Shown here piece after piece: positions 1 through 64,000 of a stretch of DNA of 64,000 bases (positions are counted from its first letter, which is position 1; each line of letters starts with the position of its first letter). Origin of the DNA: Micrococcales bacterium (GTDB lineage Bacteria > Actinomycetota > Actinomycetes > Actinomycetales > Cellulomonadaceae). The notes beneath the pieces are model-generated. The model did not search any database. It saw nothing but the letters and a program-made list of their open reading frames with translations, and had not been told where the DNA came from. Location of the stretch: NCBI GenBank assembly GCA_009785115.1, contig WQWY01000016.1:1-64000 (forward strand). The letters are read 5' to 3'. Position numbers and translations under genes: made by a program.

Positions 1-111
1 ACGCACCGCGCTGCCCGCGTCCCGGATCGCATCGATGTCCAGATCACGCGACCTGCCGAAGAAACGCTCAGGATCGACCAGACCATCACCAGACACAGGA
101 CGCTCGCTCAT
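1..111 (-). CDS. Unknown protein, N-terminal fragment cut by window edge
   Basis: An open frame on the minus strand starts with ATG at 109-111 and runs off the left edge, giving 37 residues that begin MSERPVSGDGLVDPERFFGR. I do not recognise the family. The start is supported by a TGATG overlap with a tiny upstream frame (111-152) that has an excellent ribosome binding site, so translation of this gene is probably coupled to it. It lies downstream of recD in the same direction but is separated from it by about 150 bases, so it may have its own promoter. Confidence 0.5.
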   Translation of the reverse strand, partial: MSERPVSGDGLVDPERFFGRSRDLDIDAIRDAGSAVR

Positions 112-152
112 CAGACCACCCCGGCCAGGTCGACCACCGTCACGAACGTCAT
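111..152 (-). CDS. Possible 13-residue leader peptide
   Basis: A 14-codon frame (MTFVTVVDLAGVV) is preceded by GGAGGGG at 159-165, six bases before its ATG. Its stop overlaps the ATG of the truncated downstream gene (TGATG). The strong ribosome binding site belongs to this frame and not to the larger gene, which suggests a translated leader or coupling cistron. No run of one amino acid suggests classical attenuation. It could also be an accident in GC-rich DNA; the peptide matches nothing I know. Confidence 0.4.
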   Translation of the reverse strand: MTFVTVVDLAGVV

Positions 153-303
153 CACAGTCCCCTCCGCGTATGACACGAGGCCCTCACGCTACCTCACCCG
201 ACAGGACGATCCGAACAAAGCGGACGCTGGCTGAGTCGTCTCGAAGGTCTCCGGGACATGCCGGAGCGGTTCGGGAGACGTCATGCTGTCTGGCGGTGAG
301 TGT

Positions 304-2073
304 TCAGGTCAGGGCGGTGCGCAGGCCTGAGGCTCGACGGCTGCGGGTGGCGACGGCGGTGCGCACGGCGTCGGCCGTGGCGATCACACGGACGTGGGTG
401 CGGGCCCTGGTCACCGCCGTGTAGAACAGCTCGCGGGTGAGCAGGGGAGAGCCGGCGGGCGGCAGCAGCACCGTGACACGCATCAGCTGGCTGCCCTGGG
501 CTCGGTGCACCGTCATGGCGTGCACGGGCTGGACCGCCGGGAGCCGGTACGGGCTGACCAGCCGAGGCTCGTCTGACGACCCGAACGCGACCACGGGGCG
601 CCCGTCCTGGACGACGACCACGCCGGTGTCGCCGTTGTACAGACCCGTGGCGCGGTCGTTCTCGGTGACCAGCAGCGGTTCCCCGACAGACCAGGCCCCG
701 CCCGCCCGCCCGCCCGTCGCCTCGGCGAGCCACCGCTGGGCGAGCCCCGCCCAGTGCGTCACCCCGAACGGCCCGGTGCGGTGGGCGAGCAGGAGCCGGT
801 GCGCGTCGAGAGCCTCGAGAGCCGTGGCGGCGTCCCCGGCACGAGCGGCGGTGACGAGGCGGTGCCCGGCCGCGACCACGTCGTCACGCAGACCGGCGGT
901 CTCGGCGTCACCGACTCGCTCTCCGGACGGTTCGACCAGCTCGTAGGAGTCAGACCCCGCACGGAGCAGGCCCACCACCCGGTCGCCGTCGCCGACGCGG
1001 ATCGCCTCGGCCAGCTCTGCCAGCGTCTCCCCGTAGCGGAACACGTGGGTGAGCCGCACCACCTGGTCAGGGTGGGCCTCGACCAGATCGCCCAGCACGG
1101 CCCCCGCCTCGACGCTGACGAGCTGGTCCGGGTCACCGACGAGCACCAGCCGGGCACCGGGGCGCAGCGCCTCCATCACCCGAGCCATCAGCGGCAACGA
1201 CACCATGGACGACTCGTCCACGACCACCACGTCGTGCGGCAGCGGGTTGGTGCGGTCGTGACGGAACCGTGTGCGAGAACCCCTGCGCCAGCCGAGCAAC
1301 CGGTGCACCGTCGTCGCGTGCAGCGCGCCCACCGCCGCACGGTCGGGATCGTCCAGGGTCGCCACCTCGGCGTTGACGGCCTCCTGCAGCCGGGCGGCGG
1401 CCTTCCCCGTGGGGGCGGCGAGCCCCACCCGCAACCCAGGGCCCGCCCCGGCCTGCAACGTGGCGACCAGACGCGCGACCGCCGTGGTCTTGCCCGTGCC
1501 GGGGCCCCCGGTCAGCACCGTGACCCGCGAGGTCGCGGCGGTCCGCACGACGTCGTGCTGCTGCTCAGCGGCCGGGCCGGTCAAGACGCGGTCCGCCGCT
1601 GTGGTCAGGGCTGCCTCGTCGACGTCGTCACCACCCAGGCGTCCGGCGACGGCCCGCCGCACCAGCAGCTCGTCACGCCAGTACCGGTCCAGGTAGACCC
1701 GCCCGTCCACCCAGCGCACCGGGCGGTCGGCCGGGCCCTGCGGCCCGTCCGCGACCAGCGTCGAGGCACGCAGCGCCTGGTGCCACGCGGCCGGGTCGGG
1801 CCAGGGCAGGGTCGCCAGGTCCGGGACCTCCGCCGTGCTGTCGGGGTCGGTCTCGACGGTGAGGGTCGGCGCCTCGTCGAGAACCAGGCACACCGACCCG
1901 CCACGCAGCGCCCGCACCGTCAGCGCCACCGCCAGCGCCACGCTCTCGTCCGGCTCGGCGGCCAGCACGCACAGACGCCGGGCCACGTGCACGTCGGCGG
2001 CGGCCAGCACCCCGGCCGTGACGAACGGTGCGAGGAGGCCCTCGACCCGCCACGGCACCAGGTCGGCGCTCAT
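304..2073 (-). CDS. recD: RecBCD exonuclease V, RecD helicase subunit
   Basis: RecD is the 5'-3' helicase subunit of the RecBCD helicase-nuclease that processes double-strand breaks. The 589-residue product is close to the usual ~600. It carries Walker A GGPGTGKT (about 189-196), a Walker B-like VVVDESSM and a C-terminal motif VI-type YTAVTRAR. The ATG at 2071-2073 overlaps the recB stop (ATGA), so the two are translationally coupled. The open frame extends much further upstream, but that part is a shadow of recB. Past the stop there is only a weak hairpin (CTCCGG 249-254 with CCGGAG 261-266). Confidence 0.93.
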   Translation of the reverse strand: MSADLVPWRVEGLLAPFVTAGVLAAADVHVARRLCVLAAEPDESVALAVALTVRALRGGSVCLVLDEAPTLTVETDPDSTAEVPDLATLPWPDPAAWHQALRASTLVADGPQGPADRPVRWVDGRVYLDRYWRDELLVRRAVAGRLGGDDVDEAALTTAADRVLTGPAAEQQHDVVRTAATSRVTVLTGGPGTGKTTAVARLVATLQAGAGPGLRVGLAAPTGKAAARLQEAVNAEVATLDDPDRAAVGALHATTVHRLLGWRRGSRTRFRHDRTNPLPHDVVVVDESSMVSLPLMARVMEALRPGARLVLVGDPDQLVSVEAGAVLGDLVEAHPDQVVRLTHVFRYGETLAELAEAIRVGDGDRVVGLLRAGSDSYELVEPSGERVGDAETAGLRDDVVAAGHRLVTAARAGDAATALEALDAHRLLLAHRTGPFGVTHWAGLAQRWLAEATGGRAGGAWSVGEPLLVTENDRATGLYNGDTGVVVVQDGRPVVAFGSSDEPRLVSPYRLPAVQPVHAMTVHRAQGSQLMRVTVLLPPAGSPLLTRELFYTAVTRARTHVRVIATADAVRTAVATRSRRASGLRTALT

Positions 2074-5000
2074 CGGGTACCTCCGAGCAGGTCGGACAGG
2101 TCGGTGACCAGCGCGGACGGCGGTCTCCAGCCGAGCACACCGCACGGTGTGCCGTCGACCACCGGGGTGCTCGGCCCCGCCATGCCGCGCACGAACAGGT
2201 ACAGCCCCCCGCCCAGGTGGACGGTCGGGTCGTAGCCCGGCAGGCGCCAGCGCAGGTAGCGGTGCAGGGCCGTGGAGTACAGCAGCAGCTGCAACGGGTA
2301 GTGGGCCTCGACCATGGCCTCGACCATCGCCTGCGGCCGGTAGTGCCAGCAGGTCAGCGGCTCGTCGGGCGGGCCCAGGCGGTTGGTCTTGTAGTCCACG
2401 ACCACGAAGCGCGGCGGGGCGTCCGGCGAGGTCACACGCAGCACGGCGTCGATGCTCCCGGTCAGGTAGCCCGCCAACGGCTGGTCCACCTCCACCGACC
2501 CGTCCACGAGGCGGTCCGCGTAGGGCGCGAACGGGTCGTCGTCGCGCAGGTGACCGCGCAGCAGGCCTGCGACGTCGCGCACGGTGGCGGGGGTGCGGGG
2601 GGCGTCGCCGCCGGCCAGCGGCAGCTCGAAGTCCAGCTCGGTGAGCCTGTCGGTCGGGCTGACGTCGGCCAGGGTGCGCCCGTCGACGAGCGGGCCCAGC
2701 CCCGTCGCGTACAGCGGCGCCAGGGCGGCGGCGACCTCGGAGGCGTCCAGGTCGGTCAACGAGGTCACGCCCACCCGTGTGACCTGCGCGCCGATCTCCC
2801 CGGCCAGGTCGCCCGCCCTGGTGTCCACGCGTTCGAGCACCTCGTGCACGAAAGTGCCGAACGCCGGCCCGGCAGGCAGCCCGGCCAGAGGCGACACGAC
2901 GGCCCGCAGCCCGGCCTCGAGAGGGTCGGCAGGTGCGGGCAGGTCCGTCCGTCCGACCTCCGGCTCGTCGGTGAGCACGCTGTGGTCTTCGACGCCACCG
3001 CGCCCCTCGGAGACCACGCTCTGCCCTGTGGTGCGCACGCCTGGCTCGGCGTGGGCGGCGGCGGTCAGCGCCGAGTAGGAGGTGCGTCGCCACGCCGTGT
3101 CGATCTCCCGGTCGAACGTCGCGGCAGCGAGATCCTGCCTCGGCGCTGAGGGTCGGCTCCAGGAGACCGCGGCCGGACGTGACACGACCTCGACGGCGAG
3201 CGCACCAGGAACCTGTGCGGCCAGCGTGGCCAGGCGCTCGCGGACACGGCGGTCTGACGGCGGCGGCAGCTCGAGGGGCAGCTGCCCGTCCAGGTCTCGC
3301 TCGCCGAGCAGCAGGCGGGTCAGCGGTGCGCGCCGCGCGTTGGAGGACGGTGACCACCACACCAGCACCGCGCTGGAGGCTCGCGTCAGGGCGACATAGG
3401 CCAGGCGCAGGTCCTCCCCGGCCTGCTCGGCGTGGGAACGCTCTAGCGCGTCGGCCCGGTCGGGGCCGCCGACACCCCCCACGTCGAGCACCCGTCGCCC
3501 GTCCACGTGCAGCGAGAGCGTGGGTTCCTTCGTGCTGTGGTGGCGGTCAGCGAGGAACGGGACGAGCACCACCGGGAACTCCAACCCCTTGGCCGCGTGG
3601 ATGGTCATGACCCGCACCGCGTCCGCGTCGGACTCCAGGCGGCGCGACCGCACGTCGTCGTAGGCGTCGACCGTCTCCGTGCGCCGGGCGCCCAGCCACT
3701 CCAGCAGCGCTCCGGCCCCCCGGCGCCCGCCCGTGGTGGCGGTGTGGAGCATCTCGGCGACGTGCCGGACGTCCGTGAGCCTCCGCAACCCGTCCGGCAG
3801 CGCGACCAGCCTCTGGTTCAGCCCGGTCTGACCGACTGCCTCGACCAGTGCGGCGACCCCGGACCCGTCCAGCACACGCGACCAGGTGCGCAGGCGGAGC
3901 GCCAGGTCGTCGCGGTCGGCGTCGGTCGCGGTGGCCAGCCGGTGGGCGTCCCACCCGACGAACGGGGTGAGCGCGACCGACGCCTCGTACCCCGGGACCC
4001 CGGGCCGGGCCAGCGCCGTGAGCAGCACCTGCCAGTCCTGGGCGGCGTGTGACGCGAACACCGAGCCCAGCACCGAGCTCACCGCGGGCACCCCCGCCGC
4101 GCCGAGCGTGCGGTGCACCGCCTCCACGTCCTCGCGCCGTCGTGCCAGGACGGCGATCTCGTCCGGTCTGATCTGCCGCGTCGTCGCCCCCTCGGTCACC
4201 TGGGCCTCTCGCAGCACCCGCACCACCTGGGCGGTGACGTCGGCGTAGAGCAGGTCGCGGACCTGGTCGATCTTGGGCTCTCGGTCGGGCTCGGCGTCGA
4301 GCAGGTCGCGGGGCACCCGGCGCAGCAGCACCGGCGGCAGGCCCGTGACGCGGCGCGTGGTGTGCACCGCGGTGACCGGGCGCACCCGGATCAGCGGGTC
4401 ACCGAGCGCGGCGTCACCCAGGATCGGCGCCAGCCCGTCCAGCACCGCGGCGTCGGTGCGCCAGGTGCGGTCCAGGGTGCGGACGTCCCCCACCTCGCTC
4501 ACGGCGTCGAGATAGGTGGTCACGTCGGCGCCGCGGAAGGCGTAGACGGCCTGCTTGGGATCACCGATGAGCACCAGCGTGGCGTGCTGGTGGAACGCGG
4601 TGCGCAGGATCTTCCACTGCACCGGGTCCGTGTCCTGGAACTCGTCGACCATGACCACCCGGTAGCGCTCGCGGACCCGGGCCGTGGCTGCCGGGCCGGT
4701 GACGGGATCGGTCAGAGCCTGGGCCAGCAGCACCAGCAGGTCGTCGTAGTCCACCAGCCGGGCGGCCCGCTTGCGGGCGGTCAGCTCGGTGCGCACGGCC
4801 CGGGCCAGCCCCGTCGAGTCCTTCGCCTCGCCCTCAGGCGGGGCGTGCGGGGCGATCTCGGCGGCGTGGTCGCTGACCGCCGCCCTGGCGATCTTCCGGG
4901 CCTGGTCCACCGACAGCCTCGGGCTCGGGTCGTGAGCGTACTTGCGCAGGTAGAGGTCGTCCACGATCTCCTCGCGCAGCGCGGCGACGTCAGGCAGGAG

Positions 5001-5435
5001 CGTGGCGTCGGGATCGTGGTCGGCCTGGATGCCCAAAGCCCTGAGCATCCGTTCGCAGAACCCGTGCGTCGTGGTGATCGTCGCGGCGTCGAGGTCGGCC
5101 AGGGCGTCGGCCAGACGCTGACGACGAGCGTCCAGCTCGGCGCTGTCGCAGCGGGCGAGCCAGGCGGCGACCTCGTCCGTGCCGGTGGTGTCCGGGTCTC
5201 GCAGCGCCCGCTCGGTGGCTACCAGCCGTTCACGCACACGGTCACCGAGCTCGGAGGCGGCCTTCCGCCCGAACGTGACCAGAAGCATCTGTGGCAGACG
5301 CACGGCTCCCTCGGCGACGTAGCGGACCACCAGCGAGGCGATCGTGTGCGTCTTGCCCGTGCCGGCGGAGGCCTCCAGCACCACCGAGCCGGTGGGCAGA
5401 GGCCCGAGCGGGTCGAACGGGAGGACGGTGCTCAT
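2070..5435 (-). CDS. recB: RecBCD exonuclease V, RecB helicase-nuclease subunit
   Basis: RecB is the 3'-5' SF1A helicase and nuclease subunit. The protein is 1121 residues. Walker A (SAGTGKT, about 23-29) and the UvrD-type VDEFQDTDPVQW motif mark the helicase. Near residues 1000-1018, IDAVLR followed by VVVDYKTN is the RecB-family nuclease motif (Asp and DYK), so the nuclease looks intact. The ATG at 5433-5435 overlaps the recC stop (TGATG), and the recB stop overlaps the recD ATG. Gene order recC-recB-recD is that of many actinobacteria that use RecBCD. Confidence 0.94.
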   Translation of the reverse strand: MSTVLPFDPLGPLPTGSVVLEASAGTGKTHTIASLVVRYVAEGAVRLPQMLLVTFGRKAASELGDRVRERLVATERALRDPDTTGTDEVAAWLARCDSAELDARRQRLADALADLDAATITTTHGFCERMLRALGIQADHDPDATLLPDVAALREEIVDDLYLRKYAHDPSPRLSVDQARKIARAAVSDHAAEIAPHAPPEGEAKDSTGLARAVRTELTARKRAARLVDYDDLLVLLAQALTDPVTGPAATARVRERYRVVMVDEFQDTDPVQWKILRTAFHQHATLVLIGDPKQAVYAFRGADVTTYLDAVSEVGDVRTLDRTWRTDAAVLDGLAPILGDAALGDPLIRVRPVTAVHTTRRVTGLPPVLLRRVPRDLLDAEPDREPKIDQVRDLLYADVTAQVVRVLREAQVTEGATTRQIRPDEIAVLARRREDVEAVHRTLGAAGVPAVSSVLGSVFASHAAQDWQVLLTALARPGVPGYEASVALTPFVGWDAHRLATATDADRDDLALRLRTWSRVLDGSGVAALVEAVGQTGLNQRLVALPDGLRRLTDVRHVAEMLHTATTGGRRGAGALLEWLGARRTETVDAYDDVRSRRLESDADAVRVMTIHAAKGLEFPVVLVPFLADRHHSTKEPTLSLHVDGRRVLDVGGVGGPDRADALERSHAEQAGEDLRLAYVALTRASSAVLVWWSPSSNARRAPLTRLLLGERDLDGQLPLELPPPSDRRVRERLATLAAQVPGALAVEVVSRPAAVSWSRPSAPRQDLAAATFDREIDTAWRRTSYSALTAAAHAEPGVRTTGQSVVSEGRGGVEDHSVLTDEPEVGRTDLPAPADPLEAGLRAVVSPLAGLPAGPAFGTFVHEVLERVDTRAGDLAGEIGAQVTRVGVTSLTDLDASEVAAALAPLYATGLGPLVDGRTLADVSPTDRLTELDFELPLAGGDAPRTPATVRDVAGLLRGHLRDDDPFAPYADRLVDGSVEVDQPLAGYLTGSIDAVLRVTSPDAPPRFVVVDYKTNRLGPPDEPLTCWHYRPQAMVEAMVEAHYPLQLLLYSTALHRYLRWRLPGYDPTVHLGGGLYLFVRGMAGPSTPVVDGTPCGVLGWRPPSALVTDLSDLLGGTR

Positions 5436-8400
5436 CACCCGGTCATCTCCTCGTGGGCGGCCAGGTCTCCCCACAGCGCCACGGCGAGCGCGCCGAACCG
5501 GGTGCCCTCGTCGGGGGCGCGCCGGGCGTCGGCGGGTGTCGGACCGGCGGCGAGCAGGGTCCCCAGGTCGGCAGGTCCGCCCCAGACCAGGGTGTCGTAG
5601 GGGTTCGGGAACTTGTTCGCCCGCTCCAGCGCGCTGGCGGCCTGCTGCGTCGCGACCCTGGAAGAACGGCCGCGCAGCCGCGCCCGGGCGTAGTCCCACG
5701 AGGGGCCGAGAGGCAGCGGCAGGGGTTCGGTCATCGCCTCGTCGTACAGCCCGACCAGCCCGGCCAGCACGGCCCGCGCCTGGTCGCGGTCTGGCGCTCG
5801 CAGCCGGGAGAGCCCCACGGTGCGCCACCCCTGGCCGACGGTCACCGCACCGTGCACCGAGACAGAACCGTCGGCGGCCACCGCCAGCAGCTCCAGCCAG
5901 GCCTTCAGCCGATGCTTGGGTGCCAGGCGGGAGAACGTCGCGGTGACCACCTGGGTGCCGCGCATCTCGACCGCCCCGGTCAGACGGCGCCCCCCGGGCA
6001 GGTCGACGGTGACCGCGACGGAGCGGGCGGGGTCGGCCAGGTACGGCGAGGCCGCCCGCTCCAGGGCCGACACCGCGTCCAGGACCTCGGCGGTCGCGCG
6101 CCCGCCGAGCTCGGCCGGCGGCAGGTGGCCCCGACGCCGCTCGGCGTCGCCCGCCTGGGCGAGGCTCACCCCGGACAAGGTGGCATGCAGGATGCGCTCG
6201 CCAGCCGCCCAGCGGGTCAGCCGGTCCGCCTCCAGCGGCAGCCGGTCGTCCACCAGATCGACCTCACCGGGTGCGATCAGGCCCAGCCGGTCGCGCACGA
6301 ACGCCTTCACCGGGTGCTGCAGCGCGCCGACCAGGCCGACGAGCTCGATGTCGCCGTCAGGCTCGCGAGGCAGCGCAGAGACGAGGAACGGGCGAGGCTG
6401 GGGCGGGTCGGCGGTCAGCGCGCGGGCAGCGGCCAGGTCAGACCGGTCGAAGCTGAACGGGTCTTCGTGGTCGAAAGCGCGTGGGTCGACCGGTTGCAGC
6501 GGGTGGTGCGTCACGAGGTCGCTGGCAGCGGCCGGGGTGCCGTCGGGGTGGTGCAGCCTCACGGCGTCGTCCACCGCGTCGAGCAGGGCGGCGACAGGGC
6601 CGGCCAGCGCCCGCCGGGCGCCGGTCCGCTCGTCGGCGCCGGAGCAGACGACGACGAGGGTCTGCGTGGCGCTGGTCACGGCGTCCAAGAACAGCTGGTG
6701 GTCGTCCGTGCGCGGTTCGGGCTCCCCGACCCGCGGGTCTCGGGCCAGCACGTCGTCACCGTCGTGGCCGCCATGTCGGGGGAACACGTCGTCGTCCACG
6801 CCGAGCAGGGCGACGACCCGGTGCGGCACGGCCCGCAGCGCTGACAGCGAGCAGACGGTCAGCGCCCCGGTGCGACAGCCGGAGCGAGCCCGGCGGCCCG
6901 TCAGCGCGGGAGCGAGCAGCGCCACGGCGTCGGCCAGACGCAACGGGGCCGACGGGTCGGCCATGTGCTCGCGGACCCGCGCGAGGGCTCGCGCCGCCTC
7001 GGCCTGCTGGCGGCGCTCCTGCGGCGGTGTGTCGGTGAGCAGCCGCAGCGCACGCTCGGCCGTGTCCAGCCAGTGCGCGGCCGGGTGGGTGCCGGACAGG
7101 TCGGCCAGCACGCCGGTCAGCCGGTCCAAGAGCTCGGCCCAGCGCCCCACCAGGTCGACGTCGGACGACGCCACGTCGTCCACCGGCAGCACCGGGCCGC
7201 AGAAGCGCTGCTCCTCCTCGGCCATCGCCACGCCGAGCAGCAGGCGGTCTGTCCCCGCCGCCCAGGTGCCCTGGGCCTGGGACACCTTGTAGCGGGCACG
7301 GCGGGCGGCGCCCTCGCCCCAGCGCACCCCGGACTCGGCGGTCCAGTCCCGGAGGCGTTCCAGGTCGTCGTCATCGAGACCGAACCGATGACGCACCGGG
7401 GCGGCGGCAGCGAGGTCGAGCACGGCTGAGGCCGTGACCCGCGACGAGGCGAGCCCCAGCACGGTGCTCAGCACCGCGAGCAGCGGGTTGACCTGGGAGG
7501 GGCCGTCGTCGGCGACGCGCACCCGCAGGCCACGTCCCGGATGTGTCGCGTCGTCGTCGGTCTCGACAGGGTCGAACACCGCCGCCACCAGCGGGGCGAG
7601 GCCGCTCACGTCAGGGCACAGCACGACCACGTCGCGAGGCTCCAACGTCGGGTCGTCGGCGAGCACCCTGGTCAGGACGTCGCGCAGCACCTCCACCTGC
7701 CGGGTCCGCCCGTGGCAGGCGTGCACCTGCACCGAGCGGTCGGCGGTGCTCATGGTCGCCCGCGGAGCCTCGGGCCGGTCGTCGGCCACGGCCTGCTGCA
7801 CCGTACCCAGCACGGTGCCCGGTCGCGGCGGGGCTGGGTGCACGTCGACCGTGGCGGCGTGAGGGAGCAGGCGGAGCTGGAGCTCGGTGGACGCCCCGGC
7901 CAGGGTGGCCAGCAGCCGGTGACGGGCGAGGCGAGGCATCTCGGCGCGGGCGAGCCCGACCGGGGCGGGCAGCGCGTCCACCTGGTCAGCCACCCGGTGC
8001 CACAGCGCGGCCGAGGGGTGGGGCAGCCACAGGTGCACCTCGCGGTGCTCGGCGAGCGCCGCGAGCACCCGCAGGTGCGCCTCGGGCAGAGACGCCGGGG
8101 CGAACACCGACAGGCGCTCTGGCAGGTCGACAGCCTCCGGGTCGGTGCGCAGGCGGTCGGTGGCGTCGGTGATCCGCTGTGACGGGGTGGGCACGTCCAG
8201 CCGGTCGCTCACCGCGCGCCACAACGCGGCCTGCCAGCGCAGGTCGTCAGGCAGCGGTCGCCCGGCACCGTCGGTGTCACGCCCGTCCGCGTCGTGCTCG
8301 TCCGCGTGGCGCCTCTCTGCCCAGGCGGCGAGCAGAGCCGGGCGGTGCGTGTCGTAGTCGGTGAACAGCCGTGCCACCTGTCGGGCGACCCGCACCCGCC

Positions 8401-8839
8401 GTCCGCGCCTCACCTCGTCGGCCGGGTCATCACCGAGATGACGCCGCACGGCAGCCATCCAGGGGTCGTCGAGATGCTGGTCGACGGCGGCGAGCACGTG
8501 CCACGTGAGCCGCCCGGGGTGCCACGGGTCGTCGTGGCGGTCGACGCCCACCGTGGCGGCGAGCACGTCAGCGACCAGCCGCCAGGGCGGGTCGAACCGG
8601 ATGCCGGCGGCGATCCCGTCCTCGGTCGGCCCCGCGCCGAGGCGGTGCGACAGCCGTTGAGCCACCCAGCGGCCCGCACCCGGCGTCGGGACCGCGACCA
8701 CCTCGGTGGTGAACGGGTCGGCCAGCGGCGTCGCCAGCAGGTCACCGAGCCGGTCGGCCAGCACGTCCGCCCGCTCAGCGACATGCACGACGACCCGACC
8801 TGGCTCCACGCCCTGCACCGTACCGACTCTCGCCGACAC
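5435..8839 (-). CDS. recC: RecBCD exonuclease V, RecC subunit
   Basis: RecC holds the inactive nuclease-like fold that scans for Chi and splits the duplex. The 1134-residue product has the family N-terminus (VAERADVLADRLGDLLATPL, then VVAVPTPGAGRW) and a PLPLPLGPSWDYARARL segment near the C-terminus. A GTG at 8837-8839 is taken as start; no good ribosome binding site is visible, so translation could begin at a nearby downstream GTG. It is the first gene of the operon; the large inverted repeat at 8882-8950 separates it from the reductase gene upstream. Confidence 0.92.
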   Translation of the reverse strand: MSARVGTVQGVEPGRVVVHVAERADVLADRLGDLLATPLADPFTTEVVAVPTPGAGRWVAQRLSHRLGAGPTEDGIAAGIRFDPPWRLVADVLAATVGVDRHDDPWHPGRLTWHVLAAVDQHLDDPWMAAVRRHLGDDPADEVRRGRRVRVARQVARLFTDYDTHRPALLAAWAERRHADEHDADGRDTDGAGRPLPDDLRWQAALWRAVSDRLDVPTPSQRITDATDRLRTDPEAVDLPERLSVFAPASLPEAHLRVLAALAEHREVHLWLPHPSAALWHRVADQVDALPAPVGLARAEMPRLARHRLLATLAGASTELQLRLLPHAATVDVHPAPPRPGTVLGTVQQAVADDRPEAPRATMSTADRSVQVHACHGRTRQVEVLRDVLTRVLADDPTLEPRDVVVLCPDVSGLAPLVAAVFDPVETDDDATHPGRGLRVRVADDGPSQVNPLLAVLSTVLGLASSRVTASAVLDLAAAAPVRHRFGLDDDDLERLRDWTAESGVRWGEGAARRARYKVSQAQGTWAAGTDRLLLGVAMAEEEQRFCGPVLPVDDVASSDVDLVGRWAELLDRLTGVLADLSGTHPAAHWLDTAERALRLLTDTPPQERRQQAEAARALARVREHMADPSAPLRLADAVALLAPALTGRRARSGCRTGALTVCSLSALRAVPHRVVALLGVDDDVFPRHGGHDGDDVLARDPRVGEPEPRTDDHQLFLDAVTSATQTLVVVCSGADERTGARRALAGPVAALLDAVDDAVRLHHPDGTPAAASDLVTHHPLQPVDPRAFDHEDPFSFDRSDLAAARALTADPPQPRPFLVSALPREPDGDIELVGLVGALQHPVKAFVRDRLGLIAPGEVDLVDDRLPLEADRLTRWAAGERILHATLSGVSLAQAGDAERRRGHLPPAELGGRATAEVLDAVSALERAASPYLADPARSVAVTVDLPGGRRLTGAVEMRGTQVVTATFSRLAPKHRLKAWLELLAVAADGSVSVHGAVTVGQGWRTVGLSRLRAPDRDQARAVLAGLVGLYDEAMTEPLPLPLGPSWDYARARLRGRSSRVATQQAASALERANKFPNPYDTLVWGGPADLGTLLAAGPTPADARRAPDEGTRFGALAVALWGDLAAHEEMTG

Positions 8840-8881
8840 GACCCACCGCTTCCCCGGCGACGAGCCACCCTCCTCGCGGCA

Positions 8882-8950
8882 CCGGTGAGACGATTCCGGT
8901 GCCGATGAGACGGTTTCAGTCGTCTACCTGGCGTGGAATCGTCTCACCGG
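8882..8950. terminator. Nested inverted repeat between reductase gene and recC
   Basis: CCGGTGAGACGATTCC (8882-8897) is perfectly complementary to 8935-8950, giving 16-base arms. Inside the loop a second pair, AGACG (8908-8912) and CGTCT (8921-8925), can form a smaller stem. The motif GAGACGRTTYC also occurs as a direct repeat (from 8887 and from 8907). It starts 15 bases past the reductase stop and lies upstream of recC, so it could terminate the hcp transcript, act as an operator for recC, or both. There is no T-run. Confidence 0.55.
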
Positions 8951-8964
8951 CGGGACGTCTACCG

Positions 8965-10005
8965 TCAGGTGGGCAGCAGGCGTTCAGCGATGACGTGGTC
9001 AGGGTCCAGGCCAGCCTCGGCGACCGCACTCGCGACGCTGTCGACCAGGCCCGGAGGGCCGCACACGTACACGTCGGGCACGGTGCCCTGGTGGGCGGCC
9101 AGGGCTGTGGTGAGCAGGTCCACGGGGGTGCCGGTGAGGCCTTCCCAGGTCTCGTCCGGGTGCCGCACGCACCGCTCGATGCTCAGCGTCGGCAGCTCGG
9201 TCACCAGGTCGGCCAGCACCGGCAGACGCGGTACGTCCTGCGGGGTCGTGACGCCCAGGAACAGCCGTGCCGGGTGCGGGTCGCCCCACTCGGCCATGCG
9301 GCGCAGCAGGGACAGCACCGGGGCCAGCCCGGTGCCGCCCGCGACGAACCATCGCGGGCGCAGCCCAGACTCGCGAAGGCCGAACGCCCCCATCGGGCCG
9401 TGCAGCACCACACGCCGGTCTCCCCGGCCGTCGAGCAGCCCGACCAGGTGCCCCGAGAAGTACCCGTCGGGCAGCAGCCGGATCAAGAGCTCGGCGTCGC
9501 CGTCCCAGCTGGAGGTGCCAGCCAGCGAGTAGGCGCGACGGCGGTCGTCCCCGGGCACCTGGACCTCGACGAACTGACCTGGCTCGAGCTGGTACCCGGT
9601 ACCGGTCTGCGGGTCGGGGTCGAGCCGCACCCGCACCCACACGGTGTCCCGAGCCACCCTGACCAGGTCGGTCACCGTGCCCTCGCGGCGACCCGGGCCG
9701 CCGTCGAGCACCCGCGAGCGCGGGTACGGCGTGGTGACCTCCATCGGACCTCGCGGGTACGTGCGGCACAGCAGCACCTGCCCGGCGGCCTCCTGCTGTG
9801 GCGGCAGCGCCGCGGGGGAGTGCGGGCCCAGCCGGTGGTCGCCGTGAGCGGTCGCGTGGCACGACCCGCAGGTGCCCTGCCGGCACTGGGCCGGCAGGGC
9901 GAACCCCGCGTCCGCCGCCGCCTCGACCACCGACGTGCCCTCAGGCACGTCGAGGTCGAGCACCACCCGGTCTGAGGTGACCAGACGGACGGGATGGGTG
10001 GTCAT
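8965..10005 (-). CDS. hcr: 2Fe-2S/FAD oxidoreductase, probable Hcp reductase
   Basis: A 346-residue electron-transfer flavoprotein. Residues about 1-100 form a plant-type 2Fe-2S ferredoxin domain with CRQGTCGSC and a later Cys in LLCRTYP. An FAD-binding barrel with RAYSLAG follows, then an NAD(P)-binding domain with [14 protein letters not shown] and a terminal [10 protein letters not shown]. Its ATG overlaps the hcp stop (ATGA), so it is the likely NAD(P)H-dependent electron donor to hybrid cluster protein. Unlike E. coli Hcr, whose 2Fe-2S domain is C-terminal, the ferredoxin domain here is N-terminal, as in BenC-type reductases. The role is inferred from linkage. Confidence 0.8.
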
Positions 10006-11657
10006 CCGAGCATCGCCGCCAGGTCGGCCTGGGGGTCACCGATCGGGGCGATCTGGAACTTCTCGACCAGCACGTCGACCAGCGCCGGGGTGAGGAACGC
10101 CGGCAGCGTCGGGCCCAGGCGGACGCCGGTCAGCCCCAGCGCGAGCACGGTCAGCAGCACCGCGGCGGCCTTCTGCTCGAACCAGGACAGCACGAGCGAC
10201 AGCGGCAGGTCGTTCACCTCGCACTCGAACGCCTCGGCCAGGGCGACGGCGATGCGCACCGCGGAGAACGTGTCGTTGCACTGGCCGATGTCCAGCAGAC
10301 GGGGCAGCCCGCCCACGGTGCCGAGCTCCATGGTGTTGAAGCGGTACTTCGCGCAGCCCAGGGTGAGGATCACCGTGTCCTGCGGGGCAGACTCCACGAG
10401 CTGGGTGTAGTAGCTGCGGCCCGGCACGGCGCCGTCGCACCCGCCGACGAGGAAGAAGTGACGGATCGCGCCAGCCTTGACGGCGTCGATCACATCACCG
10501 GCGACGCCGAGCACGGTGCTGCGCCCGAAACCGATGGTGATCGTGGTGTCCGGGCCGTCCTCGGTGAACCCGGGCAGCGCCTGGGCGGCCTGGATCGCCG
10601 GGCCCCAGCTGCCGTGCTCCAGGTGGCGGACGCCGGGCCAGCCGACCGGGCCGGTGGTGAAGATGCGCTGCCGGTAGGACGGGTGGGGCTCGATGATGCA
10701 GTTGCTGGTCATCACGACAGCCCCGGGGAACGCCGCGAAGTCGGTCTGCTGGTCCTGCCACGCCCCGCCGTAGTTGCCGACCAGGTGCGGGTGCTTGGCG
10801 AGCTCGGGGTAGGCGTTGCCGGGCAGCACCTCGCCGTGGGTGTAGACGTTGATGCCGGTGCCCGCGGTCGCCTCCAAGATCGAGGCGAGGTCGCCCAGGT
10901 CGTGGCCGGAGACCAGGATCGCCTTGCCGGCCTTCGGGGTGATCCGCACCTGGGTGGGGGCCGGGTGCCCGAAGCGGCCGGTGTTCGCCGCGTCGAGCAG
11001 CTCCATCACCTTGAGGTTCAGGTGGCCCAGGCCCAGAGCATGAGCGAGGAGGCCGTCCAGGTCGGTCGGCTCGGAGGCCAGGTAGTCCAGGGCGCTCTCG
11101 ACCCCGTCGAGCACCTCGGTGCTCACCTGCCCGAGGACGGCGGCGTGGTGGGCGTAGGCGCACACGCCCTTGAGCCCGTAGAGGTTCAGAGCGCGGGCGC
11201 CGACCACGTCGGGGCCGACCAGCGGGAGGCCGACGAGGATGCCGCGACCGTCCGCCTGGGCCAGCAGCGCGTCGGTGTCGCTCGCGGGGACGAAGGCCGC
11301 CGGGCCGGTGAGGTGTTCCGGCTCCTGCCCGGCGTCACGCGCGGCCTGCTCGTAACGGGCACGGACGCGGTCGCGGACCCGCACCGCCTCGTCGATCAGC
11401 GTGACGAACCGGGTGGCCGTGAAGTTCACGTTGGTGAGTGTGGTGAACATCGCCTCCAGCACGAACGTGGTGGCCTCGTCGTCACCGGAGCCGAGCGCAC
11501 GAGCCCGGGTGGCGTACTGCCCGACACCCTTGAGGACCTCGATCAGCAGGTCTTGCAGGTCGGCGGTCGTCTCGTCCTTGCCGCAGGTGCCTTGCTGGAT
11601 CGCGCACCCTGGGGTCGCCCCGGTCCGGTCGGTCTGCTCGCACTGGTAACAGAACAC
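10002..11657 (-). CDS. hcp: Hybrid cluster protein (hydroxylamine/NO reductase)
   Basis: Hcp reduces hydroxylamine in vitro and is implicated in removing nitric oxide and in protein S-nitrosylation. The 551-residue product begins with Cys3, Cys6, Cys18 and Cys25, spaced C-x2-C-x11-C-x6-C. This is the class II pattern of facultative bacteria such as E. coli. Later segments such as [16 protein letters not shown] and [10 protein letters not shown] fit the hybrid-cluster ligand regions. The start is GTG at 11655-11657 with GGAGG about eight bases upstream. It is co-transcribed with the reductase gene and preceded by an FNR-type box with a correctly placed -10. Confidence 0.94.
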
Positions 11658-11691
11658 TTGGGAAGCCTCCGTATCGTGGTTGAGGATCGCG

Positions 11692-11733
11692 AGGCTAGGG
11701 AGGCTGCGGCAGGGCTTCCTTGATGCAGGTCAA
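11692..11733 (-). promoter_or_regulatory. FNR/DNR-type class II promoter of hcp
   Basis: TTGATGCAGGTCAA at 11720-11733 matches the FNR-family consensus (TTGAT, four bases, ATCAA) with one deviation in the second half-site. On the minus strand a -10 hexamer TAGCCT (11697 down to 11692) has its centre exactly 32 bases from the box centre. That is the spacing expected when the activator sits at -41.5. Predicted transcription start is near 11685, about 28 bases before the hcp GTG. The Crp/Fnr gene next door carries the matching E-x-x-S-R recognition helix. Confidence 0.8.
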
Positions 11734-11786
11734 GAACGCGAGAGCAGGTGGGGTGCGCGGTGAGCCCGCCTGATCGGCATGGGACT

Positions 11787-12476
11787 TTAGTCCTGGCCGT
11801 CGGGGATGGTGGGACCGGCTGCCAGCGTGAGCGCCGTCGGGTCGTGCAGGGTCACCTGGGCTCCGCGCACCGAGATCAGCCCGGCCTCGCTCAGCTCGCG
11901 CAGGGTCCGCGAGAACGTCTCCGGGGTGAGGCTCAGACGCGACGCGAGCGCGGCCTTGGTGGTCGGCAGGCGGACCACCGCACCAGGGCCGGGAGCGTCG
12001 TCAGCCAGGCCGAGCAGGAGGCCGATCACCCGCTGGCTGCTCGACCACAGCGTCACCGCGGCCACGTCCCGGACCATCGTGTGCAGGCGCACGGCCATGC
12101 CCGCGAGCATCCGCCGGGCGAAGGTCGGGTCGGTGTCCACCAGGTGCGTCACCACGTCCCCCGGGATCTTCACCAGGGCGCAGGCCTGGAGCCCGACGGC
12201 GGTGACCGGGTAGCGCTGACCGACGAACACGACCGCCTCCCCGAACGTCTCGCCGGCCGAGATGAGCTCGAGGATCTTCTCGGCGCCGTCGGGGGTGCGC
12301 AAGGTCAGCTTCACCTGCCCCGACGCCACCGCGAAGAACGCCGTGCACGGGTCGCCGGCGTGGAACAGCACCTCGCCCCGCCCGAGCGTGACCTCCCGGC
12401 ACGCCGACGCCACCCGGTCGAGCTGGTCGGGGTCGAGCCTGCTGAACAGCGGCAGACGCCTGAGCATGTCGCGCAC
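11787..12476 (-). CDS. Crp/Fnr-family regulator, DNR-like, without Fe-S cysteines
   Basis: A 229-residue regulator with an N-terminal cyclic-nucleotide-type sensor domain (about 10-120), a dimer helix and a C-terminal winged helix. The recognition helix TPETFSRTLREL has E186, S189 and R190, the residues that read TTGA in FNR. Only three cysteines (C26, C44, C99) occur and there is no N-terminal cysteine cluster, so an FNR-type 4Fe-4S oxygen sensor is unlikely. A haem/NO sensor like DNR is plausible. Start is GTG at 12474-12476; an ATG three codons later is an alternative. It probably controls hcp through the box at 11720. Confidence 0.88.
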   Translation of the reverse strand: MRDMLRRLPLFSRLDPDQLDRVASACREVTLGRGEVLFHAGDPCTAFFAVASGQVKLTLRTPDGAEKILELISAGETFGEAVVFVGQRYPVTAVGLQACALVKIPGDVVTHLVDTDPTFARRMLAGMAVRLHTMVRDVAAVTLWSSSQRVIGLLLGLADDAPGPGAVVRLPTTKAALASRLSLTPETFSRTLRELSEAGLISVRGAQVTLHDPTALTLAAGPTIPDGQD

Positions 12477-12597
12477 CCGCGTACTGTGCCACCTCCGACG
12501 CCCTGCCCGTGAGCACGACGGGAGCCCGACGACGTGGCGAGAGCGCTCGAGCGGGCAGGCTCAGAACACCCAAGAGCGTTCAGAACACCCGGTGCGT

Positions 12598-13848
12598 TCA
12601 GAAGCCCCAGGAGCACAGCGGAGCCGTGGCCCAACCGAACGCGGTGCTGGCTCGGGTGGCGGCGTCGTCGGTGCGCTCGGTGACCAGACCCGCGTCGACC
12701 AGGCCACGCAGCGAGGTGCCGCCCAGATAGACCGCACCCAGCTCGCGCACGTCGAGCACCAGGTCAGCAGGCCCCTCGGTGCGAGAGACCTCGGCGGGCA
12801 CGTCTGGGCCTGTGCTGCGCACCCTCCAGCGTCCGGCGTTCGAGGCGAGCAGGTCGTCGCGCACGTCGAGCACGACGTCGACCGGAGCCGCGTAGCGGCG
12901 GGCGGCCAGGGCGACGCCCACGTCGACCAGACGCACCCACACGTTGTCGGCCAGGCGTGGCACGGTGGCCCGACGGTCGACCAGGAGGCCCCACAGAGGG
13001 TCGTCGCAAGCCAGGGCCGGGGTCTTGACCGTGGCGGTCAGGTCCAGGTCCAGCAGGAACGACCACAGCCGGTGATGGGCCGCCGCGTCGACGGCCACCG
13101 CCTCCTCGACGTCGACGGTGAACCGGGCCCCCTCCGGGGGGAACAGGCCCGTGCGTCGCAGCAGCGCGTAACCGCGCGGCGTGCCGTCGGGTGCGCGCAC
13201 GACGGCCAGGCGCAGAGGCTCGGTGCCTCGCCGCAACCCTGGTGGGTCGGCCAGCACCCACTCCCGCAGCGCTGTCGACTCGCGCATCACCCACCCGGGC
13301 CGTCCGCGACCGGCAGCACGGTGCACGGTGTCCACCAGATCGGCGTCAGCGACCGAGGCGGTGGCGATGGTGACGGTCAGTCGGTCGCTGCCCTCGACCG
13401 GTCGCAGCTCTGCCCCGCGCTCGACGGTCGCGCACAGCCCGTCGGCGGCCCTCCCGTAGCCGAAACGTCCGTAGATCGCCTCCTCAGACGCCCAGAGCAA
13501 CGACACAGGCTCGCCACGCTCGGCGGTCCGCATCAGGTGGTGCCCCATCATGGTGCGCAACAACCCGCGACGACGATGCCCCGGGTTGACACCAACGCAG
13601 GTCAGGCCCGCGGCAGGGATCTCGTCACCAGGTATCGGCAGCCTGAACGGGTAGGAGCCGTGCATCGCGGCGATGGTCCCGTCCGGCGCGTCGATCGACC
13701 AAGACCTGTCCAGAGGGACCGGGTAGGGCGGCCGCTCGTCGTCGTCGTCCAGGGGCATCGCCCACGTGAACCGGTCGAACTCCATCGCGGCAGGCGCACG
13801 ATCAGCGGTGAGCGGAACCATCCGATAGCCGGCAGGTAGATCGGTCAT
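12598..13848 (-). CDS. Eis-like GNAT N-acetyltransferase
   Basis: A 416-residue protein of the Eis architecture: two GNAT-type folds and a C-terminal sterol-carrier-like domain. The acetyl-CoA loop is VGVNPGHRRRGLLRTMM (around residue 85-100). IYGRFGYGRA carries the tyrosine expected to act as general acid, and the protein ends in Phe, whose terminal carboxylate is catalytic in mycobacterial Eis. Eis enzymes acetylate multiple amines of aminoglycosides and peptides; the substrate here is unknown. ATG at 13846-13848 with GAGG upstream is preferred over a start 36 codons earlier. It appears monocistronic. Confidence 0.85.
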   Translation of the reverse strand: MTDLPAGYRMVPLTADRAPAAMEFDRFTWAMPLDDDDERPPYPVPLDRSWSIDAPDGTIAAMHGSYPFRLPIPGDEIPAAGLTCVGVNPGHRRRGLLRTMMGHHLMRTAERGEPVSLLWASEEAIYGRFGYGRAADGLCATVERGAELRPVEGSDRLTVTIATASVADADLVDTVHRAAGRGRPGWVMRESTALREWVLADPPGLRRGTEPLRLAVVRAPDGTPRGYALLRRTGLFPPEGARFTVDVEEAVAVDAAAHHRLWSFLLDLDLTATVKTPALACDDPLWGLLVDRRATVPRLADNVWVRLVDVGVALAARRYAAPVDVVLDVRDDLLASNAGRWRVRSTGPDVPAEVSRTEGPADLVLDVRELGAVYLGGTSLRGLVDAGLVTERTDDAATRASTAFGWATAPLCSWGF

Positions 13849-13952
13849 GACCTCATCCTCGCTGCCGGTCGGGTGCGGCGTCGATCTGAATTGCCGACTC
13901 TCTTCGTCGAGGGTCAGGTCTTCTCGTCGAACCCCGAGCCTTGCGGGCGCGG

Positions 13953-14336
13953 TCATGGCTCACCAGGCGCCCTCGGTGCCTCGGCAGGGTCGAGCGGGGC
14001 TCGCGAGGGGTCGTCCGGCCACCAGACGGCGCGACGTACGACGACGGCCGTGCGGGCGGGGTTCAACGGTGCCCCCTCCACCGCCAGACGAGCCAGAGCC
14101 TGGTCGGCATAGGGGGCCGGCGGGCGTCCAGAGGCGTTGACCACGCGCCACCAGGGCACATCACCGCCCCAGCGGGCCATGATCTGGCCGACCTGGCGCG
14201 GGCCGCCGCGCGCCGGGAGGCCAGCGGCAACCAGACGGTCGGCCACGACCTCGGCTATCAGCCCGTAGGTCATCACGCGTCCGGCGGGCACCGCCGCGAC
14301 CACGTCGAGAACCATGTCCCGATAGTCGTCGTCCAT
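13953..14336 (-). CDS. Alkyltransferase-like protein (ATL/MGMT family)
   Basis: A 127-residue protein of the O6-alkylguanine-DNA alkyltransferase fold. The active-site PCHR motif is replaced by PWWRVV, so the alkyl-accepting cysteine is absent. ATL proteins bind O6-alkylguanine and hand the lesion to nucleotide excision repair. The helix-turn-helix/arginine-finger segment (PAGRVMTYGLIAEVV, then GGPRQVGQIMARW) is present. The ATG at 14334-14336 is chosen because a -10-like TACGCT (14349-14344) lies seven bases upstream, consistent with a leaderless transcript. An in-frame ATG at 14364-14366 is an alternative. Confidence 0.85.
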   Translation of the reverse strand: MDDDYRDMVLDVVAAVPAGRVMTYGLIAEVVADRLVAAGLPARGGPRQVGQIMARWGGDVPWWRVVNASGRPPAPYADQALARLAVEGAPLNPARTAVVVRRAVWWPDDPSRAPLDPAEAPRAPGEP

Positions 14337-14413
14337 CTCAGGCAGCGTAGGGCGTGGCGCCCACATCGCGCGGGAGGGCCTCGGCCTCGGGTAGGTCAGA
14401 CGGAGAGGAGCGG

Positions 14414-15007
14414 TCAGATGAAGATCGCCGGGTCGTCGACCGTCGCGTCGAAGGGGCGGTGCTTGGTGATGATCTTGGCGGGCACGCCGACGGCGGCGGC
14501 GTCGGGCGGCACGTCGCGGATGACGACGGCGTTGGCCCCGATCCGGGCCCCGTCGCCCACCCAGATCGGGCCGAGCACCTTGGCCCCGGCGCCGATCACC
14601 ACGCGGTCACCCAGCGTCGGGTGACGCTTGCCCTTGCGCATGGACGTGCCGCCCAGGGTCGAGCCGTGGAAGATCACGCAGTCGTCGCCCACCTCGGCGG
14701 TCTCGCCGATGACGACGCCCATCCCGTGGTCGATGAAGAAGCGGCGGCCCAGCGTGGCGCCCGGGTGGATCTCCACCCCGGTGACGAAGCGCACCAGCTG
14801 GGACAGCAGACGCGCGGGAAGCTTGAGCCCTGGTGTCTGCCACATCTGGTGCGCGATCCGGTAGCCCCAGATCGCGTGGACCCCGGCGTAGCCCATCGCG
14901 ACCTCGAGGCGGCTGCGTGCCGCCGGGTCGTGGTCGGCCGCTGCTTGCAGGTCTTCGTGCAGCGTGTGCAAGAGCCCGGGTCGGCGTGAGGTGGGCATGG
15001 CAGTCAT
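14414..15007 (-). CDS. cysE: Serine O-acetyltransferase
   Basis: Makes O-acetyl-L-serine from serine and acetyl-CoA, the first step of cysteine synthesis. The 197-residue protein is the short EpsC/CysE form: an N-terminal helical part (GYRIAHQMW) followed by a left-handed parallel beta-helix (about 75-180) with hexapeptide repeats and catalytic-site segments [19 protein letters not shown] and GETAEVGDD. It begins six bases after the cysK stop on the same strand, so both are one operon. The two products are known to form the cysteine synthase complex, and the terminal DPAIFI of this protein is the expected CysK-binding tail. Confidence 0.93.
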
Positions 15008-15013
15008 GTCGGC

Positions 15014-15949
15014 TCAGTCCATCAGGTCGGCGTAGAGGACGGTGGACAGGTAGCGCTCCCCGAACGACGGGAGGATCGTCACGATGAGCTTGCCCGCGTT
15101 CTCCGGGCGCTGGGCCAGCAGCGTGGCCGCGGCGAGCGCGGCACCCGACGAGATGCCGACGAGCAGCCCCTCCTCGGTCGCGGCGCGGCGGGCGGTGGCC
15201 ACCGCGGTGTCGCTGTCGACGTCGATGATCTCGTCGTAGACCGTCCTGTCGAGGACCTCTGGCACGAAGTTCGCGCCGATGCCCTGGATCTGGTGCGGGG
15301 CGGGCTTCCCCCCGTTGAGGATCGGGGACTCCGCCGGCTCGACCCCGACCACCTGGACCGCCGGGTCGTGGGTCTTCAGCACCTGGCCCACCCCGGTGAT
15401 CGTGCCACCGGTGCCGATGCCCGCCACGAGGATGTCGACCTTGCCGTCGGTGTCCGCCAGGATCTCCTGGGCCGTGGTGGCCCGGTGGGCGGCCGGGTTG
15501 GCGGGGTTGGCGAACTGACGGGCCAGCACCGCCCCAGGACGCTCCGCGGCGATCTTCTCGGCGGCCGCGACGGCACCCTTCATGCCGTCAGCACCGGGGG
15601 TGAGCACCAGCTCGGCGCCGAAGGCCCGCAGCAGGGCACGACGCTCCTTCGACATGGACTCCGGCATGGTCAGCACGACCTCGTAGCCACGGGCCGCGCC
15701 GACGAAGGCCAGCGCGATGCCGGTGTTGCCGCTGGTGGCCTCGACGATGGTGCCGCCAGGGAGCAGCGCGCCAGACCTCGCCGCGGCGTCGATGATCGCT
15801 ACGCCGATCCGGTCTTTCACCGAGCCGGCCGGGTTGAAGAACTCGAGCTTGGCGACCACGGTGGCCGGTGCGCCGTCGGTGATCTTGTTGATGCGGACCA
15901 GCGGGGTGCGGCCGACCAGGTGGGTGGCGTCGGGGTAGATGCGTGGCAT
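15014..15949 (-). CDS. cysK: Cysteine synthase A (O-acetylserine sulfhydrylase)
   Basis: PLP enzyme that joins O-acetylserine and sulfide to give cysteine. The 311 residues include [11 protein letters not shown] with the PLP lysine K45, the substrate loop [11 protein letters not shown] (about 70-80), the phosphate-binding [10 protein letters not shown] and a C-terminal [10 protein letters not shown]. Length matches the family. It is first in the cysK-cysE operon. The start at 15947-15949 gives the typical [18 protein letters not shown]. Upstream sits an 11-base inverted repeat (15994-16004 with 16039-16049) that could be an operator. Confidence 0.95.
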
Positions 15950-16316
15950 CGGGCTCTCGAGACGGTCGTCGGGACACAGACGGTGCGTGGAGGCGAGCGC
16001 TGGCAGGCGTGCGGGGCACGGCTGGGAAGAGGATCAGAGCCAGCGCTCGATCAACACCGACACAGGTCACGATAGAGCACACGAGAGGTGCGACCGCGGT
16101 GGTGCCGGTCTGCCACGTCTGCTCCCGTCGATGGTCGACAAATCGCTCGAATGCGGACAAGTACCTTTCATCGTAGACAGTTTTCGCCGAAAGATCCAGC
16201 CTCTGAAGGTATTTCAGCCGTGCTTCGTCCGCCCGATTGGTGCAACACTGAGAAGGCGTCTTCAAGAAGCGAGACGCGTCCCTACAGGCATGGGCGCAGG
16301 ACGGAGGTCGACGAGC
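15950..16316. other. Divergent intergenic region, cysK / c-di-GMP gene
   Basis: This 367-base gap holds no gene I can support. It contains a perfect inverted repeat CGAGCGCTGGC (15994-16004) and its complement at 16039-16049, 45-100 bases upstream of cysK. From about 16140 to 16260 the sequence is noticeably less GC-rich than its surroundings and probably contains the promoter of the c-di-GMP gene, although I see no convincing -35/-10 pair. GGAGG at 16303-16307 is the ribosome binding site for the gene starting at 16317. Confidence 0.6.
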
Positions 16317-18968
16317 ATGACCGTCGACTTCCTTGCTGCGCACGAGGAGCCGGCGGACGCGGTGGTGCCGCAGAAGGTGGCGTGGGTCGTCCTGACGGCC
16401 ACGGTCGTGGCCGCGCTCGTCGCGGGCGTCACCGGCGGCCAGACGGTGATCGTGGCCGTCGTCGGTCTCGCGCTCGCGGTCGTCCTCGGGGCCTACGCGG
16501 CATGGAACGTGCCCGGGCTGGACCGGCTCACCTGGTTCTTGGCCGTCCTCGGGGCGGGTGCGACAGCCTCGCCCGTGGTCGCGGCGTCGCTGTGGGGGGC
16601 TCCTGGCGACGGCGTCGAGCGGTGGCTGACACCCGCGGGGATGGTCGCGGTGCTCGCCGCGACGGTCGTACGAGCCTTGCGTCGGGACGAGGCTCTGGCC
16701 CGGTACGGGCTGACCGGGCTGGTCGCGTCCGTCGGCGTCATGCTGACCGCCGTGGTGGTGTCCGTCCAGGTCGAGGCCTTCTCGCACGGTGCCGCCGCGA
16801 CGGTGGCGACCCTCGTGGGTGTCCTCGTCGCGGGCGTGCTGGCAGCGACGCTCTCCGCGCGGCTCCAGACCGTCGCGGACAGGGTGCTGGTCGTCGGTGC
16901 GCTCGCCGCGGCCGTGGGCTCGTTCGCACTGATCTCCTGGCCGACGGTCGGACGAGCGGCGGTGCTGGTCGGTGCGGCGCTGCTGGCCGTCGCCCCGTGC
17001 CACGTCGCCGACCGTCTGCCCGACGGGCCGCAGGCTCCGTGGCGGGGGAGGGCGGTCATGGCGGTCGCGGCCCTGGCGCTGCCGGTCAGCGGCCTGGTCA
17101 TGGTGGTGCGGTTCGGAGACCAGCGACCGTTCGCGATCCTCGTCGCCCTGCTGGCGCTGGTCGGCCTCCTTCTTGCCGTGCTCTCTCGTCTCTCCCGTGA
17201 CGAGGCCAGGCAGCAGGCGATGGTCACCGAGCTCGCTGAGAGCGACCCGGTGACCGGGCTGGCGAACCGGCGGCGCTTCTTCGTCGACGTGGCCGACGCG
17301 TTGCAGGCCCGTGGTTCCGGGACCGTCACCGTGGTTCTCGTCGCCATGGAGAGCTTCGCCGAGCTGCGCACCCGGCTGGGGCAGGCCACGGTCGAGGACC
17401 TCCAGGTCGCCGTGGCGCACCGGCTGACGGCCGAGGCCAGCGACGCCCTCGTGGTGGCCCACCTGAACGCCGACGTGTTCGGCGTGCTGCTCGGCACGAT
17501 GAGCCCCGAGAGGGCCGGTGCTCGCGCCCAGCGCCTGATCGACGCTCTCCGAGAGCCGATCGAGCTGCCTCAGCTGAGCCTGTCGGTCGGTGCTGTGGTC
17601 GGCCTGGCCGGGCAGCCGGGAGCGACCGAGGCCGAAGAGCTGGTCGCGTCGGCCGAGCTGGCGCTCGCGGCGGCTCGTGGCGGGGCGGGCCCTCTGGTGC
17701 GCTTCACCCCCGAGCTCCAGCGTCGTGACGTGCTGGCCGCCCAGCTTGTCGGCGAGCTGTCCGACGCCATCGCCCGGGGCGAGGTCGTCGCCTACTTCCA
17801 GCCGCAGGTGGACCTGGGCACGGGGAAGGTCACGGGTGCCGAGGCCCTGGTGCGGTGGATGCACCCGGCGCTGGGTCTGCTCGGCCCGGCCGCCTTCGTG
17901 CCCGCGGCCGAGGTGACCGGGGCGATCCGGATCATCACCCTGCACGTGCTGGACCAGGCGCTGTACTGGTGCGCCCGTTGGGCACGCGCGGGCAGGACCC
18001 TCAGCGTCTCGGTGAACCTGTCTGCCCGAGACCTGCTGCACGCTCGTCTGGTCGACGACGTCCGTGAGGCCCTGGCCCGGTACGGGCTGCCAGCCAGCCG
18101 TCTGGAGCTGGAGGTCACCGAGACCATGGCGATGGCCGACGTGACGCTCTCCAAACGGGTGCTCACCGACCTGGCCCGGCTGGGTGTGACGATCTCGATC
18201 GACGACTACGGCACCGGGTACGGGTCGCTGGCCTATCTGCAACAGCTGCCGGTGCGCAGGCTCAAGATCGACCGGTCGTTCGTGAGCCGCATCCTCGACG
18301 ACGAGGCGTCGATGGCCATCGTGCGCTCGACCATCGAGCTGGCGGGCGAGCTCGGTCTGGACACCATCGCCGAGGGCGTCGAGGACGACTCCACGGCGCA
18401 GCGGCTGCGAGAGTTCGGCTGCGGCTCGGTGCAGGGGTTCGGGTTCGCGGCGCCGATGGCCCCGGAGAGCTTCGAGCGCGCGATCTGGCGGCTGGAGCAC
18501 CGACCTCGACCAGAGCTGGTCCCGCAGGGCCGGCCGACCCGTGACGTGCCGCAGACCAAGGCCGAGCAGGCCGCCTTCCCGTCTGTGGCTCAGGCGTACC
18601 ACGACCTCACGAACCCTGGGTGGTGGGCTGGCGACGTCCTGTCGCGCGACGCGACAGGCGAGCGGGTCTCGGTGCCCCGGCAGGCCGAGGGCTCGCCGCT
18701 GTCGGAGCCGGTGGGTGTGCCAGCCGCCTCAGCGCCCAGGTCGCCCGAGGACGACCAGCACGGCGAGCCTCAGCACGCCCCCGAGGGGCCTCGTCTGAGG
18801 GTCGTCGAACCAGACGGCACGGTGCCCGAGCAGAGGTCGAAGAGGCTCAGGCGCCGGGAGGTGCGACGCCTGCGCGAGCAGCAGCCCCCGAGCACCGGTG
18901 CGGGGTCGGTGGCCGGGCTACGCGCCGCCGCCGCGTCGGAACGGACCACCGGGACCGACCCGGCCTGA
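16317..18968 (+). CDS. Membrane GGDEF-EAL protein, probable c-di-GMP phosphodiesterase
   Basis: An 883-residue protein. Residues about 20-295 contain roughly ten hydrophobic membrane segments. A GGDEF-type domain (about 300-460) starts with DPVTGLANRR, but the signature is NADVF (about 383-387), so cyclase activity is very unlikely. The EAL domain (about 475-725) keeps EALVRWMHP, VSVNLSARDL, ELEVTE, DDYGTGYGSL, KIDRSF and IAEGVED, the metal and substrate residues of active phosphodiesterases. The last 150 residues look disordered and charged. ATG at 16317 follows GGAGG by nine bases. It is monocistronic; the degenerate GGDEF may act as a regulatory domain. Confidence 0.9.
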   Translation: MTVDFLAAHEEPADAVVPQKVAWVVLTATVVAALVAGVTGGQTVIVAVVGLALAVVLGAYAAWNVPGLDRLTWFLAVLGAGATASPVVAASLWGAPGDGVERWLTPAGMVAVLAATVVRALRRDEALARYGLTGLVASVGVMLTAVVVSVQVEAFSHGAAATVATLVGVLVAGVLAATLSARLQTVADRVLVVGALAAAVGSFALISWPTVGRAAVLVGAALLAVAPCHVADRLPDGPQAPWRGRAVMAVAALALPVSGLVMVVRFGDQRPFAILVALLALVGLLLAVLSRLSRDEARQQAMVTELAESDPVTGLANRRRFFVDVADALQARGSGTVTVVLVAMESFAELRTRLGQATVEDLQVAVAHRLTAEASDALVVAHLNADVFGVLLGTMSPERAGARAQRLIDALREPIELPQLSLSVGAVVGLAGQPGATEAEELVASAELALAAARGGAGPLVRFTPELQRRDVLAAQLVGELSDAIARGEVVAYFQPQVDLGTGKVTGAEALVRWMHPALGLLGPAAFVPAAEVTGAIRIITLHVLDQALYWCARWARAGRTLSVSVNLSARDLLHARLVDDVREALARYGLPASRLELEVTETMAMADVTLSKRVLTDLARLGVTISIDDYGTGYGSLAYLQQLPVRRLKIDRSFVSRILDDEASMAIVRSTIELAGELGLDTIAEGVEDDSTAQRLREFGCGSVQGFGFAAPMAPESFERAIWRLEHRPRPELVPQGRPTRDVPQTKAEQAAFPSVAQAYHDLTNPGWWAGDVLSRDATGERVSVPRQAEGSPLSEPVGVPAASAPRSPEDDQHGEPQHAPEGPRLRVVEPDGTVPEQRSKRLRRREVRRLREQQPPSTGAGSVAGLRAAAASERTTGTDPA

Positions 18969-18993
18969 CCCAGGGCGTGCCTCCTGGCCTCGG

Positions 18994-19064
18994 AGCGGAC
19001 GACGGGAATCGAACCCGCGTAGCCAGTTTGGAAGACTGGGGCTCTACCATTGAGCTACGTCCGC
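18994..19064 (-). tRNA. tRNA-Gly (TCC anticodon)
   Basis: The minus strand folds into a 71-base cloverleaf: acceptor GCGGACG pairs with CGTCCGC, the D-arm is AGCTCAATGGTAGAGC, the anticodon loop is CTTCCAA with anticodon TCC, and the T-arm carries GGTTCGATTCC. The 3' CCA is not encoded. Confidence 0.95.
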
Positions 19065-19137
19065 ACGCGCCGCCCCGTCCGCGAGGCAGGGGGCAGCGCT
19101 CGCCCAGGGTACCGGGTCGGTGTGCGTGACGTGGCAA

Positions 19138-19211
19138 CGGGATGTGGCGCAGGTTGGTAGCGCGTCCGCTTTGGGAGCGGAAGGTCGTCGGTTCGAATCC
19201 GGCCATCCCGA
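19138..19211 (+). tRNA. tRNA-Pro (TGG anticodon)
   Basis: A 74-base cloverleaf: acceptor CGGGATG pairs with CATCCCG, D-arm GGCGCAGGTTGGTAGCGC, anticodon stem-loop TCCGCTTTGGGAGCGGA with anticodon TGG, and T-arm with GGTTCGAATCC. The 3' CCA is not encoded. It is divergent from tRNA-Gly, 73 bases away. Confidence 0.95.
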
Positions 19212-19411
19212 CTCGTACGACCTGCGACGTCGCAGCAGCGGTGTTCCGAGCGCACCCTCGTCCCGGGGGCGCGAGCGTTACCCCGGTCGGATGAGGTCTG
19301 GCCGAGATCGTCCCGTCTGCCCCGGTCTGCCCGGGTACTCTCGCACCCCGAGCGCGACGACGAGGCCGACCGCGCTCGGCGCCCCGAGGAGAGGTCGAGG
19401 TCACGAGCCAC

Positions 19412-20242
19412 ATGCGCGACAGAGTCACGCGTCTTGTCGAGCACCGGCTGTTCGAGCGGACCATCCTCGCGGTGATCCTGCTCAACTCCGTGGTCCTCGG
19501 CCTGGAGACCTCGCCCGAGATGATGGACCGGCACGGGGCCGTGCTGGAGACGCTGGACCGCGTCTTCATCAGCATCTACGTGGCAGAGATGATCCTGAAG
19601 CTCGTCGCGTCCCGTCTCGCGTACTTCCGTTCCGGGTGGAACGTCTTCGACTTCCTCATCGTCGTGTCGTCCCTGCTCCCCGCGGGCGGGACCTTCACGG
19701 GGCTGCGCGTCTTGAGGGTCTTGAGGGTGCTGAGGCTCGTGTCCGGGCTCAAGCCGCTGCGGAAGATCGTCTCGTCCATCCTGCGCTCCGCGCCGGGGAT
19801 CGGCTGGACGGTCCTGCTGATGATGATCATCTACTACATCTTCGCGATCGTCGGCATCCACCTGTTCCGCCCCCAGAGCCCTGAGAGGTTCGGCAGCCTG
19901 GGCGCGGCGTTCACCTCCCTGTTCCAGCTGACCACGCTGGACAACTGGGGAGACATCGTCTTTCCGCTCACCTCGGCCAACGGCTGGGCCTGGGTGTACT
20001 TCGTGCTGTTCATCACGATGGCTTCTTTTGTCCTCATCAACGTGATCCTGGGTATCGTGGTCGACTCGCTCAACCTGCAGAGCAAGGACGAGGAGAAGGA
20101 GTCCATCGAGGCCGCCAAGGACCCCGACGCCACAGCCTCTGACATGCTGCGCTCCGAGGTCCTCCAGCTGAAGGCCCAGGTCGACCGCATCGCGTGCCTC
20201 GTGGAGCAGACCGTCGAGCCCGAGGCCCAGCGGCGCAGATAG
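19412..20242 (+). CDS. Voltage-gated cation channel (BacNav/Cav family)
   Basis: A 276-residue single-domain six-transmembrane channel subunit that should assemble as a tetramer. S4 has arginines at 99, 102, 105 and 108 (LRVLRVLRVLR). The pore segment FQLTTLDNWGD places the filter at T175-L176-D177-N178-W179-G180-D181. Sodium channels of this family have Glu at 177 (TLESW). Here D177 and D181 match the engineered calcium-selective CavAb filter (TLDDWSD), so calcium permeation is a reasonable inference. The C-terminal MLRSEVLQLKAQVDRIACLV is the coiled coil typical of BacNav proteins. ATG at 19412 has GAGG 11 bases upstream. Confidence 0.9.
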   Translation: MRDRVTRLVEHRLFERTILAVILLNSVVLGLETSPEMMDRHGAVLETLDRVFISIYVAEMILKLVASRLAYFRSGWNVFDFLIVVSSLLPAGGTFTGLRVLRVLRVLRLVSGLKPLRKIVSSILRSAPGIGWTVLLMMIIYYIFAIVGIHLFRPQSPERFGSLGAAFTSLFQLTTLDNWGDIVFPLTSANGWAWVYFVLFITMASFVLINVILGIVVDSLNLQSKDEEKESIEAAKDPDATASDMLRSEVLQLKAQVDRIACLVEQTVEPEAQRRR

Positions 20243-20341
20243 AGGCGCAGGGAGCAGCGTCGGCCGGGTCGGCCCGGTCGTGGCTCCCGCTCCGTCGACC
20301 GCCGCTCACGCCTGAGGGTCTCAGGCCGTGCGAGGTTCTCA

Positions 20342-20355
20342 GACAATCTGTTGTC
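20342..20355. promoter_or_regulatory. Possible operator upstream of SipW locus
   Basis: GACAATCTGTTGTC is a perfect 5-base inverted repeat with a four-base spacer, in a relatively AT-rich stretch 115 bases before the first surface-protein gene. A second inverted repeat GGAGC/GCTCC (20383-20387 and 20395-20399) follows. This is a candidate binding site only; no regulator is identified. Confidence 0.35.
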
Positions 20356-20469
20356 AGGAATCTTCGGATATTGTCGACTTGCGGAGCGATGATTGCTCCC
20401 GTATGCGATCTGAGCATCTCGGACCTACTCTGGAGAGAACGAGCGGCCTCTTGCAGGGGGTGTATTTTC

Positions 20470-21024
20470 ATGGAACGTCTGACCAAAGCCGCTGTCGCGA
20501 CCGGAGGGGCGGCGCTGCTGCTGCTCGGCGGTGTCGGCACGGTGGCCTACTGGACGGCGTCGGGTACGGCTACGGGCACGCAGATCAGCTCGGGCAACCT
20601 GACCGTCACCGACGGGACGTGCGGGGCCTGGCAGTACTCCGCCGCGGACGGGGGCGGTGCGGTCGACTACGTCGTCCCCGGTGACACCGTCGAGACGACG
20701 TGCACGCTGACCGTGTCCGGTGAGGGCACGAACCTCGGGATCACCGCGGACCTCGCCGCACCAGCGACGTTCGAGGAGACGAACGCGCTCGCGACGGCGC
20801 TGGGGCCGTCGCTCGCCGTCAGCAGCGTCGAGCTCGACGGTGTCACGGTCCCGACCCAGGGGCTGAACCTGAACGCCTCGGGGGCGAGCCCTCACACGCT
20901 CACCGTGACGCTGACCGCGCAGTTCCCTTATGGGACGTCCACCGACCCGGGGAACGACACCCAGGACCTCACGGCGACGCTCTCGGACGTGACGGTGAGC
21001 GTCGTGCAGACCTCTACGCCGTGA
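20470..21024 (+). CDS. SipW-dependent exported protein, TasA/CalY-like
   Basis: A 184-residue secreted protein with the alternate signal peptide recognised by SipW-type peptidases: MERLTKAAVATGGAA, a hydrophobic core ending GGVGTVAYWTAS, then TATGTQISSGNLTVTDG. The mature part is a predicted all-beta domain with a few cysteines and no catalytic motif. Such proteins in Firmicutes (TasA, CalY/camelysin) form extracellular fibres; fibre formation here is inference. ATG at 20470 is preceded by AGGGGGTG. It is the first gene of a five-gene block that includes the peptidase, which begins 19 bases after its stop. Confidence 0.82.
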   Translation: MERLTKAAVATGGAALLLLGGVGTVAYWTASGTATGTQISSGNLTVTDGTCGAWQYSAADGGGAVDYVVPGDTVETTCTLTVSGEGTNLGITADLAAPATFEETNALATALGPSLAVSSVELDGVTVPTQGLNLNASGASPHTLTVTLTAQFPYGTSTDPGNDTQDLTATLSDVTVSVVQTSTP

Positions 21025-21043
21025 CGGTCGGAGGGCGTGTCCG

Positions 21044-21643
21044 GTGCGGCGAGCGGCGAGGTTCGTCAGGCAGACCCTGGTCGTGACGGTGGTCGTCCTG
21101 GCTGGTGCGGCGCTGCTCGTGGGGGTGGTCGTGCCTGGTCTGGCCGGGGCAGTCCCGTACACGGTGCTCACCGGCTCGATGGCACCAGCCATCCCGGTGG
21201 GGTCGCTGGTGGTGGCAGCTCCTCGGGAGGCTGTCGCGGTCGGTGACGTCATCACCTTCCAGCGCTCCCGTGACGGTCAGGTCGTGACGCACCGGGTGGT
21301 CGGGGTCGGGGCCAGCACGGACGGTCGGCTCGCGTACACGACCCGTGGGGACGCGAACACCGTGGCCGATCTCGACGTCGTCCGGCCGGAGCAGGTGCAC
21401 GGCGTGGTCTGGTACCACGTGCCGCACCTCGGTCGTCTCGCGGTGCTACTCACCGGCCCGCAGCGGCAGGCCGCGGTGACATCGGTCGCGGCGCTGCTCG
21501 TCGGCTACGCGGCCTGGCAGGTGTGGCAGGCACGGCGCGAGCGTCGACGAGGGGCGGCCTCGTCCGCTGTCACGGTCTCGGTGCCCGGGGCCGCGCTCGC
21601 CTCGCCTGACCCTCGGACGGCCGAGGGGAGGCGGGAACCATGA
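21044..21643 (+). CDS. sipW: SipW-type (ER-type) signal peptidase I
   Basis: A 199-residue membrane peptidase with an N-terminal hydrophobic segment (about 11-36) and a second near 160-175. Catalytic Ser45 lies in TGSMAPAIPVGS. The general base is His83 in THRVVGV, replacing the lysine of ordinary bacterial signal peptidases, and D103 lies in TRGDANTVAD. This Ser-His form is that of SipW and the ER/archaeal enzymes, and it fits the atypical signal peptides of its neighbours. Start is GTG at 21044 with GGAGG upstream. Its stop overlaps the next ATG (ATGA). Confidence 0.9.
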   Translation: MRRAARFVRQTLVVTVVVLAGAALLVGVVVPGLAGAVPYTVLTGSMAPAIPVGSLVVAAPREAVAVGDVITFQRSRDGQVVTHRVVGVGASTDGRLAYTTRGDANTVADLDVVRPEQVHGVVWYHVPHLGRLAVLLTGPQRQAAVTSVAALLVGYAAWQVWQARRERRRGAASSAVTVSVPGAALASPDPRTAEGRREP

Positions 21644-22344
21644 GACGGGTGGTCGCCAGGCGCGGTGCTCTGGTGCTGGCCCTGGGTCTGGTGGCCAGCA
21701 TGGTGTGCGTCCAGCCGGCGGCGGCCGACGACGCCCCCGACGGCGCTGTCGAGCTCAGCGCGGACGGCACGGTCTGGTCGCAAGACCTGGTGGCCGACCT
21801 GTTCAGCCCTCCCATGGTGTGGGTGCCAGGAGACGTGGGCACGGCGACGTTGTACGTGCGGTCGCGAGCGTGCGTGGAAGCCGTGGTGCTCGCTGAGGTC
21901 ACGATCGGCTCGGACGTCCAGCTCGCCGACGACCTCGGCGTGCGCACCCGGACGGACGGCGGCCCCTGGGCCGGTTCGTCGTCGCCCTCGTTCACCGTCG
22001 CCGCGGGCCAGGTCGCGCGGCTCGACGTCGAGGTGACCTATGACCCCGCCTCCAGCAACGACTCGCAGACGCTGTCGCTGCCGCTCACCGTCGTGGTCAC
22101 CGTGGCCTGCGACCGCACCGTCGTCGTACCCCCGGGGCCCGGAGGCCGCGACGGCGGAGCAGGAGGATCGCTCGCGCCTCCGCAAGCACCCTCGTCGTCG
22201 GCTGCCTCTCCTGTGGTGAGCAGGGTGCTCGGGCTCGCGGGCACTGGTGTCGCTCTCGCCGATGGGGTGGTCGCCGTGGTGATGATCGTGCTCGCCGGAG
22301 CCGGCCTGCTGTCTTGGCGACGAGGGAAGGCGCCTGATGCCTGA
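21640..22344 (+). CDS. Surface protein with LAXTG-like sortase signal
   Basis: A 234-residue protein with a conventional signal peptide (cleavage probably after AAADD-proximal AQPAAA-type sequence, about residue 29) instead of the SipW-type signal of its neighbours. The middle is a beta-rich domain with two cysteines. Near the C-terminus a proline/serine/glycine linker leads to LAGTG, a hydrophobic segment (VVAVVMIVLAGAGLL) and a basic tail (SWRRGK). This is the layout of class E sortase substrates in actinobacteria (LAXTG). It is probably the wall anchor or base for the SipW-processed proteins. No sortase gene is in the window. Confidence 0.72.
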   Translation: MRRVVARRGALVLALGLVASMVCVQPAAADDAPDGAVELSADGTVWSQDLVADLFSPPMVWVPGDVGTATLYVRSRACVEAVVLAEVTIGSDVQLADDLGVRTRTDGGPWAGSSSPSFTVAAGQVARLDVEVTYDPASSNDSQTLSLPLTVVVTVACDRTVVVPPGPGGRDGGAGGSLAPPQAPSSSAASPVVSRVLGLAGTGVALADGVVAVVMIVLAGAGLLSWRRGKAPDA

Positions 22345-22873
22345 GACCCGTCCTCGTCGCGCCGCGCGCCGGCTGCTGCTCGTCGGCGTCCTCGCTCTGG
22401 CTCTGGTGACCTCAGGTGCGGTCGCCTGGGCGTACTGGAGCGCGCAGGGCACCGCGACCGGCACCGCGATGACCTCCGGCACGCTCGACATGACGATCAC
22501 GGGCGCGGACGGGACCCTCGTCGGCCCGGGGGGCACCGCTGCGCTGCCTGGGCTCGCGCTGGCTGACGCCGTCCCAGGCTCCAGCGTCTCCCAGACGTTC
22601 ACGATCCAGAACAGCGGCACAGCTCCCTTCATCCCCGCTGTCACCGCGACGGCCTCGGCAGCGCTCGCGTCGTGGCTGGACACGACGGTCTTGTACGGGG
22701 CCACCAGCGACGGGACGACGTGCACCGGCGGCACGACGACCCAGCCCTCGCTGGCTGCCGCGCAGAGCGTGGCCGTGTGCGTGGTGGTCGCGCTGGACGC
22801 GAGCGCCCCGGCCTCCGCGCAGGGACAGTCCGCGACCGTCACGCTCGCTCTCACAGCGACGCAGGTGCCCTGA
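22337..22873 (+). CDS. SipW-dependent exported protein, TasA/CalY-like
   Basis: A 178-residue secreted protein. The signal region has RRAARRLLLVGVLALALVTSG, broken here as a basic start followed by a hydrophobic core, ending VAWAYWSAQGTATG and TAMTSGTLDMTI. This repeats the AYW-(S/T)-x-G-T-x-T-G plan of the first gene in the block. The segment SQTFTIQNSGTAPF resembles the strand-and-NxGT pattern of TasA/CalY domains. Its ATG lies inside the preceding gene (8-base overlap), showing tight operon structure. Confidence 0.8.
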   Translation: MPETRPRRAARRLLLVGVLALALVTSGAVAWAYWSAQGTATGTAMTSGTLDMTITGADGTLVGPGGTAALPGLALADAVPGSSVSQTFTIQNSGTAPFIPAVTATASAALASWLDTTVLYGATSDGTTCTGGTTTQPSLAAAQSVAVCVVVALDASAPASAQGQSATVTLALTATQVP

Positions 22874-23367
22874 TGGTCCGCACGAGCGCCCAGAGGTGGG
22901 GATCAGCCGTGGTCGGTCTGTCCCTGCTCGGGCTTCTCGCCGCCCAGACGACGTCTCCGGCAGAGGCGTACTGGACCGACACCGGGACGATCACCTCCGG
23001 CACGTTCACCACCTGGGCGCTGACCGACGTGGTGTGCCAGCCCGGGGCCTGGGGCTCCAACCATGAGCTGGACTGGGCGGTCCCAGCCGGCACGACGTCC
23101 ACCGTCAGCCTCACGGTGACGCCTGAGCCCAGCGTCTTGTCCTGGTGGGCGACGAGCGCGCCCACGTCGAGCACCCCGTTGTCCGGGGCCTACACCCAGG
23201 CCACGTGGGGCATCACGTCCATCAGCTCGTCGGAGGGGAACTTCGTCGGGACATGGACCTTGGTCGCGGCAGCCCCTGGAGGCGTCTGGACCGCCACCCA
23301 GACAGGCACCTGGTCTATCAACTACGCGTCGTCCCCCCAGACGAACACCTGCACCGTCAACCCTTGA
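22873..23367 (+). CDS. Small exported protein of the SipW locus
   Basis: A 164-residue protein with an N-terminal hydrophobic segment followed by EAYWTDTGTITSGTFTTW, the same cleavage-region pattern as its two paralogous neighbours. The mature part is short, rich in Thr, Ser and Trp, with two cysteines. The ATG overlaps the preceding stop (TGATG). It ends the operon; a hairpin at 23370-23403 follows directly. I infer that it is a minor component of the same surface structure. Confidence 0.75.
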   Translation: MVRTSAQRWGSAVVGLSLLGLLAAQTTSPAEAYWTDTGTITSGTFTTWALTDVVCQPGAWGSNHELDWAVPAGTTSTVSLTVTPEPSVLSWWATSAPTSSTPLSGAYTQATWGITSISSSEGNFVGTWTLVAAAPGGVWTATQTGTWSINYASSPQTNTCTVNP

Positions 23368-23369
23368 GG

Positions 23370-23403
23370 CCCGCACCTGCCGGCCACGCCCACGAGGTGC
23401 GGG
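23370..23403. terminator. Bidirectional terminator after SipW locus
   Basis: CCCGCACCT (23370-23378) pairs perfectly with AGGTGCGGG (23395-23403), extendable by one G-T pair. It lies three bases past the last SipW-locus stop and ten bases before the end of the convergent gene, so it can serve both directions. Confidence 0.6.
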
Positions 23404-23413
23404 TACGGAGGAG

Positions 23414-24088
23414 TCAGGTCTTGCGCCGCACGACGCGGGTGGCGCTCCCGGCGGCCCAGCCCGAGACCCCGGTGCGACCCGCCTTGAGGCGGACGAACGT
23501 CGAGGGGTCGGGGCCGCCCGAGATGCGGCGGGGGAGCGAGTCGACCGAGACCAACCACTCTGGCCATCCCAGCAGCCGGGACAGCTCGTGCAGCCGTTCC
23601 GACTCGTTCTCTGACTCTCCGAGCACCCCGCCGAGCAGCGCCGCCACGTCGGGGGCGACGTCAGGCACCCCGGCCCAGGCGGCCAACGCCGGGGCGTCCT
23701 CGGCGCCGAGCGGGGTGTCGGTGGCCTCGTCGTCGTTCGGGTCGGCGGCTGAGGGGTCAGAGACGTACTCGATGACCTGGTGCTCGCTGACGCCTGCCCA
23801 CAGACGGAGCAGGCGGTCACGGACGACGACCACCCCGGCGGCGGCTGCCTCCTGGGTGGCGGCGAGGTCGGCAGCCACGTCGAGCAGGCGACGGCGCTGC
23901 GAGGCGACGTGACCGAGAGGGTCGTCGGCCACGGCTACCGACCAGCGTCCGTCCTGCGGGCCGACGAGACCGGTGAAGCGGGCCTCGGCCAACCACGCGC
24001 CCAGGTCGTCGGCGGGCAGGGCCGCGACCAGGACGCCGTAGGTCAGCCCGTCCGGGCCCGCGACGGCAGGGCCCCCGTACAGCGTCAT
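23414..24088 (-). CDS. Hypothetical protein
   Basis: A 224-residue protein that I do not recognise. It has an acidic central part (about 110-160), no signal peptide and no membrane segment. The C-terminus is basic (TRVVRRKT). It is convergent with the SipW operon and divergent from trigger factor. Composition matches the neighbours, so it is likely a real lineage-specific gene. ATG at 24086-24088 is the only good start. Confidence 0.7.
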   Translation of the reverse strand: MTLYGGPAVAGPDGLTYGVLVAALPADDLGAWLAEARFTGLVGPQDGRWSVAVADDPLGHVASQRRRLLDVAADLAATQEAAAAGVVVVRDRLLRLWAGVSEHQVIEYVSDPSAADPNDDEATDTPLGAEDAPALAAWAGVPDVAPDVAALLGGVLGESENESERLHELSRLLGWPEWLVSVDSLPRRISGGPDPSTFVRLKAGRTGVSGWAAGSATRVVRRKT

Positions 24089-24222
24089 GGGCGACAGTGT
24101 GTCGCGCTCGCCGGCCGCCTGCCTGCCGGCCAGGCACGAGATCGGTGGATGTCACACGTCTGCTCCTGTGCCGGGAGTCGGGTCCCAGGAGACGGGAGTC
24201 ACTGGCGGGTGCGGGTCTGGCG

Positions 24223-24228
24223 TAGGAT
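24223..24228 (+). promoter_or_regulatory. -10 element of trigger factor promoter
   Basis: TAGGAT, identical to the -10 hexamers before secA (53594) and the chorismate mutase gene (28779). The predicted start near 24235 would give a leader of about 88 bases before tig. No clear -35 is visible. Confidence 0.5.
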
Positions 24229-24322
24229 CGGGGTCGCCTGTGCGCGTCGGGGTGCCCCGGGGTCCGCGCGGCGACGCACCGTCCAGCGCTGAGGCGCACC
24301 AGACCCGCAGGAGTACGTGAAA

Positions 24323-25717
24323 GTGAAGAGCGCCGTCGAGACTCTCGCACCGACGAAGGTCAGGCTGACCGTCCAGGTCACCCCGGACGAGCTCAAGCCG
24401 AGCATCGACCAGGCCTACGCACGGCTCGCCGAGCAGATGACCGTGCCCGGCTTCCGCAAGGGCAAGGTCCCGCCGCGGATCATCGACCAGAGGGTCGGCC
24501 GGGTGGCGGTCATGGAGCAGGCCGTCAACGAGGGCCTGCCGGGCTTCTACGCCCAGGCGGTGCGGGACAACGACCTGCGCCCGCTCGCCCAGCCGCAGGT
24601 CGAGGTGCTCTCGGTGCCCGGTCTTCCCGGCCGTGACCCCGACACCCCTGACGAGCTGCGGTTCACCGCCGAGGTGGTGGTGCGGCCCGTGCTCGAGCTG
24701 CCCGACCTGGGCTCGCTGAAGGTCGAGGTGGACGGGACGGAGCCCACCGACGAGGAGGTGGCGACTCGTCTCGACGCGCTGCGCGAGCGCTTCGGCACGC
24801 TGGTCGGGGTAGACCGGCCCGCCGCGGACGGCGACTTCGTCCAGCTCGACCTGGTGGCCAAGATCGACGACGCCGACGTCGACCAGGTCTCTGGTGTCAG
24901 CTACCAGCTCGGGTCGGGCTCCATGCTCGAGGGCATGGACGAGGCGCTGTCCGGGCTGTCCGCGGAAGAGTCCACGACCTTCGAGACCACGCTGGTCGGT
25001 GGGGCGCACGCCGGGGAGAAGGCCCTGGTGACGCTCACGGCGACCGCGATCAAGGAGCGCCAGCTCCCGGAGGCGGACGACGAGTTCGCCGAGCTCGCCA
25101 GCGAGTTCGACACCATGGACGAGCTCACCGAGAGTCTGCGCGCCCAGGTCGCCGAGGCCAAGGTCGGAGACCAGGCGATCCAGGCTCGCGACCGTCTGCT
25201 GGAGACCCTGCTCGAGACCGTCGAGATCCCTGTGCCGACCGAGCTGGTCGAGGAGGAGGTCTCCCACCACCTGGCCGGGGAGGAGCGCGACGAGGACGAC
25301 GAGCACCGCGCCGAGGTCACCGAGGAGTCGACCACCTCGCTGCGCCGGCAGATCCTGCTGGACACCCTGGCGGAGACCCTGGAGGTCAAGGTCGGCCAGG
25401 ACGAGCTGCTGGAGTACCTGCTCGGCACGGCTCGTCAGTACGGCATGGACCCCAACGAGTTCATCTCGACCCTGTCCGGCCGTGGTCAGATCCCCGCGGT
25501 GGTCGCTGAGGTGGCCCGGGGCAAGTCTCTGGCGACGGCGCTGCGTCAGGTGACCGTCGTCGGCCCTGACGGCGCCGTCGTGGACCTCACCGCGTACATC
25601 GGCTCTGACGAGACCGACGCGCCGGCCGACGGCGTCGACCAGGAGGCCGGGGCTGACCTCGAGGACGCCCCGGTGGCAGGCTCGGCGTCGGACATCTCCT
25701 CTGTCGTCGGTCGCTGA
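24323..25717 (+). CDS. tig: Trigger factor, ribosome-bound chaperone
   Basis: Trigger factor binds the ribosomal exit tunnel and shields nascent chains. The 464-residue product has the N-terminal ribosome-binding signature (PGFRKGKVPPRIIDQRVG, about 40-57), a central peptidyl-prolyl isomerase domain (about 150-245) and a long helical C-terminal domain with an acidic tail. Two GTG codons are possible. The second (24323) is chosen because AGGAG ends nine bases upstream and because the family usually begins MKSAVETL. It stands upstream of clpP1-clpP2-clpX, a common linkage of folding and proteolysis genes. Confidence 0.94.
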   Translation: MKSAVETLAPTKVRLTVQVTPDELKPSIDQAYARLAEQMTVPGFRKGKVPPRIIDQRVGRVAVMEQAVNEGLPGFYAQAVRDNDLRPLAQPQVEVLSVPGLPGRDPDTPDELRFTAEVVVRPVLELPDLGSLKVEVDGTEPTDEEVATRLDALRERFGTLVGVDRPAADGDFVQLDLVAKIDDADVDQVSGVSYQLGSGSMLEGMDEALSGLSAEESTTFETTLVGGAHAGEKALVTLTATAIKERQLPEADDEFAELASEFDTMDELTESLRAQVAEAKVGDQAIQARDRLLETLLETVEIPVPTELVEEEVSHHLAGEERDEDDEHRAEVTEESTTSLRRQILLDTLAETLEVKVGQDELLEYLLGTARQYGMDPNEFISTLSGRGQIPAVVAEVARGKSLATALRQVTVVGPDGAVVDLTAYIGSDETDAPADGVDQEAGADLEDAPVAGSASDISSVVGR

Positions 25718-25763
25718 GCGGACCACCGGGTCAGGTCGGAGGTCGGTCAGGAGGTAGTTCCTG

Positions 25764-25774
25764 CGCCGACAGCG
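25764..25774. promoter_or_regulatory. Candidate ClgR box upstream of clpP1-clpP2
   Basis: CGCCGACAGCG fits the core CGCYNANRGCG of the actinobacterial ClgR operator, as I recall it from Corynebacterium; flanking positions are only partly matched. It lies about 85-95 bases upstream of the clpP1 start. ClgR activates clp genes in actinobacteria, so the location is right. Confidence 0.5.
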
Positions 25775-25858
25775 AAACCGGCGCGGTGCGGGAGCGGCCG
25801 CGGCCGATCTCAGGCACTAGTGTCGAGAAGCATCGCGAACATCAGCTGGGAGGCGCTT

Positions 25859-26491
25859 GTGAACACGCAGCCGACGAACGCCCGGGCCGACGGCCCGGGG
25901 CTCGGCCTCAACGACCACATCTACAACCGGTTGCTGCGCGAGCGGATCATCTGGCTGGGCTCTGAGGTTCGCGACGAGAACGCCAACGCCATCTGCGCGC
26001 AGATGCTGCTGCTGGCCGCCGAGGACCCGGACAGGGACATCTGGCTGTACATCAACTCCCCGGGCGGCTCGATCACCGCGGGCATGGCGATCTACGACAC
26101 CATGCAGTACATCGCGCCGGACGTGGCGACCATCGCCATGGGCATGGCCGCCTCGATGGGGCAGTTCCTGCTCTCCTCGGGCACCAAGGGCAAGCGCTAC
26201 GCCACCCCGCACGCTCGGGTGATGATGCACCAGCCGTCCGGCGGCATCGGCGGCACGGCCACCGACGTGCGGATCAACGCCCAGCTCATCATGCACATGA
26301 AGCGGACCCTGGCCGAGCTCACCGCCGAGCAGACCGGCCAGACGCTGGACAAGGTGCTCCAGGACTCCGACCGTGACCGCTGGTTCACCGCCCCTGAGGC
26401 GAAGGAGTACGGCTTCATCGACCACGTGGTCGCCCAGTCCGCCGCGATCACCGGCGGCGGCAAGGGCTCGACCGGCACGGCCAAGCGCTGA
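25859..26491 (+). CDS. clpP1: ATP-dependent Clp protease proteolytic subunit 1
   Basis: Serine peptidase subunit of the Clp protease. The 210 residues carry Ser99 in GMAASMGQF, His124 in MMHQPSGG and the aspartate region [26 protein letters not shown] is the oxyanion-hole strand. Actinobacteria need two different rings, ClpP1 and ClpP2, which fits the paralogue immediately downstream (14-base gap). The GTG at 25859 is chosen because GGGAGG ends five bases before it; an in-frame GTG at 25820 is possible but has no such site. Confidence 0.93.
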
Positions 26492-26505
26492 GGAGACGAG
26501 GAACA

Positions 26506-27213
26506 GTGAGCATCGAGTCGCAGTACCTGCGCACCGCCGCCCGTCTGGCAGGCCCCGGAGGCCTGGCCCTGCCTTCCCCGCAGTCGCGGTACGTGCTGCC
26601 GCAGTTCGAGGAGCGCACCGCCTACGGCTTCAAGCGGCAAGACCCGTACACCAAGCTGTTCGAGGACAGGATCGTCTTCCTCGGTGTCCAGGTGGACGAC
26701 GCGTCGGCCGACGACGTGATGGCCCAGCTGCTGGTGCTGGAGAGCAGCGACCCGGACCGCGACATCATCATCTACATCAACTCGCCCGGTGGCTCCTTCA
26801 CGGCGCTGACCGCGATCTACGACACGATGCTGTACATCAAGCCGCAGATCCAGACGGTGTGCCTGGGGCAGGCCGCCTCGGCCGCGGCGGTGCTGCTGGC
26901 TGCCGGGTCGCCCGGCAAGCGTCTGGCGCTGCCCAACGCACGGGTGCTCATCCACCAGCCGGCGATCGAGGGCGGCTTCGCCCAGGCCTCGGACATCGAG
27001 ATCCACGCCAACGAGCTGATCCGCATGCGCGAGTGGCTGGAGGAGACCCTGGCCCGGCACACCGGTCAGGAGCTGGAGCAGGTGCGCAAGGACATCGAGC
27101 GCGACAAGATCCTCACGGCGCAGCAGGCGTTGGCCTACGGGATGGTGGACCAGGTGCTGACCAGCCGCAAGGGTGTCGACCCGACCGTGGTGGCCGAGCA
27201 ACCCCCAGTGTGA
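26506..27213 (+). CDS. clpP2: ATP-dependent Clp protease proteolytic subunit 2
   Basis: Second ClpP paralogue, 235 residues, with a longer N-terminus than ClpP1. Catalytic Ser125 is in [11 protein letters not shown] and His150 in [28 protein letters not shown] matches the family. GTG start at 26506, preceded by AGGAG/GAGG. In mycobacteria ClpP1 and ClpP2 form a mixed tetradecamer and only ClpP2 docks the ATPase; the same is likely here, with clpX next in line. A weak hairpin (27277-27297) follows. Confidence 0.93.
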
Positions 27214-27276
27214 TCCGCGTTGACCACGATCAGGCATACGGGCGACACGCGCGCTGAGTCACTCGGATGTCGGCCG

Positions 27277-27297
27277 TCTGAGGCAGACTTCCTCAGA
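27277..27297. terminator. Hairpin between clpP2 and clpX
   Basis: TCTGAGG (27277-27283) pairs with CCTCAGA (27291-27297) across a seven-base loop. It is weak for a terminator but sits in the 243-base gap between clpP2 and clpX. The rest of that gap should contain the clpX promoter, which I cannot place. Confidence 0.35.
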
Positions 27298-27456
27298 GGG
27301 CATCCCCGGGTGCCGACCGGCTTGATGGGACCTTCGAACCGATCCAGCCGAGGCGCTCGCTCGGGTGTTGTGTCATGGTTGTAGTGCCTTCGTGGTGCTC
27401 TGCGGTGCGTCTGGACCGCTAGCACCGGGGCGCGACGAGAGAAGGGACGGGCACAC

Positions 27457-28737
<1,281 letters not shown>

Positions 28738-28741
28738 GGCT

Positions 28742-28764
28742 CGAGCGGGGCCGGTCCCGGCTCG
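28742..28764. terminator. Hairpin after clpX
   Basis: CGAGC-G-GGG (28742-28750) pairs with CCC-G-GCTCG (28756-28764) around CCGGT with one internal mismatch. It begins five bases past the clpX stop. No T-run follows. Confidence 0.45.
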
Positions 28765-28778
28765 TCGGTCACATCTCC

Positions 28779-28784
28779 TAGGAT
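28779..28784 (+). promoter_or_regulatory. -10 element, leaderless chorismate mutase promoter
   Basis: TAGGAT ends six bases before the GTG start at 28791, so transcription should begin at or next to the start codon and the mRNA would be leaderless. No ribosome binding site is present, as expected. Confidence 0.65.
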
Positions 28785-28790
28785 CGAGTC

Positions 28791-29111
28791 GTGCCCGACA
28801 TCCCTGCCGACCTCGTGCGTCTTCGAGCCAGCATCGACAACATCGACGCCGCGCTGATCCACCTGCTCGCCGAGCGGTTCAAGTACACCCAGCAGGTCGG
28901 TCTCCTCAAGGTCCGCGAAGGTCTGCCCCCGGCCGACCTCGCACGAGAGTCCGACCAGGTCGCCCGCCTGCGCGACCTCGCCGACGCCTCGGGCCTCGAC
29001 CCGGAGTTCGCCGAGAAGTTCTTGGCCTTCCTGGTCGACGAGGTCATCCACCACCACACCCGATTGAGGCGAGAAGCGAACGAGCTTGCTCGATTCGACC
29101 GAGCCGATTGA
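28791..29111 (+). CDS. Chorismate mutase, AroQ type
   Basis: Converts chorismate to prephenate for Phe/Tyr synthesis. The 106-residue all-helical protein has LRASIDNIDAALIHLLAERF (helix 1 with the active-site Arg), QVGLLKVREGLPPADLARES and FLAFLVDEVIHHH. The last 16 codons and the TGA stop are supplied by the first copy of the 82-base tandem repeat (from 29055), so the tail LRREANELARFDRAD is repeat-encoded. The core fold ends before it, so function is probably unaffected. Confidence 0.88.
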   Translation: MPDIPADLVRLRASIDNIDAALIHLLAERFKYTQQVGLLKVREGLPPADLARESDQVARLRDLADASGLDPEFAEKFLAFLVDEVIHHHTRLRREANELARFDRAD

Positions 29112-29225
29112 GGGTGTTGACGAGCGCAGCGAGGAACACACCCGATTGAGGCGAGAGGCGAACGAGCTTGCTCGATTCGACCGAGCCGATTGAGGGTGTT
29201 GACGAGCGCAGCGAGGAACACACCC
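29055..29225. repeat. 82-base tandem repeat, two copies plus stub
   Basis: Copy 1 is 29055-29136 and copy 2 is 29137-29218, differing by one base (AGAAG versus AGAGG). A third start (CACACCC) is at 29219-29225. Each copy contains the near-palindrome CGAACGAGCTTGCTCGATTCG, given here as CGAAC-GAGC-TT-GCTC-GATTCG, two GATTGAGG blocks and a GAGCGCAGCGAGGAAC end. Copy 1 enters the 3' end of the chorismate mutase gene. A diverged copy lies inside valS (31558-31640, opposite strand). Confidence 0.9.
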
Positions 29226-29233
29226 AGCCAAGA

Positions 29234-29264
29234 CGTGGTGCGAGCGAGGCTCGCTCGCACCACG
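29234..29264. terminator. Bidirectional terminator, 15-base stem
   Basis: CGTGGTGCGAGCGAG (29234-29248) is perfectly complementary to 29250-29264, with only one unpaired base between the arms, so the real loop is formed by opening end pairs. It sits between the convergent chorismate mutase and acyl-CoA synthetase genes. It has no T-run, as is common in actinobacteria. Confidence 0.75.
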
Positions 29265-29284
29265 CTGACTGAGGCGGGGGGCGA

Positions 29285-31117
29285 TCAGCTCTCTGGTTCG
29301 GCCGGCTCGGGGCGGGTGTCGACGTAGAGGTTGTCGATCTCGGCGGCGAAGTCGCGCAGCACCAGGGCCCGCTTCACCTTCATCGAGGGCGTCAGGTAGC
29401 CGTTCGTCTCGGTGAAGTCGACGGGCAGCACCGCGATCTTGCGGATCGACTCGGCACGGGAGACCACCTTGTTGGCCCGGGCCACAGCGGCGTCCAGCGA
29501 CTGGAGCACTCTCGGGTGACGGGCGGCCACCGTGACGTCCATGGACGGCAGCCCGTGGATCTTCAGCCAGCCCGGCAGCATCTCGGGGTCGAGGGTGACC
29601 AGCGCTCCGATGAACGGACGCGCGTCGCCCACGACGACGACCTGGCCGACCAGGGGGTGACCGCGCAGCCTGTCCTCGAGCACCGCCGGGGCGACGTTCT
29701 TGCCCGCGGCGGTGACGATGATCTCCTTCTTGCGGCCGGTGATGCTCAGGTAGCCGTCGTCGTCCAGGCTGCCCAGGTCACCGGTGGCGAACCAGCCGTC
29801 GACCAGCACCTGCGCCGTGGCCTCGGCCTCGTTGCGGTAGCCGCGGAACACGTGCGGGCCCTTGACCCAGATCTGGTCCTCGTCGTCCACGCGCACCCAG
29901 GTGCCGGGGAAGGCCGGGCCGACGCTGCCGACCTTGGTCAGGCCCGGCAGGTTCACCGAGGCCGGTGCCATGGTCTCGGTCAGGCCGTAGCCCTCCATGA
30001 TGGTCACGCCGATGCCACGGAAGTAGTGCCCGAGACGCTCGCCCAGCGGGGCGCCGCCGGAGATGGCGTACTCCATCTGCCCGCCGAACGCCTGCCGCAC
30101 CTTGCGGTAGACCAGACGCTCCGCCAGACGGTGCGCCACGGTGAGCGAGGGCCTCGGGCCGCGAGGGGTGTCCAGGGCACGGGAGTAGGTGATCGCCACC
30201 TTGGCCGACCAGCGGAAGATCCGCAGGGAGAGCCCAGGGCCGGCCTTCTGCTCGGCGGAGTTGTAGACCTTCTCGAAGACTCGGGGCACGGCCAGGACGA
30301 ACGTCGGCTGGACGGCGGCGAGGTCTTCCAGCAGGTGCTTGGTGCTCGGGCTGTGAGACAGCACCGCACCCGCGGCGATCGTGACCATCTGGATGTACCG
30401 GGCGAAGACGTGAGCCAGCGGCAAGAACAGCAAGGTGCGCTTCTGCGGCGATCCTTGGAGCACGATCCGCAGGTTGGAGTGCACCGCGTTGAGGGCGTGG
30501 ACGACCAGGTTGCCGTGCGCGAGCTCGACACCCTTGGGTCGTCCGGTGGTGCCCGAGGTGTAGATGACCGTCGCGAGGGTGTCGGTGTCGGCCAGGCCGG
30601 AGCGTCGCGCTATCTCCTCGTCGGTGACCTGCGCGCCGCGCTCCGCCAGCGTGCCCACGGCGTCCTCGTCGATGACCAGCACCTCGTTCAGCCCGGGCAG
30701 GTCGTCGTGCACCTCGGCGACCGTGGCGGCGTGCGCGGCGGTCTCCGCGACGACCACACGCACGCCGGCGTCGGCGCAGATCCAGCGGACCTGCTCGGCC
30801 GAGGAGGTCTCGTAGATCGGCACCCCGACACCGCCGGCGGCCCAGATGGCGAAGTCCAGCAGCGTCCACTCGTACCGGGTGCGGCACATGATCGCGACCC
30901 GGTCGCCAGGGTCGATGCCCGCGGCGACCAGGCCCTTGGCGACCGCGGTGACCTCGTCGGCGAACTCCTGCCGGGTCACCGGGAGCCAGGTGCCACCGTC
31001 GGGGCGCAGCGCGAAGACGATGTCGGGCCCCTCGGCCAGCAGGTCGGCCAGCAGCCGGGGCGCCGACCAGGTCGGGTCGGAGGGGATGGGCGCGGGGCTG
31101 TGCGTCTCGTGCGTCAT
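29285..31117 (-). CDS. fadD: Long-chain fatty acid-CoA ligase (AMP-dependent)
   Basis: Activates fatty acids to acyl-CoA through an acyl-AMP. The 610-residue ANL-family protein has the AMP-binding P-loop YTSGTTGRPKGVEL (about 185-200), the EGYGLTETMAP acyl/adenine motif, FATGDLG with the ribose-binding Asp, and TGRKKEIIVTAAGKNVAP at the domain hinge. Length and motifs match the FadD15-like/long-chain group; the chain-length preference cannot be read. Its ATG overlaps the valS stop (ATGA), so it is translated as the second gene of a valS operon, an unusual pairing with no obvious pathway logic. Confidence 0.9.
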   Translation of the reverse strand: MTHETHSPAPIPSDPTWSAPRLLADLLAEGPDIVFALRPDGGTWLPVTRQEFADEVTAVAKGLVAAGIDPGDRVAIMCRTRYEWTLLDFAIWAAGGVGVPIYETSSAEQVRWICADAGVRVVVAETAAHAATVAEVHDDLPGLNEVLVIDEDAVGTLAERGAQVTDEEIARRSGLADTDTLATVIYTSGTTGRPKGVELAHGNLVVHALNAVHSNLRIVLQGSPQKRTLLFLPLAHVFARYIQMVTIAAGAVLSHSPSTKHLLEDLAAVQPTFVLAVPRVFEKVYNSAEQKAGPGLSLRIFRWSAKVAITYSRALDTPRGPRPSLTVAHRLAERLVYRKVRQAFGGQMEYAISGGAPLGERLGHYFRGIGVTIMEGYGLTETMAPASVNLPGLTKVGSVGPAFPGTWVRVDDEDQIWVKGPHVFRGYRNEAEATAQVLVDGWFATGDLGSLDDDGYLSITGRKKEIIVTAAGKNVAPAVLEDRLRGHPLVGQVVVVGDARPFIGALVTLDPEMLPGWLKIHGLPSMDVTVAARHPRVLQSLDAAVARANKVVSRAESIRKIAVLPVDFTETNGYLTPSMKVKRALVLRDFAAEIDNLYVDTRPEPAEPES

Positions 31118-33825
31118 GACGTGACCAGCACAGCGTCGTCGGCGACGGGCGCGGGCACGTCACCGGTGACCAGGTCGAGATCGCCGGTCACCCGGCCTGC
31201 CGCGCGCACGTCGGCCAGCGCGGCACGCACGCCTTCGGCGGCATCGGTGGGGATGGTCAGACGCACTGAGCTCACCTCGGTTCTCATGGACAGCTTTGCC
31301 TCAGACTTGACCTTGCGCAGCGCGGCGAGAGCCGCACCCGCCGAGACGACGATGCCAGGCGGGGCATCACCCGCGGCGGCTCGCAGCGGTGCCGCGTCCG
31401 GCCACGGCTGGCGGTGCACCGAGCCCTCGCGCCACCACGACCAGACCTCTTCGGTCGCGAACGGCAGCACCGGCGCGAACAGGCGCAGCATCACGTCGAG
31501 CGCCAGCGCGAGCGCTGTGCGGGCCGACTCCGCGCCCGCAGGGTTGATATCGGCCGCATGTTCCTCGCTACGCTCGTCAACGCCGTCAATCGGCTCGGAA
31601 GAACGAGCGAGCTCGCTCTTCCCTCGCCTCAATCCGCCGTATGCACGGTCCTTGACCAGCTCGAGGTAGTCGTCGCAGAACGTCCAGAAGAACGTCTCGG
31701 TCACCTCGAGGGCCCGGGTGTGGTCGTAGCTCTCCAGCGCGGCGGTCGCCTGGTCGACCACCTCGGCCAGCCCGGCCAGCATCGCACGGTCCAGCGGGAC
31801 GGTCACCGTGGCCGGGTCCAGCGAGACCGGAGCGTCAGGGGCGCCGAAGGAGAGCGCGAACTTGCTCGCGTTGAGGACCTTGATCGCCAGGCGGCGCCCG
31901 ATCTTCATCTGCCCGACCTCGAACGCCGCGTCGGTGCCGAGCTTCGCCGAAGCGGCCCAGTAGCGCACCGCGTCCGAGCCGTGCTCGGTGAGCAGCCCCA
32001 TCGGGGTGACCACGTTGCCCTTGGACTTCGACATCTTCTTGCGGTCCGGGTCCAAGATCCAGCCGCTGATCCCCGCGTGAGACCACGGCAGCGACCCGTG
32101 CTCCAGGTGGGAGCGCACCACGGTGGAGAACAGCCAGGTGCGGATGATGTCCTGCCCCTGGGGGCGCAGCGACATGGGGAACGTCTTGGTGAACAGCGCG
32201 GGGTCGTCCCGCCAGCCGCAGGCGATCTGCGGGGTCAGCGAGCTCGTGGCCCAGGTGTCCATGATGTCGGAGTCACCGACGAAGCCCCCGGGCACCCCGC
32301 GCTGGTCGGCGGCGTACCCCTCGGGCACGTCAGAGGACGGGTCCACCGGCAGCTGCTCCTCGGTCGGGACCAGCGGGGTGTCGTACAGCGGCTCACCGGC
32401 GGCGTCGAGCGCGTACCACACCGGGAACGGCACGCCGAAGAACCGCTGCCGGGAGATCAGCCAGTCACCGTTGAGGCCACCCACCCAGTTCTCGTACCGC
32501 ACCCGCATGAACCCGGGGTGGAACTCGAGCTCTTCGGCCCGGGCGAGCAGCGCGGCCCGCAGGTCCTCGTCGCGCCCGCCGTTGCGGATGTACCACTGAC
32601 GGCTCGAGACGATCTCGAGGGGCTTGTCGCCCTTCTCGTAGAAGTTCGCCTTGCGCATGGTCGGCGTCGGCTCGCCGTCCAGATCACCGGCGGTGCGCAG
32701 CGCCGCGACGACGGCCTCACGGGCGGAGAACGTCGTCTTGCCCGCCAGCTCGGCGTACACGGCCGCACCGTCGCCGGTCAGCCACTCGGGGGTGGTGCGC
32801 TCCAGGCGCCCGTCACGGCCCACCACGGTGCGGTTGGGCAGCCGCAGCTCACGCCACCACTGCACGTCGGTGAGGTCACCGAAGGTGCAGCACATCGCGA
32901 TGCCCGCACCCTTGTCCGGCTCGGCGGCCGGGTGGGCGAGCACCGGGATCTCGACGTCGAACAGCGGGCTGCGCACCGTCGTGCCGAACAGCGGCTGGTA
33001 CCGCTCGTCGTCCGGGTGGGCGATCAGAGCCACGCAGGCGGGCAGCAGCTCGGGTCTCGTGGTCTCGATGTGGACCGGACCGCCCTCGCCGTGGAACGCG
33101 ACCTTGTAGAAGTGGCCGGGGTAGTCGCGGGCCTCGAGCTCGGCCTGCGCGACAGCCGTCTGGAACGTCACGTCCCACAGCCCTGGGGCGAGCTGCTGGT
33201 ACGCCTCGCCACGGGCCAGGTTGCGCAAGAACGCCTGCTGGGCGACGGCGCGGGCGCTGTCACCGATGGTCTGGTAGGTGCGCGACCAGTCCACCGACAG
33301 GCCCAGGTAGCGCCACAGGCTCTCGAACTGCTGCTCGTCCTGAGCCGAGAGCCGCTCGCACAGCTCGATGAAGTTCGGGCGAGACACCGGCACCTGGTCG
33401 GCGGGCTTGACCGCCTTGCCGTCGGTGCCCTCGTGCGGGGGCACGAACCCTGGCACGTACGGCAGCGTCGGGTCGCACCGCACCCCGTAGTAGTTCTGCA
33501 CCCGCCGCTCGGTCGGCAGGCCGTTGTCGTCCCACCCCATGGGGTAGAACACCTCGGCGCCGCGCATCCGCCGGTACCGGGCCACCACGTCGGTGTGCGT
33601 GTAGCTGAACACGTGCCCCACGTGCAGCGAGCCAGACACGGTCGGCGGCGGGGTGTCGATCGAGTAGATGCTCTCGGCCGGTGCGTCCGCGTCGAACCGG
33701 TACGTCCCGTCGGTCTCCCAGGTGGCGTCCCACCGCTCCTCGAGCCCGTCCAGCCCTACCTTCTCCGGTACCTGACGCGACAGGGTGGTCGGCGCGGTCC
33801 CGGACGGTTCGGTGCGTGGGCTCAT
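31114..33825 (-). CDS. valS: Valyl-tRNA synthetase with repeat-derived insertion
   Basis: Class I enzyme that charges tRNA-Val. The 903 residues contain the HIGH-type motif SGSLHVGHVF, an editing (CP1) domain with the THETTRPE-like HIETTRPELLPAC, and KMSKSKGNV (about 596-604), then the anticodon-binding domain. At about residues 729-757 the sequence LRRGKSELARSSEP-IDGVDERSEEH interrupts the expected DRAYG...SARTALALALD junction. This stretch is encoded by a diverged copy of the 82-base repeat at 29055. The frame stays open through it. ATG at 33823-33825 with AAGGA upstream is preferred over a start 11 codons earlier. Confidence 0.95.
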   Translation of the reverse strand: MSPRTEPSGTAPTTLSRQVPEKVGLDGLEERWDATWETDGTYRFDADAPAESIYSIDTPPPTVSGSLHVGHVFSYTHTDVVARYRRMRGAEVFYPMGWDDNGLPTERRVQNYYGVRCDPTLPYVPGFVPPHEGTDGKAVKPADQVPVSRPNFIELCERLSAQDEQQFESLWRYLGLSVDWSRTYQTIGDSARAVAQQAFLRNLARGEAYQQLAPGLWDVTFQTAVAQAELEARDYPGHFYKVAFHGEGGPVHIETTRPELLPACVALIAHPDDERYQPLFGTTVRSPLFDVEIPVLAHPAAEPDKGAGIAMCCTFGDLTDVQWWRELRLPNRTVVGRDGRLERTTPEWLTGDGAAVYAELAGKTTFSAREAVVAALRTAGDLDGEPTPTMRKANFYEKGDKPLEIVSSRQWYIRNGGRDEDLRAALLARAEELEFHPGFMRVRYENWVGGLNGDWLISRQRFFGVPFPVWYALDAAGEPLYDTPLVPTEEQLPVDPSSDVPEGYAADQRGVPGGFVGDSDIMDTWATSSLTPQIACGWRDDPALFTKTFPMSLRPQGQDIIRTWLFSTVVRSHLEHGSLPWSHAGISGWILDPDRKKMSKSKGNVVTPMGLLTEHGSDAVRYWAASAKLGTDAAFEVGQMKIGRRLAIKVLNASKFALSFGAPDAPVSLDPATVTVPLDRAMLAGLAEVVDQATAALESYDHTRALEVTETFFWTFCDDYLELVKDRAYGGLRRGKSELARSSEPIDGVDERSEEHAADINPAGAESARTALALALDVMLRLFAPVLPFATEEVWSWWREGSVHRQPWPDAAPLRAAAGDAPPGIVVSAGAALAALRKVKSEAKLSMRTEVSSVRLTIPTDAAEGVRAALADVRAAGRVTGDLDLVTGDVPAPVADDAVLVTS
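31558..31640 (-). repeat. Diverged repeat copy inside valS coding sequence
   Basis: Read on the minus strand this segment aligns over about 73 bases with the 82-base repeats at 29055-29218, at roughly 80 percent by eye. It shares CGATT/GATTGAGGCGAG, GAGCCGATTGA, GTTGACGAGCG and AGCGAGGAACA blocks, and has a central palindrome AGCGAGCTCGCT. It is one base shorter than the tandem copies, which removes the in-frame TGA that ends chorismate mutase and keeps valS open. Confidence 0.8.
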
Positions 33826-33992
33826 GGCCCCACATCCTTCCAGAACCCCAGGGGGCACCGCCCACGATCATCGACAAGATGGACCTCGACCGCTGGTGGT
33901 ATTCCGCAGTCCGGCCCCCGTGGCCGACGAGGTTCCCTGTGCCCGCTGGTGGCCAGCGGCAGGGCCGAGATGTCGGTGCGGCGGGGCCTGCC

Positions 33993-33998
33993 TAGGGT
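33993..33998 (+). promoter_or_regulatory. -10 element, leaderless promoter of F420 locus
   Basis: TAGGGT ends seven bases before the ATG at 34006, which predicts a leaderless mRNA for the LLM oxidoreductase and cofE. Confidence 0.6.
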
Positions 33999-34005
33999 GA
34001 GGTGC

Positions 34006-35007
34006 ATGGGCGGGGTCACGGTGGGGTACGCGGCGGCGCTGGAGCAGCTGGCGCCGATGGAGGCGGTCGAGCTGTCGGCGTACGCCGAGGCGCACGGGTT
34101 CTCCGGGGTGATGGCGGCCGATCATTTTCAGCCGTGGGTGCCCGCGCAGGGGCAGGCGTCGTTCGTGTGGAACGTGCTCACGGCGGTCGCCGAGCGGACC
34201 ACCGGCGACCTGGGCCCCGGGGTGACGACGCCGACGTTCCGGTGGCACCCGGCGATGGTCGCGCAGGCGTCGGCGACGCTCGCCGCGATGTACCCGGGGC
34301 GGCACTGGCTGGGGCTGGGGTCGGGGGAGGCGCTCAACGAGCACGTCGTGGCCGGGTACTGGCCCGAGGCCCCGGAGCGGATCGCGAGGATGTTCGAGGC
34401 GGTCGAGATCATCCGCAAGCTGTTCACCGCGTCGCTGGCGGGCAAGGACACCAAGCACGCGGGCACGTTCTACAAGATGGAGTCGACCCGCCTGTGGACC
34501 ATGCCGGCCGAGCCGCCGCCGATCCTCGTAGCGACTGCCGGTCCGGTGACGGCCAAGCGGGCGGGCCGCCACGTCGACGGGCTCATCACCGTCGGTGCCC
34601 CGCTGGAGAAGATCGCCGGGCTGTTCGCCCGGTTCGCCGAGGGCGCCCGGGAGGCGGGCAAGGACCCCGACACGATGCCGAAGGTGCTGCAGCTGCACCT
34701 GTCCTGGGCACCGACCGACGAGGAGGCCATGGCCAACGCCCTGCGCGAGTGGCCCAACGGGGGCATGAGGTTCGCCAAGGCCGACATCCGCTCGCCCTGG
34801 GACCTCGAGCAGATGGCGAAGATGGTGCGCCCCGAGGACTTCGCCGGACGGATGGTGGTCTCGGCCGACCCCGACGTGCACCGCGCCGAGATCCAGAGGT
34901 ACGTCGACCTCGGCTTCGACCGCGTCTACCTGCACAACGTCGGCCGCAACCAGCGCGAGTGGGTCGACGTGTTCGGCGCCCAGGTGCTGCCCAGGCTCCG
35001 CCGATGA
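34006..35007 (+). CDS. LLM-class F420-dependent oxidoreductase
   Basis: A 333-residue luciferase-like (TIM-barrel) protein of the F420-dependent group close to the glucose-6-phosphate dehydrogenase-like family. Segments [47 protein letters not shown] and [22 protein letters not shown] match the F420-binding and phosphate-binding loops. The substrate cannot be inferred. Its stop overlaps a nine-codon mini-frame that in turn overlaps the cofE start, so it is co-transcribed with cofE, which supports use of F420 rather than FMN. Confidence 0.88.
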
Positions 35008-35030
35008 CCGCTCACCCTCGTCTCCGGTGA
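35004..35030 (+). CDS. Possible coupling mini-cistron (8 residues)
   Basis: ATG at 35004 overlaps the stop of the oxidoreductase (ATGA) and opens a frame MTAHPRLR whose TGA overlaps the cofE GTG (GTGA). A terminating ribosome could re-initiate twice and so reach cofE, which lacks its own ribosome binding site. The peptide itself is unlikely to have a function. Confidence 0.3.
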
Positions 35031-35905
35031 CCGGTCAGGTGCCCGGGGCTCCCGGTGGGGCCGTCCTGGGGTTGGTCGGGGTCGACGCCCTGACGGTGTG
35101 GGCGCCCGACGGGTTCGGCGAGGTCGTCCCCGGTGACGACCTGCCCGCCCTCGTGGTGAGGGTGCTGCGCTCCGGCCCGCCGCTGGCGGACGGTGACGTG
35201 CTGGTGCTCGCGTCCAAGGTGGTGTCCAAGGCGGAGGGCCGGGTGGTTCGCGCCCACGACAGGGAACAGGCCATCACCGACGAGACGGTGCGCGTCGTCG
35301 CGACACACGAGCACAGCGGTGGTGTCACCCGGATCGTGGAGAACCGGCTGGGCCTGGTCATGGCCGCGGCGGGGGTCGACGCCTCGAACACCCCGCCAGG
35401 CACGGTGCTGCTGCTGCCGCTCGATCCCGACGCCTCCGCCCGGGGCGTGCGTGCCGAGGTGGTCGCGGCCTTCGGGGTCCGGGTCGGTGTGATCGTCTCC
35501 GACACGGCAGGCCGCCCCTGGCGTCAGGGGCTGACCGACATCGCGATCGGCACCGCCGGGGTCCAGGTGCTCGACGACCTGCGTGGGACCTCGGACGGCG
35601 CGGGGCAACGGCTGAGCTCGACGGTCACCGCTGTGGCCGACGAGCTCGCCGCGGCGGCCGACCTGGTGAAGGGCAAGACCTCCGGCCGACCTCTGGCGGT
35701 GGTCCGGGGCGCCGCCCGCTTCGTCACCCCCGCCGACGGTCCCGGTGCCCGCGCCCTCCTCCGCCCCGCCTCCGACGACTTGTTCCGGCTCGGCACCGCC
35801 GAGGCTCTAGCGGCTGGCCGCAAGGGAGAGGCCGGTCCTCGTCCGCCAGATCGTCGGCCTCGCGTCGGCTCGTCGGGAGTCTCCGACGAGCCGACGCGAG
35901 ACTGA
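35027..35905 (+). CDS. cofE: Coenzyme F420-0:L-glutamate ligase
   Basis: Adds gamma-linked glutamates to F420-0, the last step in making the polyglutamyl coenzyme. The 292 residues have family segments [54 protein letters not shown] and [19 protein letters not shown]. It is a stand-alone CofE rather than the two-domain FbiB of mycobacteria. Other F420 biosynthesis genes (cofC, cofD, cofG/H) are not in the window. The facing ABC cassette suggests that its substrate is imported. An 18-base perfect hairpin lies within the last 15 codons. Confidence 0.92.
35859..35900. terminator. Bidirectional terminator inside cofE 3' end
   Basis: CTCGCGTCGGCTCGTCGG (35859-35876) is perfectly complementary to 35883-35900 with a GAGTCT loop. 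The whole hairpin is within cofE, ending three bases before the stop codon, so the last residues of CofE are encoded by the terminator. The convergent ABC ATPase gene ends at 35940, so one hairpin can serve both operons. Confidence 0.75.
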
Positions 35906-35939
35906 CCAGGTGGTGAGCCCCCGACACCATGGTGGGGTT

Positions 35940-36716
35940 CTAGAAGGACCGGGAGTGGGCGGGTGAGCTCAGGGCGATCACCGGGTGGCCTGTGCGGGGG
36001 TGGGGGAGCACGTCGGCGTCGACGTCATACACAGCGCGCAGCAAGGTGGAGGTCAGGGTCTCGGCGGGCGGGCCGGCGGCGACCAGACGGCCCTGGTGCA
36101 GCACCAGCACGTGGTCGCAGAACGTCGCGGCGAGGTTCAGGTCGTGGAGGGCCGCGACGGTGGTGGTTCCCAGACGGGCCACGAACGCCAGCAGCGACAG
36201 CTGGGCCGACACGTCCAGATGATTCGTCGGCTCGTCCAGCAGCAGCAGCGAAGGGCGCTGAGCCAGAGCCCTGGCCACCTGCACCCGTCGACGCTCCCCG
36301 CCGGACAACGTGGCGTACTCCCGCTCGGCCAGCTCCGTGGCGTCCACGGCTTCCAACGCAAGGGCTACCTGGTCGGGCTCCGGGTCGGCGCCCCACCACG
36401 ACCGATACGGGGTGCGCCCCAGCGCGACCACCTCACGTACCGTGAGCGGCACCACCGCGCTCGACTCCTGCTCCAGCAGCGCGACGGTGCGCGCCCGCTC
36501 CCGAGGGGCCATCCGGTGCACAGGCCGGCCGTCGAGCAGCACCGCACCCCGGTCGGGCCTCAGCAGCCCGCCGAGCATCCGCAGCAGCGTCGTCTTGCCC
36601 GCACCGTTGGGGCCGAGCACCCCCGTCAGGGCACCGGCAGGCGGGGCCGCGTCCACCCCGTCCACCACCCAGCGCCCGCCCAGACGGGCACCGACCCCCT
36701 CGCTCCTCACGTCCAC
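35940..36716 (-). CDS. ABC transporter ATPase, proposed F420-0 importer
   Basis: ATP-binding subunit, 258 residues, of the siderophore/B12-type importer family. It has Walker A GPNGAGKTTLLR (about 35-46), LSGGERRRVQVARALA, Walker B LLLLDEPTNHLD and the switch His in ALHDLNLAA. It is the last gene of a binding protein-permease-ATPase cassette facing cofE and an F420-dependent enzyme. As I recall the TIGR03868/TIGR03869/TIGR03873 families, this cassette is proposed to carry F420-0 in actinobacteria. By motif alone it could equally be an iron-siderophore ATPase. GTG start at 36714-36716 overlaps the permease. Confidence 0.85.
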   Translation of the reverse strand: MDVRSEGVGARLGGRWVVDGVDAAPPAGALTGVLGPNGAGKTTLLRMLGGLLRPDRGAVLLDGRPVHRMAPRERARTVALLEQESSAVVPLTVREVVALGRTPYRSWWGADPEPDQVALALEAVDATELAEREYATLSGGERRRVQVARALAQRPSLLLLDEPTNHLDVSAQLSLLAFVARLGTTTVAALHDLNLAATFCDHVLVLHQGRLVAAGPPAETLTSTLLRAVYDVDADVLPHPRTGHPVIALSSPAHSRSF

Positions 36717-37765
36717 GACGCCCCCCGGCGGCGCAGCAGCACGACGAAGACCGGCACCCCGAGGAACGCGGTCACGATGCCGACAGGCAGCTCTCGCGGG
36801 GCGAGCAGCGTCCGTGCGGCGGTGTCGGCCCAGACCAGCAGCGTCGCCCCGGCGAGCGCCGCGACCGGCAGCAGCCGGCGGTGCCCGGGGCCGGTCAGCG
36901 CCCGTACGGCGTGCGGGACGAGCAGACCGACGAAGCCGATGGCCCCGCTCACCGAGACGAGAGCCCCGACCAGCAGCGCCACGGCACCCAGCAGCACCCA
37001 GCGGGTCTGGTTCACGGCGACGCCCAGCGCCGCCGCCGCGGTGTCACCGAACGCGAACGCGTCCAGCCGCCCGGCCCAGGCGGCGACGAGAGCGCCGACC
37101 ACGACGAGAGCCCCGACGGCGACCGCCACCGACGACCACCGGGCGCCCGCCACCGAGCCCAGCAGCCAGGCCAGGATCTCCCGGTAGGAGTCCCCGGTGG
37201 CCGACCAGAACACCACGAACGACATGGCGGCGGCAGCCAGCTGGGAGACCGCCACCCCGGCCAGCACCGTGCGCCCCGGGGTGATCGTGCCGCCTGACCT
37301 GGCCACCGTGAGCGTGGCGATCAGCGCGGCCAGCGCCCCGAGGAACGCCGCCCCGGGCAGCGCCACCGACACCCCGACCACGAGCACCGCCACAGCCCCC
37401 AGAGAGGCCCCCTGAGACAGCCCCAGCAGGTACGGGTCGGCCAGCGCGTTGCGGGTCAGCGACTGCATCACCGCCCCTGCCACCGCCAGACCCGCACCGA
37501 CCGCCGCCGCCGTGAGCACCCGGGGCAGGCGCAGGTCCCAGACGATGGCGTCGTGCAGCCGAGGCGGTGGGCTCACCGGGAGCCCCAGGTGCGACCCGAG
37601 CGAGGCCAGCACCTCGCCCAGGCTCAGGCCTGACGGCCCGATCGTCACCGCGACCAGCATCGAGACGACCAGCAGGCCCACCAGCGCGACCGTCACGACC
37701 AGGCGCCGTGGCGCGGTCCGGAGGGGCGTAGAGGGCGGCGGTCGGTCGGTCGTCAGGCTCCTCAC
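36707..37765 (-). CDS. ABC transporter permease, proposed F420-0 importer
   Basis: FecCD/BtuC-type permease of 352 residues with about nine to ten membrane segments. Family signatures DLRLPRVLTAAAVGAGLAVAG, ALADPYLLGLSQGASLG (ligand-path loop) and SGAIGFVGLLVPHAVR (ATPase-coupling helix) are present. The GTG start (37763-37765) overlaps the stop of the binding protein (GTGA); its stop lies within the ATPase gene. Function as an F420-0 importer is inferred from linkage to cofE and from the known cassette. Confidence 0.86.
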   Translation of the reverse strand: MRSLTTDRPPPSTPLRTAPRRLVVTVALVGLLVVSMLVAVTIGPSGLSLGEVLASLGSHLGLPVSPPPRLHDAIVWDLRLPRVLTAAAVGAGLAVAGAVMQSLTRNALADPYLLGLSQGASLGAVAVLVVGVSVALPGAAFLGALAALIATLTVARSGGTITPGRTVLAGVAVSQLAAAAMSFVVFWSATGDSYREILAWLLGSVAGARWSSVAVAVGALVVVGALVAAWAGRLDAFAFGDTAAAALGVAVNQTRWVLLGAVALLVGALVSVSGAIGFVGLLVPHAVRALTGPGHRRLLPVAALAGATLLVWADTAARTLLAPRELPVGIVTAFLGVPVFVVLLRRRGASWT

Positions 37766-38778
37766 CCCTGTGCCCTGTGCTGCCCCAGCGCCTGGTGCTG
37801 CGCGACGAGAGAGACCACAGTGTCGGCATTGCGCAGCCCGGCCTCGCTGGCCGCGAACGGCACGACCAGGTACCGCTGCTCGCGCACCGCCGTGAGCTGC
37901 GCGGTCGCGGGGTTGGACTCCAGCACCTCGACCTTGCGCGCGGCGGTGTTCCAGGAGGCGTCCACCAGGACGATCACGTCGGGGTCGGCGGCGACGACGT
38001 CCTCCCAGCCGACCGACGACCAGGTCTGACGCACCGTGGCGAAGATGTTGGTGAGCCCGGCGGCGTCCAGGATCATCTGCGGCGCTCCGATGCCTGCCCC
38101 GACGTAGGGGATGTCCGAGCCCGAGGAGTACCACAGGGCGGTCGGGCCGCCGGTGAGCGGCTCGACCCCCGCCAGCGTCGCCCGCTGCTCGGCGATCAGA
38201 TGCTCGGCCGCGTCGGGCACGTCGAGCAGGGCGCCCACCTGGCGGATCTCGGTGAAGACGTCCTCGAAGGTCAGCGGGTCAGGCTGATAGCCGGGCCCCT
38301 GGCACGCGGCGGGGGAGACGTAGGTCGCGATGCCGAGCCCGTGGAGCGTGGCCCGTTCACCGGCGCCGTTCGCGGACAGGTTCGACTCCCACCCCGCGTA
38401 GACGAGGTCGGGCTCGGCGGCGAGCAGCGCCTCGAGGCCCGGGACCCTCTCCGACAGCAGCGGCACCGTCTCTCCCTCGGCGGCGAGAGCGTCGGGGAAC
38501 GGTCCGTCCGGGAACGCGCGCCCGACGATCCGGTCGCCCACGCCCAGGGCGAGCGCGAGCTCGGTGGTGGAGGACTTGATCGTGACGATCCGCTGTGGCG
38601 CGGCCTCGAGCCGCACCTCGGTGCCACAGCTGTCGACGGTCAGCGGGTACGGCCCCGACCGCGCCTCGTCGCCGGCCTCGGTGGTCGCGGGCGGGTCGCT
38701 CGACGCGCAGCCCGCGAGCGGGGCGGTCAGCAGCGCGACGACCAGCACGGCGGGCACAGCACGAAGACGCACAGACAT
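37762..38778 (-). CDS. ABC substrate-binding lipoprotein, proposed F420-0 importer
   Basis: A 338-residue periplasmic-type binding protein anchored as a lipoprotein: signal peptide with LAGC lipobox, lipidated Cys24. The BtuF/FhuD-like fold shows PQRIVTIKSSTTELALALG, EPDLVYAGWESNL and AADPDVIVLVDASWNTAARK. It would capture a phosphodiester-linked deazaflavin if the F420-0 proposal holds. Ligand specificity cannot be proved from sequence; siderophores and corrinoids are alternatives. First gene of the cassette; a nested hairpin (38802-38838) lies in its leader. Confidence 0.84.
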   Translation of the reverse strand: MSVRLRAVPAVLVVALLTAPLAGCASSDPPATTEAGDEARSGPYPLTVDSCGTEVRLEAAPQRIVTIKSSTTELALALGVGDRIVGRAFPDGPFPDALAAEGETVPLLSERVPGLEALLAAEPDLVYAGWESNLSANGAGERATLHGLGIATYVSPAACQGPGYQPDPLTFEDVFTEIRQVGALLDVPDAAEHLIAEQRATLAGVEPLTGGPTALWYSSGSDIPYVGAGIGAPQMILDAAGLTNIFATVRQTWSSVGWEDVVAADPDVIVLVDASWNTAARKVEVLESNPATAQLTAVREQRYLVVPFAASEAGLRNADTVVSLVAQHQALGQHRAQG

Positions 38779-38801
38779 GGGGGCTCCTCCGGTCAGGCAC
38801 A

Positions 38802-38838
38802 GGTTCTTCCCGAGGGTGCAACCCGCACCCGGAGAACC
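38802..38838 (-). promoter_or_regulatory. Nested hairpin in binding-protein leader
   Basis: Outer arms GGTTCT (38802-38807) and AGAACC (38833-38838) enclose inner arms GGGTGC (38814-38819) and GCACCC (38825-38830). It lies 24-60 bases upstream of the ATG. It lacks the conserved boxes of the cobalamin riboswitch. It may be an unassigned regulatory RNA structure or chance pairing. Confidence 0.35.
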
Positions 38839-38957
38839 GCCCCAGCCTCAGGCCGGCCTCACCCCGGCGAAGGCCGCCGCCAGGCTCCGCGAGCCAGACT
38901 AGGTCGCGAGGGAGCGCACCGCAGCGCGCAAGACGTCTCGCGACGTGCCCCGGTCCG

Positions 38958-39785
38958 TCAGTGGTCGACGTCGGGGACGCCGTAGGGCAGGTGGGCCAGC
39001 ACGTCGGACTCCGTCCGGGTGCGAACCACCCGTCGCTGCTCCGAGAGACCCTCACGCTGGCGCCGCTCGGCCAGCACCGCGAGCAAGAACTCCTCGGGGT
39101 GGGTGCCTGCCGGCGGCAGCGGGTGCACGTGCCGCTGGACCTGTGCGGTCAGCTCGGTGCCCAGGCGCGTGCGCGACTGCGGGTGCAGCTTCGAGGCCCG
39201 GCCCAAGAACTGCCGGACGGACAGGGCCAGCGAGTCCGGCAGCCGGGCGACGTCGGCGTGGCTCGCCCACAGGGCCAGCCGTGGCGGCATGACGACGACC
39301 ACCTGGTCGCGCGGCCCGCCGCGCACGCGTGCCGCGTACGTGCCGGCCAGCATGTCTCCCAGCCGCTTGCCCTTCGGGTGGACCATCGACGCGATCACCG
39401 CCGGGACACCGAGGAACATCCAGATCTCGAGCACCGCGACCAGCCCGCGGATCATGGCGTGGCGGACGGTGATGGCCCCGCCGTCGTCGCGCACGATCCG
39501 CAGGCCGAGGGCGAGCCTGCCCAACGATCGCCCCCTCGACAGGGTCTCGACCGTGATCGGCACGACGACCAGCATGATCACGAGCAGCGCCACCGCGAGC
39601 GCTGCTCCCGCGTTCTCGGAGAGGGCGAGGCCGTAGTCCACGAAGCCCAGAGCCATCGTGGCGGCGAAGAGCCCTGCTGCGTAGACCAGGTAGTCGAGGA
39701 ACCCGCCAGCCATGCGGGTGAAGGCCGACGCGGGCTCGGACTCCAGCAGGACGCCTTCGCCCGTGACGATGCCTGTGCTGCTCAC
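38958..39785 (-). CDS. RDD-family membrane protein
   Basis: A 275-residue protein with an RDD domain in its first half: AFTRMAGGFLDYLVY with the conserved Arg and Asp, two to three membrane segments, then SRGRSLGRLALGLRIVRDDGG. A soluble C-terminal part of about 120 residues follows. RDD proteins are poorly characterised, with proposed transport or ion-exchange roles. GTG at 39783-39785 is chosen because TAGGCT (39798-39793) lies seven bases upstream, giving a leaderless start. It is divergent from the SpoIIM-like gene. Confidence 0.85.
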   Translation of the reverse strand: MSSTGIVTGEGVLLESEPASAFTRMAGGFLDYLVYAAGLFAATMALGFVDYGLALSENAGAALAVALLVIMLVVVPITVETLSRGRSLGRLALGLRIVRDDGGAITVRHAMIRGLVAVLEIWMFLGVPAVIASMVHPKGKRLGDMLAGTYAARVRGGPRDQVVVVMPPRLALWASHADVARLPDSLALSVRQFLGRASKLHPQSRTRLGTELTAQVQRHVHPLPPAGTHPEEFLLAVLAERRQREGLSEQRRVVRTRTESDVLAHLPYGVPDVDH

Positions 39786-39805
39786 CCGGGTCAGCCTAAT
39801 GCCCT

Positions 39806-39887
39806 GGCACCGTGTCGGAGGGCCCTTGGCATCACCTCGCAGCACCTGAGGCATCGCGTGCCGGAGTGCCCACGGCATCGTGCCGGA
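39806..39887. repeat. Three short direct repeats in divergent promoter region
   Basis: GGCACCGTGTCGGA (39806-39819), GGCATCGCGTGCCGGA (39850-39865) and GGCATCGTGCCGGA (39874-39887) are variants of one motif between the RDD and SpoIIM-like genes. Each has partial internal symmetry (GGCA/TGCC). They could be operator sites shared by both promoters. Confidence 0.4.
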
Positions 39888-39905
39888 CCGTGGCAGTCTG
39901 GTCCT

Positions 39906-40895
39906 GTGGATCTTGACGCCTACACCTTCGCCCACGAGCCGGACTGGGTGCGGCTCGAAGCACTGAGCAAGAGGTCACGTCTGACCGGTGCCGAGGTCGA
40001 CGAGCTCGTCCGGCTGTACCAGGCGACGGCGACCGACCTGTCGACGGTGCGTTCCAGCGTGCCCGACCCGCGCACGGTGATGCGGCTGTCCCAGCTGCTC
40101 TCGCGTGCACGCACCCGTCTGACCGGGGCGCACGCACCCGTCTGGCACGAGGTCGCCACGTTCTTCACGGTCTCCTTCCCCGTGGTGCTGTACCGGATCC
40201 GGTGGTGGATCGTCGCGGTGATGGTCGCCTTCCTCGCGGTCTCCGTCGTCACGGGCTGGTACCTGGTCGAGAACCGCGACGTGCTCAACGCCGTCATCCC
40301 CCCGTCCGTCCAGCAGGAGTACGTCGAGGACGCGTTCGTCTCGTACTACGACCCCGGCGTCAGCTTCGGCGCCATGGTGTGGACCAACAACTCCTGGATC
40401 GCCGCGGTCTGCGTGGCTTCGGGGATCACCGGCATCGGCCCCGTCTACATGCTGTTCCAGAACGCGTGGAGCATCGGTCTGATCGGGGCCGTCATGACCG
40501 TCCACGGTGAGCTCGGGCTCTTCCTCCAGCTGCTCTCCCCGCACGGGCTGCTGGAGCTGACGGCCATCTTCGTCGCCGGCGCGGCCGGGCTGCGGGTGTT
40601 CTGGGCGTGGCTCGCCCCGGGGCCCCGGCCGCGAGGCCAGGCGCTCTCCGAGGCGGGGCGGGCGCTGTTCACCACGGCGCTCGGCCTGGTCGTGGTGCTC
40701 GGCGTCTCCGGCCTGATCGAGGGTTTCGTCACCGGTTCGGCGATGTACTGGTGGCTGAAGATCGTCATCGGTGCCGTCGCTCTGGCCGGTTTCTGGGTCT
40801 ACGTGCTGACCCTGGGCCGCAGCGCCGCGCGAGCCGGCGAGACCGGCGACCTGGAACCTGACCGAGCCGGCTACGCGGTGGCGACCGCCGGCTGA
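39906..40895 (+). CDS. Stage II sporulation protein M-like membrane protein
   Basis: A 329-residue protein of the SpoIIM-like family, found in many non-sporulating actinobacteria. A soluble helical N-terminus (about 1-90) is followed by about five membrane segments. The family core NNSWIAAVCVASGITGIGP and a pore-like LSPHGLLELTAIFVAGAAG are present. It usually sits beside RDD, DUF58, MoxR and DUF4129 genes, as here; its molecular role is unknown. GTG at 39906 lacks a ribosome binding site; CAGTCT eight bases upstream may be the -10. Confidence 0.87.
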   Translation: MDLDAYTFAHEPDWVRLEALSKRSRLTGAEVDELVRLYQATATDLSTVRSSVPDPRTVMRLSQLLSRARTRLTGAHAPVWHEVATFFTVSFPVVLYRIRWWIVAVMVAFLAVSVVTGWYLVENRDVLNAVIPPSVQQEYVEDAFVSYYDPGVSFGAMVWTNNSWIAAVCVASGITGIGPVYMLFQNAWSIGLIGAVMTVHGELGLFLQLLSPHGLLELTAIFVAGAAGLRVFWAWLAPGPRPRGQALSEAGRALFTTALGLVVVLGVSGLIEGFVTGSAMYWWLKIVIGAVALAGFWVYVLTLGRSAARAGETGDLEPDRAGYAVATAG

Positions 40896-40932
40896 GCCGC
40901 TGGCCCGGCGCACCGGCTCGGTCGCCGATCTC

Positions 40933-40956
40933 CGGCGGTGCTCTCGAGCGCCGCCG
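40933..40956. terminator. Bidirectional terminator after SpoIIM-like gene
   Basis: CGGCGGTGCTC (40933-40943) pairs with GAGCGCCGCCG (40946-40956) with one T-G pair and a very short loop. It lies between the convergent SpoIIM-like and DUF58 genes. Confidence 0.55.
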
Positions 40957-40971
40957 TCGTCCCTCAGGCTG

Positions 40972-42306
40972 TCACAGCCGCCCGGCGGCCTTCAGCGCCA
41001 GGTAGGTGTCGGCCAGGGCGGGAGGCAGGTTGTCGGGCATCGCCTCGACGACCTCGACGCCGCGTCGGCGCAGGCGCATGCCGACCGCCGCGTGACCGAG
41101 CGCGGTGCGCTCGGCCGCCGCCGCCTCGTAGGCCTCCATGATGTTCGTCCGCGTGGTGCGCATCCGCTCCAGCTCGGGGTCGGCGACGGCCGCGACCACC
41201 ACCTGGTGACGCTGCGCGAGCTGGGCGACCACGTCGAGCAGCCCGGCCTCGACCGTCGCCGGGTCGATCGTGGTGAGCAGCACCACCAGCGCCCGCTGCG
41301 ACATCCGTGCACGCACCTCGGCCGCCACGCCCGCCCAGTCGGTCTCCAGCAGGGCGGGCTCGATCGGGGCCAGCGCGTCGGCCATCGTCGGGAGCAGCCC
41401 GGAGCGGCTCGCCCCGGCGACCCTGGCCCGCACCGCGCGGTCGTAGGCGATCACCTCGACGCGGTCTCCCGCCCGGTCGGCCAGCACCCCGAGCAGCAGC
41501 GCCGCCTCGATGGATGCCTCCAGCCGGGTCCCGTCGAGCACCCGGGTGGCCGAGGTGCGCCCGGTGTCCACGACGATCATCACGCGCCGGTCTCGCTCGG
41601 GGCGCCAGGTGCGCACCACGACGTCGTTGCGCCGGGCGGTGGCACGCCAGTCGATCGACCGCACGTCGTCACCGACGACGTACTCGCGCAACGAGTCGAA
41701 CTCGGTGCCCGAGGAGCGGACCTGCACCGAGGCGCGCCCGTCCATCTCGCGCAGCCGTGCCAGCCTGCTGGGCAGGTGGCGGCGCGAGACGAAGGCGGGC
41801 AGCACCCGCAGCCGTCCGTGCATCGGGATCTTGGCCTGCCGGCCCGCGAGCCCCATCGGCCCCAGGGCACGGATCGCGACGAACGGGACGCCGAGGTCGC
41901 CGCGGCGGCTCGGCAGCAGCGGTATGCGCCCGCGAGCGCCCTCGCCCGGTGCGGCGTGCAGCGTCAGCCGAGGGGTGTGAACCCCGCGACGAGGCAAGGG
42001 CGAGCCGGGAGGACGGTCGTCAGCGATGGCCGACGGGGGCCAGGCGTCACGGACCACCGCGCGCAACCGGCGCCGGCTGAGGTTGCGGACCGTCAGCGTC
42101 GACGTCGTCGGCTCGCCGAGGCGCACCGAGGCGGGGACGGCCCGGGTGATCTCGACGGCGCGCGGCGACGCCGCCAGGGCGACGTCGAGCACCACCAGCA
42201 CGACGACCAGCGCCGTCCACGCGACGACGGTGAGAGCGACCGGCCAGATCAGCACCCAGACCGCGCCGAGCGCGGTCAGCGCGACCGTCCGCCAGGTGAT
42301 CGCCAC
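40972..42306 (-). CDS. DUF58 (von Willebrand A-like) protein
   Basis: A 444-residue protein with two N-terminal membrane segments (about 8-45) and a C-terminal DUF58 domain. The signature SLREYVVGDDVRSIDWRATARRN-type core is present, split here as LREYVVGDD and RSIDWRATA, followed by VMIVVDTGRT, a MIDAS-like strand. DUF58 proteins work with MoxR ATPases as a chaperone-like pair. The gene starts one base after the moxR stop and ends the operon. Confidence 0.9.
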   Translation of the reverse strand: MAITWRTVALTALGAVWVLIWPVALTVVAWTALVVVLVVLDVALAASPRAVEITRAVPASVRLGEPTTSTLTVRNLSRRRLRAVVRDAWPPSAIADDRPPGSPLPRRGVHTPRLTLHAAPGEGARGRIPLLPSRRGDLGVPFVAIRALGPMGLAGRQAKIPMHGRLRVLPAFVSRRHLPSRLARLREMDGRASVQVRSSGTEFDSLREYVVGDDVRSIDWRATARRNDVVVRTWRPERDRRVMIVVDTGRTSATRVLDGTRLEASIEAALLLGVLADRAGDRVEVIAYDRAVRARVAGASRSGLLPTMADALAPIEPALLETDWAGVAAEVRARMSQRALVVLLTTIDPATVEAGLLDVVAQLAQRHQVVVAAVADPELERMRTTRTNIMEAYEAAAAERTALGHAAVGMRLRRRGVEVVEAMPDNLPPALADTYLALKAAGRL

Positions 42307-42307
42307 G

Positions 42308-43537
42308 TCAGCGGGGGACCGGCACGGCGGCCAGCACCGAGTCCAGCACCGACTCGGCGCTCACTCCCTCGAGCTCGGCCTCGGCGCGCAGCGCGATGCG
42401 GTGCCGCAGCGTGGGGTGCGCGAGGGCCTTGACGTCGTCGGGGGTGACGAACGGCCGGCCCTGCAACCACGCCCAGGCGCGCGAGGTGGCCAGCAGCGCG
42501 GTCGCCCCACGGGGCGAGACGCCCAGCGACAGCGACGGCGACTCGCGGGTCGCCCGGCACACCGCCGCGATGTAGCCGAGCACCTCGCGAGACACCTGGG
42601 TGTGGGCGACGTCGCGGCGGGCCGCCGCGAGGTCCTCGGTGCCGGCCACGGGCCGCACACCCGCGGCGACCAGGTCACGAGGGTCGAACCCCGCGGCGTG
42701 ACGGGCGAGCACCTCGATCTCGTCCTCAGGCCCGGGCAGAGGCAGGAGGATCTTCAGCAAGAAGCGGTCCAGCTGTGCCTCGGGCAGCGGGTAGGTGCCC
42801 TCGTACTCCACCGGGTTCTGGGTCGCGATGACCATGAACGGGTCGGGCAGCGGGCGCGGCACCCCGTCGACGGAGACCTGCCGCTCCTCCATCGCCTCGA
42901 GCAGCGACGCCTGAGTCTTCGGCGGGGTCCGGTTGATCTCGTCGGCCAGCATCAGGTTGGTGAACACCGGGCCCTCGCGGAACGAGAACTCGGTGGTGCG
43001 GGCGTCGTAGACCAGCGAGCCGGTGACGTCACCAGGCATCAGGTCGGGGGTGAACTGCACCCGCTTGGTGTCGAGGTCCAACGATGCGGACAGGGCTCTG
43101 ACCATCAGTGTCTTGGCTACCCCGGGCACGCCCTCGAGCAGGGCGTGGCCACGGCACAGCAGCGCGATGACCAGGCCCGTCACCGCGGCGTCCTGACCGA
43201 CGACGGCCTTGGCGACCTCGGAGCGCACGCTGGCCAGCGCGGCGCGCAGACGCTCGGCCTCGCTCGGAGGGCCCGCGGGGGCGGCGGGGGCCGGCGAGGG
43301 GGCGGCTGGTGCCGAGGCCTGCGCGGCGTGGGGCGGCGCGGCCGCGGGCACGGGGTAGGCGTGAGGGGCCTGCCCGGGGGTCGGGGCTCCGCCTGGGCCG
43401 ATGGCCACGGTGTGGTCCTGCCCTGGGGCGGGGGGCGGGCCCCAGCCTGCCGGGGGCATCGGGGCCGGCGCCGGGGGTACCGGGTGGGGAACGGGCTGGT
43501 GGGGGCCGGGCTGGTTCGGGTAGGGCTGGTCGGTCAC
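42308..43537 (-). CDS. MoxR-family AAA+ ATPase
   Basis: A 409-residue ATPase. The first 90 residues are a proline/alanine-rich, probably disordered extension. Then come VVGQDAAVTGLVIALLCRGH, Walker A EGVPGVAKT (about 135-143), Walker B LMLADEINRTPPKTQ, and sensor ATQNPVEYEGTYPLPEAQLDRF. MoxR proteins assist assembly or maturation of partner complexes together with DUF58 proteins. The GTG start overlaps the stop of the DUF4350 gene (GTGA). Confidence 0.92.
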   Translation of the reverse strand: MTDQPYPNQPGPHQPVPHPVPPAPAPMPPAGWGPPPAPGQDHTVAIGPGGAPTPGQAPHAYPVPAAAPPHAAQASAPAAPSPAPAAPAGPPSEAERLRAALASVRSEVAKAVVGQDAAVTGLVIALLCRGHALLEGVPGVAKTLMVRALSASLDLDTKRVQFTPDLMPGDVTGSLVYDARTTEFSFREGPVFTNLMLADEINRTPPKTQASLLEAMEERQVSVDGVPRPLPDPFMVIATQNPVEYEGTYPLPEAQLDRFLLKILLPLPGPEDEIEVLARHAAGFDPRDLVAAGVRPVAGTEDLAAARRDVAHTQVSREVLGYIAAVCRATRESPSLSLGVSPRGATALLATSRAWAWLQGRPFVTPDDVKALAHPTLRHRIALRAEAELEGVSAESVLDSVLAAVPVPR

Positions 43538-44727
43538 GGGTGGTGTACCTCGCTCTCCAGGTGATCGAGCTCTTGGGCCAGACGGATCAGGTGCGGGTCG
43601 TCGGGGGGTGGGGGGCCGAACAGCAGGCTCTCCACCATGTCCGGTGGTCGGCCCGAGGCTCTGGCGACCGCGTCGATGAGGTCGGGCGCGGGGGCCGACC
43701 GGGGCAGGCCGAGCCTGGTGCCCAGGCGCAGCGCGGCACCGGCACGCAGCGCCGCGGCGGCCCGCCCGTGAGATCGCATCTTGCGGTAGAGACGAGCCCG
43801 GCCTCGGCTGGCCTCGGCCGCGGGCACGACGACCGGGAGGCGTTCGGTGACCACCGGACCGAGTCGCCGCCCTCGCCACAGCGCCGCGACGACGGCCACG
43901 ACCAGGCCGTGCAGGAAGAGGATCGGGACTGCGAGAGGCATGGTGTCCCACATGTCGATGTCGGCGGTGCCCTCGCTCGCCTGCGCTCTGGGCAAGAACC
44001 AGACCAGGCGCTCGTTCTTGCCCAGAGCGCGCAGCGCGAGCGCGGCGTTGCCCTCCTCCGCCAGAGCGCCGTTGAGCAGCGGGGTGGCGTCGGCCAGCAT
44101 CGCGACCCGACGTCCGTCGCGCTCCGTCACGACATAGGCCCCGGTGCGCTCGCCGTACCAGTAGGTGTCGTCGGGGCGGGGGAAGCAGACGGTCGCGTCG
44201 GTGTCGGGCGGCACGCGCAGCCAGCGTCGTGTCGTGATCGTGCCGGCGGCCTGCGCGTCGGGGTCGGAGCACCCGGCGGCGACCGTGCTGGTGACGCTCG
44301 CGCCGTAGGCGATGCCGACGTCGGTGCTGGCGGGGTACCAGTCGAAGGCGACCAGGAGGAGGTCGGCCTCCGACTCCTCGAGGAGTCGTTCGCGGTCGGT
44401 GAGGTACCGGTCGCCGAGCACCGCCAGCGTGTCTCCGGCCTTCGCCCGGGCCAGGGCGTCGTCGAGGCTGTGCACGGTGGTGATGCTCACCCCCTGGCGC
44501 TGCAAGATCTGCGCGGCGGCACGCGCACCGCTGGGCCCCGGGTTGTCCACCGCGTAGGCCTCCCCGGAGGTGCGGGGCTGGGGGAGGATCATGACGATGC
44601 CGCCGACGAGGAGCACAGCGGCGATGGCGACCCAGCCTCGCGACCGGCGCCACCGTGACCGAGCGCGAGACGCCGTGGAGGTGCCGTCACCGACCATCGT
44701 CGTCGGCGGGGCGTAGGTGGCGCTCAC
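43534..44727 (-). CDS. DUF4350-type membrane protein
   Basis: A 397-residue protein with one N-terminal membrane segment (about 33-50), an extracellular domain (YAVDNPGPSGARAAAQILQ, then a Rossmann-like region) and a second membrane segment near residue 260-280 (VPILFLHGLVVAVVAAL). It ends in a cytoplasmic basic region. This layout and the MoxR neighbourhood identify the DUF4350 family; the function is unknown. GTG at 44725-44727 overlaps the preceding stop; its own stop overlaps the moxR GTG. Confidence 0.82.
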   Translation of the reverse strand: MSATYAPPTTMVGDGTSTASRARSRWRRSRGWVAIAAVLLVGGIVMILPQPRTSGEAYAVDNPGPSGARAAAQILQRQGVSITTVHSLDDALARAKAGDTLAVLGDRYLTDRERLLEESEADLLLVAFDWYPASTDVGIAYGASVTSTVAAGCSDPDAQAAGTITTRRWLRVPPDTDATVCFPRPDDTYWYGERTGAYVVTERDGRRVAMLADATPLLNGALAEEGNAALALRALGKNERLVWFLPRAQASEGTADIDMWDTMPLAVPILFLHGLVVAVVAALWRGRRLGPVVTERLPVVVPAAEASRGRARLYRKMRSHGRAAAALRAGAALRLGTRLGLPRSAPAPDLIDAVARASGRPPDMVESLLFGPPPPDDPHLIRLAQELDHLESEVHHP

Positions 44728-45413
44728 ACCGTCACCTCGGCGGTCGGTGCCTGCGCGGCCGGTGCGAGGCGAGGCGACGGCTTGGCCTTGCGCACCCGCA
44801 GCTCTAGCGCGCGCATCCACGCCTCGTCGGAGGGCGACGCGGGGCGGCGCCCGTAGAAGACGGCGTCGAACATCCGGGCACCGGCCGACAGGTCTCCGGC
44901 CAGGGCCGGCAGGCGCTCCCCGGCGGCGGCCGCCGCCTCGTCCGCGGTGCGGCCGGGCCTCTCGTCGAGCACCGTGCGCTCCTCCAGCCCCCGGACCAGG
45001 GCGCGGAACCACTCCGCCACGGCCTCCGGGAGGCGTCCGGCGTCGGCGGCGGCCAGGGCCGCGGCGCGGATCTGCTCCGCGGTGCGGGTGTCGTCGTCGA
45101 GCAGCCCGGTGCCCGCCGCGCTCCTGGTGGTCAGCGAGCGGCGGACAGGGCCGGCCACGAGGAGGGCGGCGACCACGATGCCGACCACGACCGCCACGAC
45201 GATCGCCAGCACCCACAGGTTCGTCCCCACGCTGACCTCGTTGATCTGGTTGAGCTGCCTCATGATCCAGTCCCAGAGGCGTTGCATCAGCGTGGGGGCG
45301 CCAGCGTGGTAGGCGGGCTTGGCCAGCTCTTCGACCGCCCACTGCCGGGCGGTGTCCGCGTCGGGGGTGACGGGGACCTCTGTCGCGAGCCTGGCCACGA
45401 GGGCGACGATCAT
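44724..45413 (-). CDS. DUF4129 membrane protein
   Basis: A 229-residue protein with one central membrane segment (LWVLAIVVAVVVGIVVAALLV, about 66-86, preceded by QLNQINEVSVGTN) and a cytoplasmic DUF4129 domain (LPEAVAEWFRALVRGLEERT, then RTADEAAAAAG). DUF4129 domains resemble part of transglutaminase-like operons with MoxR and DUF58. The ATG overlaps the upstream gene's stop (ATGA), and its own stop overlaps the next GTG. Function unknown. Confidence 0.83.
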   Translation of the reverse strand: MIVALVARLATEVPVTPDADTARQWAVEELAKPAYHAGAPTLMQRLWDWIMRQLNQINEVSVGTNLWVLAIVVAVVVGIVVAALLVAGPVRRSLTTRSAAGTGLLDDDTRTAEQIRAAALAAADAGRLPEAVAEWFRALVRGLEERTVLDERPGRTADEAAAAAGERLPALAGDLSAGARMFDAVFYGRRPASPSDEAWMRALELRVRKAKPSPRLAPAAQAPTAEVTV

Positions 45414-46570
45414 GCGGTGGCCTCGGCGGCGCGGGCGAGCTCCAGGTCCAGGCCCTCGCGGCGCATCCGCACGTCGATGTAGAGCAGCGCGATGATCGCC
45501 GACTGGTACGTGATGGTCAGGGTGTACGCGAGGATCATGGTGATCCCGAGGACCAGCAGGCTCGCCCAGCCGATCTCGAGGACAGCCAGGACCGAGGCGA
45601 TGATCGCGCCGGGAAAGGTGATGATGCTCACGACGACGGACATCATGATCCAGACCAGCAGGTAGATCCCCAGGAGCCTCCAGAACGAGCCACGGGTCAG
45701 TCGCCAGGCTCGGGTGATCGTCGGCCAGAAGCGCTTGCCCTCGAGCATGAGGGCGGGCGGGACCAGCAGGGTGCGGACGAGCACCCAGAACCATCCGACC
45801 AGCATGCCCGCCGCCGCGAGGAGCCCGAGGGCGAGCGAGAGCGCCACCCCGCCCGAGCCGCCCACCGACACTCCCAGGAGCACGATGACGAAGATGACGG
45901 CAGCGAGCACCACGGCCTGGGCCAGGCCCAGGAGGAGGGTGAACCCCAGCACCGCCCACACCCGCTTGGAGCGGGCCGTCTGGCCGACGCTGACCTTCTG
46001 GCCGATCACGGCGCGGCTGACGGCCACGATGAGCAGACCGGTGAGGACGGGTGACAAGAAGCCGACCACGATCTCGATGCCATACGTGCTCAGGAGCATG
46101 GACATCGTCGCGTCGGTGCCGGGGTCTCCCGGGGTCTCGCCCATGGCCTCGGTGAACTCGGAGAGGATGAATCCCGACAGGTACTGCCCGACGAGGGTGG
46201 TGAAGACGACGGCGGCGGTCACGATGGCGGCCGCCAGCCCGAACATCACCTGAGGGTTGAACCGGATGGCCTTCATCGCACCGTCGAGGATCTCGCCGAG
46301 GCCCAGCGGGCGCAGCGGGACGATGCCAGGTTGCAGGGCTGGCGGGCGCCACCCGGCGGGAGGTGTCGGCCCGTACGTCGGAGCCGGTGGCGCGTGGACG
46401 GTCCCAGGGCCTCCTGGGGCCGAGGCCGGGTATGGAGCCGGTGGTGCCGCGGGACCTGGTGCGGGAACCTGGCTCGGGCTCGCCCAGTCGCCACCCGCGG
46501 GGCTGCCCCAGGTGGGCGGCTGGGAGGGCGCGCCCCATCCGGAGCTGGTGCTGTCGGGTGTCTGGCTCAT
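45410..46570 (-). CDS. Proline-rich multi-spanning membrane protein
   Basis: A 386-residue protein. Residues 1-85 are rich in Pro, Gly and Ala and likely disordered. The rest has about six membrane segments and resembles the membrane domain found in glycerophosphodiester phosphodiesterases (LGLGEILDGAMKAIRFNPQ at the start of the domain). No catalytic phosphodiesterase domain is present. It is the first gene of the operon with DUF4129, DUF4350, moxR and DUF58, and is divergent from mtrA. Function unknown. Confidence 0.78.
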   Translation of the reverse strand: MSQTPDSTSSGWGAPSQPPTWGSPAGGDWASPSQVPAPGPAAPPAPYPASAPGGPGTVHAPPAPTYGPTPPAGWRPPALQPGIVPLRPLGLGEILDGAMKAIRFNPQVMFGLAAAIVTAAVVFTTLVGQYLSGFILSEFTEAMGETPGDPGTDATMSMLLSTYGIEIVVGFLSPVLTGLLIVAVSRAVIGQKVSVGQTARSKRVWAVLGFTLLLGLAQAVVLAAVIFVIVLLGVSVGGSGGVALSLALGLLAAAGMLVGWFWVLVRTLLVPPALMLEGKRFWPTITRAWRLTRGSFWRLLGIYLLVWIMMSVVVSIITFPGAIIASVLAVLEIGWASLLVLGITMILAYTLTITYQSAIIALLYIDVRMRREGLDLELARAAEATA

Positions 46571-46692
46571 CGGGCGGTCTGGCTCTCCGGCTCGGCTCCT
46601 GGTCGGCGACCGGGGCCCCGTGGGCGGCCCCGCCTCATCGTGCCACGAAGGCCCGAGGCCATGGGTGAGTTCTCGGTCGCGGCTCGCGATGC

Positions 46693-46698
46693 CAGAAT
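46693..46698 (+). promoter_or_regulatory. -10 element, probable leaderless mtrA promoter
   Basis: CAGAAT ends seven bases before the mtrA ATG (46706), and no ribosome binding site is visible. A leaderless transcript is the simplest reading. Confidence 0.5.
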
Positions 46699-46705
46699 GC
46701 AGCCC

Positions 46706-47389
46706 ATGAAGGGTCGTGTTCTCGTCGTCGACGACGATACCGCGCTGGCCGAGATGATCGGCATCGTGCTTCGCTCGGAAGGGTTCGAGCCGGTGTTCTG
46801 CGCCGACGGCGACGAGGCGCTCGCGACGTTCCGGGCCACCGCCCCGGACCTGGTGCTGCTCGACCTCATGCTCCCGGGCAAGGACGGCAACGAGGTGTGC
46901 CGCCTGATCCGGGCCGAGTCGCGGGTGCCGATCGTCATGCTCACCGCCAGGTCTGACACGATCGACGTGGTGCTCGGGCTGGAGTCGGGGGCCGACGACT
47001 ACATCCCCAAGCCGTTCAAGCCCAAAGAGCTCATCGCCCGGGTGCGCGCCAGGCTGCGCCGCTCCGACGAGCCCGCCCCCGAGCACCTGTCCATCGGGGA
47101 CGTGGCGATCGACGTGCCGGGTCACCGGGTCGAGCGCAAGGGCGTCCCGGTCTCCCTGACCCCGCTGGAGTTCGACCTGCTCGTCGCGCTGGCCCGCAAG
47201 CCCTGGCAGGTGTTCACCCGTGAGGTCCTCCTGGAAGAGGTCTGGGGGTACCGGCACGCGGCCGACACCCGCCTGGTGAACGTGCACGTGCAACGTCTGC
47301 GCTCCAAGATCGAGACCGATCCGGAACGTCCGGAGATCGTCGTCACCGTGCGCGGCGTCGGGTACCGGGCCGGCACGCCGGCGTCGTGA
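46706..47389 (+). CDS. mtrA: Response regulator MtrA (OmpR family)
   Basis: A 227-residue response regulator of the essential actinobacterial MtrAB system, which controls cell wall, division and osmotic genes. The receiver domain (1-120) has acidic residues D10/D11, phospho-acceptor D53 in VLLDLMLPG and conserved Lys in YIPKPFKP. A winged-helix output domain (about 130-225) ends VNVHVQRLRSKIE and VRGVGYR. It is followed by mtrB with GTGA overlap. The identification rests on sequence and on the conserved mtrA-mtrB-lpqB order. Confidence 0.95.
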   Translation: MKGRVLVVDDDTALAEMIGIVLRSEGFEPVFCADGDEALATFRATAPDLVLLDLMLPGKDGNEVCRLIRAESRVPIVMLTARSDTIDVVLGLESGADDYIPKPFKPKELIARVRARLRRSDEPAPEHLSIGDVAIDVPGHRVERKGVPVSLTPLEFDLLVALARKPWQVFTREVLLEEVWGYRHAADTRLVNVHVQRLRSKIETDPERPEIVVTVRGVGYRAGTPAS

Positions 47390-49125
47390 CCCAGCACTCC
47401 CCGGACCGCCGGGGTCCCGGTCGTCCGGCGTTGCGGGACGTGGCCCGACGACGGGTCGCGTCCGTCCTGCGGTGGGTCCGGGCCGCCCGGCGCACCTGGA
47501 GATCGTCCTTGCAGGTGCGGGTGCTGGTGAGCACCTTGGTCGTCGGCCTCGCCGCGATCGGCGTGGTCGGGGCGTTCGTGGCCGTCCAGACCCGTGACGG
47601 GTTGTTCGACGCCAGGGTCTCTCAGGTCCTCACCGAGAGCGCCCGGGCCACGGCGCGCGTGCAGGCGACCTTCGGCTCGTCCACCGCGACGGGGTCCGCC
47701 GAGGTGCAGCAGCTGTTGTGGGACGTCACCGCGGAGGAGAGCGTGGCCGGGACGGGGCAGCGCGACGTGGTCATCCTGCGCGGGCCGGAGCAGACCAGCG
47801 CGCTGGGCCCGCTCTACGTCGCCTCGAACATCGACTACGTGGACGTGGTCTCCGCCGACCTGCGCGAGGCCGTCGCCTCGGGAGGGCAGCGCTGGCAGCC
47901 CGTGGCCCTGCCGCTGCCGTCGGGCACGAGCACCGTCCCGGGCGTGGTCGTCGGGCAGGCGGCGACCGTCCCTGTCGTCGGTGACTACCAGGTCTACTTC
48001 GTCTACAGCCTCCAGCCCGAGCAGGAGCGTCTGACCTTCCTGCTGCGCACCCTCGCCGTGGCAGGGGTGGCGTTCGTGGGCGTGCTCGGCGTCATGGCGT
48101 ACCTGGTCACGTCGCAGACCGTGCGTCCGGTCGTCGCGGCGTCGCAGGTCGCGGCCCGGTTCGCCGACGGTCACCTCGACGCGCGGATGGCGGTGCGCGG
48201 CGGTGACGAGATGGCCACCCTCGCCCAGACGTTCAACGAGATGGCCTCCAACCTCTCCGACCAGATCGCTCGGATGGAAGAGCTCTCCGCCCTGCAGCGC
48301 CGGTTCGTCTCCGACGTCTCCCACGAGCTGCGCACCCCGCTGACCACGATCCGGATGGCGGCCGAGGTGATCCACGGCGCGAGCGACGGCTTCGACCCCG
48401 CGGTGCGGCGTTCCGCCCAGCTGATGGCGGCCCAGCTCGACCGGTTCGAGGACCTGCTGTCCGACCTGCTGGAGATCAGCCGCTTCGACGCGGGCGCGGC
48501 GACCCTGGACGCCCAGAACGCCGACGTCGTGCAGGTGGTCCGTGAGGCCGTGGAGGCCATCGCACCGCTCGCCGAGCGCAAGGGGTCCACGGTCGTCACC
48601 TGGTTCCCGGACAGCCGGGTGGTGGCCGACATCGACCCGCGGCGGGTCGCGCGCGTCGTGCGCAACCTCATGGCCAACGCGGTCGAGCACGCCGACGGGA
48701 CGGTGGTGCAGGTCGACGTGGAGGCTGACGCCCAGGCGGTCGCGGTCCGGGTGCGCGACCAGGGCGTCGGCATGGAGGCCGACCAGGTCGATCACGTCTT
48801 CGACCGCTTCTGGCGCGCCGACCCGGCCAGGGCCCGGACCACGGGCGGCACCGGCCTGGGCCTGGCGATCGCCGCGGAGGACGCCCGTCTGCACGGGGGC
48901 CGGCTGGAGGCGTGGGGGCGCCCCGGTCGCGGTGCGTCGTTCCGGCTCACCCTGCCGCTGCGCGCCGGGACCACGCTGAAGACCTCCCCGCTGCCCCTGG
49001 TGCCGCCCGGGCAGGAGCCGGTGAGGCCCTCGACCCCGGTCCACGACGCGGCGGCCATGCCGCTGCTCGACCCCGAGACCGGCGCGCTGCCGGTCGTCGC
49101 CGAGCCAGAGGAGGGCGCCAGATGA
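47386..49125 (+). CDS. mtrB: Sensor histidine kinase MtrB
   Basis: A 579-residue membrane kinase, partner of MtrA. Membrane segments near 43-65 and 223-245 enclose an extracellular domain of about 155 residues. A HAMP domain (TVRPVVAASQVAARFADG) follows, then the HisKA helix with His313 in SDVSHELRTPLTTIRM, and an ATPase domain with N-box NLMANAVEHA, G1 DQGVGMEADQVDHVF and G2 GGTGLGLAIA. Start GTG overlaps the mtrA stop; its stop overlaps the lpqB ATG. Confidence 0.95.
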   Translation: MTQHSPDRRGPGRPALRDVARRRVASVLRWVRAARRTWRSSLQVRVLVSTLVVGLAAIGVVGAFVAVQTRDGLFDARVSQVLTESARATARVQATFGSSTATGSAEVQQLLWDVTAEESVAGTGQRDVVILRGPEQTSALGPLYVASNIDYVDVVSADLREAVASGGQRWQPVALPLPSGTSTVPGVVVGQAATVPVVGDYQVYFVYSLQPEQERLTFLLRTLAVAGVAFVGVLGVMAYLVTSQTVRPVVAASQVAARFADGHLDARMAVRGGDEMATLAQTFNEMASNLSDQIARMEELSALQRRFVSDVSHELRTPLTTIRMAAEVIHGASDGFDPAVRRSAQLMAAQLDRFEDLLSDLLEISRFDAGAATLDAQNADVVQVVREAVEAIAPLAERKGSTVVTWFPDSRVVADIDPRRVARVVRNLMANAVEHADGTVVQVDVEADAQAVAVRVRDQGVGMEADQVDHVFDRFWRADPARARTTGGTGLGLAIAAEDARLHGGRLEAWGRPGRGASFRLTLPLRAGTTLKTSPLPLVPPGQEPVRPSTPVHDAAAMPLLDPETGALPVVAEPEEGAR

Positions 49126-50771
49126 GGGCGCGCGTGTGGGCGGTCGCCCTCGTCGCGGGGCTGGCGCTCGGAGGCTGCGCGACGATCCCGTCGTCTGGGC
49201 CGGTGCGTGCCGGTGACGTCAGGATCGACGACATCCAGGGTGCGGTCGCCGTGGCGGACGGCCCCCACCCGGGCGCGACGCCCAAGGGCATCGTCGAAGG
49301 TCTCCTCGCCGCGGGAGCCGCCGGGCTGACCGGGGACTTCGCCGTCGCCCGGGAGTTCTTGACCCACGAGGCCGCGCAGTCCTGGCAGCCGTTGGCCGGG
49401 GCGATCGTGACGAGCGAGGCGACGCTGGAGCAGACGCCCGAGGGTCAGGTCACCGCGACCCTCCAGGTGATCGGCGAGGTCGCCGAGGGCGGCTGCTTCA
49501 TCGAGGTCGGCGCCGAGAGGACGGTCGTGTTCGACCTGGTCAGGGTCGACGGAGAGTGGCGGGTGGCAGACCTGCCGCCCGGGTTGATCGTCTCCGCGAG
49601 CACGTTCGCCCAGCAGTATCGCCGCACGCCTGTCTACTTCTTGACGCCTGACCGCACCCGTGCGGTGCCTGACGTGCGCTACTTCCCGACCCGGAACCTG
49701 GCGACCTCGGTGATGCAGGCGCTGCTGGCTGGTCCCTCGCCGTGGTTGCGCGACGCCGTGGTGTCGGCGATCCCCGAGGGCGTGCGGCTCAAGCCAGAGG
49801 TGGTGCGTATCGACGAGGACGGCACGGCGCAGGTGGTTCTCGAGCCCGCCCAGATCGTGCAGGCCGCGCCAGACAGGGGCCTGATGCTGGCCCAGATCAC
49901 CAGGTCCCTGGAGATCCCTCAGGTCCGGTCGGTGGAGGTGCGAGCAGGGCAGGACGGGGCTCTCCTGGCGGGGCCGTCGTCGTTGACGGTCGGGACCATG
50001 GCCGACCCGGTGGTGCTGATCGGAGACTCGCTGATGCGGCTCGGCGGGAACCTGGCTCCTCTCGAGGGTGTCGACCCGTTGGTCGGGCTTCGCGCTTCGG
50101 CCCCGGCGGGCAGCGGCGACGGGTCGTTCCAGGTGGTGCTCTCGGGCACCGACAGGCTGGTGCAGGTGCCCACCGCGGGCATGCCTGCCCGCACCCTGCT
50201 CACAGGCAGAGGGTTGGCCCGGCCGTCGGTCGACGTCCACGGCTGGGTCTGGACGGCGAGGTCGGTGCCGGGCGACGGGCTGCGGGTCGTCGACGTCGAG
50301 GCCGAGGAGATCCGGGTCAGGGCGCCCTGGTTGGACGACAGGACGGTCCGTGCTGTCCGGGTCGCCTGGGACGGTGCACGGGTCGCGGTCGTCTCCTCGG
50401 GCCCCACCGGTGTCGCGGTCGAGGTGAGCGCCGTGATCCGCGACGTGCAGGGCGCGCCGGAGTCGTTGGGCCCGCCGGTCCAGGTGGGTCCCGGCCTGGT
50501 CTCGGCCGACCAGGTCGTCTGGTTCGACGCGGCGACGTTGGTGGTGCTGGGGCGCGGTGCCGAGGGTTCGGTGCTCACCGAGGTCCCGGTGACGGGGGTC
50601 AGCCGGGTGCTGGCCCCGGTGCCCGACGCCGCTGTGCTCGCGGCCGGCGGGTGGGACCGCACGCTCCTCGTCGCCACGTCGTCCGGCGAGCTGCTGCGCC
50701 GCTACAGCGACATCTGGATCCCCGTCGGGCTGGGTGAGCAGCAGGTCCGCGACCTCGCCTACCCGGGGTAG
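49122..50771 (+). CDS. lpqB: Lipoprotein LpqB (GerMN domain, propeller-like)
   Basis: A 549-residue lipoprotein with lipobox LGGC (Cys19). In mycobacteria LpqB acts with MtrB at the cell surface and modulates MtrA signalling. An N-terminal NTF2-like region (about 50-170) and a GerMN domain (about 205-300; RNLATSVMQALLAGPSPW) precede a C-terminal beta-propeller-like region with WxxR repeats. Position directly after mtrB with ATGA overlap is diagnostic. Confidence 0.93.
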   Translation: MRARVWAVALVAGLALGGCATIPSSGPVRAGDVRIDDIQGAVAVADGPHPGATPKGIVEGLLAAGAAGLTGDFAVAREFLTHEAAQSWQPLAGAIVTSEATLEQTPEGQVTATLQVIGEVAEGGCFIEVGAERTVVFDLVRVDGEWRVADLPPGLIVSASTFAQQYRRTPVYFLTPDRTRAVPDVRYFPTRNLATSVMQALLAGPSPWLRDAVVSAIPEGVRLKPEVVRIDEDGTAQVVLEPAQIVQAAPDRGLMLAQITRSLEIPQVRSVEVRAGQDGALLAGPSSLTVGTMADPVVLIGDSLMRLGGNLAPLEGVDPLVGLRASAPAGSGDGSFQVVLSGTDRLVQVPTAGMPARTLLTGRGLARPSVDVHGWVWTARSVPGDGLRVVDVEAEEIRVRAPWLDDRTVRAVRVAWDGARVAVVSSGPTGVAVEVSAVIRDVQGAPESLGPPVQVGPGLVSADQVVWFDAATLVVLGRGAEGSVLTEVPVTGVSRVLAPVPDAAVLAAGGWDRTLLVATSSGELLRRYSDIWIPVGLGEQQVRDLAYPG

Positions 50772-50879
50772 CGGGCGTCGGCGAGACCGACCGTCCTCAG
50801 CCCCAGGCAGCACAGGCACGTGCGTCGGGGCCGACCGTGAGACGAGACCCTCGGGGGAGTCAGGTGCCAGCGTGGCGGG

Positions 50880-51656
50880 ATGGTCGCCCTGGTGGCCGAG
50901 CTGCTCGGCCTGGTTCTGCCCGTGTCGTGCGCCGGGTGCGGCGAGCCCGACCTGGCGTGGTGCTCGCGCTGCGCGGCGGCGCTGGCCGGCCCCGCTTGGT
51001 CCGGCCTCGCTTGGTCCGGCCCTGTGCGGTGCGAGTCTCGCGCCGGTCGGCTGGACCTGCTCGACGGCACCGCCCCGCCACCGGTCTGGTGCGCCGTGGA
51101 CCTCGTCGGCCCGGTGCGCCGGGCGCTCACGGCCTGGAAGGATCGTGGGCGTGCCGACCTCGGCCCCCGCTTCGCCGCGGCGCTGGGCCAGGTGGCTGGG
51201 GACCCGACGGTGCGCGAGGTGCTCGCCGTCGCCGCTGGCCCGGACGGCCTGCTGGTGGTCGGTGCCCCGACAGCCCCTGCGGCGGTCCGGCGCCGAGGGG
51301 GAGACCTGGTGGCAGGCCTGACCCGGCACGTGACGCGCACGCTCGCCGGGTACGCCCTACCCGTGCGACCAGGTCGGCCGCTGCTCAGGACGGGAGCCGT
51401 CGACTCGGCCGGGCTCGGAGCCCGAGACCGGGCGCGCCACCTGGACCGCACGATCGGGCTGCGTCGTCGCCACCGTGCTGCCGGGGCCCGGGTGGTTCTC
51501 GTGGACGACGTGCTGACGACAGGGGCGACCTTCGCGGCCTGCCGTCGTGCCCTAGAGGCCGCCGGCGCGGTGGTGGTGGCCGGTCTGGTGGTCGCCTCGA
51601 CCCCAGCACCCGCCGGTGCGGGCGACGGAGCCCGAAGAGACTCAGAACCTCGATAG
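50880..51656 (+). CDS. ComF-family phosphoribosyltransferase-like protein
   Basis: A 258-residue protein with an N-terminal zinc-finger-like cysteine set (CAGCGEPDLAWCSRC) and a C-terminal PRTase fold with the PRPP-binding loop RVVLVDDVLTTGATFAAC. ComF homologues take part in natural transformation in some bacteria; in actinobacteria the gene is a fixed neighbour between lpqB and hpf and its role is unclear. ATG at 50880 lacks an obvious ribosome binding site. Confidence 0.88.
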   Translation: MVALVAELLGLVLPVSCAGCGEPDLAWCSRCAAALAGPAWSGLAWSGPVRCESRAGRLDLLDGTAPPPVWCAVDLVGPVRRALTAWKDRGRADLGPRFAAALGQVAGDPTVREVLAVAAGPDGLLVVGAPTAPAAVRRRGGDLVAGLTRHVTRTLAGYALPVRPGRPLLRTGAVDSAGLGARDRARHLDRTIGLRRRHRAAGARVVLVDDVLTTGATFAACRRALEAAGAVVVAGLVVASTPAPAGAGDGARRDSEPR

Positions 51657-51797
51657 CACGAACGTCTGCCCAGGTCGCGGGCGTCCGACGGGCGAGACCA
51701 CCCTCGCCGCGCGTCGGGATCGCCCGGGCGGCGGTGGATCGAGCCCGTTCGCAGGGATAACGTGGACCTACCGCCCCGACACACAGCGGAGGTTGAG

Positions 51798-52415
51798 ATG
51801 GAGATCGTCGTCACCGGTCGTCACTGGGACGTCTCGGCAAAGTTCAGGACCCACGCGGAGTCCAAGCTCGCGAAGGTCGAGCAGCTGGCCCCCCGCGCCC
51901 AGCGCATCGACGTCCTCGTCTCGCACGAGGCCAACCCGCGCCAGGCAGACTCCAGCGCCCGTGTCGAGCTCACGGTGATCGACAAGGGACCGGTGGTGCG
52001 CGCGGAAGCCGCGTCCTCGGACCCCTACGCGGCGCTGGACCTCGCGTTGGACAAGCTGTTGGAGCGTCTGCGGCGAGCCCGTGACCGGCGCAAGGACCAC
52101 CACCGTGGCGGTGGTCGCGGTCTGGCCGGTCTGGCGTCCACGGTGCCCGTCCCACAGCCCGAGCCCGAGCCAGAGTCGGAGTCGGAGGCACCCGAGAGCG
52201 TCTGGGGTGACTCGCCGGTCGTGATCCGGGAGAAGGTGCACGCTGCCCAGCCCATGACGGTGGACGACGCCCTGTACGAGATGGAGCTCGTCGGTCACCC
52301 GTTCTTCCTGTTCATCGACGCCGAGACCAACCAGCCCGCGGTGGTCTACCACCGCCGCGGCTGGACCTACGGCGTCATCAAGCTCGACCCCACGGCGGCC
52401 ACCGCCGCCGTGTGA
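51798..52415 (+). CDS. hpf: Ribosome hibernation-promoting factor, long form
   Basis: A 205-residue long HPF (RaiA family) that dimerises 70S ribosomes in stationary phase. The N-terminal domain (1-105; MEIVVTGRHWDVS, then DVLVSHEANPRQADSSARVE) binds the 30S decoding region. A glutamate/proline linker (about 125-145) leads to the C-terminal dimerisation domain (REKVHAAQPMTVDDALYEME, then GHPFFLFIDAETN). ATG at 51798 with GGAGG upstream. TAACGT at 51758-51763 may be its -10. Confidence 0.94.
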   Translation: MEIVVTGRHWDVSAKFRTHAESKLAKVEQLAPRAQRIDVLVSHEANPRQADSSARVELTVIDKGPVVRAEAASSDPYAALDLALDKLLERLRRARDRRKDHHRGGGRGLAGLASTVPVPQPEPEPESESEAPESVWGDSPVVIREKVHAAQPMTVDDALYEMELVGHPFFLFIDAETNQPAVVYHRRGWTYGVIKLDPTAATAAV

Positions 52416-52486
52416 CACGTCCGTCGTCGCCGCCCTGCGTCCGGGAGGAGGCAGGGCGGCGGTGCGTCGTCGCGAAGGAGCCAGCC

Positions 52487-53536
52487 GTGCGTGCCGCCGT
52501 CTACCGAGGTCCGGGTGACATCGCCGTCGAGGAGGTCGCCGACCCGGTGATCGAGCAGCCGACGGACGCCGTGGTGCGGGTGGTCGCCGCCGGGCTGTGC
52601 GGCTCCGACCTGTCGACCTATCGCGGCCAGAAGGACGTGCCCCCGGGATCTCGGATCGGGCACGAGATGGTCGGCACGGTCACCGAGGTCGGCGCCGAGG
52701 TGACCGGGGTCCGGGTGGGCGACTGGGTGCTCGTGCCCTTCCGGTACTCCTGCGGCACGTGCGGCTTCTGCCTCGACGGGCTGCCGTCGTCCTGCCCCCG
52801 GGGTGGTTTCTGGAGCCGCGAGGTCGTCGACGGCGGGCAGGGCGAGCTGGTCCGGGTCCCCTTCGCGGACGGCACGCTCCTCAAGGCTTACCCCGACGGG
52901 TCGGCCCCTGACCCCGACCTGGTGGCGAGCCTGCTCACGCTGACCGACGTGATGGGCACCGGCTACCACGCGGCGCTCAGCGCGGAGGTCACCGAGGGGG
53001 CGACAGCGGTCGTCGTCGGCGACGGTGCCGTGGGTCTGTGCGCGGTGGTCGCCTCGCGTCTGCTCGGTGCCGAACGTGTGCTGGTGCTGGGCTCGAACCA
53101 CCCGGCGCGCACGCGGACGGCTCGCGAGCTCGGCGCCGACGAGGTGGTCACGGAGCGCGGCGAGGCCGCGTCGGCACGGGTCGCCGAGCTGACCGGTGGG
53201 CTCGGCGCGCCGTCGGTGCTCGAGTGCGTCGGTACCGCGGAGTCCTTCTCGACCGCCCTGGACGTGGTGGCGCCCGGAGGCACGGTCGGCTGGGTCGGGC
53301 TGCCGCTCGGGGTCGAGCTGGACATGTCGCGGCTGTTCTTCCACAACATCACCCTGGCTGGCGGTGTCGCCCCGGTGCGGACCTACATGCCCCTCCTGCT
53401 CTCCGAGGTGCTGTCGGGCCGGATCGACCCCGGGGTGGTGTTCACCGACCGGCTGGGCCTGGGCCAGGTCGCCGAGGCCTACCGGATGCTCGATGCTCGG
53501 GAGACGGTCAAACCGTTGATCGACCCGACGTCCTGA
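52487..53536 (+). CDS. Zinc-dependent alcohol dehydrogenase
   Basis: A 349-residue medium-chain dehydrogenase. Catalytic zinc ligands lie in GLCGSDLSTY and GHEMVG. The structural zinc site is CGTCGFCLDGLPSSC (C-x2-C-x2-C-x7-C). The NAD(P)-binding fold has VVVGDGAVGLCAVVASRLLG. The substrate cannot be assigned. GTG at 52487 with AAGGAG six bases upstream is preferred over a start 25 codons earlier that overlaps hpf. It stands between hpf and secA, a variable spot in actinobacteria. Confidence 0.88.
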   Translation: MRAAVYRGPGDIAVEEVADPVIEQPTDAVVRVVAAGLCGSDLSTYRGQKDVPPGSRIGHEMVGTVTEVGAEVTGVRVGDWVLVPFRYSCGTCGFCLDGLPSSCPRGGFWSREVVDGGQGELVRVPFADGTLLKAYPDGSAPDPDLVASLLTLTDVMGTGYHAALSAEVTEGATAVVVGDGAVGLCAVVASRLLGAERVLVLGSNHPARTRTARELGADEVVTERGEAASARVAELTGGLGAPSVLECVGTAESFSTALDVVAPGGTVGWVGLPLGVELDMSRLFFHNITLAGGVAPVRTYMPLLLSEVLSGRIDPGVVFTDRLGLGQVAEAYRMLDARETVKPLIDPTS

Positions 53537-53593
53537 GCCCCCGAGCCTGGGCCGGAGCCCTGGTGCCTCCGCACATGCCTGGAAGACACACCC

Positions 53594-53599
53594 TAGGAT
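53594..53599 (+). promoter_or_regulatory. -10 element of secA promoter
   Basis: TAGGAT, identical to the -10 of tig and chorismate mutase. Predicted start near 53606 gives a leader of about 40 bases that contains the GGGGAG ribosome binding site. Confidence 0.5.
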
Positions 53600-53647
53600 G
53601 GTCAGGTTCTGGAGCCTTGGTGTCGAGGCATGAGCTGGGGAGTGTGC

Positions 53648-56461
<2,814 letters not shown>

Positions 56462-56488
56462 CCCTGACCCGTCGGGGTCGTCGGCTTC

Positions 56489-56525
56489 CCGCCGTGTCGT
56501 CGGACGACCACCGACGACACGGCGG
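56489..56525. terminator. Bidirectional terminator after secA
   Basis: CCGCCGTGTCGTCGG (56489-56503) is perfectly complementary to 56511-56525 with a seven-base loop. It lies between the convergent secA and Rv3235-like genes. No T-run. Confidence 0.75.
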
Positions 56526-56561
56526 CTCGCGTGCGGCTGGGTTCTCGGCAGGGTTCTCAGC

Positions 56562-57107
56562 TCAGCCCAGCTCTAGGGCGGTGACGCGCCAGGCGTCGCG
56601 GTGGGGTTCCAGGCGCAGGGCCACGGCTCGGGTGCGGCGGGAGTCGTCCACGGCGGCGGCGACCTCGATCGCCTGGTCGAGCGGACACATCACCAGGCGT
56701 CGCACCACGGGGGAGCGGTGGGCCCTCGGTGCCGCCACGGACGACAGGTGGGCTCGCTCTCGCAGCTGGGCGAGGACGCCGGGAGCCAACCAGCGTGCCA
56801 GCTGGCCGGCCGCGCGGGCCCCGAGGCAGACCTCGACCAGAGCGCCGCACAGCACCTGCGCGATCATGGCGGGGTCCGCGACAGGACGGTGCGTGGGTTC
56901 CAGGCGTCGCGCGGTGTCGTCCGCCGGGGTGTGCGGGGAGCCCAGCGCCACGACCCGTTCGGCGAGCCCTGGCACGGGTCTGTGCTGAGGGCCCTCGGCC
57001 AGGGCGGTCGTGGTGCCTCGAGGACGGTGAGGCACGGGGCGGACCCGGAGCGCGCTCGCCGGGTCGGGGCGCACGACGGGGACCGGGACCGACGCCACCG
57101 CGCTCAC
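56562..57107 (-). CDS. Rv3235-family protein
   Basis: A 181-residue protein matching the Rv3235-like family, which sits near secA in actinobacteria. The N-terminal 75 residues are proline-rich and low in complexity; the C-terminal part (about 80-181) is the conserved domain (ALVEVCLGARAAGQLARWL, then PLDQAIEVAAAVDDSRRTRAVALRLE). No enzymatic motif is visible and the function is unknown. GTG start at 57105-57107. Confidence 0.8.
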   Translation of the reverse strand: MSAVASVPVPVVRPDPASALRVRPVPHRPRGTTTALAEGPQHRPVPGLAERVVALGSPHTPADDTARRLEPTHRPVADPAMIAQVLCGALVEVCLGARAAGQLARWLAPGVLAQLRERAHLSSVAAPRAHRSPVVRRLVMCPLDQAIEVAAAVDDSRRTRAVALRLEPHRDAWRVTALELG

Positions 57108-57295
57108 GACGTCGCCTCGCGAGCAGGCGTACGGGTCAGGGGAATCATCACGGTCTCAGGCTCTGATCGACGATCGATGTTGTTTGGTTCATCTTGATGC
57201 TGGAAGAGTGCCACAGGTGCGTGCTCGTGCGTGGGTGATCCACAGCAGCAGATGTGAGAGCCCTGAAGCGTCGCCAGAGGCGGTTAGGCTCAGGT

Positions 57296-57826
57296 GTGCG
57301 ATGGGAGCGCTTGTTCGGTGATCTCGAGGCCCAGATGGCGGCCGAGCGTCGGGCGGAGGCCGCGGCCGACCTGGCCGAGCGGACGCGTGCGGAGCGTGCG
57401 ACCGTGCGGCTGGCCGACCGCATCAGGGCGAGCGTCGGGACGAGGGTGCGGGTCTTCCTCGGTGACCCGCTGGTGCGCTCCGAGGCCGTGGTCGAGGGCC
57501 AGGTGCATGACGCGGCGCCAGAGTGGTTCGTGATGCGCGACGACACGGGCGCCGTCGTGGTCATCACGACCCGGGCCGTGCGTGCCGTGCGAGGGCTGGC
57601 GCACCACGCCGCACCGCCGCCGGGGAGGGTCGAGTCTCGTCTGGGCCTGGGTCACGTGCTGCGCCGGCTCGCCCGAGACCGGGCGGGTGTCCAGGTGCTC
57701 GGTGACGCTGGCCTGATGAGCGGCCGTATCGAGGCGGTCGGCGCCGACCACCTCGACCTGACCGACGAGGGTCGCCTCTGGGTGGTCCCGTTCGACGCGC
57801 TCGCCTACGTCCGCACCCAGGGCTGA
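57296..57826 (+). CDS. Hypothetical protein of the secA neighbourhood
   Basis: A 176-residue protein found, as I recall, near secA in many Micrococcales, of unknown function. A helical, charged N-terminus (about 8-45) is followed by a small beta-rich domain (VRVFLGDPLVRSEAVVEGQV and DEGRLWVVPFDALAYV) that may resemble an Sm-like or WYL-type barrel. The GTG at 57296 is chosen because TAGGCT at 57285-57290 ends five bases upstream, which predicts a leaderless transcript. Confidence 0.75.
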   Translation: MRWERLFGDLEAQMAAERRAEAAADLAERTRAERATVRLADRIRASVGTRVRVFLGDPLVRSEAVVEGQVHDAAPEWFVMRDDTGAVVVITTRAVRAVRGLAHHAAPPPGRVESRLGLGHVLRRLARDRAGVQVLGDAGLMSGRIEAVGADHLDLTDEGRLWVVPFDALAYVRTQG

Positions 57827-57833
57827 GGGCGCG

Positions 57834-58043
57834 TCAGCCGTCGGTGTGGGCGGTGCGTCCTCGGTTCTGCTCGTAGCAGCGGGCGATGTACTCCTCGAGC
57901 TTGGCCGCCTCGATGCGCCACATGCCCCGTCCGCCGATCTGGATCGCCTCGAGCTCGCCGGAGCGCACCAGCACCCGGGCCTGGGACATGGAGATGTTGA
58001 GCACCTCGGTCACGTCGGTGAGGGTGAGGAAGCGCGGGGACAT
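57834..58043 (-). CDS. Small helix-turn-helix (MerR/excisionase-like) protein
   Basis: A 69-residue DNA-binding protein of the MerR/excisionase winged-helix type (LTLTDVTEVLNISMSQARVL, recognition helix, then a wing with GGRGMWRIEAAKLEEYI). BldC-like regulators have this size and fold. ATG at 58041-58043 is preceded by CAGACT six bases upstream, so it is probably leaderless. It may regulate the divergent SAF/CpaE-like genes. Confidence 0.85.
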   Translation of the reverse strand: MSPRFLTLTDVTEVLNISMSQARVLVRSGELEAIQIGGRGMWRIEAAKLEEYIARCYEQNRGRTAHTDG

Positions 58044-58200
58044 AGGACCAGTCTGGCACGTGAACCCACCAAACCGACCCGCTGACCATGCTGGACGAGG
58101 CATGATGACTGTGGATGTCACAGGTGCGGACGTCGCCGCTGTGCAGGTCACCGTGGCGCGTCATCACCGCGGTACACATCGTCGGAGGGCAGGTGTCACC

Positions 58201-58836
58201 ATGATCGCGAGCGTGGGTCTTCCCGCGCCTCGAGCCGTCCGGCTGCGACAGCCGGGTGTGCGAGACCCCCGGCTCCTGGTCGGGCTGGCGCTGATCGTCG
58301 CGAGCGTGCTCGGCGGGGTCTGGTTCGTCTCGTCGGCCTCTGGCACGGTCGCCGTGTACGCCGCCGGGTCGGCCCTGGTCCCTGGCACGTCGGTCGCGCG
58401 CGCCGACCTCGTCCAGGTCCAGGTGCGCGGTGTGGACGTCGACCGCTATCTGAGGGTCGACGGGTCGTTCCCGGACGACGCCGTCGTCCTGCGTGCGGTG
58501 GAGGCCGGCGAGCTGGTGCCGGTGTCGGCGGTGGGGGAGGCGTCGGCCGTCGAGGTGCGACCTGTGACCATCGAGCTGCCGCGCGCGCCGGGCCGAGACC
58601 TCGCGACCGGGGCGCAGGTCGAGCTCTGGGTGACACCCACCGGGCGAGACGACCCGGGCAAGCCGTCCCGCCTCGTCGCGCGGGCCACCGTCGCGGCGGT
58701 GACCACCAGCACGGGGTCTCCCAGCCCTGGCACGGTCGAGGTCGTGCTCCCGGCCGAGGGGCTCGCCCCGGTGCTGGCCGCGCTGGCTGGTGACGGTGTG
58801 GTGGACGTGGTGGTCGTGCCCGGAGCCGGTGGATGA
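58201..58836 (+). CDS. SAF-domain (CpaB-like) membrane protein
   Basis: A 211-residue protein with one N-terminal membrane segment (about 25-45) and an SAF domain (about 55-110; SALVPGTSVARADLVQVQV, then VVLRAVEAGELVPVSAV). SAF proteins of this type (CpaB/FlgA-like) work in Flp/Tad pilus assembly. The ATG of the next gene overlaps its stop (ATGA). The other Tad genes are not adjacent. ATG at 58201 follows GGAGG with wide spacing. Confidence 0.83.
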   Translation: MIASVGLPAPRAVRLRQPGVRDPRLLVGLALIVASVLGGVWFVSSASGTVAVYAAGSALVPGTSVARADLVQVQVRGVDVDRYLRVDGSFPDDAVVLRAVEAGELVPVSAVGEASAVEVRPVTIELPRAPGRDLATGAQVELWVTPTGRDDPGKPSRLVARATVAAVTTSTGSPSPGTVEVVLPAEGLAPVLAALAGDGVVDVVVVPGAGG

Positions 58837-60038
58837 CCGAGCCGGTGCTGCTGGGGCTCCGTGGCGTCGCCGAGGCGTTGGTGATGAGCGCCGCCGAGCG
58901 GCCACGGTCTGGAGCGGCGGTGACCAGGCGGTGCGTCGACGTCGCCGAGCTGCTGGCTGCCGCGGCCGCCGGCCTGGGCCGGGTCGCGATCTGCGCCCGC
59001 GACCTGCCCGGCCTCGGCCCTGAGGAGGTGGCGGCGCTGCACGACGCCGACGTGGTGGTGCTCGTGGTCGACGACGAGCGTCGTGCGTCCTGTCTGGGTG
59101 CCGATCTGGTGGTCGGGACCCCGACCGGTGCTGCCGAGGCGGAGGCTCTGCTCGCCCAGGGGTTGAGCCTGCTCGCCACCTCGAGGGCGGATGTCGCACC
59201 GATCCCGGCGACGACCGCTCCGCCTGCCTCCGGGCACCTGGTCGCCGTGTGGGGCCCGACCGGGGCGCCAGGGCGCAGCACCGTCGCGATCAACCTGGCG
59301 GCCGAGCTCGCCTCGCGGCACGGGGCGACGCTGCTGGTCGACGCCGACACCTACGGAGGGGCGGTGGCCCAGCTGGTCGGGGTGCTGGACGAGGCGCCGG
59401 GTCTGGCCGCGGCGACCCGGGCCGCCGCTCAGGGCCGTCTGGACGCGGCCGAGCTCGCGGGGGTGGCCCCGCTGCTGGGCCGAGACCTGCGTGTGCTGAC
59501 CGGGATCTCTCGTGCCGACCGTTGGCCCGAGCTGGGTGCGGCGTCGCTGTCGGCGGTGTGGCCGGTGGCTCGCTCCCTGGCCCGCTGGGTGGTGGTCGAC
59601 ACAGGGTTCTGCCTGGAGTCCGACGAGGCTCTCACCTACGACACCCGTGCCCCGCGTCGCAACGCCGCGACCTTGTCGGCGCTGGAGGCGGCGGACCTGG
59701 TGGTCGCGGTCGGGTCGGGCGACCCGGTCGGTCTGGCCCGCCTCGTGCACGGTCTGGGCGAGCTGACCGACGCGGGTCTGGGAACCTCGCGGCTGGTGGT
59801 CGTGAACCGGGTGCGTGCGTCGGTGGCCGGGCGTCAGCCCGCCCGGGCTGTGCGTCAGGCCCTGGAGCGTCATGCCGGGGTCGGGGACGTCGTGGTGGTC
59901 CCCGACGACCGCGACGCCGCCGACCGTGCCGTCCGCGACGGGCGCACCCTCGCCGAGGTCGCTCCGACCTCGGCAGCCCGAGAGGCCCTCACCGCTCTGG
60001 CCGCCCGGGTGGCCGCGAGCCTCGCTGTCCGGGTGTGA
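58833..60038 (+). CDS. CpaE/MinD-like ATPase
   Basis: A 401-residue ParA/MinD-superfamily protein with an N-terminal receiver-like region (about 1-125) and a C-terminal ATPase. The P-loop is GPTGAPGRSTVAINLAAEL (about 145-163); the usual lysines of the deviant Walker A are absent and Arg takes the last position. LLVDADTYGGAVAQLVGV and WVVVDTGFCLESDE correspond to the switch strands. CpaE localises Tad pilus assembly. The altered P-loop may be family-typical in this lineage or may reduce ATPase activity. Confidence 0.82.
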   Translation: MTEPVLLGLRGVAEALVMSAAERPRSGAAVTRRCVDVAELLAAAAAGLGRVAICARDLPGLGPEEVAALHDADVVVLVVDDERRASCLGADLVVGTPTGAAEAEALLAQGLSLLATSRADVAPIPATTAPPASGHLVAVWGPTGAPGRSTVAINLAAELASRHGATLLVDADTYGGAVAQLVGVLDEAPGLAAATRAAAQGRLDAAELAGVAPLLGRDLRVLTGISRADRWPELGAASLSAVWPVARSLARWVVVDTGFCLESDEALTYDTRAPRRNAATLSALEAADLVVAVGSGDPVGLARLVHGLGELTDAGLGTSRLVVVNRVRASVAGRQPARAVRQALERHAGVGDVVVVPDDRDAADRAVRDGRTLAEVAPTSAAREALTALAARVAASLAVRV

Positions 60039-60074
60039 TCGAGCCCCTGTGGTGATCGATCACGGCGTGATCGA
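60035..60074. repeat. Three GTGATCGA repeats upstream of DUF6912 gene
   Basis: GTGATCGA occurs at 60035-60042, 60052-60059 and 60067-60074. The middle copy is part of a 12-base palindrome GTGATCGATCAC (60052-60063). They lie 33-72 bases upstream of the putative -10 (60107) of the next gene. Candidate operator. Confidence 0.4.
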
Positions 60075-60118
60075 GGGAGTCGCGCACGCGGAGCGCTCTC
60101 GACGGGCAGAATCAGGGG

Positions 60119-60568
60119 GTGCGTATCTACCTGCCGGCGACCCTGGACGAGATCGGGCCCGGGCTGGCCCTGGCTGAGCGCCGCGCGCACGCGGTCACCC
60201 CGGCCCTGCGAGCGCTGCTGCCCGAGGAGGACGACGAGGGGCTGGAGTACGTCGCCCAGGTCACGGCCGCCGACGACGCCGTGGGTCTGCTGGCCGTGCG
60301 GCCAGGCGCTCCCCGGCTGCGCGTGGTGGTCGCGGCCGACGTCCCGGACGGCGAGGTGACTGAAGACCCCGCGGAGCCGCCCACGGCGGTCGTCGTGGCT
60401 GGCGCCGTCCGGCTCGCCGAGGTGGTGTGCCTGCTGGTGGACGAGCCGGAGGCGGTGGCCGACGTCGTCGGGGCGGTCGGTGGGGACCAGGCCGCGAGAG
60501 ACCGGCTCGACGAGCGTGACCTGCTCTGGTACGACGTCTCGGAGATCGACGCCGTCCCACGGGGCTGA
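60119..60568 (+). CDS. DUF6912 family protein
   Basis: A 149-residue protein starting MRIYLPATLDEIG, typical of the DUF6912 family of actinobacteria. It is acidic, soluble, with no known motif; function unknown. GTG at 60119 has CAGAAT (60107-60112) six bases upstream, so the mRNA is probably leaderless. It lies between the CpaE-like gene and the tRNA genes. Confidence 0.8.
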   Translation: MRIYLPATLDEIGPGLALAERRAHAVTPALRALLPEEDDEGLEYVAQVTAADDAVGLLAVRPGAPRLRVVVAADVPDGEVTEDPAEPPTAVVVAGAVRLAEVVCLLVDEPEAVADVVGAVGGDQAARDRLDERDLLWYDVSEIDAVPRG

Positions 60569-60594
60569 ACGTGGTCGTGCGTGAGCGCGGCCGG

Positions 60595-60625
60595 TTGGAC
60601 CGTCGCCGTGCGGCTCGGGTAGGGT
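60595..60625 (+). promoter_or_regulatory. Promoter of tRNA-Gln
   Basis: TTGGAC (60595-60600) and TAGGGT (60620-60625) form a -35/-10 pair with a 19-base spacer. The predicted start is about 70 bases before the tRNA-Gln gene. Confidence 0.45.
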
Positions 60626-60701
60626 AGCCCGGCGGTACGGCGTCCAGCACAGAGCCCGTTCGATGGCGATCATCGAAGGCCACGCTGGAGGTCATACCCG
60701 G

Positions 60702-60773
60702 TGGGGTATGGTGTAATCGGCAGCACGAGTGATTCTGGTTCACTTAGTCTAGGTTCGAGTCCTGGTACCCCAG
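60702..60773 (+). tRNA. tRNA-Gln (CTG anticodon)
   Basis: A 72-base cloverleaf: acceptor TGGGGTA pairs with TACCCCA, D-arm GGTGTAATCGGCAGCAC, anticodon stem-loop GTGATTCTGGTTCAC with anticodon CTG, T-arm with AGGTTCGAGTCCT. The CCA end is not encoded. Confidence 0.95.
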
Positions 60774-60806
60774 CGGTCAGTGGTCATCGCACGTCATCGC
60801 GTGCGG

Positions 60807-60812
60807 TAAGAT
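60807..60812 (+). promoter_or_regulatory. -10 element before tRNA-Glu
   Basis: TAAGAT 32 bases before tRNA-Glu, followed by a small hairpin CCTGG-TTCG-CCAGG. tRNA-Glu may thus have its own promoter in addition to read-through from tRNA-Gln. Confidence 0.4.
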
Positions 60813-60843
60813 ACTGGCTCGCCTGGTTCGCCAGGTGTTGCTT

Positions 60844-60916
60844 GCCCCCGTCGTCTAGCGGCCTAGGACGCCGCCCTCTCACGGCGGTAGCACGGGTTCG
60901 AATCCCGTCGGGGGTA
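60844..60916 (+). tRNA. tRNA-Glu (CTC anticodon)
   Basis: A 73-base cloverleaf: acceptor GCCCCCG pairs with CGGGGGT (one G-T pair), anticodon stem-loop CCGCCCTCTCACGGCGG with anticodon CTC, T-arm with GGGTTCGAATCCC. The CCA end is not encoded. Confidence 0.95.
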
Positions 60917-60922
60917 CGAGAT

Positions 60923-60967
60923 CGAGAGCGACGTGTGCTTGCGGAAACGCAAGCCACGTCGCTCTCG
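60923..60967 (+). terminator. Terminator after tRNA-Glu
   Basis: CGAGAGCGACGTG-T-GCTTGCG pairs with CGCAAGC-CACGTCGCTCTCG through a GAAA tetraloop (60944-60947), with one bulged T in a stem of about 20 pairs. It starts seven bases after the tRNA. Confidence 0.85.
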
Positions 60968-61026
60968 TCATGTCTGGCGGGGGCGTCTGCCCCCGCGCCC
61001 CGCCTGAGGGCACGCCCCCAGACCCC

Positions 61027-61147
61027 CGCTCGGTCGGTTCCCGACCTTCGTGTGGTCTGGCGAGACTTGTTCTGGCCCGAGCCTGGCGGCGCCTGGGGCG
61101 GTCCCCTGAAGTTCCGCTCGGTCGGTTCCCGACCCTCGTGCGGTCTG
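61027..61147. repeat. 33-base direct repeat downstream of tRNA-Glu
   Basis: Two copies (61027-61059 and 61115-61147) differ at two positions and are 88 bases apart. Each contains the hairpin GGTCGG-TT-CCCGACC. The region 60968-61236 otherwise holds no gene I can support; it lies between the tRNA terminator and the 3' end of the IclR gene. Confidence 0.75.
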
Positions 61148-61236
61148 TGGGGAGAGCTCGCCTGGCCGGGTGAAGTGTCCGCTCGCCTGACGAGCTCTTT
61201 CTGGTCCTGGTAGCCGCTGTCGGGTTTCTCGGAGGC

Positions 61237-61956
61237 TCACTCGCCGGTGCGGCGGAGGACCTCGGAGAGCTTGTTGGCGGCGGAGACGACGGCGGCGGCG
61301 TGGAGGCGGCCGGGCTGGCGGGTCAGGCGCTCCAGGGGGCCGGAGACCGACACAGCGGCGATCACTCGGCCGGAGGGTGCGCGCACGGGGGCGGAGACCG
61401 AGGCCACGCCGACCTCGCGCTCAGAGACCGACTGGGCCCAGCCGCGTCGACGCACCCCGGAGAGCAGCGTCGCGGTGAACTTGGCGCCCTGGAGCCCACG
61501 GTGCAGACGGTCGGGCTCCTCCCAGGCCAGCAGCACCTGGGCGGCCGACCCGGCGAGCATCGTCAGCGTCGCGCCGACAGGGATCGAGTCGCGCAGCCCG
61601 ATGGGCCGCTCGGCGGCGGCCACGCAGATCCTCAGCTCGCCCTGACGTCGGTAGAGCTGCGCCGACTCCCCGGTGTGGTCGCGCAGCGCGGCCAGCACAG
61701 GGTTCGCCGCGGCCAGCAGGCGGTCCTCGCCAGCTGCGGTCGCCAGCTCCGACAGCCGGGGGCCGAGCACGAACCGGCCCTGCATGTCGCGTGCGACCAG
61801 CCGGTGGTGCTCGAGGGCGACAGCCAGCCGATGGGCCGTCGGACGGGCAAGATGGGTGGCGGCGACCAGCTGTGCCAGGGTGGCGGGGCCGGCCTCCAGC
61901 GCGGACAGGACAGCAGCGGCCTTGTCCAGCACGCCGACTCCGCTAGAATTGTCCAT
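61237..61956 (-). CDS. IclR-family regulator (NdgR-like) of leuCD
   Basis: A 239-residue regulator with an N-terminal winged helix (about 8-65; [20 protein letters not shown], recognition helix [14 protein letters not shown]) and a C-terminal IclR effector domain. Position divergent to leuC and the start [17 protein letters not shown] match NdgR/LtbR, which represses or controls leuCD in Streptomyces and Corynebacterium. The 108-base gap to leuC should hold the operator; it contains an AT-rich patch around 61985-61998. Confidence 0.9.
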
Positions 61957-62064
61957 AGGGTGATACTGACGTCTCGAAGGCTGAGATGCAAAAATCGTCG
62001 GGGTGAATCGGCGCGACGCTGCTCCGACCGGAGGACCCCGCCACTGGCACGAGGAGAGATTCGC

Positions 62065-63519
62065 ATGGGTCGCACGCTGGCCGAGAAGGTGTGGGAGGCG
62101 CACGTCGTGCGCGCGGGCGAGGGCGGGGCCCCCGACCTGCTCTACATCGACCTGCACCTGGTGCACGAGGTGACCAGCCCGCAGGCCTTCGAGGGGCTGC
62201 GCCTGGCCGGCCGTCAGGTCCGCCGTCCTGACCTGACGCTGGCCACCGAGGACCACAACACCCCGACCTACGACATCGACCTGCCGATCGCGGACCCGAC
62301 CAGCCGCACCCAGATCGAGACCCTGCGCGCCAACGCCGCCGAGTTCGGCGTCCGGCTGCACTCGCTGGGCGACGCCGACCAGGGGATCGTGCACCAGGTG
62401 GGCCCGCAGCTCGGCCTCACCCAGCCCGGGATGACGGTGGTCTGCGGCGACTCGCACACCTCGACCCACGGGGCGTTCGGGGCGCTGGCGTTCGGCATCG
62501 GCACCAGCGAGGTCGAGCACGTCCTGGCCACCCAGACGCTGCCGCTGGTGCCGTTCAAGACCATGGCGGTCACGATCGAGGGCGCGCTGCCGCCCGGCAC
62601 GTCGGCCAAGGACATCATCCTCGCGGTGATCGCCAAGATCGGGACCGGTGGGGGCCAGGGCTACGTCCTGGAGTACCGCGGCGAGGCCATCCGTGCCCTG
62701 TCCATGGAAGGCCGGATGACGGTCTGCAACATGTCGATCGAGGCCGGGGCCAGGGCCGGGATGATCGCGCCGGACCAGACCACGTCCGCCTACCTCCAGG
62801 GCCGCCCCCACGCGCCCGAGGGTGCGGACTGGGACGCGGCGGTGGAGTACTGGCGCACCCTGCGCACCGACGACGACGCGGTGTTCGACGCCGAGGTGGT
62901 GCTGCGCGCCCCCGACCTGGAGCCGTTCGTCACCTGGGGCACCAACCCCGGCCAGGGCCTGCCGCTGTCCGGCTCTGTGCCGGTGCCCGAGAACATCGCT
63001 GACGAGGCGGAGCGTGCCGCCGCGCAGCGCGCGATCGAGTACATGGGCCTGACCCCGGGCACGCCGCTGCGCGACATCGCGGTGGACACGGTGTTCATCG
63101 GCTCGTGCACCAACGGGCGCATCGAAGACCTCCGCACGGCCGCCAAGGTCGTCAAGGGCCGCCGCAAGGCCGACGGGGTGCGGGTGCTCGTGGTGCCGGC
63201 CTCGGCCAGGGTTCGGCTGCAGGCCGAGGCCGAGGGGCTGGACCAGATCTTCCTGGCCTTCGGCGCCGAGTGGCGTAACGCGGGCTGCTCGATGTGCCTG
63301 GGCATGAACCCCGACCAGCTGGCACCGGGGGAGCGGTCGGCCTCGACGTCGAACCGCAACTTCGAGGGCAGGCAGGGCAAGGGCGGACGCACCCACCTGG
63401 TCTCCCCGCTGGTCGCCGCCGCCACGGCGGTGCGCGGCACCCTGTCGTCCGTCACCGACCTGGACCTGCCGGCCGGCACCGACCTGTCCGACCTCGACGG
63501 CAGCCCGCTGTCTGTCTGA
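62065..63519 (+). CDS. leuC: 3-Isopropylmalate dehydratase large subunit
   Basis: Catalytic large subunit of isopropylmalate isomerase in leucine synthesis. The 484 residues are of the aconitase fold with [32 protein letters not shown] (first 4Fe-4S cysteine) and [14 protein letters not shown] (two further cysteines). GAGGAGAG precedes the ATG at 62065. It is followed by leuD. A 16-base tandem duplication spans its stop codon. Confidence 0.96.
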
Positions 63520-63543
63520 ACCGCCGACTGTCTGAACCGCCGA
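63512..63543 (+). repeat. 16-base tandem duplication across leuC stop
   Basis: CTGTCTGAACCGCCGA occurs twice in tandem (63512-63527 and 63528-63543), and a partial third (GCGTCTGAA) follows. The first copy contains the leuC TGA stop. It only lengthens the leuC-leuD spacer. Confidence 0.75.
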
Positions 63544-63569
63544 GCGTCTGAAGCACGAGGGAGAGCACG

Positions 63570-64000
63570 ATGCAGAAGTTCACGCAGCACACCGGCGTCG
63601 GGGTGCCGATGCGGCGCAGCAACGTCGACACCGACCAGATCATCCCGGCGGTGTACCTCAAGCGGGTCACCCGCACCGGTTTCGAGGACGCCCTGTTCTC
63701 CGCCTGGCGGGCCGACCCGTCCTTCGTCCTCAACCAGGAGGCCTACGCCTCCGGCTCGGTGCTGGTCGCCGGCCCGGACTTCGGCACCGGGTCGTCCCGC
63801 GAGCACGCGGTCTGGGCGCTGAAGGACTACGGCTTCCGCGTGGTGGTCTCGCCGCGCTTCGCTGACATCTTCCGCGGCAACGCGGGCAAGCAGGGGCTGC
63901 TCGCCGCCCAGGTCTCGGCCGAGGACGTCGAGCTGCTGTGGAAGGTCCTCGAGACCCGTCCGGGCACCGAGGTGACCGTCGACCTCGAGGCGCGCACGGT
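63570..64000 (+). CDS. leuD: 3-Isopropylmalate dehydratase small subunit (partial)
   Basis: The ATG at 63570 opens a frame that runs off the right edge (143 codons seen of about 200). It begins [20 protein letters not shown] and contains [20 protein letters not shown] and [20 protein letters not shown], the LeuD swivel-domain signature. GAGGGAGAG precedes the start. It lies 50 bases after leuC and forms the active dehydratase with it. Confidence 0.94.

Follow-up and report, generated by a model that had tools for sequence, protein, structure and literature searches.

A palindromic repeat copy in frame within valS belongs to a dispersed, putatively mobile repeat family of a Cellulomonadaceae genome

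The window analysed here is a stretch of 64,000 nucleotides from contig C16 of the Micrococcales genome G000, a draft assembly of 2.48 Mb in 39 contigs that is 99.46% complete; the 35 genomes of the same genus that were examined measure 3.3-4.9 Mb against these 2.48 Mb. The valS gene (31117..33858, reverse strand, 914 amino acids from the first listed start) encodes valine--tRNA ligase and matches NCBIfam NF000540 (alt_ValS, 1454 bits) and NF009687 (1091 bits), both above cut-off. It contains, in sense orientation and in frame, an 81-bp copy of a palindromic element (31560..31640, reverse strand) that adds the residues GGLRRGKSELARSSEPIDGVDERSEEH. Two further copies stand in tandem about 2.4 kb away on the other strand, where a reading of the sequence alone had placed them. 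The first (29056..29137, forward strand, 82 bp) provides at its start the C-terminus and stop codon of a chorismate mutase open reading frame (28791..29111, forward strand; PF01817 at residues 11-88), which ends within the copy, at 29111, and whose last residues, TRLRREANELARFDRAD, are element-encoded. The second (29138..29219, forward strand) is intergenic and is followed by the first bases of a third copy (ACACCC). The chorismate mutase C-terminus is similar in genome G004 and different in genome G008, the only two of nine loci compared that gave a match.

The sequence-only reading took the valS segment for a diverged copy of the tandem repeat, and BLAST with the tandem unit bears this out (84% identity at query positions 7-83, E=3.4e-17). 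The valS copy also scores 100.4 bits (E=1.2e-22) against a covariance model of the family (R1); it was among the 12 training sequences of this model, of which the BLAST match is independent. The tandem copies are indeed longer (82 versus 81 bp) and each carries two stops in the frame used by valS, where the valS copy has none. The claim that the frame of valS stays open holds, but the proposed addition of about 28 residues does not, and the net insertion is best taken as 27. From DYLELVK to SARxAL, the compared segment spans 54 residues in G000 and 24-31 residues in all 29 relatives; the relative that looks most like G000 here (L047, DRAYAADADPAGAASARTAL) has 27, which gives a net gain of 27 residues, or 81 bp. 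On the DNA the insertion corresponds to 31558-31638 or 31560-31640, two indistinguishable readings separated by a two-base shift. Alignment to the relatives found the 27 residues in none of the 29, and the segment is repeat-like at the DNA level; the earlier reading had named shared residues without similarity to the repeat as the mark of an ancestral segment. In the ValS of G004 the two flanking parts abut and the segment is absent. Judged by several other proteins, G004 is the apparent nearest relative of G000. Against Thermus ValRS (1gax), the first part of the protein aligns as far as residue 658 and the second from residue 662; because the latter match is not significant, the insertion can be assigned only approximately to a short turn of the anticodon-binding region.

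A genome search returned further copies on both strands, within and between genes. BLAST and the covariance model built from 12 copies detected at least 16 copies at E<1e-8 and at least 23 at E<=0.01 in G000; copy numbers are lower bounds throughout, at most 31, 150 or 15 candidates having been scored per genome, depending on the search. The family consensus, about 81 bp long, reads ACACCCGATTGAGGCGAG, then an inner hairpin, then CGAGCCGATTGAGGGTGTTGACGAGCGYAGCGAGGAAC, and its ends are not inverted repeats. The predicted structure comprises an outer stem (ACACCC with GGGTGT), a short middle stem and the inner hairpin, and a conserved 3' tail, like GTTGACGAGCGNAGCGAGGAAC, lies outside the stem. 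Compensatory changes were found at 9 of 20 pairs in the 12 G000 copies alone and at all 20 pairs in 64 copies from eight genomes. In the latter alignment, which was made to the covariance model and is biased towards it, paired cells amount to 92.4%, double changes number 271 versus 79 in shuffled data, and the covariation score is 0.62 versus 0.20 shuffled and at most 0.07 slid. The arms therefore change together, a pattern that either selection on the hairpin or template-switch correction of palindromes could produce. The stability of the three window copies on the element strand is not outstanding (z -1.0 to -1.8), and the valS copy folds barely better than shuffled sequence (z -1.24). No Rfam family matched positions 28700-31800 of the window (best E 3.5, far below the gathering score), and Rfam recognised only tRNAs at seven G135 loci. 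Among 50,697 phage and 72,556 plasmid records, blastn with the tandem unit found nothing at E 1e-5.

Ten of the 16 strong G000 copies lie in frame inside nine protein genes, including essential ones. The sense hosts are valS, uvrC, the dnaB intein, a DUF5926 gene, an ABC-F-type ATPase and an ABC ATPase; the antisense hosts are a MrfA-like helicase, a DUF1015 gene and a Nudix/NrtR regulator, which holds two tandem copies. One other strong copy forms the chorismate mutase C-terminus and five are intergenic, one of which gives the upstream gene its stop codon. To judge coding status we used open frames and GC by codon position, with Pfam added for most G000 hosts. Peptides much like that of ValS occur in UvrC, the DnaB intein, DUF5926 and the ABC-F protein. 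The dnaB case is one of a selfish-looking repeat nested in an intein.

Clean empty sites were found in relatives for ValS and four other hosts. Exactly 27 residues of the helicase are absent in all nine relatives compared, the DUF5926 insertion is absent in nine of nine (25 residues), and the DnaB intein insertion in four of four (27 residues in three); the Nudix and DUF1015 sites are empty in both relatives and in the single relative available, respectively. UvrC and the ABC-F protein also lack the insertion in their relatives (9/9 and 6/6), but linker length varies at both sites. For the ABC ATPase copy, no empty site could be interpreted.

The repeat is not confined to G000. At the family level, 34 of 150 genomes gave a match at E<=0.01, mostly a single weak hit (E 1e-4 to 1e-2) of a kind that we did not count as a copy. 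Several copies each were found in G000 and in small genomes of the genus g31 (at least 27 in G135, 15 in G176, 9 in G171, 4 in G166 and 3 in G161), and a closer search raised G135 to at least 32, the most among the listed matches, and detected at least five in G004. At the order level, the family recurs patchily, with matches at E<=1e-6 in 8 of 297 genomes from five families. An exact-pattern scan of named genomes, which may have excluded the source genome itself, returned seven loci, all in the MAG Cellulomonadaceae bacterium Co333_bin51. G135 and G171 have a copy at the same site in an IleS-like protein (named from its sequence; Pfam assigns a class I synthetase), so insertions are inherited. 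Further in-gene copies occur in one protein each of G161, G171 and G004; from their sequences, we take the G161 host to be a beta-mannosidase-like protein and the G004 host a WYL-like regulator. Three tandem 81-bp copies in G305, each unit ending in VDERSEEH, share one contig-end open reading frame with a weak coding signal. Thirteen of the 24 G135 copies that were laid out share longer flanks (GGTTTCG or similar before; ACCGTCG, or ACCGACG...GGCTCAAC, after), and the element therefore probably has a longer form in that genome. Two tRNA-Arg genes stand in tandem in G135, and a copy there overlaps the second of them at its 5' end.

Frame, length and orientation were compared after 13 weak or partial copies had been dropped from the 64; the remaining 51 comprise 15 copies in genes, 31 intergenic copies (the tRNA-associated copy included) and five that are terminal or unclear. 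Length is divisible by three in 14 of 15 in-gene versus 13 of 31 intergenic copies, and the sense frame is open in 15 of 15 versus 9 of 31. Both comparisons are partly circular because calling a copy in-gene requires that the gene stay open, and we therefore relied on the comparison of sense with antisense insertions. The expectation comes from the 31 intergenic copies (19 from G135), where stop-free frames are much more frequent in antisense than in sense; on open frames alone, 20% of insertions should be sense. Against this, 11 of 15 insertions are sense (p 1.2e-5), as are 10 of 13 independent events (p 1.6e-5) and, in G000 alone, six of nine (p=0.02). The 11 sense copies scored, which come from five genomes, are all read in a single frame, and in ten a TAC or CAC codon stands directly before the element or is completed by it. 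Three sense peptides each have 12 charged residues in 27 and GRAVY values of -1.28 to -1.65, and two antisense peptides have 6 in 27 and 4 in 28. On the simplest view, the sense peptide would be the one best tolerated.

The junctions offer some indications of how the element may move. Of the in-gene copies starting with AC, 13 of 14 follow a pyrimidine, but the proportion falls to 29 of 46 when all AC-starting copies are counted, and the G135 copies mostly have G in this position. At the clean empty sites of the helicase and DUF5926 genes, nothing is duplicated apart from two or three bases that are ambiguous, whereas direct repeats flank the IleS copy (about 10 bp) and the mannosidase copy (about 8 bp). 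Single-strand transposition of the IS200/IS605 type is compatible with the clean, duplication-free sites. Searches for the proteins of such elements found neither the Y1_Tnp domain nor the TnpB C-terminal domain in G000; Y1_Tnp was absent from five of six genomes tested (G000, G135, G171, G176 and G008), four copy-rich ones among them, and the TnpB C-terminal domain from all seven, G000 included. The sixth genome, G004, has one Y1 protein gene, on a contig that holds no element copy among the matches listed.

The outer arms of the ValS, IleS and mannosidase copies differ from the usual ACACC/GGTGT and seem to resemble their surroundings. The IleS 5' arm, TACGCC, is host sequence present in all four insertion-free relatives, the ValS 5' arm, TACGGCG, is present in 16 of 29 relatives, and the flank of the mannosidase copy is repeated on both sides. 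In all three copies the 3' arm pairs wholly or nearly with the 5' arm; for ValS, five of the six positions are paired. The ValS 3' arm, CGGCGT, exactly complements the ACGCCG of four relatives (L047 and L055-L057), whose sequence there is TACGCCG and whose proteins are the most G000-like at the site. From the GCG GCC codons on the right side of the insertion, TACGCGG would be expected in place of TACGCCG. The arm fit, seen in three in-gene copies, is a lead on targeting. An outer stem fitted to the target, by base-pairing-guided insertion or by synthesis of the 3' arm on the target through machinery other than a recognised Y1 protein, is an unlikely account of it; template-switch correction after insertion is the ordinary alternative, and the ACACC-arm copies in the helicase and DUF5926 genes fit no host sequence.

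We consider it very probable that valS has received one copy of a small palindromic element, mobile but non-autonomous, which is tolerated in frame in proteins. The dispersed copies, the covarying hairpin, the empty sites and the in-frame placement in many unrelated genes are observed; mobility is read from the dispersed copies together with the lineage-specific empty sites, and tolerance appears a better description than benefit to the host protein. The element, with its nested stems, conserved 3' tail and length of about 81 bp, would insert in either orientation within and between genes, often directly after pyrimidine-AC. Its length lies near 27 codons and one sense frame, stop-free in the in-gene copies, encodes a charged, hydrophilic peptide; insertions in that frame, where they fall in tolerant loops and linkers, would therefore escape elimination and persist as protein insertions. 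Several observations weigh against this explanation or fit it loosely. The searches for Y1_Tnp and TnpB yielded no mobilising enzyme, the ends look different at the duplication-free sites and at the IleS and mannosidase copies with their direct repeats, and the pyrimidine-AC rule is strong within genes only. The modest folding of the valS copy, a covariation that template-switch correction could also yield, an openness of sense copies that partly follows from the definition of in-gene and the ABC ATPase copy with its uninterpretable site belong here as well.

Among the alternatives, that of an ancestral or convergently expanded ValS loop merely resembling the repeat can draw on the variable segment length of the relatives (24-31 residues), but is very improbable given the 84% DNA identity to the tandem unit and the similar peptides in UvrC, the DnaB intein, DUF5926 and the ABC-F protein. 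An ancestral ValS segment as such was rejected for its absence from 29 of 29 relatives. An assembly or binning artefact, conceivable in a 39-contig draft, is least credible of all, as each copy has its own in-frame site and its own divergence and the same family occurs in other genomes. Strong covariation in every stem, the IleS insertion common to two genomes and the tandem 27-residue units of G305, weak as their coding signal is, would suit copies that are exapted instead of selfish, the hairpin acting as RNA (a terminator or stability element) or the peptide helping the protein. This is improbable, since the hosts are unrelated, relatives manage without the insertion, Rfam has no match and the valS copy does not fold remarkably well.

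A more specific form of the mobile-element explanation is a REP-type repeat moved by a RAYT or another IS200/IS605-type Y1 transposase that has since been lost from G000. Y1 single-strand transposition uses a short target and leaves no long duplication, as does insertion here after a short AC-containing target, and the hairpin, the clean empty sites, the pyrimidine before 13 of 14 in-gene AC-starting copies and the Y1 protein of G004 all fit. Nevertheless, no Y1 match was found in G000, despite its completeness, or in G135, which has the most copies among those listed; the G004 gene lies on a contig apart from the listed copies, the pyrimidine precedes only 29 of 46 copies overall, and the GTAG tag is absent from the consensus. 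We regard this form as possible, though doubtful.

Comparison with REPs, as far as the accessible text of one study describes them, is mixed. There, REPs are 20-40 bp long, those of the CGTC type having stems of 8-9 bp, and some lie inside replication and repair genes (PMC3733652). A GTAG tag marks RAYT-linked REPs; CGTC-tagged REPs have A-T at the first two stem positions, CGTC at one end and a CCA-like tail, seemingly lack a dedicated transposase and are reported from five phyla, Actinobacteria not among them (PMC3733652). The present repeats are likewise dispersed palindromes, some of them in genes, with GACG, the complement of CGTC, one base after the outer stem. They differ in their nested stems over about 81 bp and in head-to-tail tandems, whereas CGTC REPs are described mostly as head-to-head dimers. 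Their length, their nested stems and a C-G second outer-stem pair in 56 of 63 rows place them outside the CGTC-tagged REPs. Nor do they form a REPtron: we found no repeat-flanked Y1 gene, five of six genomes gave no Y1 match, and the G004 gene is apart from the listed copies.

The palindromic amphipathic repeat coding element (PARCEL) is described, in the part of the source available, as a 25-residue unit occurring in tandem in open reading frames without assigned function, often membrane-targeted (PMC2996958). Palindromic DNA coding for a unit of similar length and a patchy distribution are common to both, but here most insertions are single, hydrophilic and in conserved proteins, which sets the family apart from PARCELs; the tandem G305 open reading frame is the nearest approach. 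Bacterial MITEs with coding capacity include ERIC, Correia and YPAL, according to the portion seen of a further paper (PMC2229807), and they too are small non-autonomous repeats able to fuse in frame. Unlike most MITEs listed there, which have terminal inverted repeats and target-site duplications, the present element has ends that are not inverted repeats, and its clean sites show at most two or three ambiguous bases, but direct repeats flank the IleS and mannosidase copies; we therefore do not class it as a classical MITE.

The closest parallel appears to be with the Rickettsia palindromic elements (RPEs), the resemblance first suggested for the valS copy and upheld here: both are short, hairpin-forming and found in frame in housekeeping genes. 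In the excerpts available, RPEs are short hairpin-forming repeats within and between genes, in frame in housekeeping genes (PMC10969869, PMC2229807); they also enter RNA genes, and R. japonica has one in excinuclease subunit C (PMC10969869, PMC2229807, PMC3767692). Similar coding palindromes are cited for Wolbachia, Methanocaldococcus and enteric repeats (PMC2229807, PMC2996958). In the open-access literature, with subscription papers mostly outside it, we found among the matches listed no account of this family or of in-frame palindromic insertions in Actinobacteria, in keeping with the sequence-only reading, which knew of none in this lineage. Rickettsia and Wolbachia supply the best-known examples of palindromes inserted in frame in housekeeping proteins, with other cases that include REPs inside genes of several bacteria. 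The present system would add high-GC Actinobacteria, where a single genome has ten in-gene copies, one of them within an intein, and where tRNA-synthetase genes are hit in two genera (ValS in G000 and the IleS-like protein in g31). It would allow two questions to be put to the test, namely what enzyme mobilises such elements and whether the host proteins simply tolerate the added peptides; relatives with empty sites are natural controls. Like RPEs, the element is a dispersed hairpin-forming repeat, here with all 20 pairs covarying, and enters unrelated protein genes with the frame kept, as do 10 of the 16 strong G000 copies. It differs in phylum, in length (about 81 bp versus about 100-150 bp in the RPE descriptions available) and in the conserved 3' tail outside the stem. 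We therefore liken the family to RPEs by behaviour and description, as a system in Actinobacteria that seems to work like them, and not by sequence kinship.

Longer flanks are common to 13 of 24 element copies compared in G135, the g31 genome with the most listed copies (loci L136-L149). The left flank is GGTTTCG or a similar sequence and the right is ACCGTCG or ACCGACG, followed by a variable stretch and GGCTCAAC; this sharing suggests that the copies concerned represent a longer compound element. Copies in this genome also lie in or adjoin a repeated non-coding sequence, CTGAGGGAGYCGGAAAGATA (locus L150, 2500-2692; locus L151, 2465-8547), for which no Rfam family was found at the gathering score. 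On contig C45 of the same genome, two tRNA-Arg(CCG) genes lie in tandem: the second has its 5' acceptor end overlapped by one copy (L138, 2470-2553), and the other is intact.

Tandem arrangements were also found. The pair in the window is followed by the start of a third copy (29220-29229), which diverges after its initial bases, ACACCC. In G305, from the wider survey of the order, three 81-bp copies arranged head-to-tail (C215, 2938-3180; L244 and L250) fall within a single ORF at the end of a contig and would encode 27-residue units that each end in VDERSEEH; the coding signal there is weak.

The relative G004 encodes a Y1/RAYT-like protein (L226; contig C48, 3559-3891; open frame of 311 aa), and no element copy on that contig was among the matches listed. 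In the source genome, the intein of the replicative helicase DnaB hosts a copy directly ahead of its LAGLIDADG match (L135, 2492-2572; contig C18, 31191-31271), a case of one selfish-looking element nested inside another.
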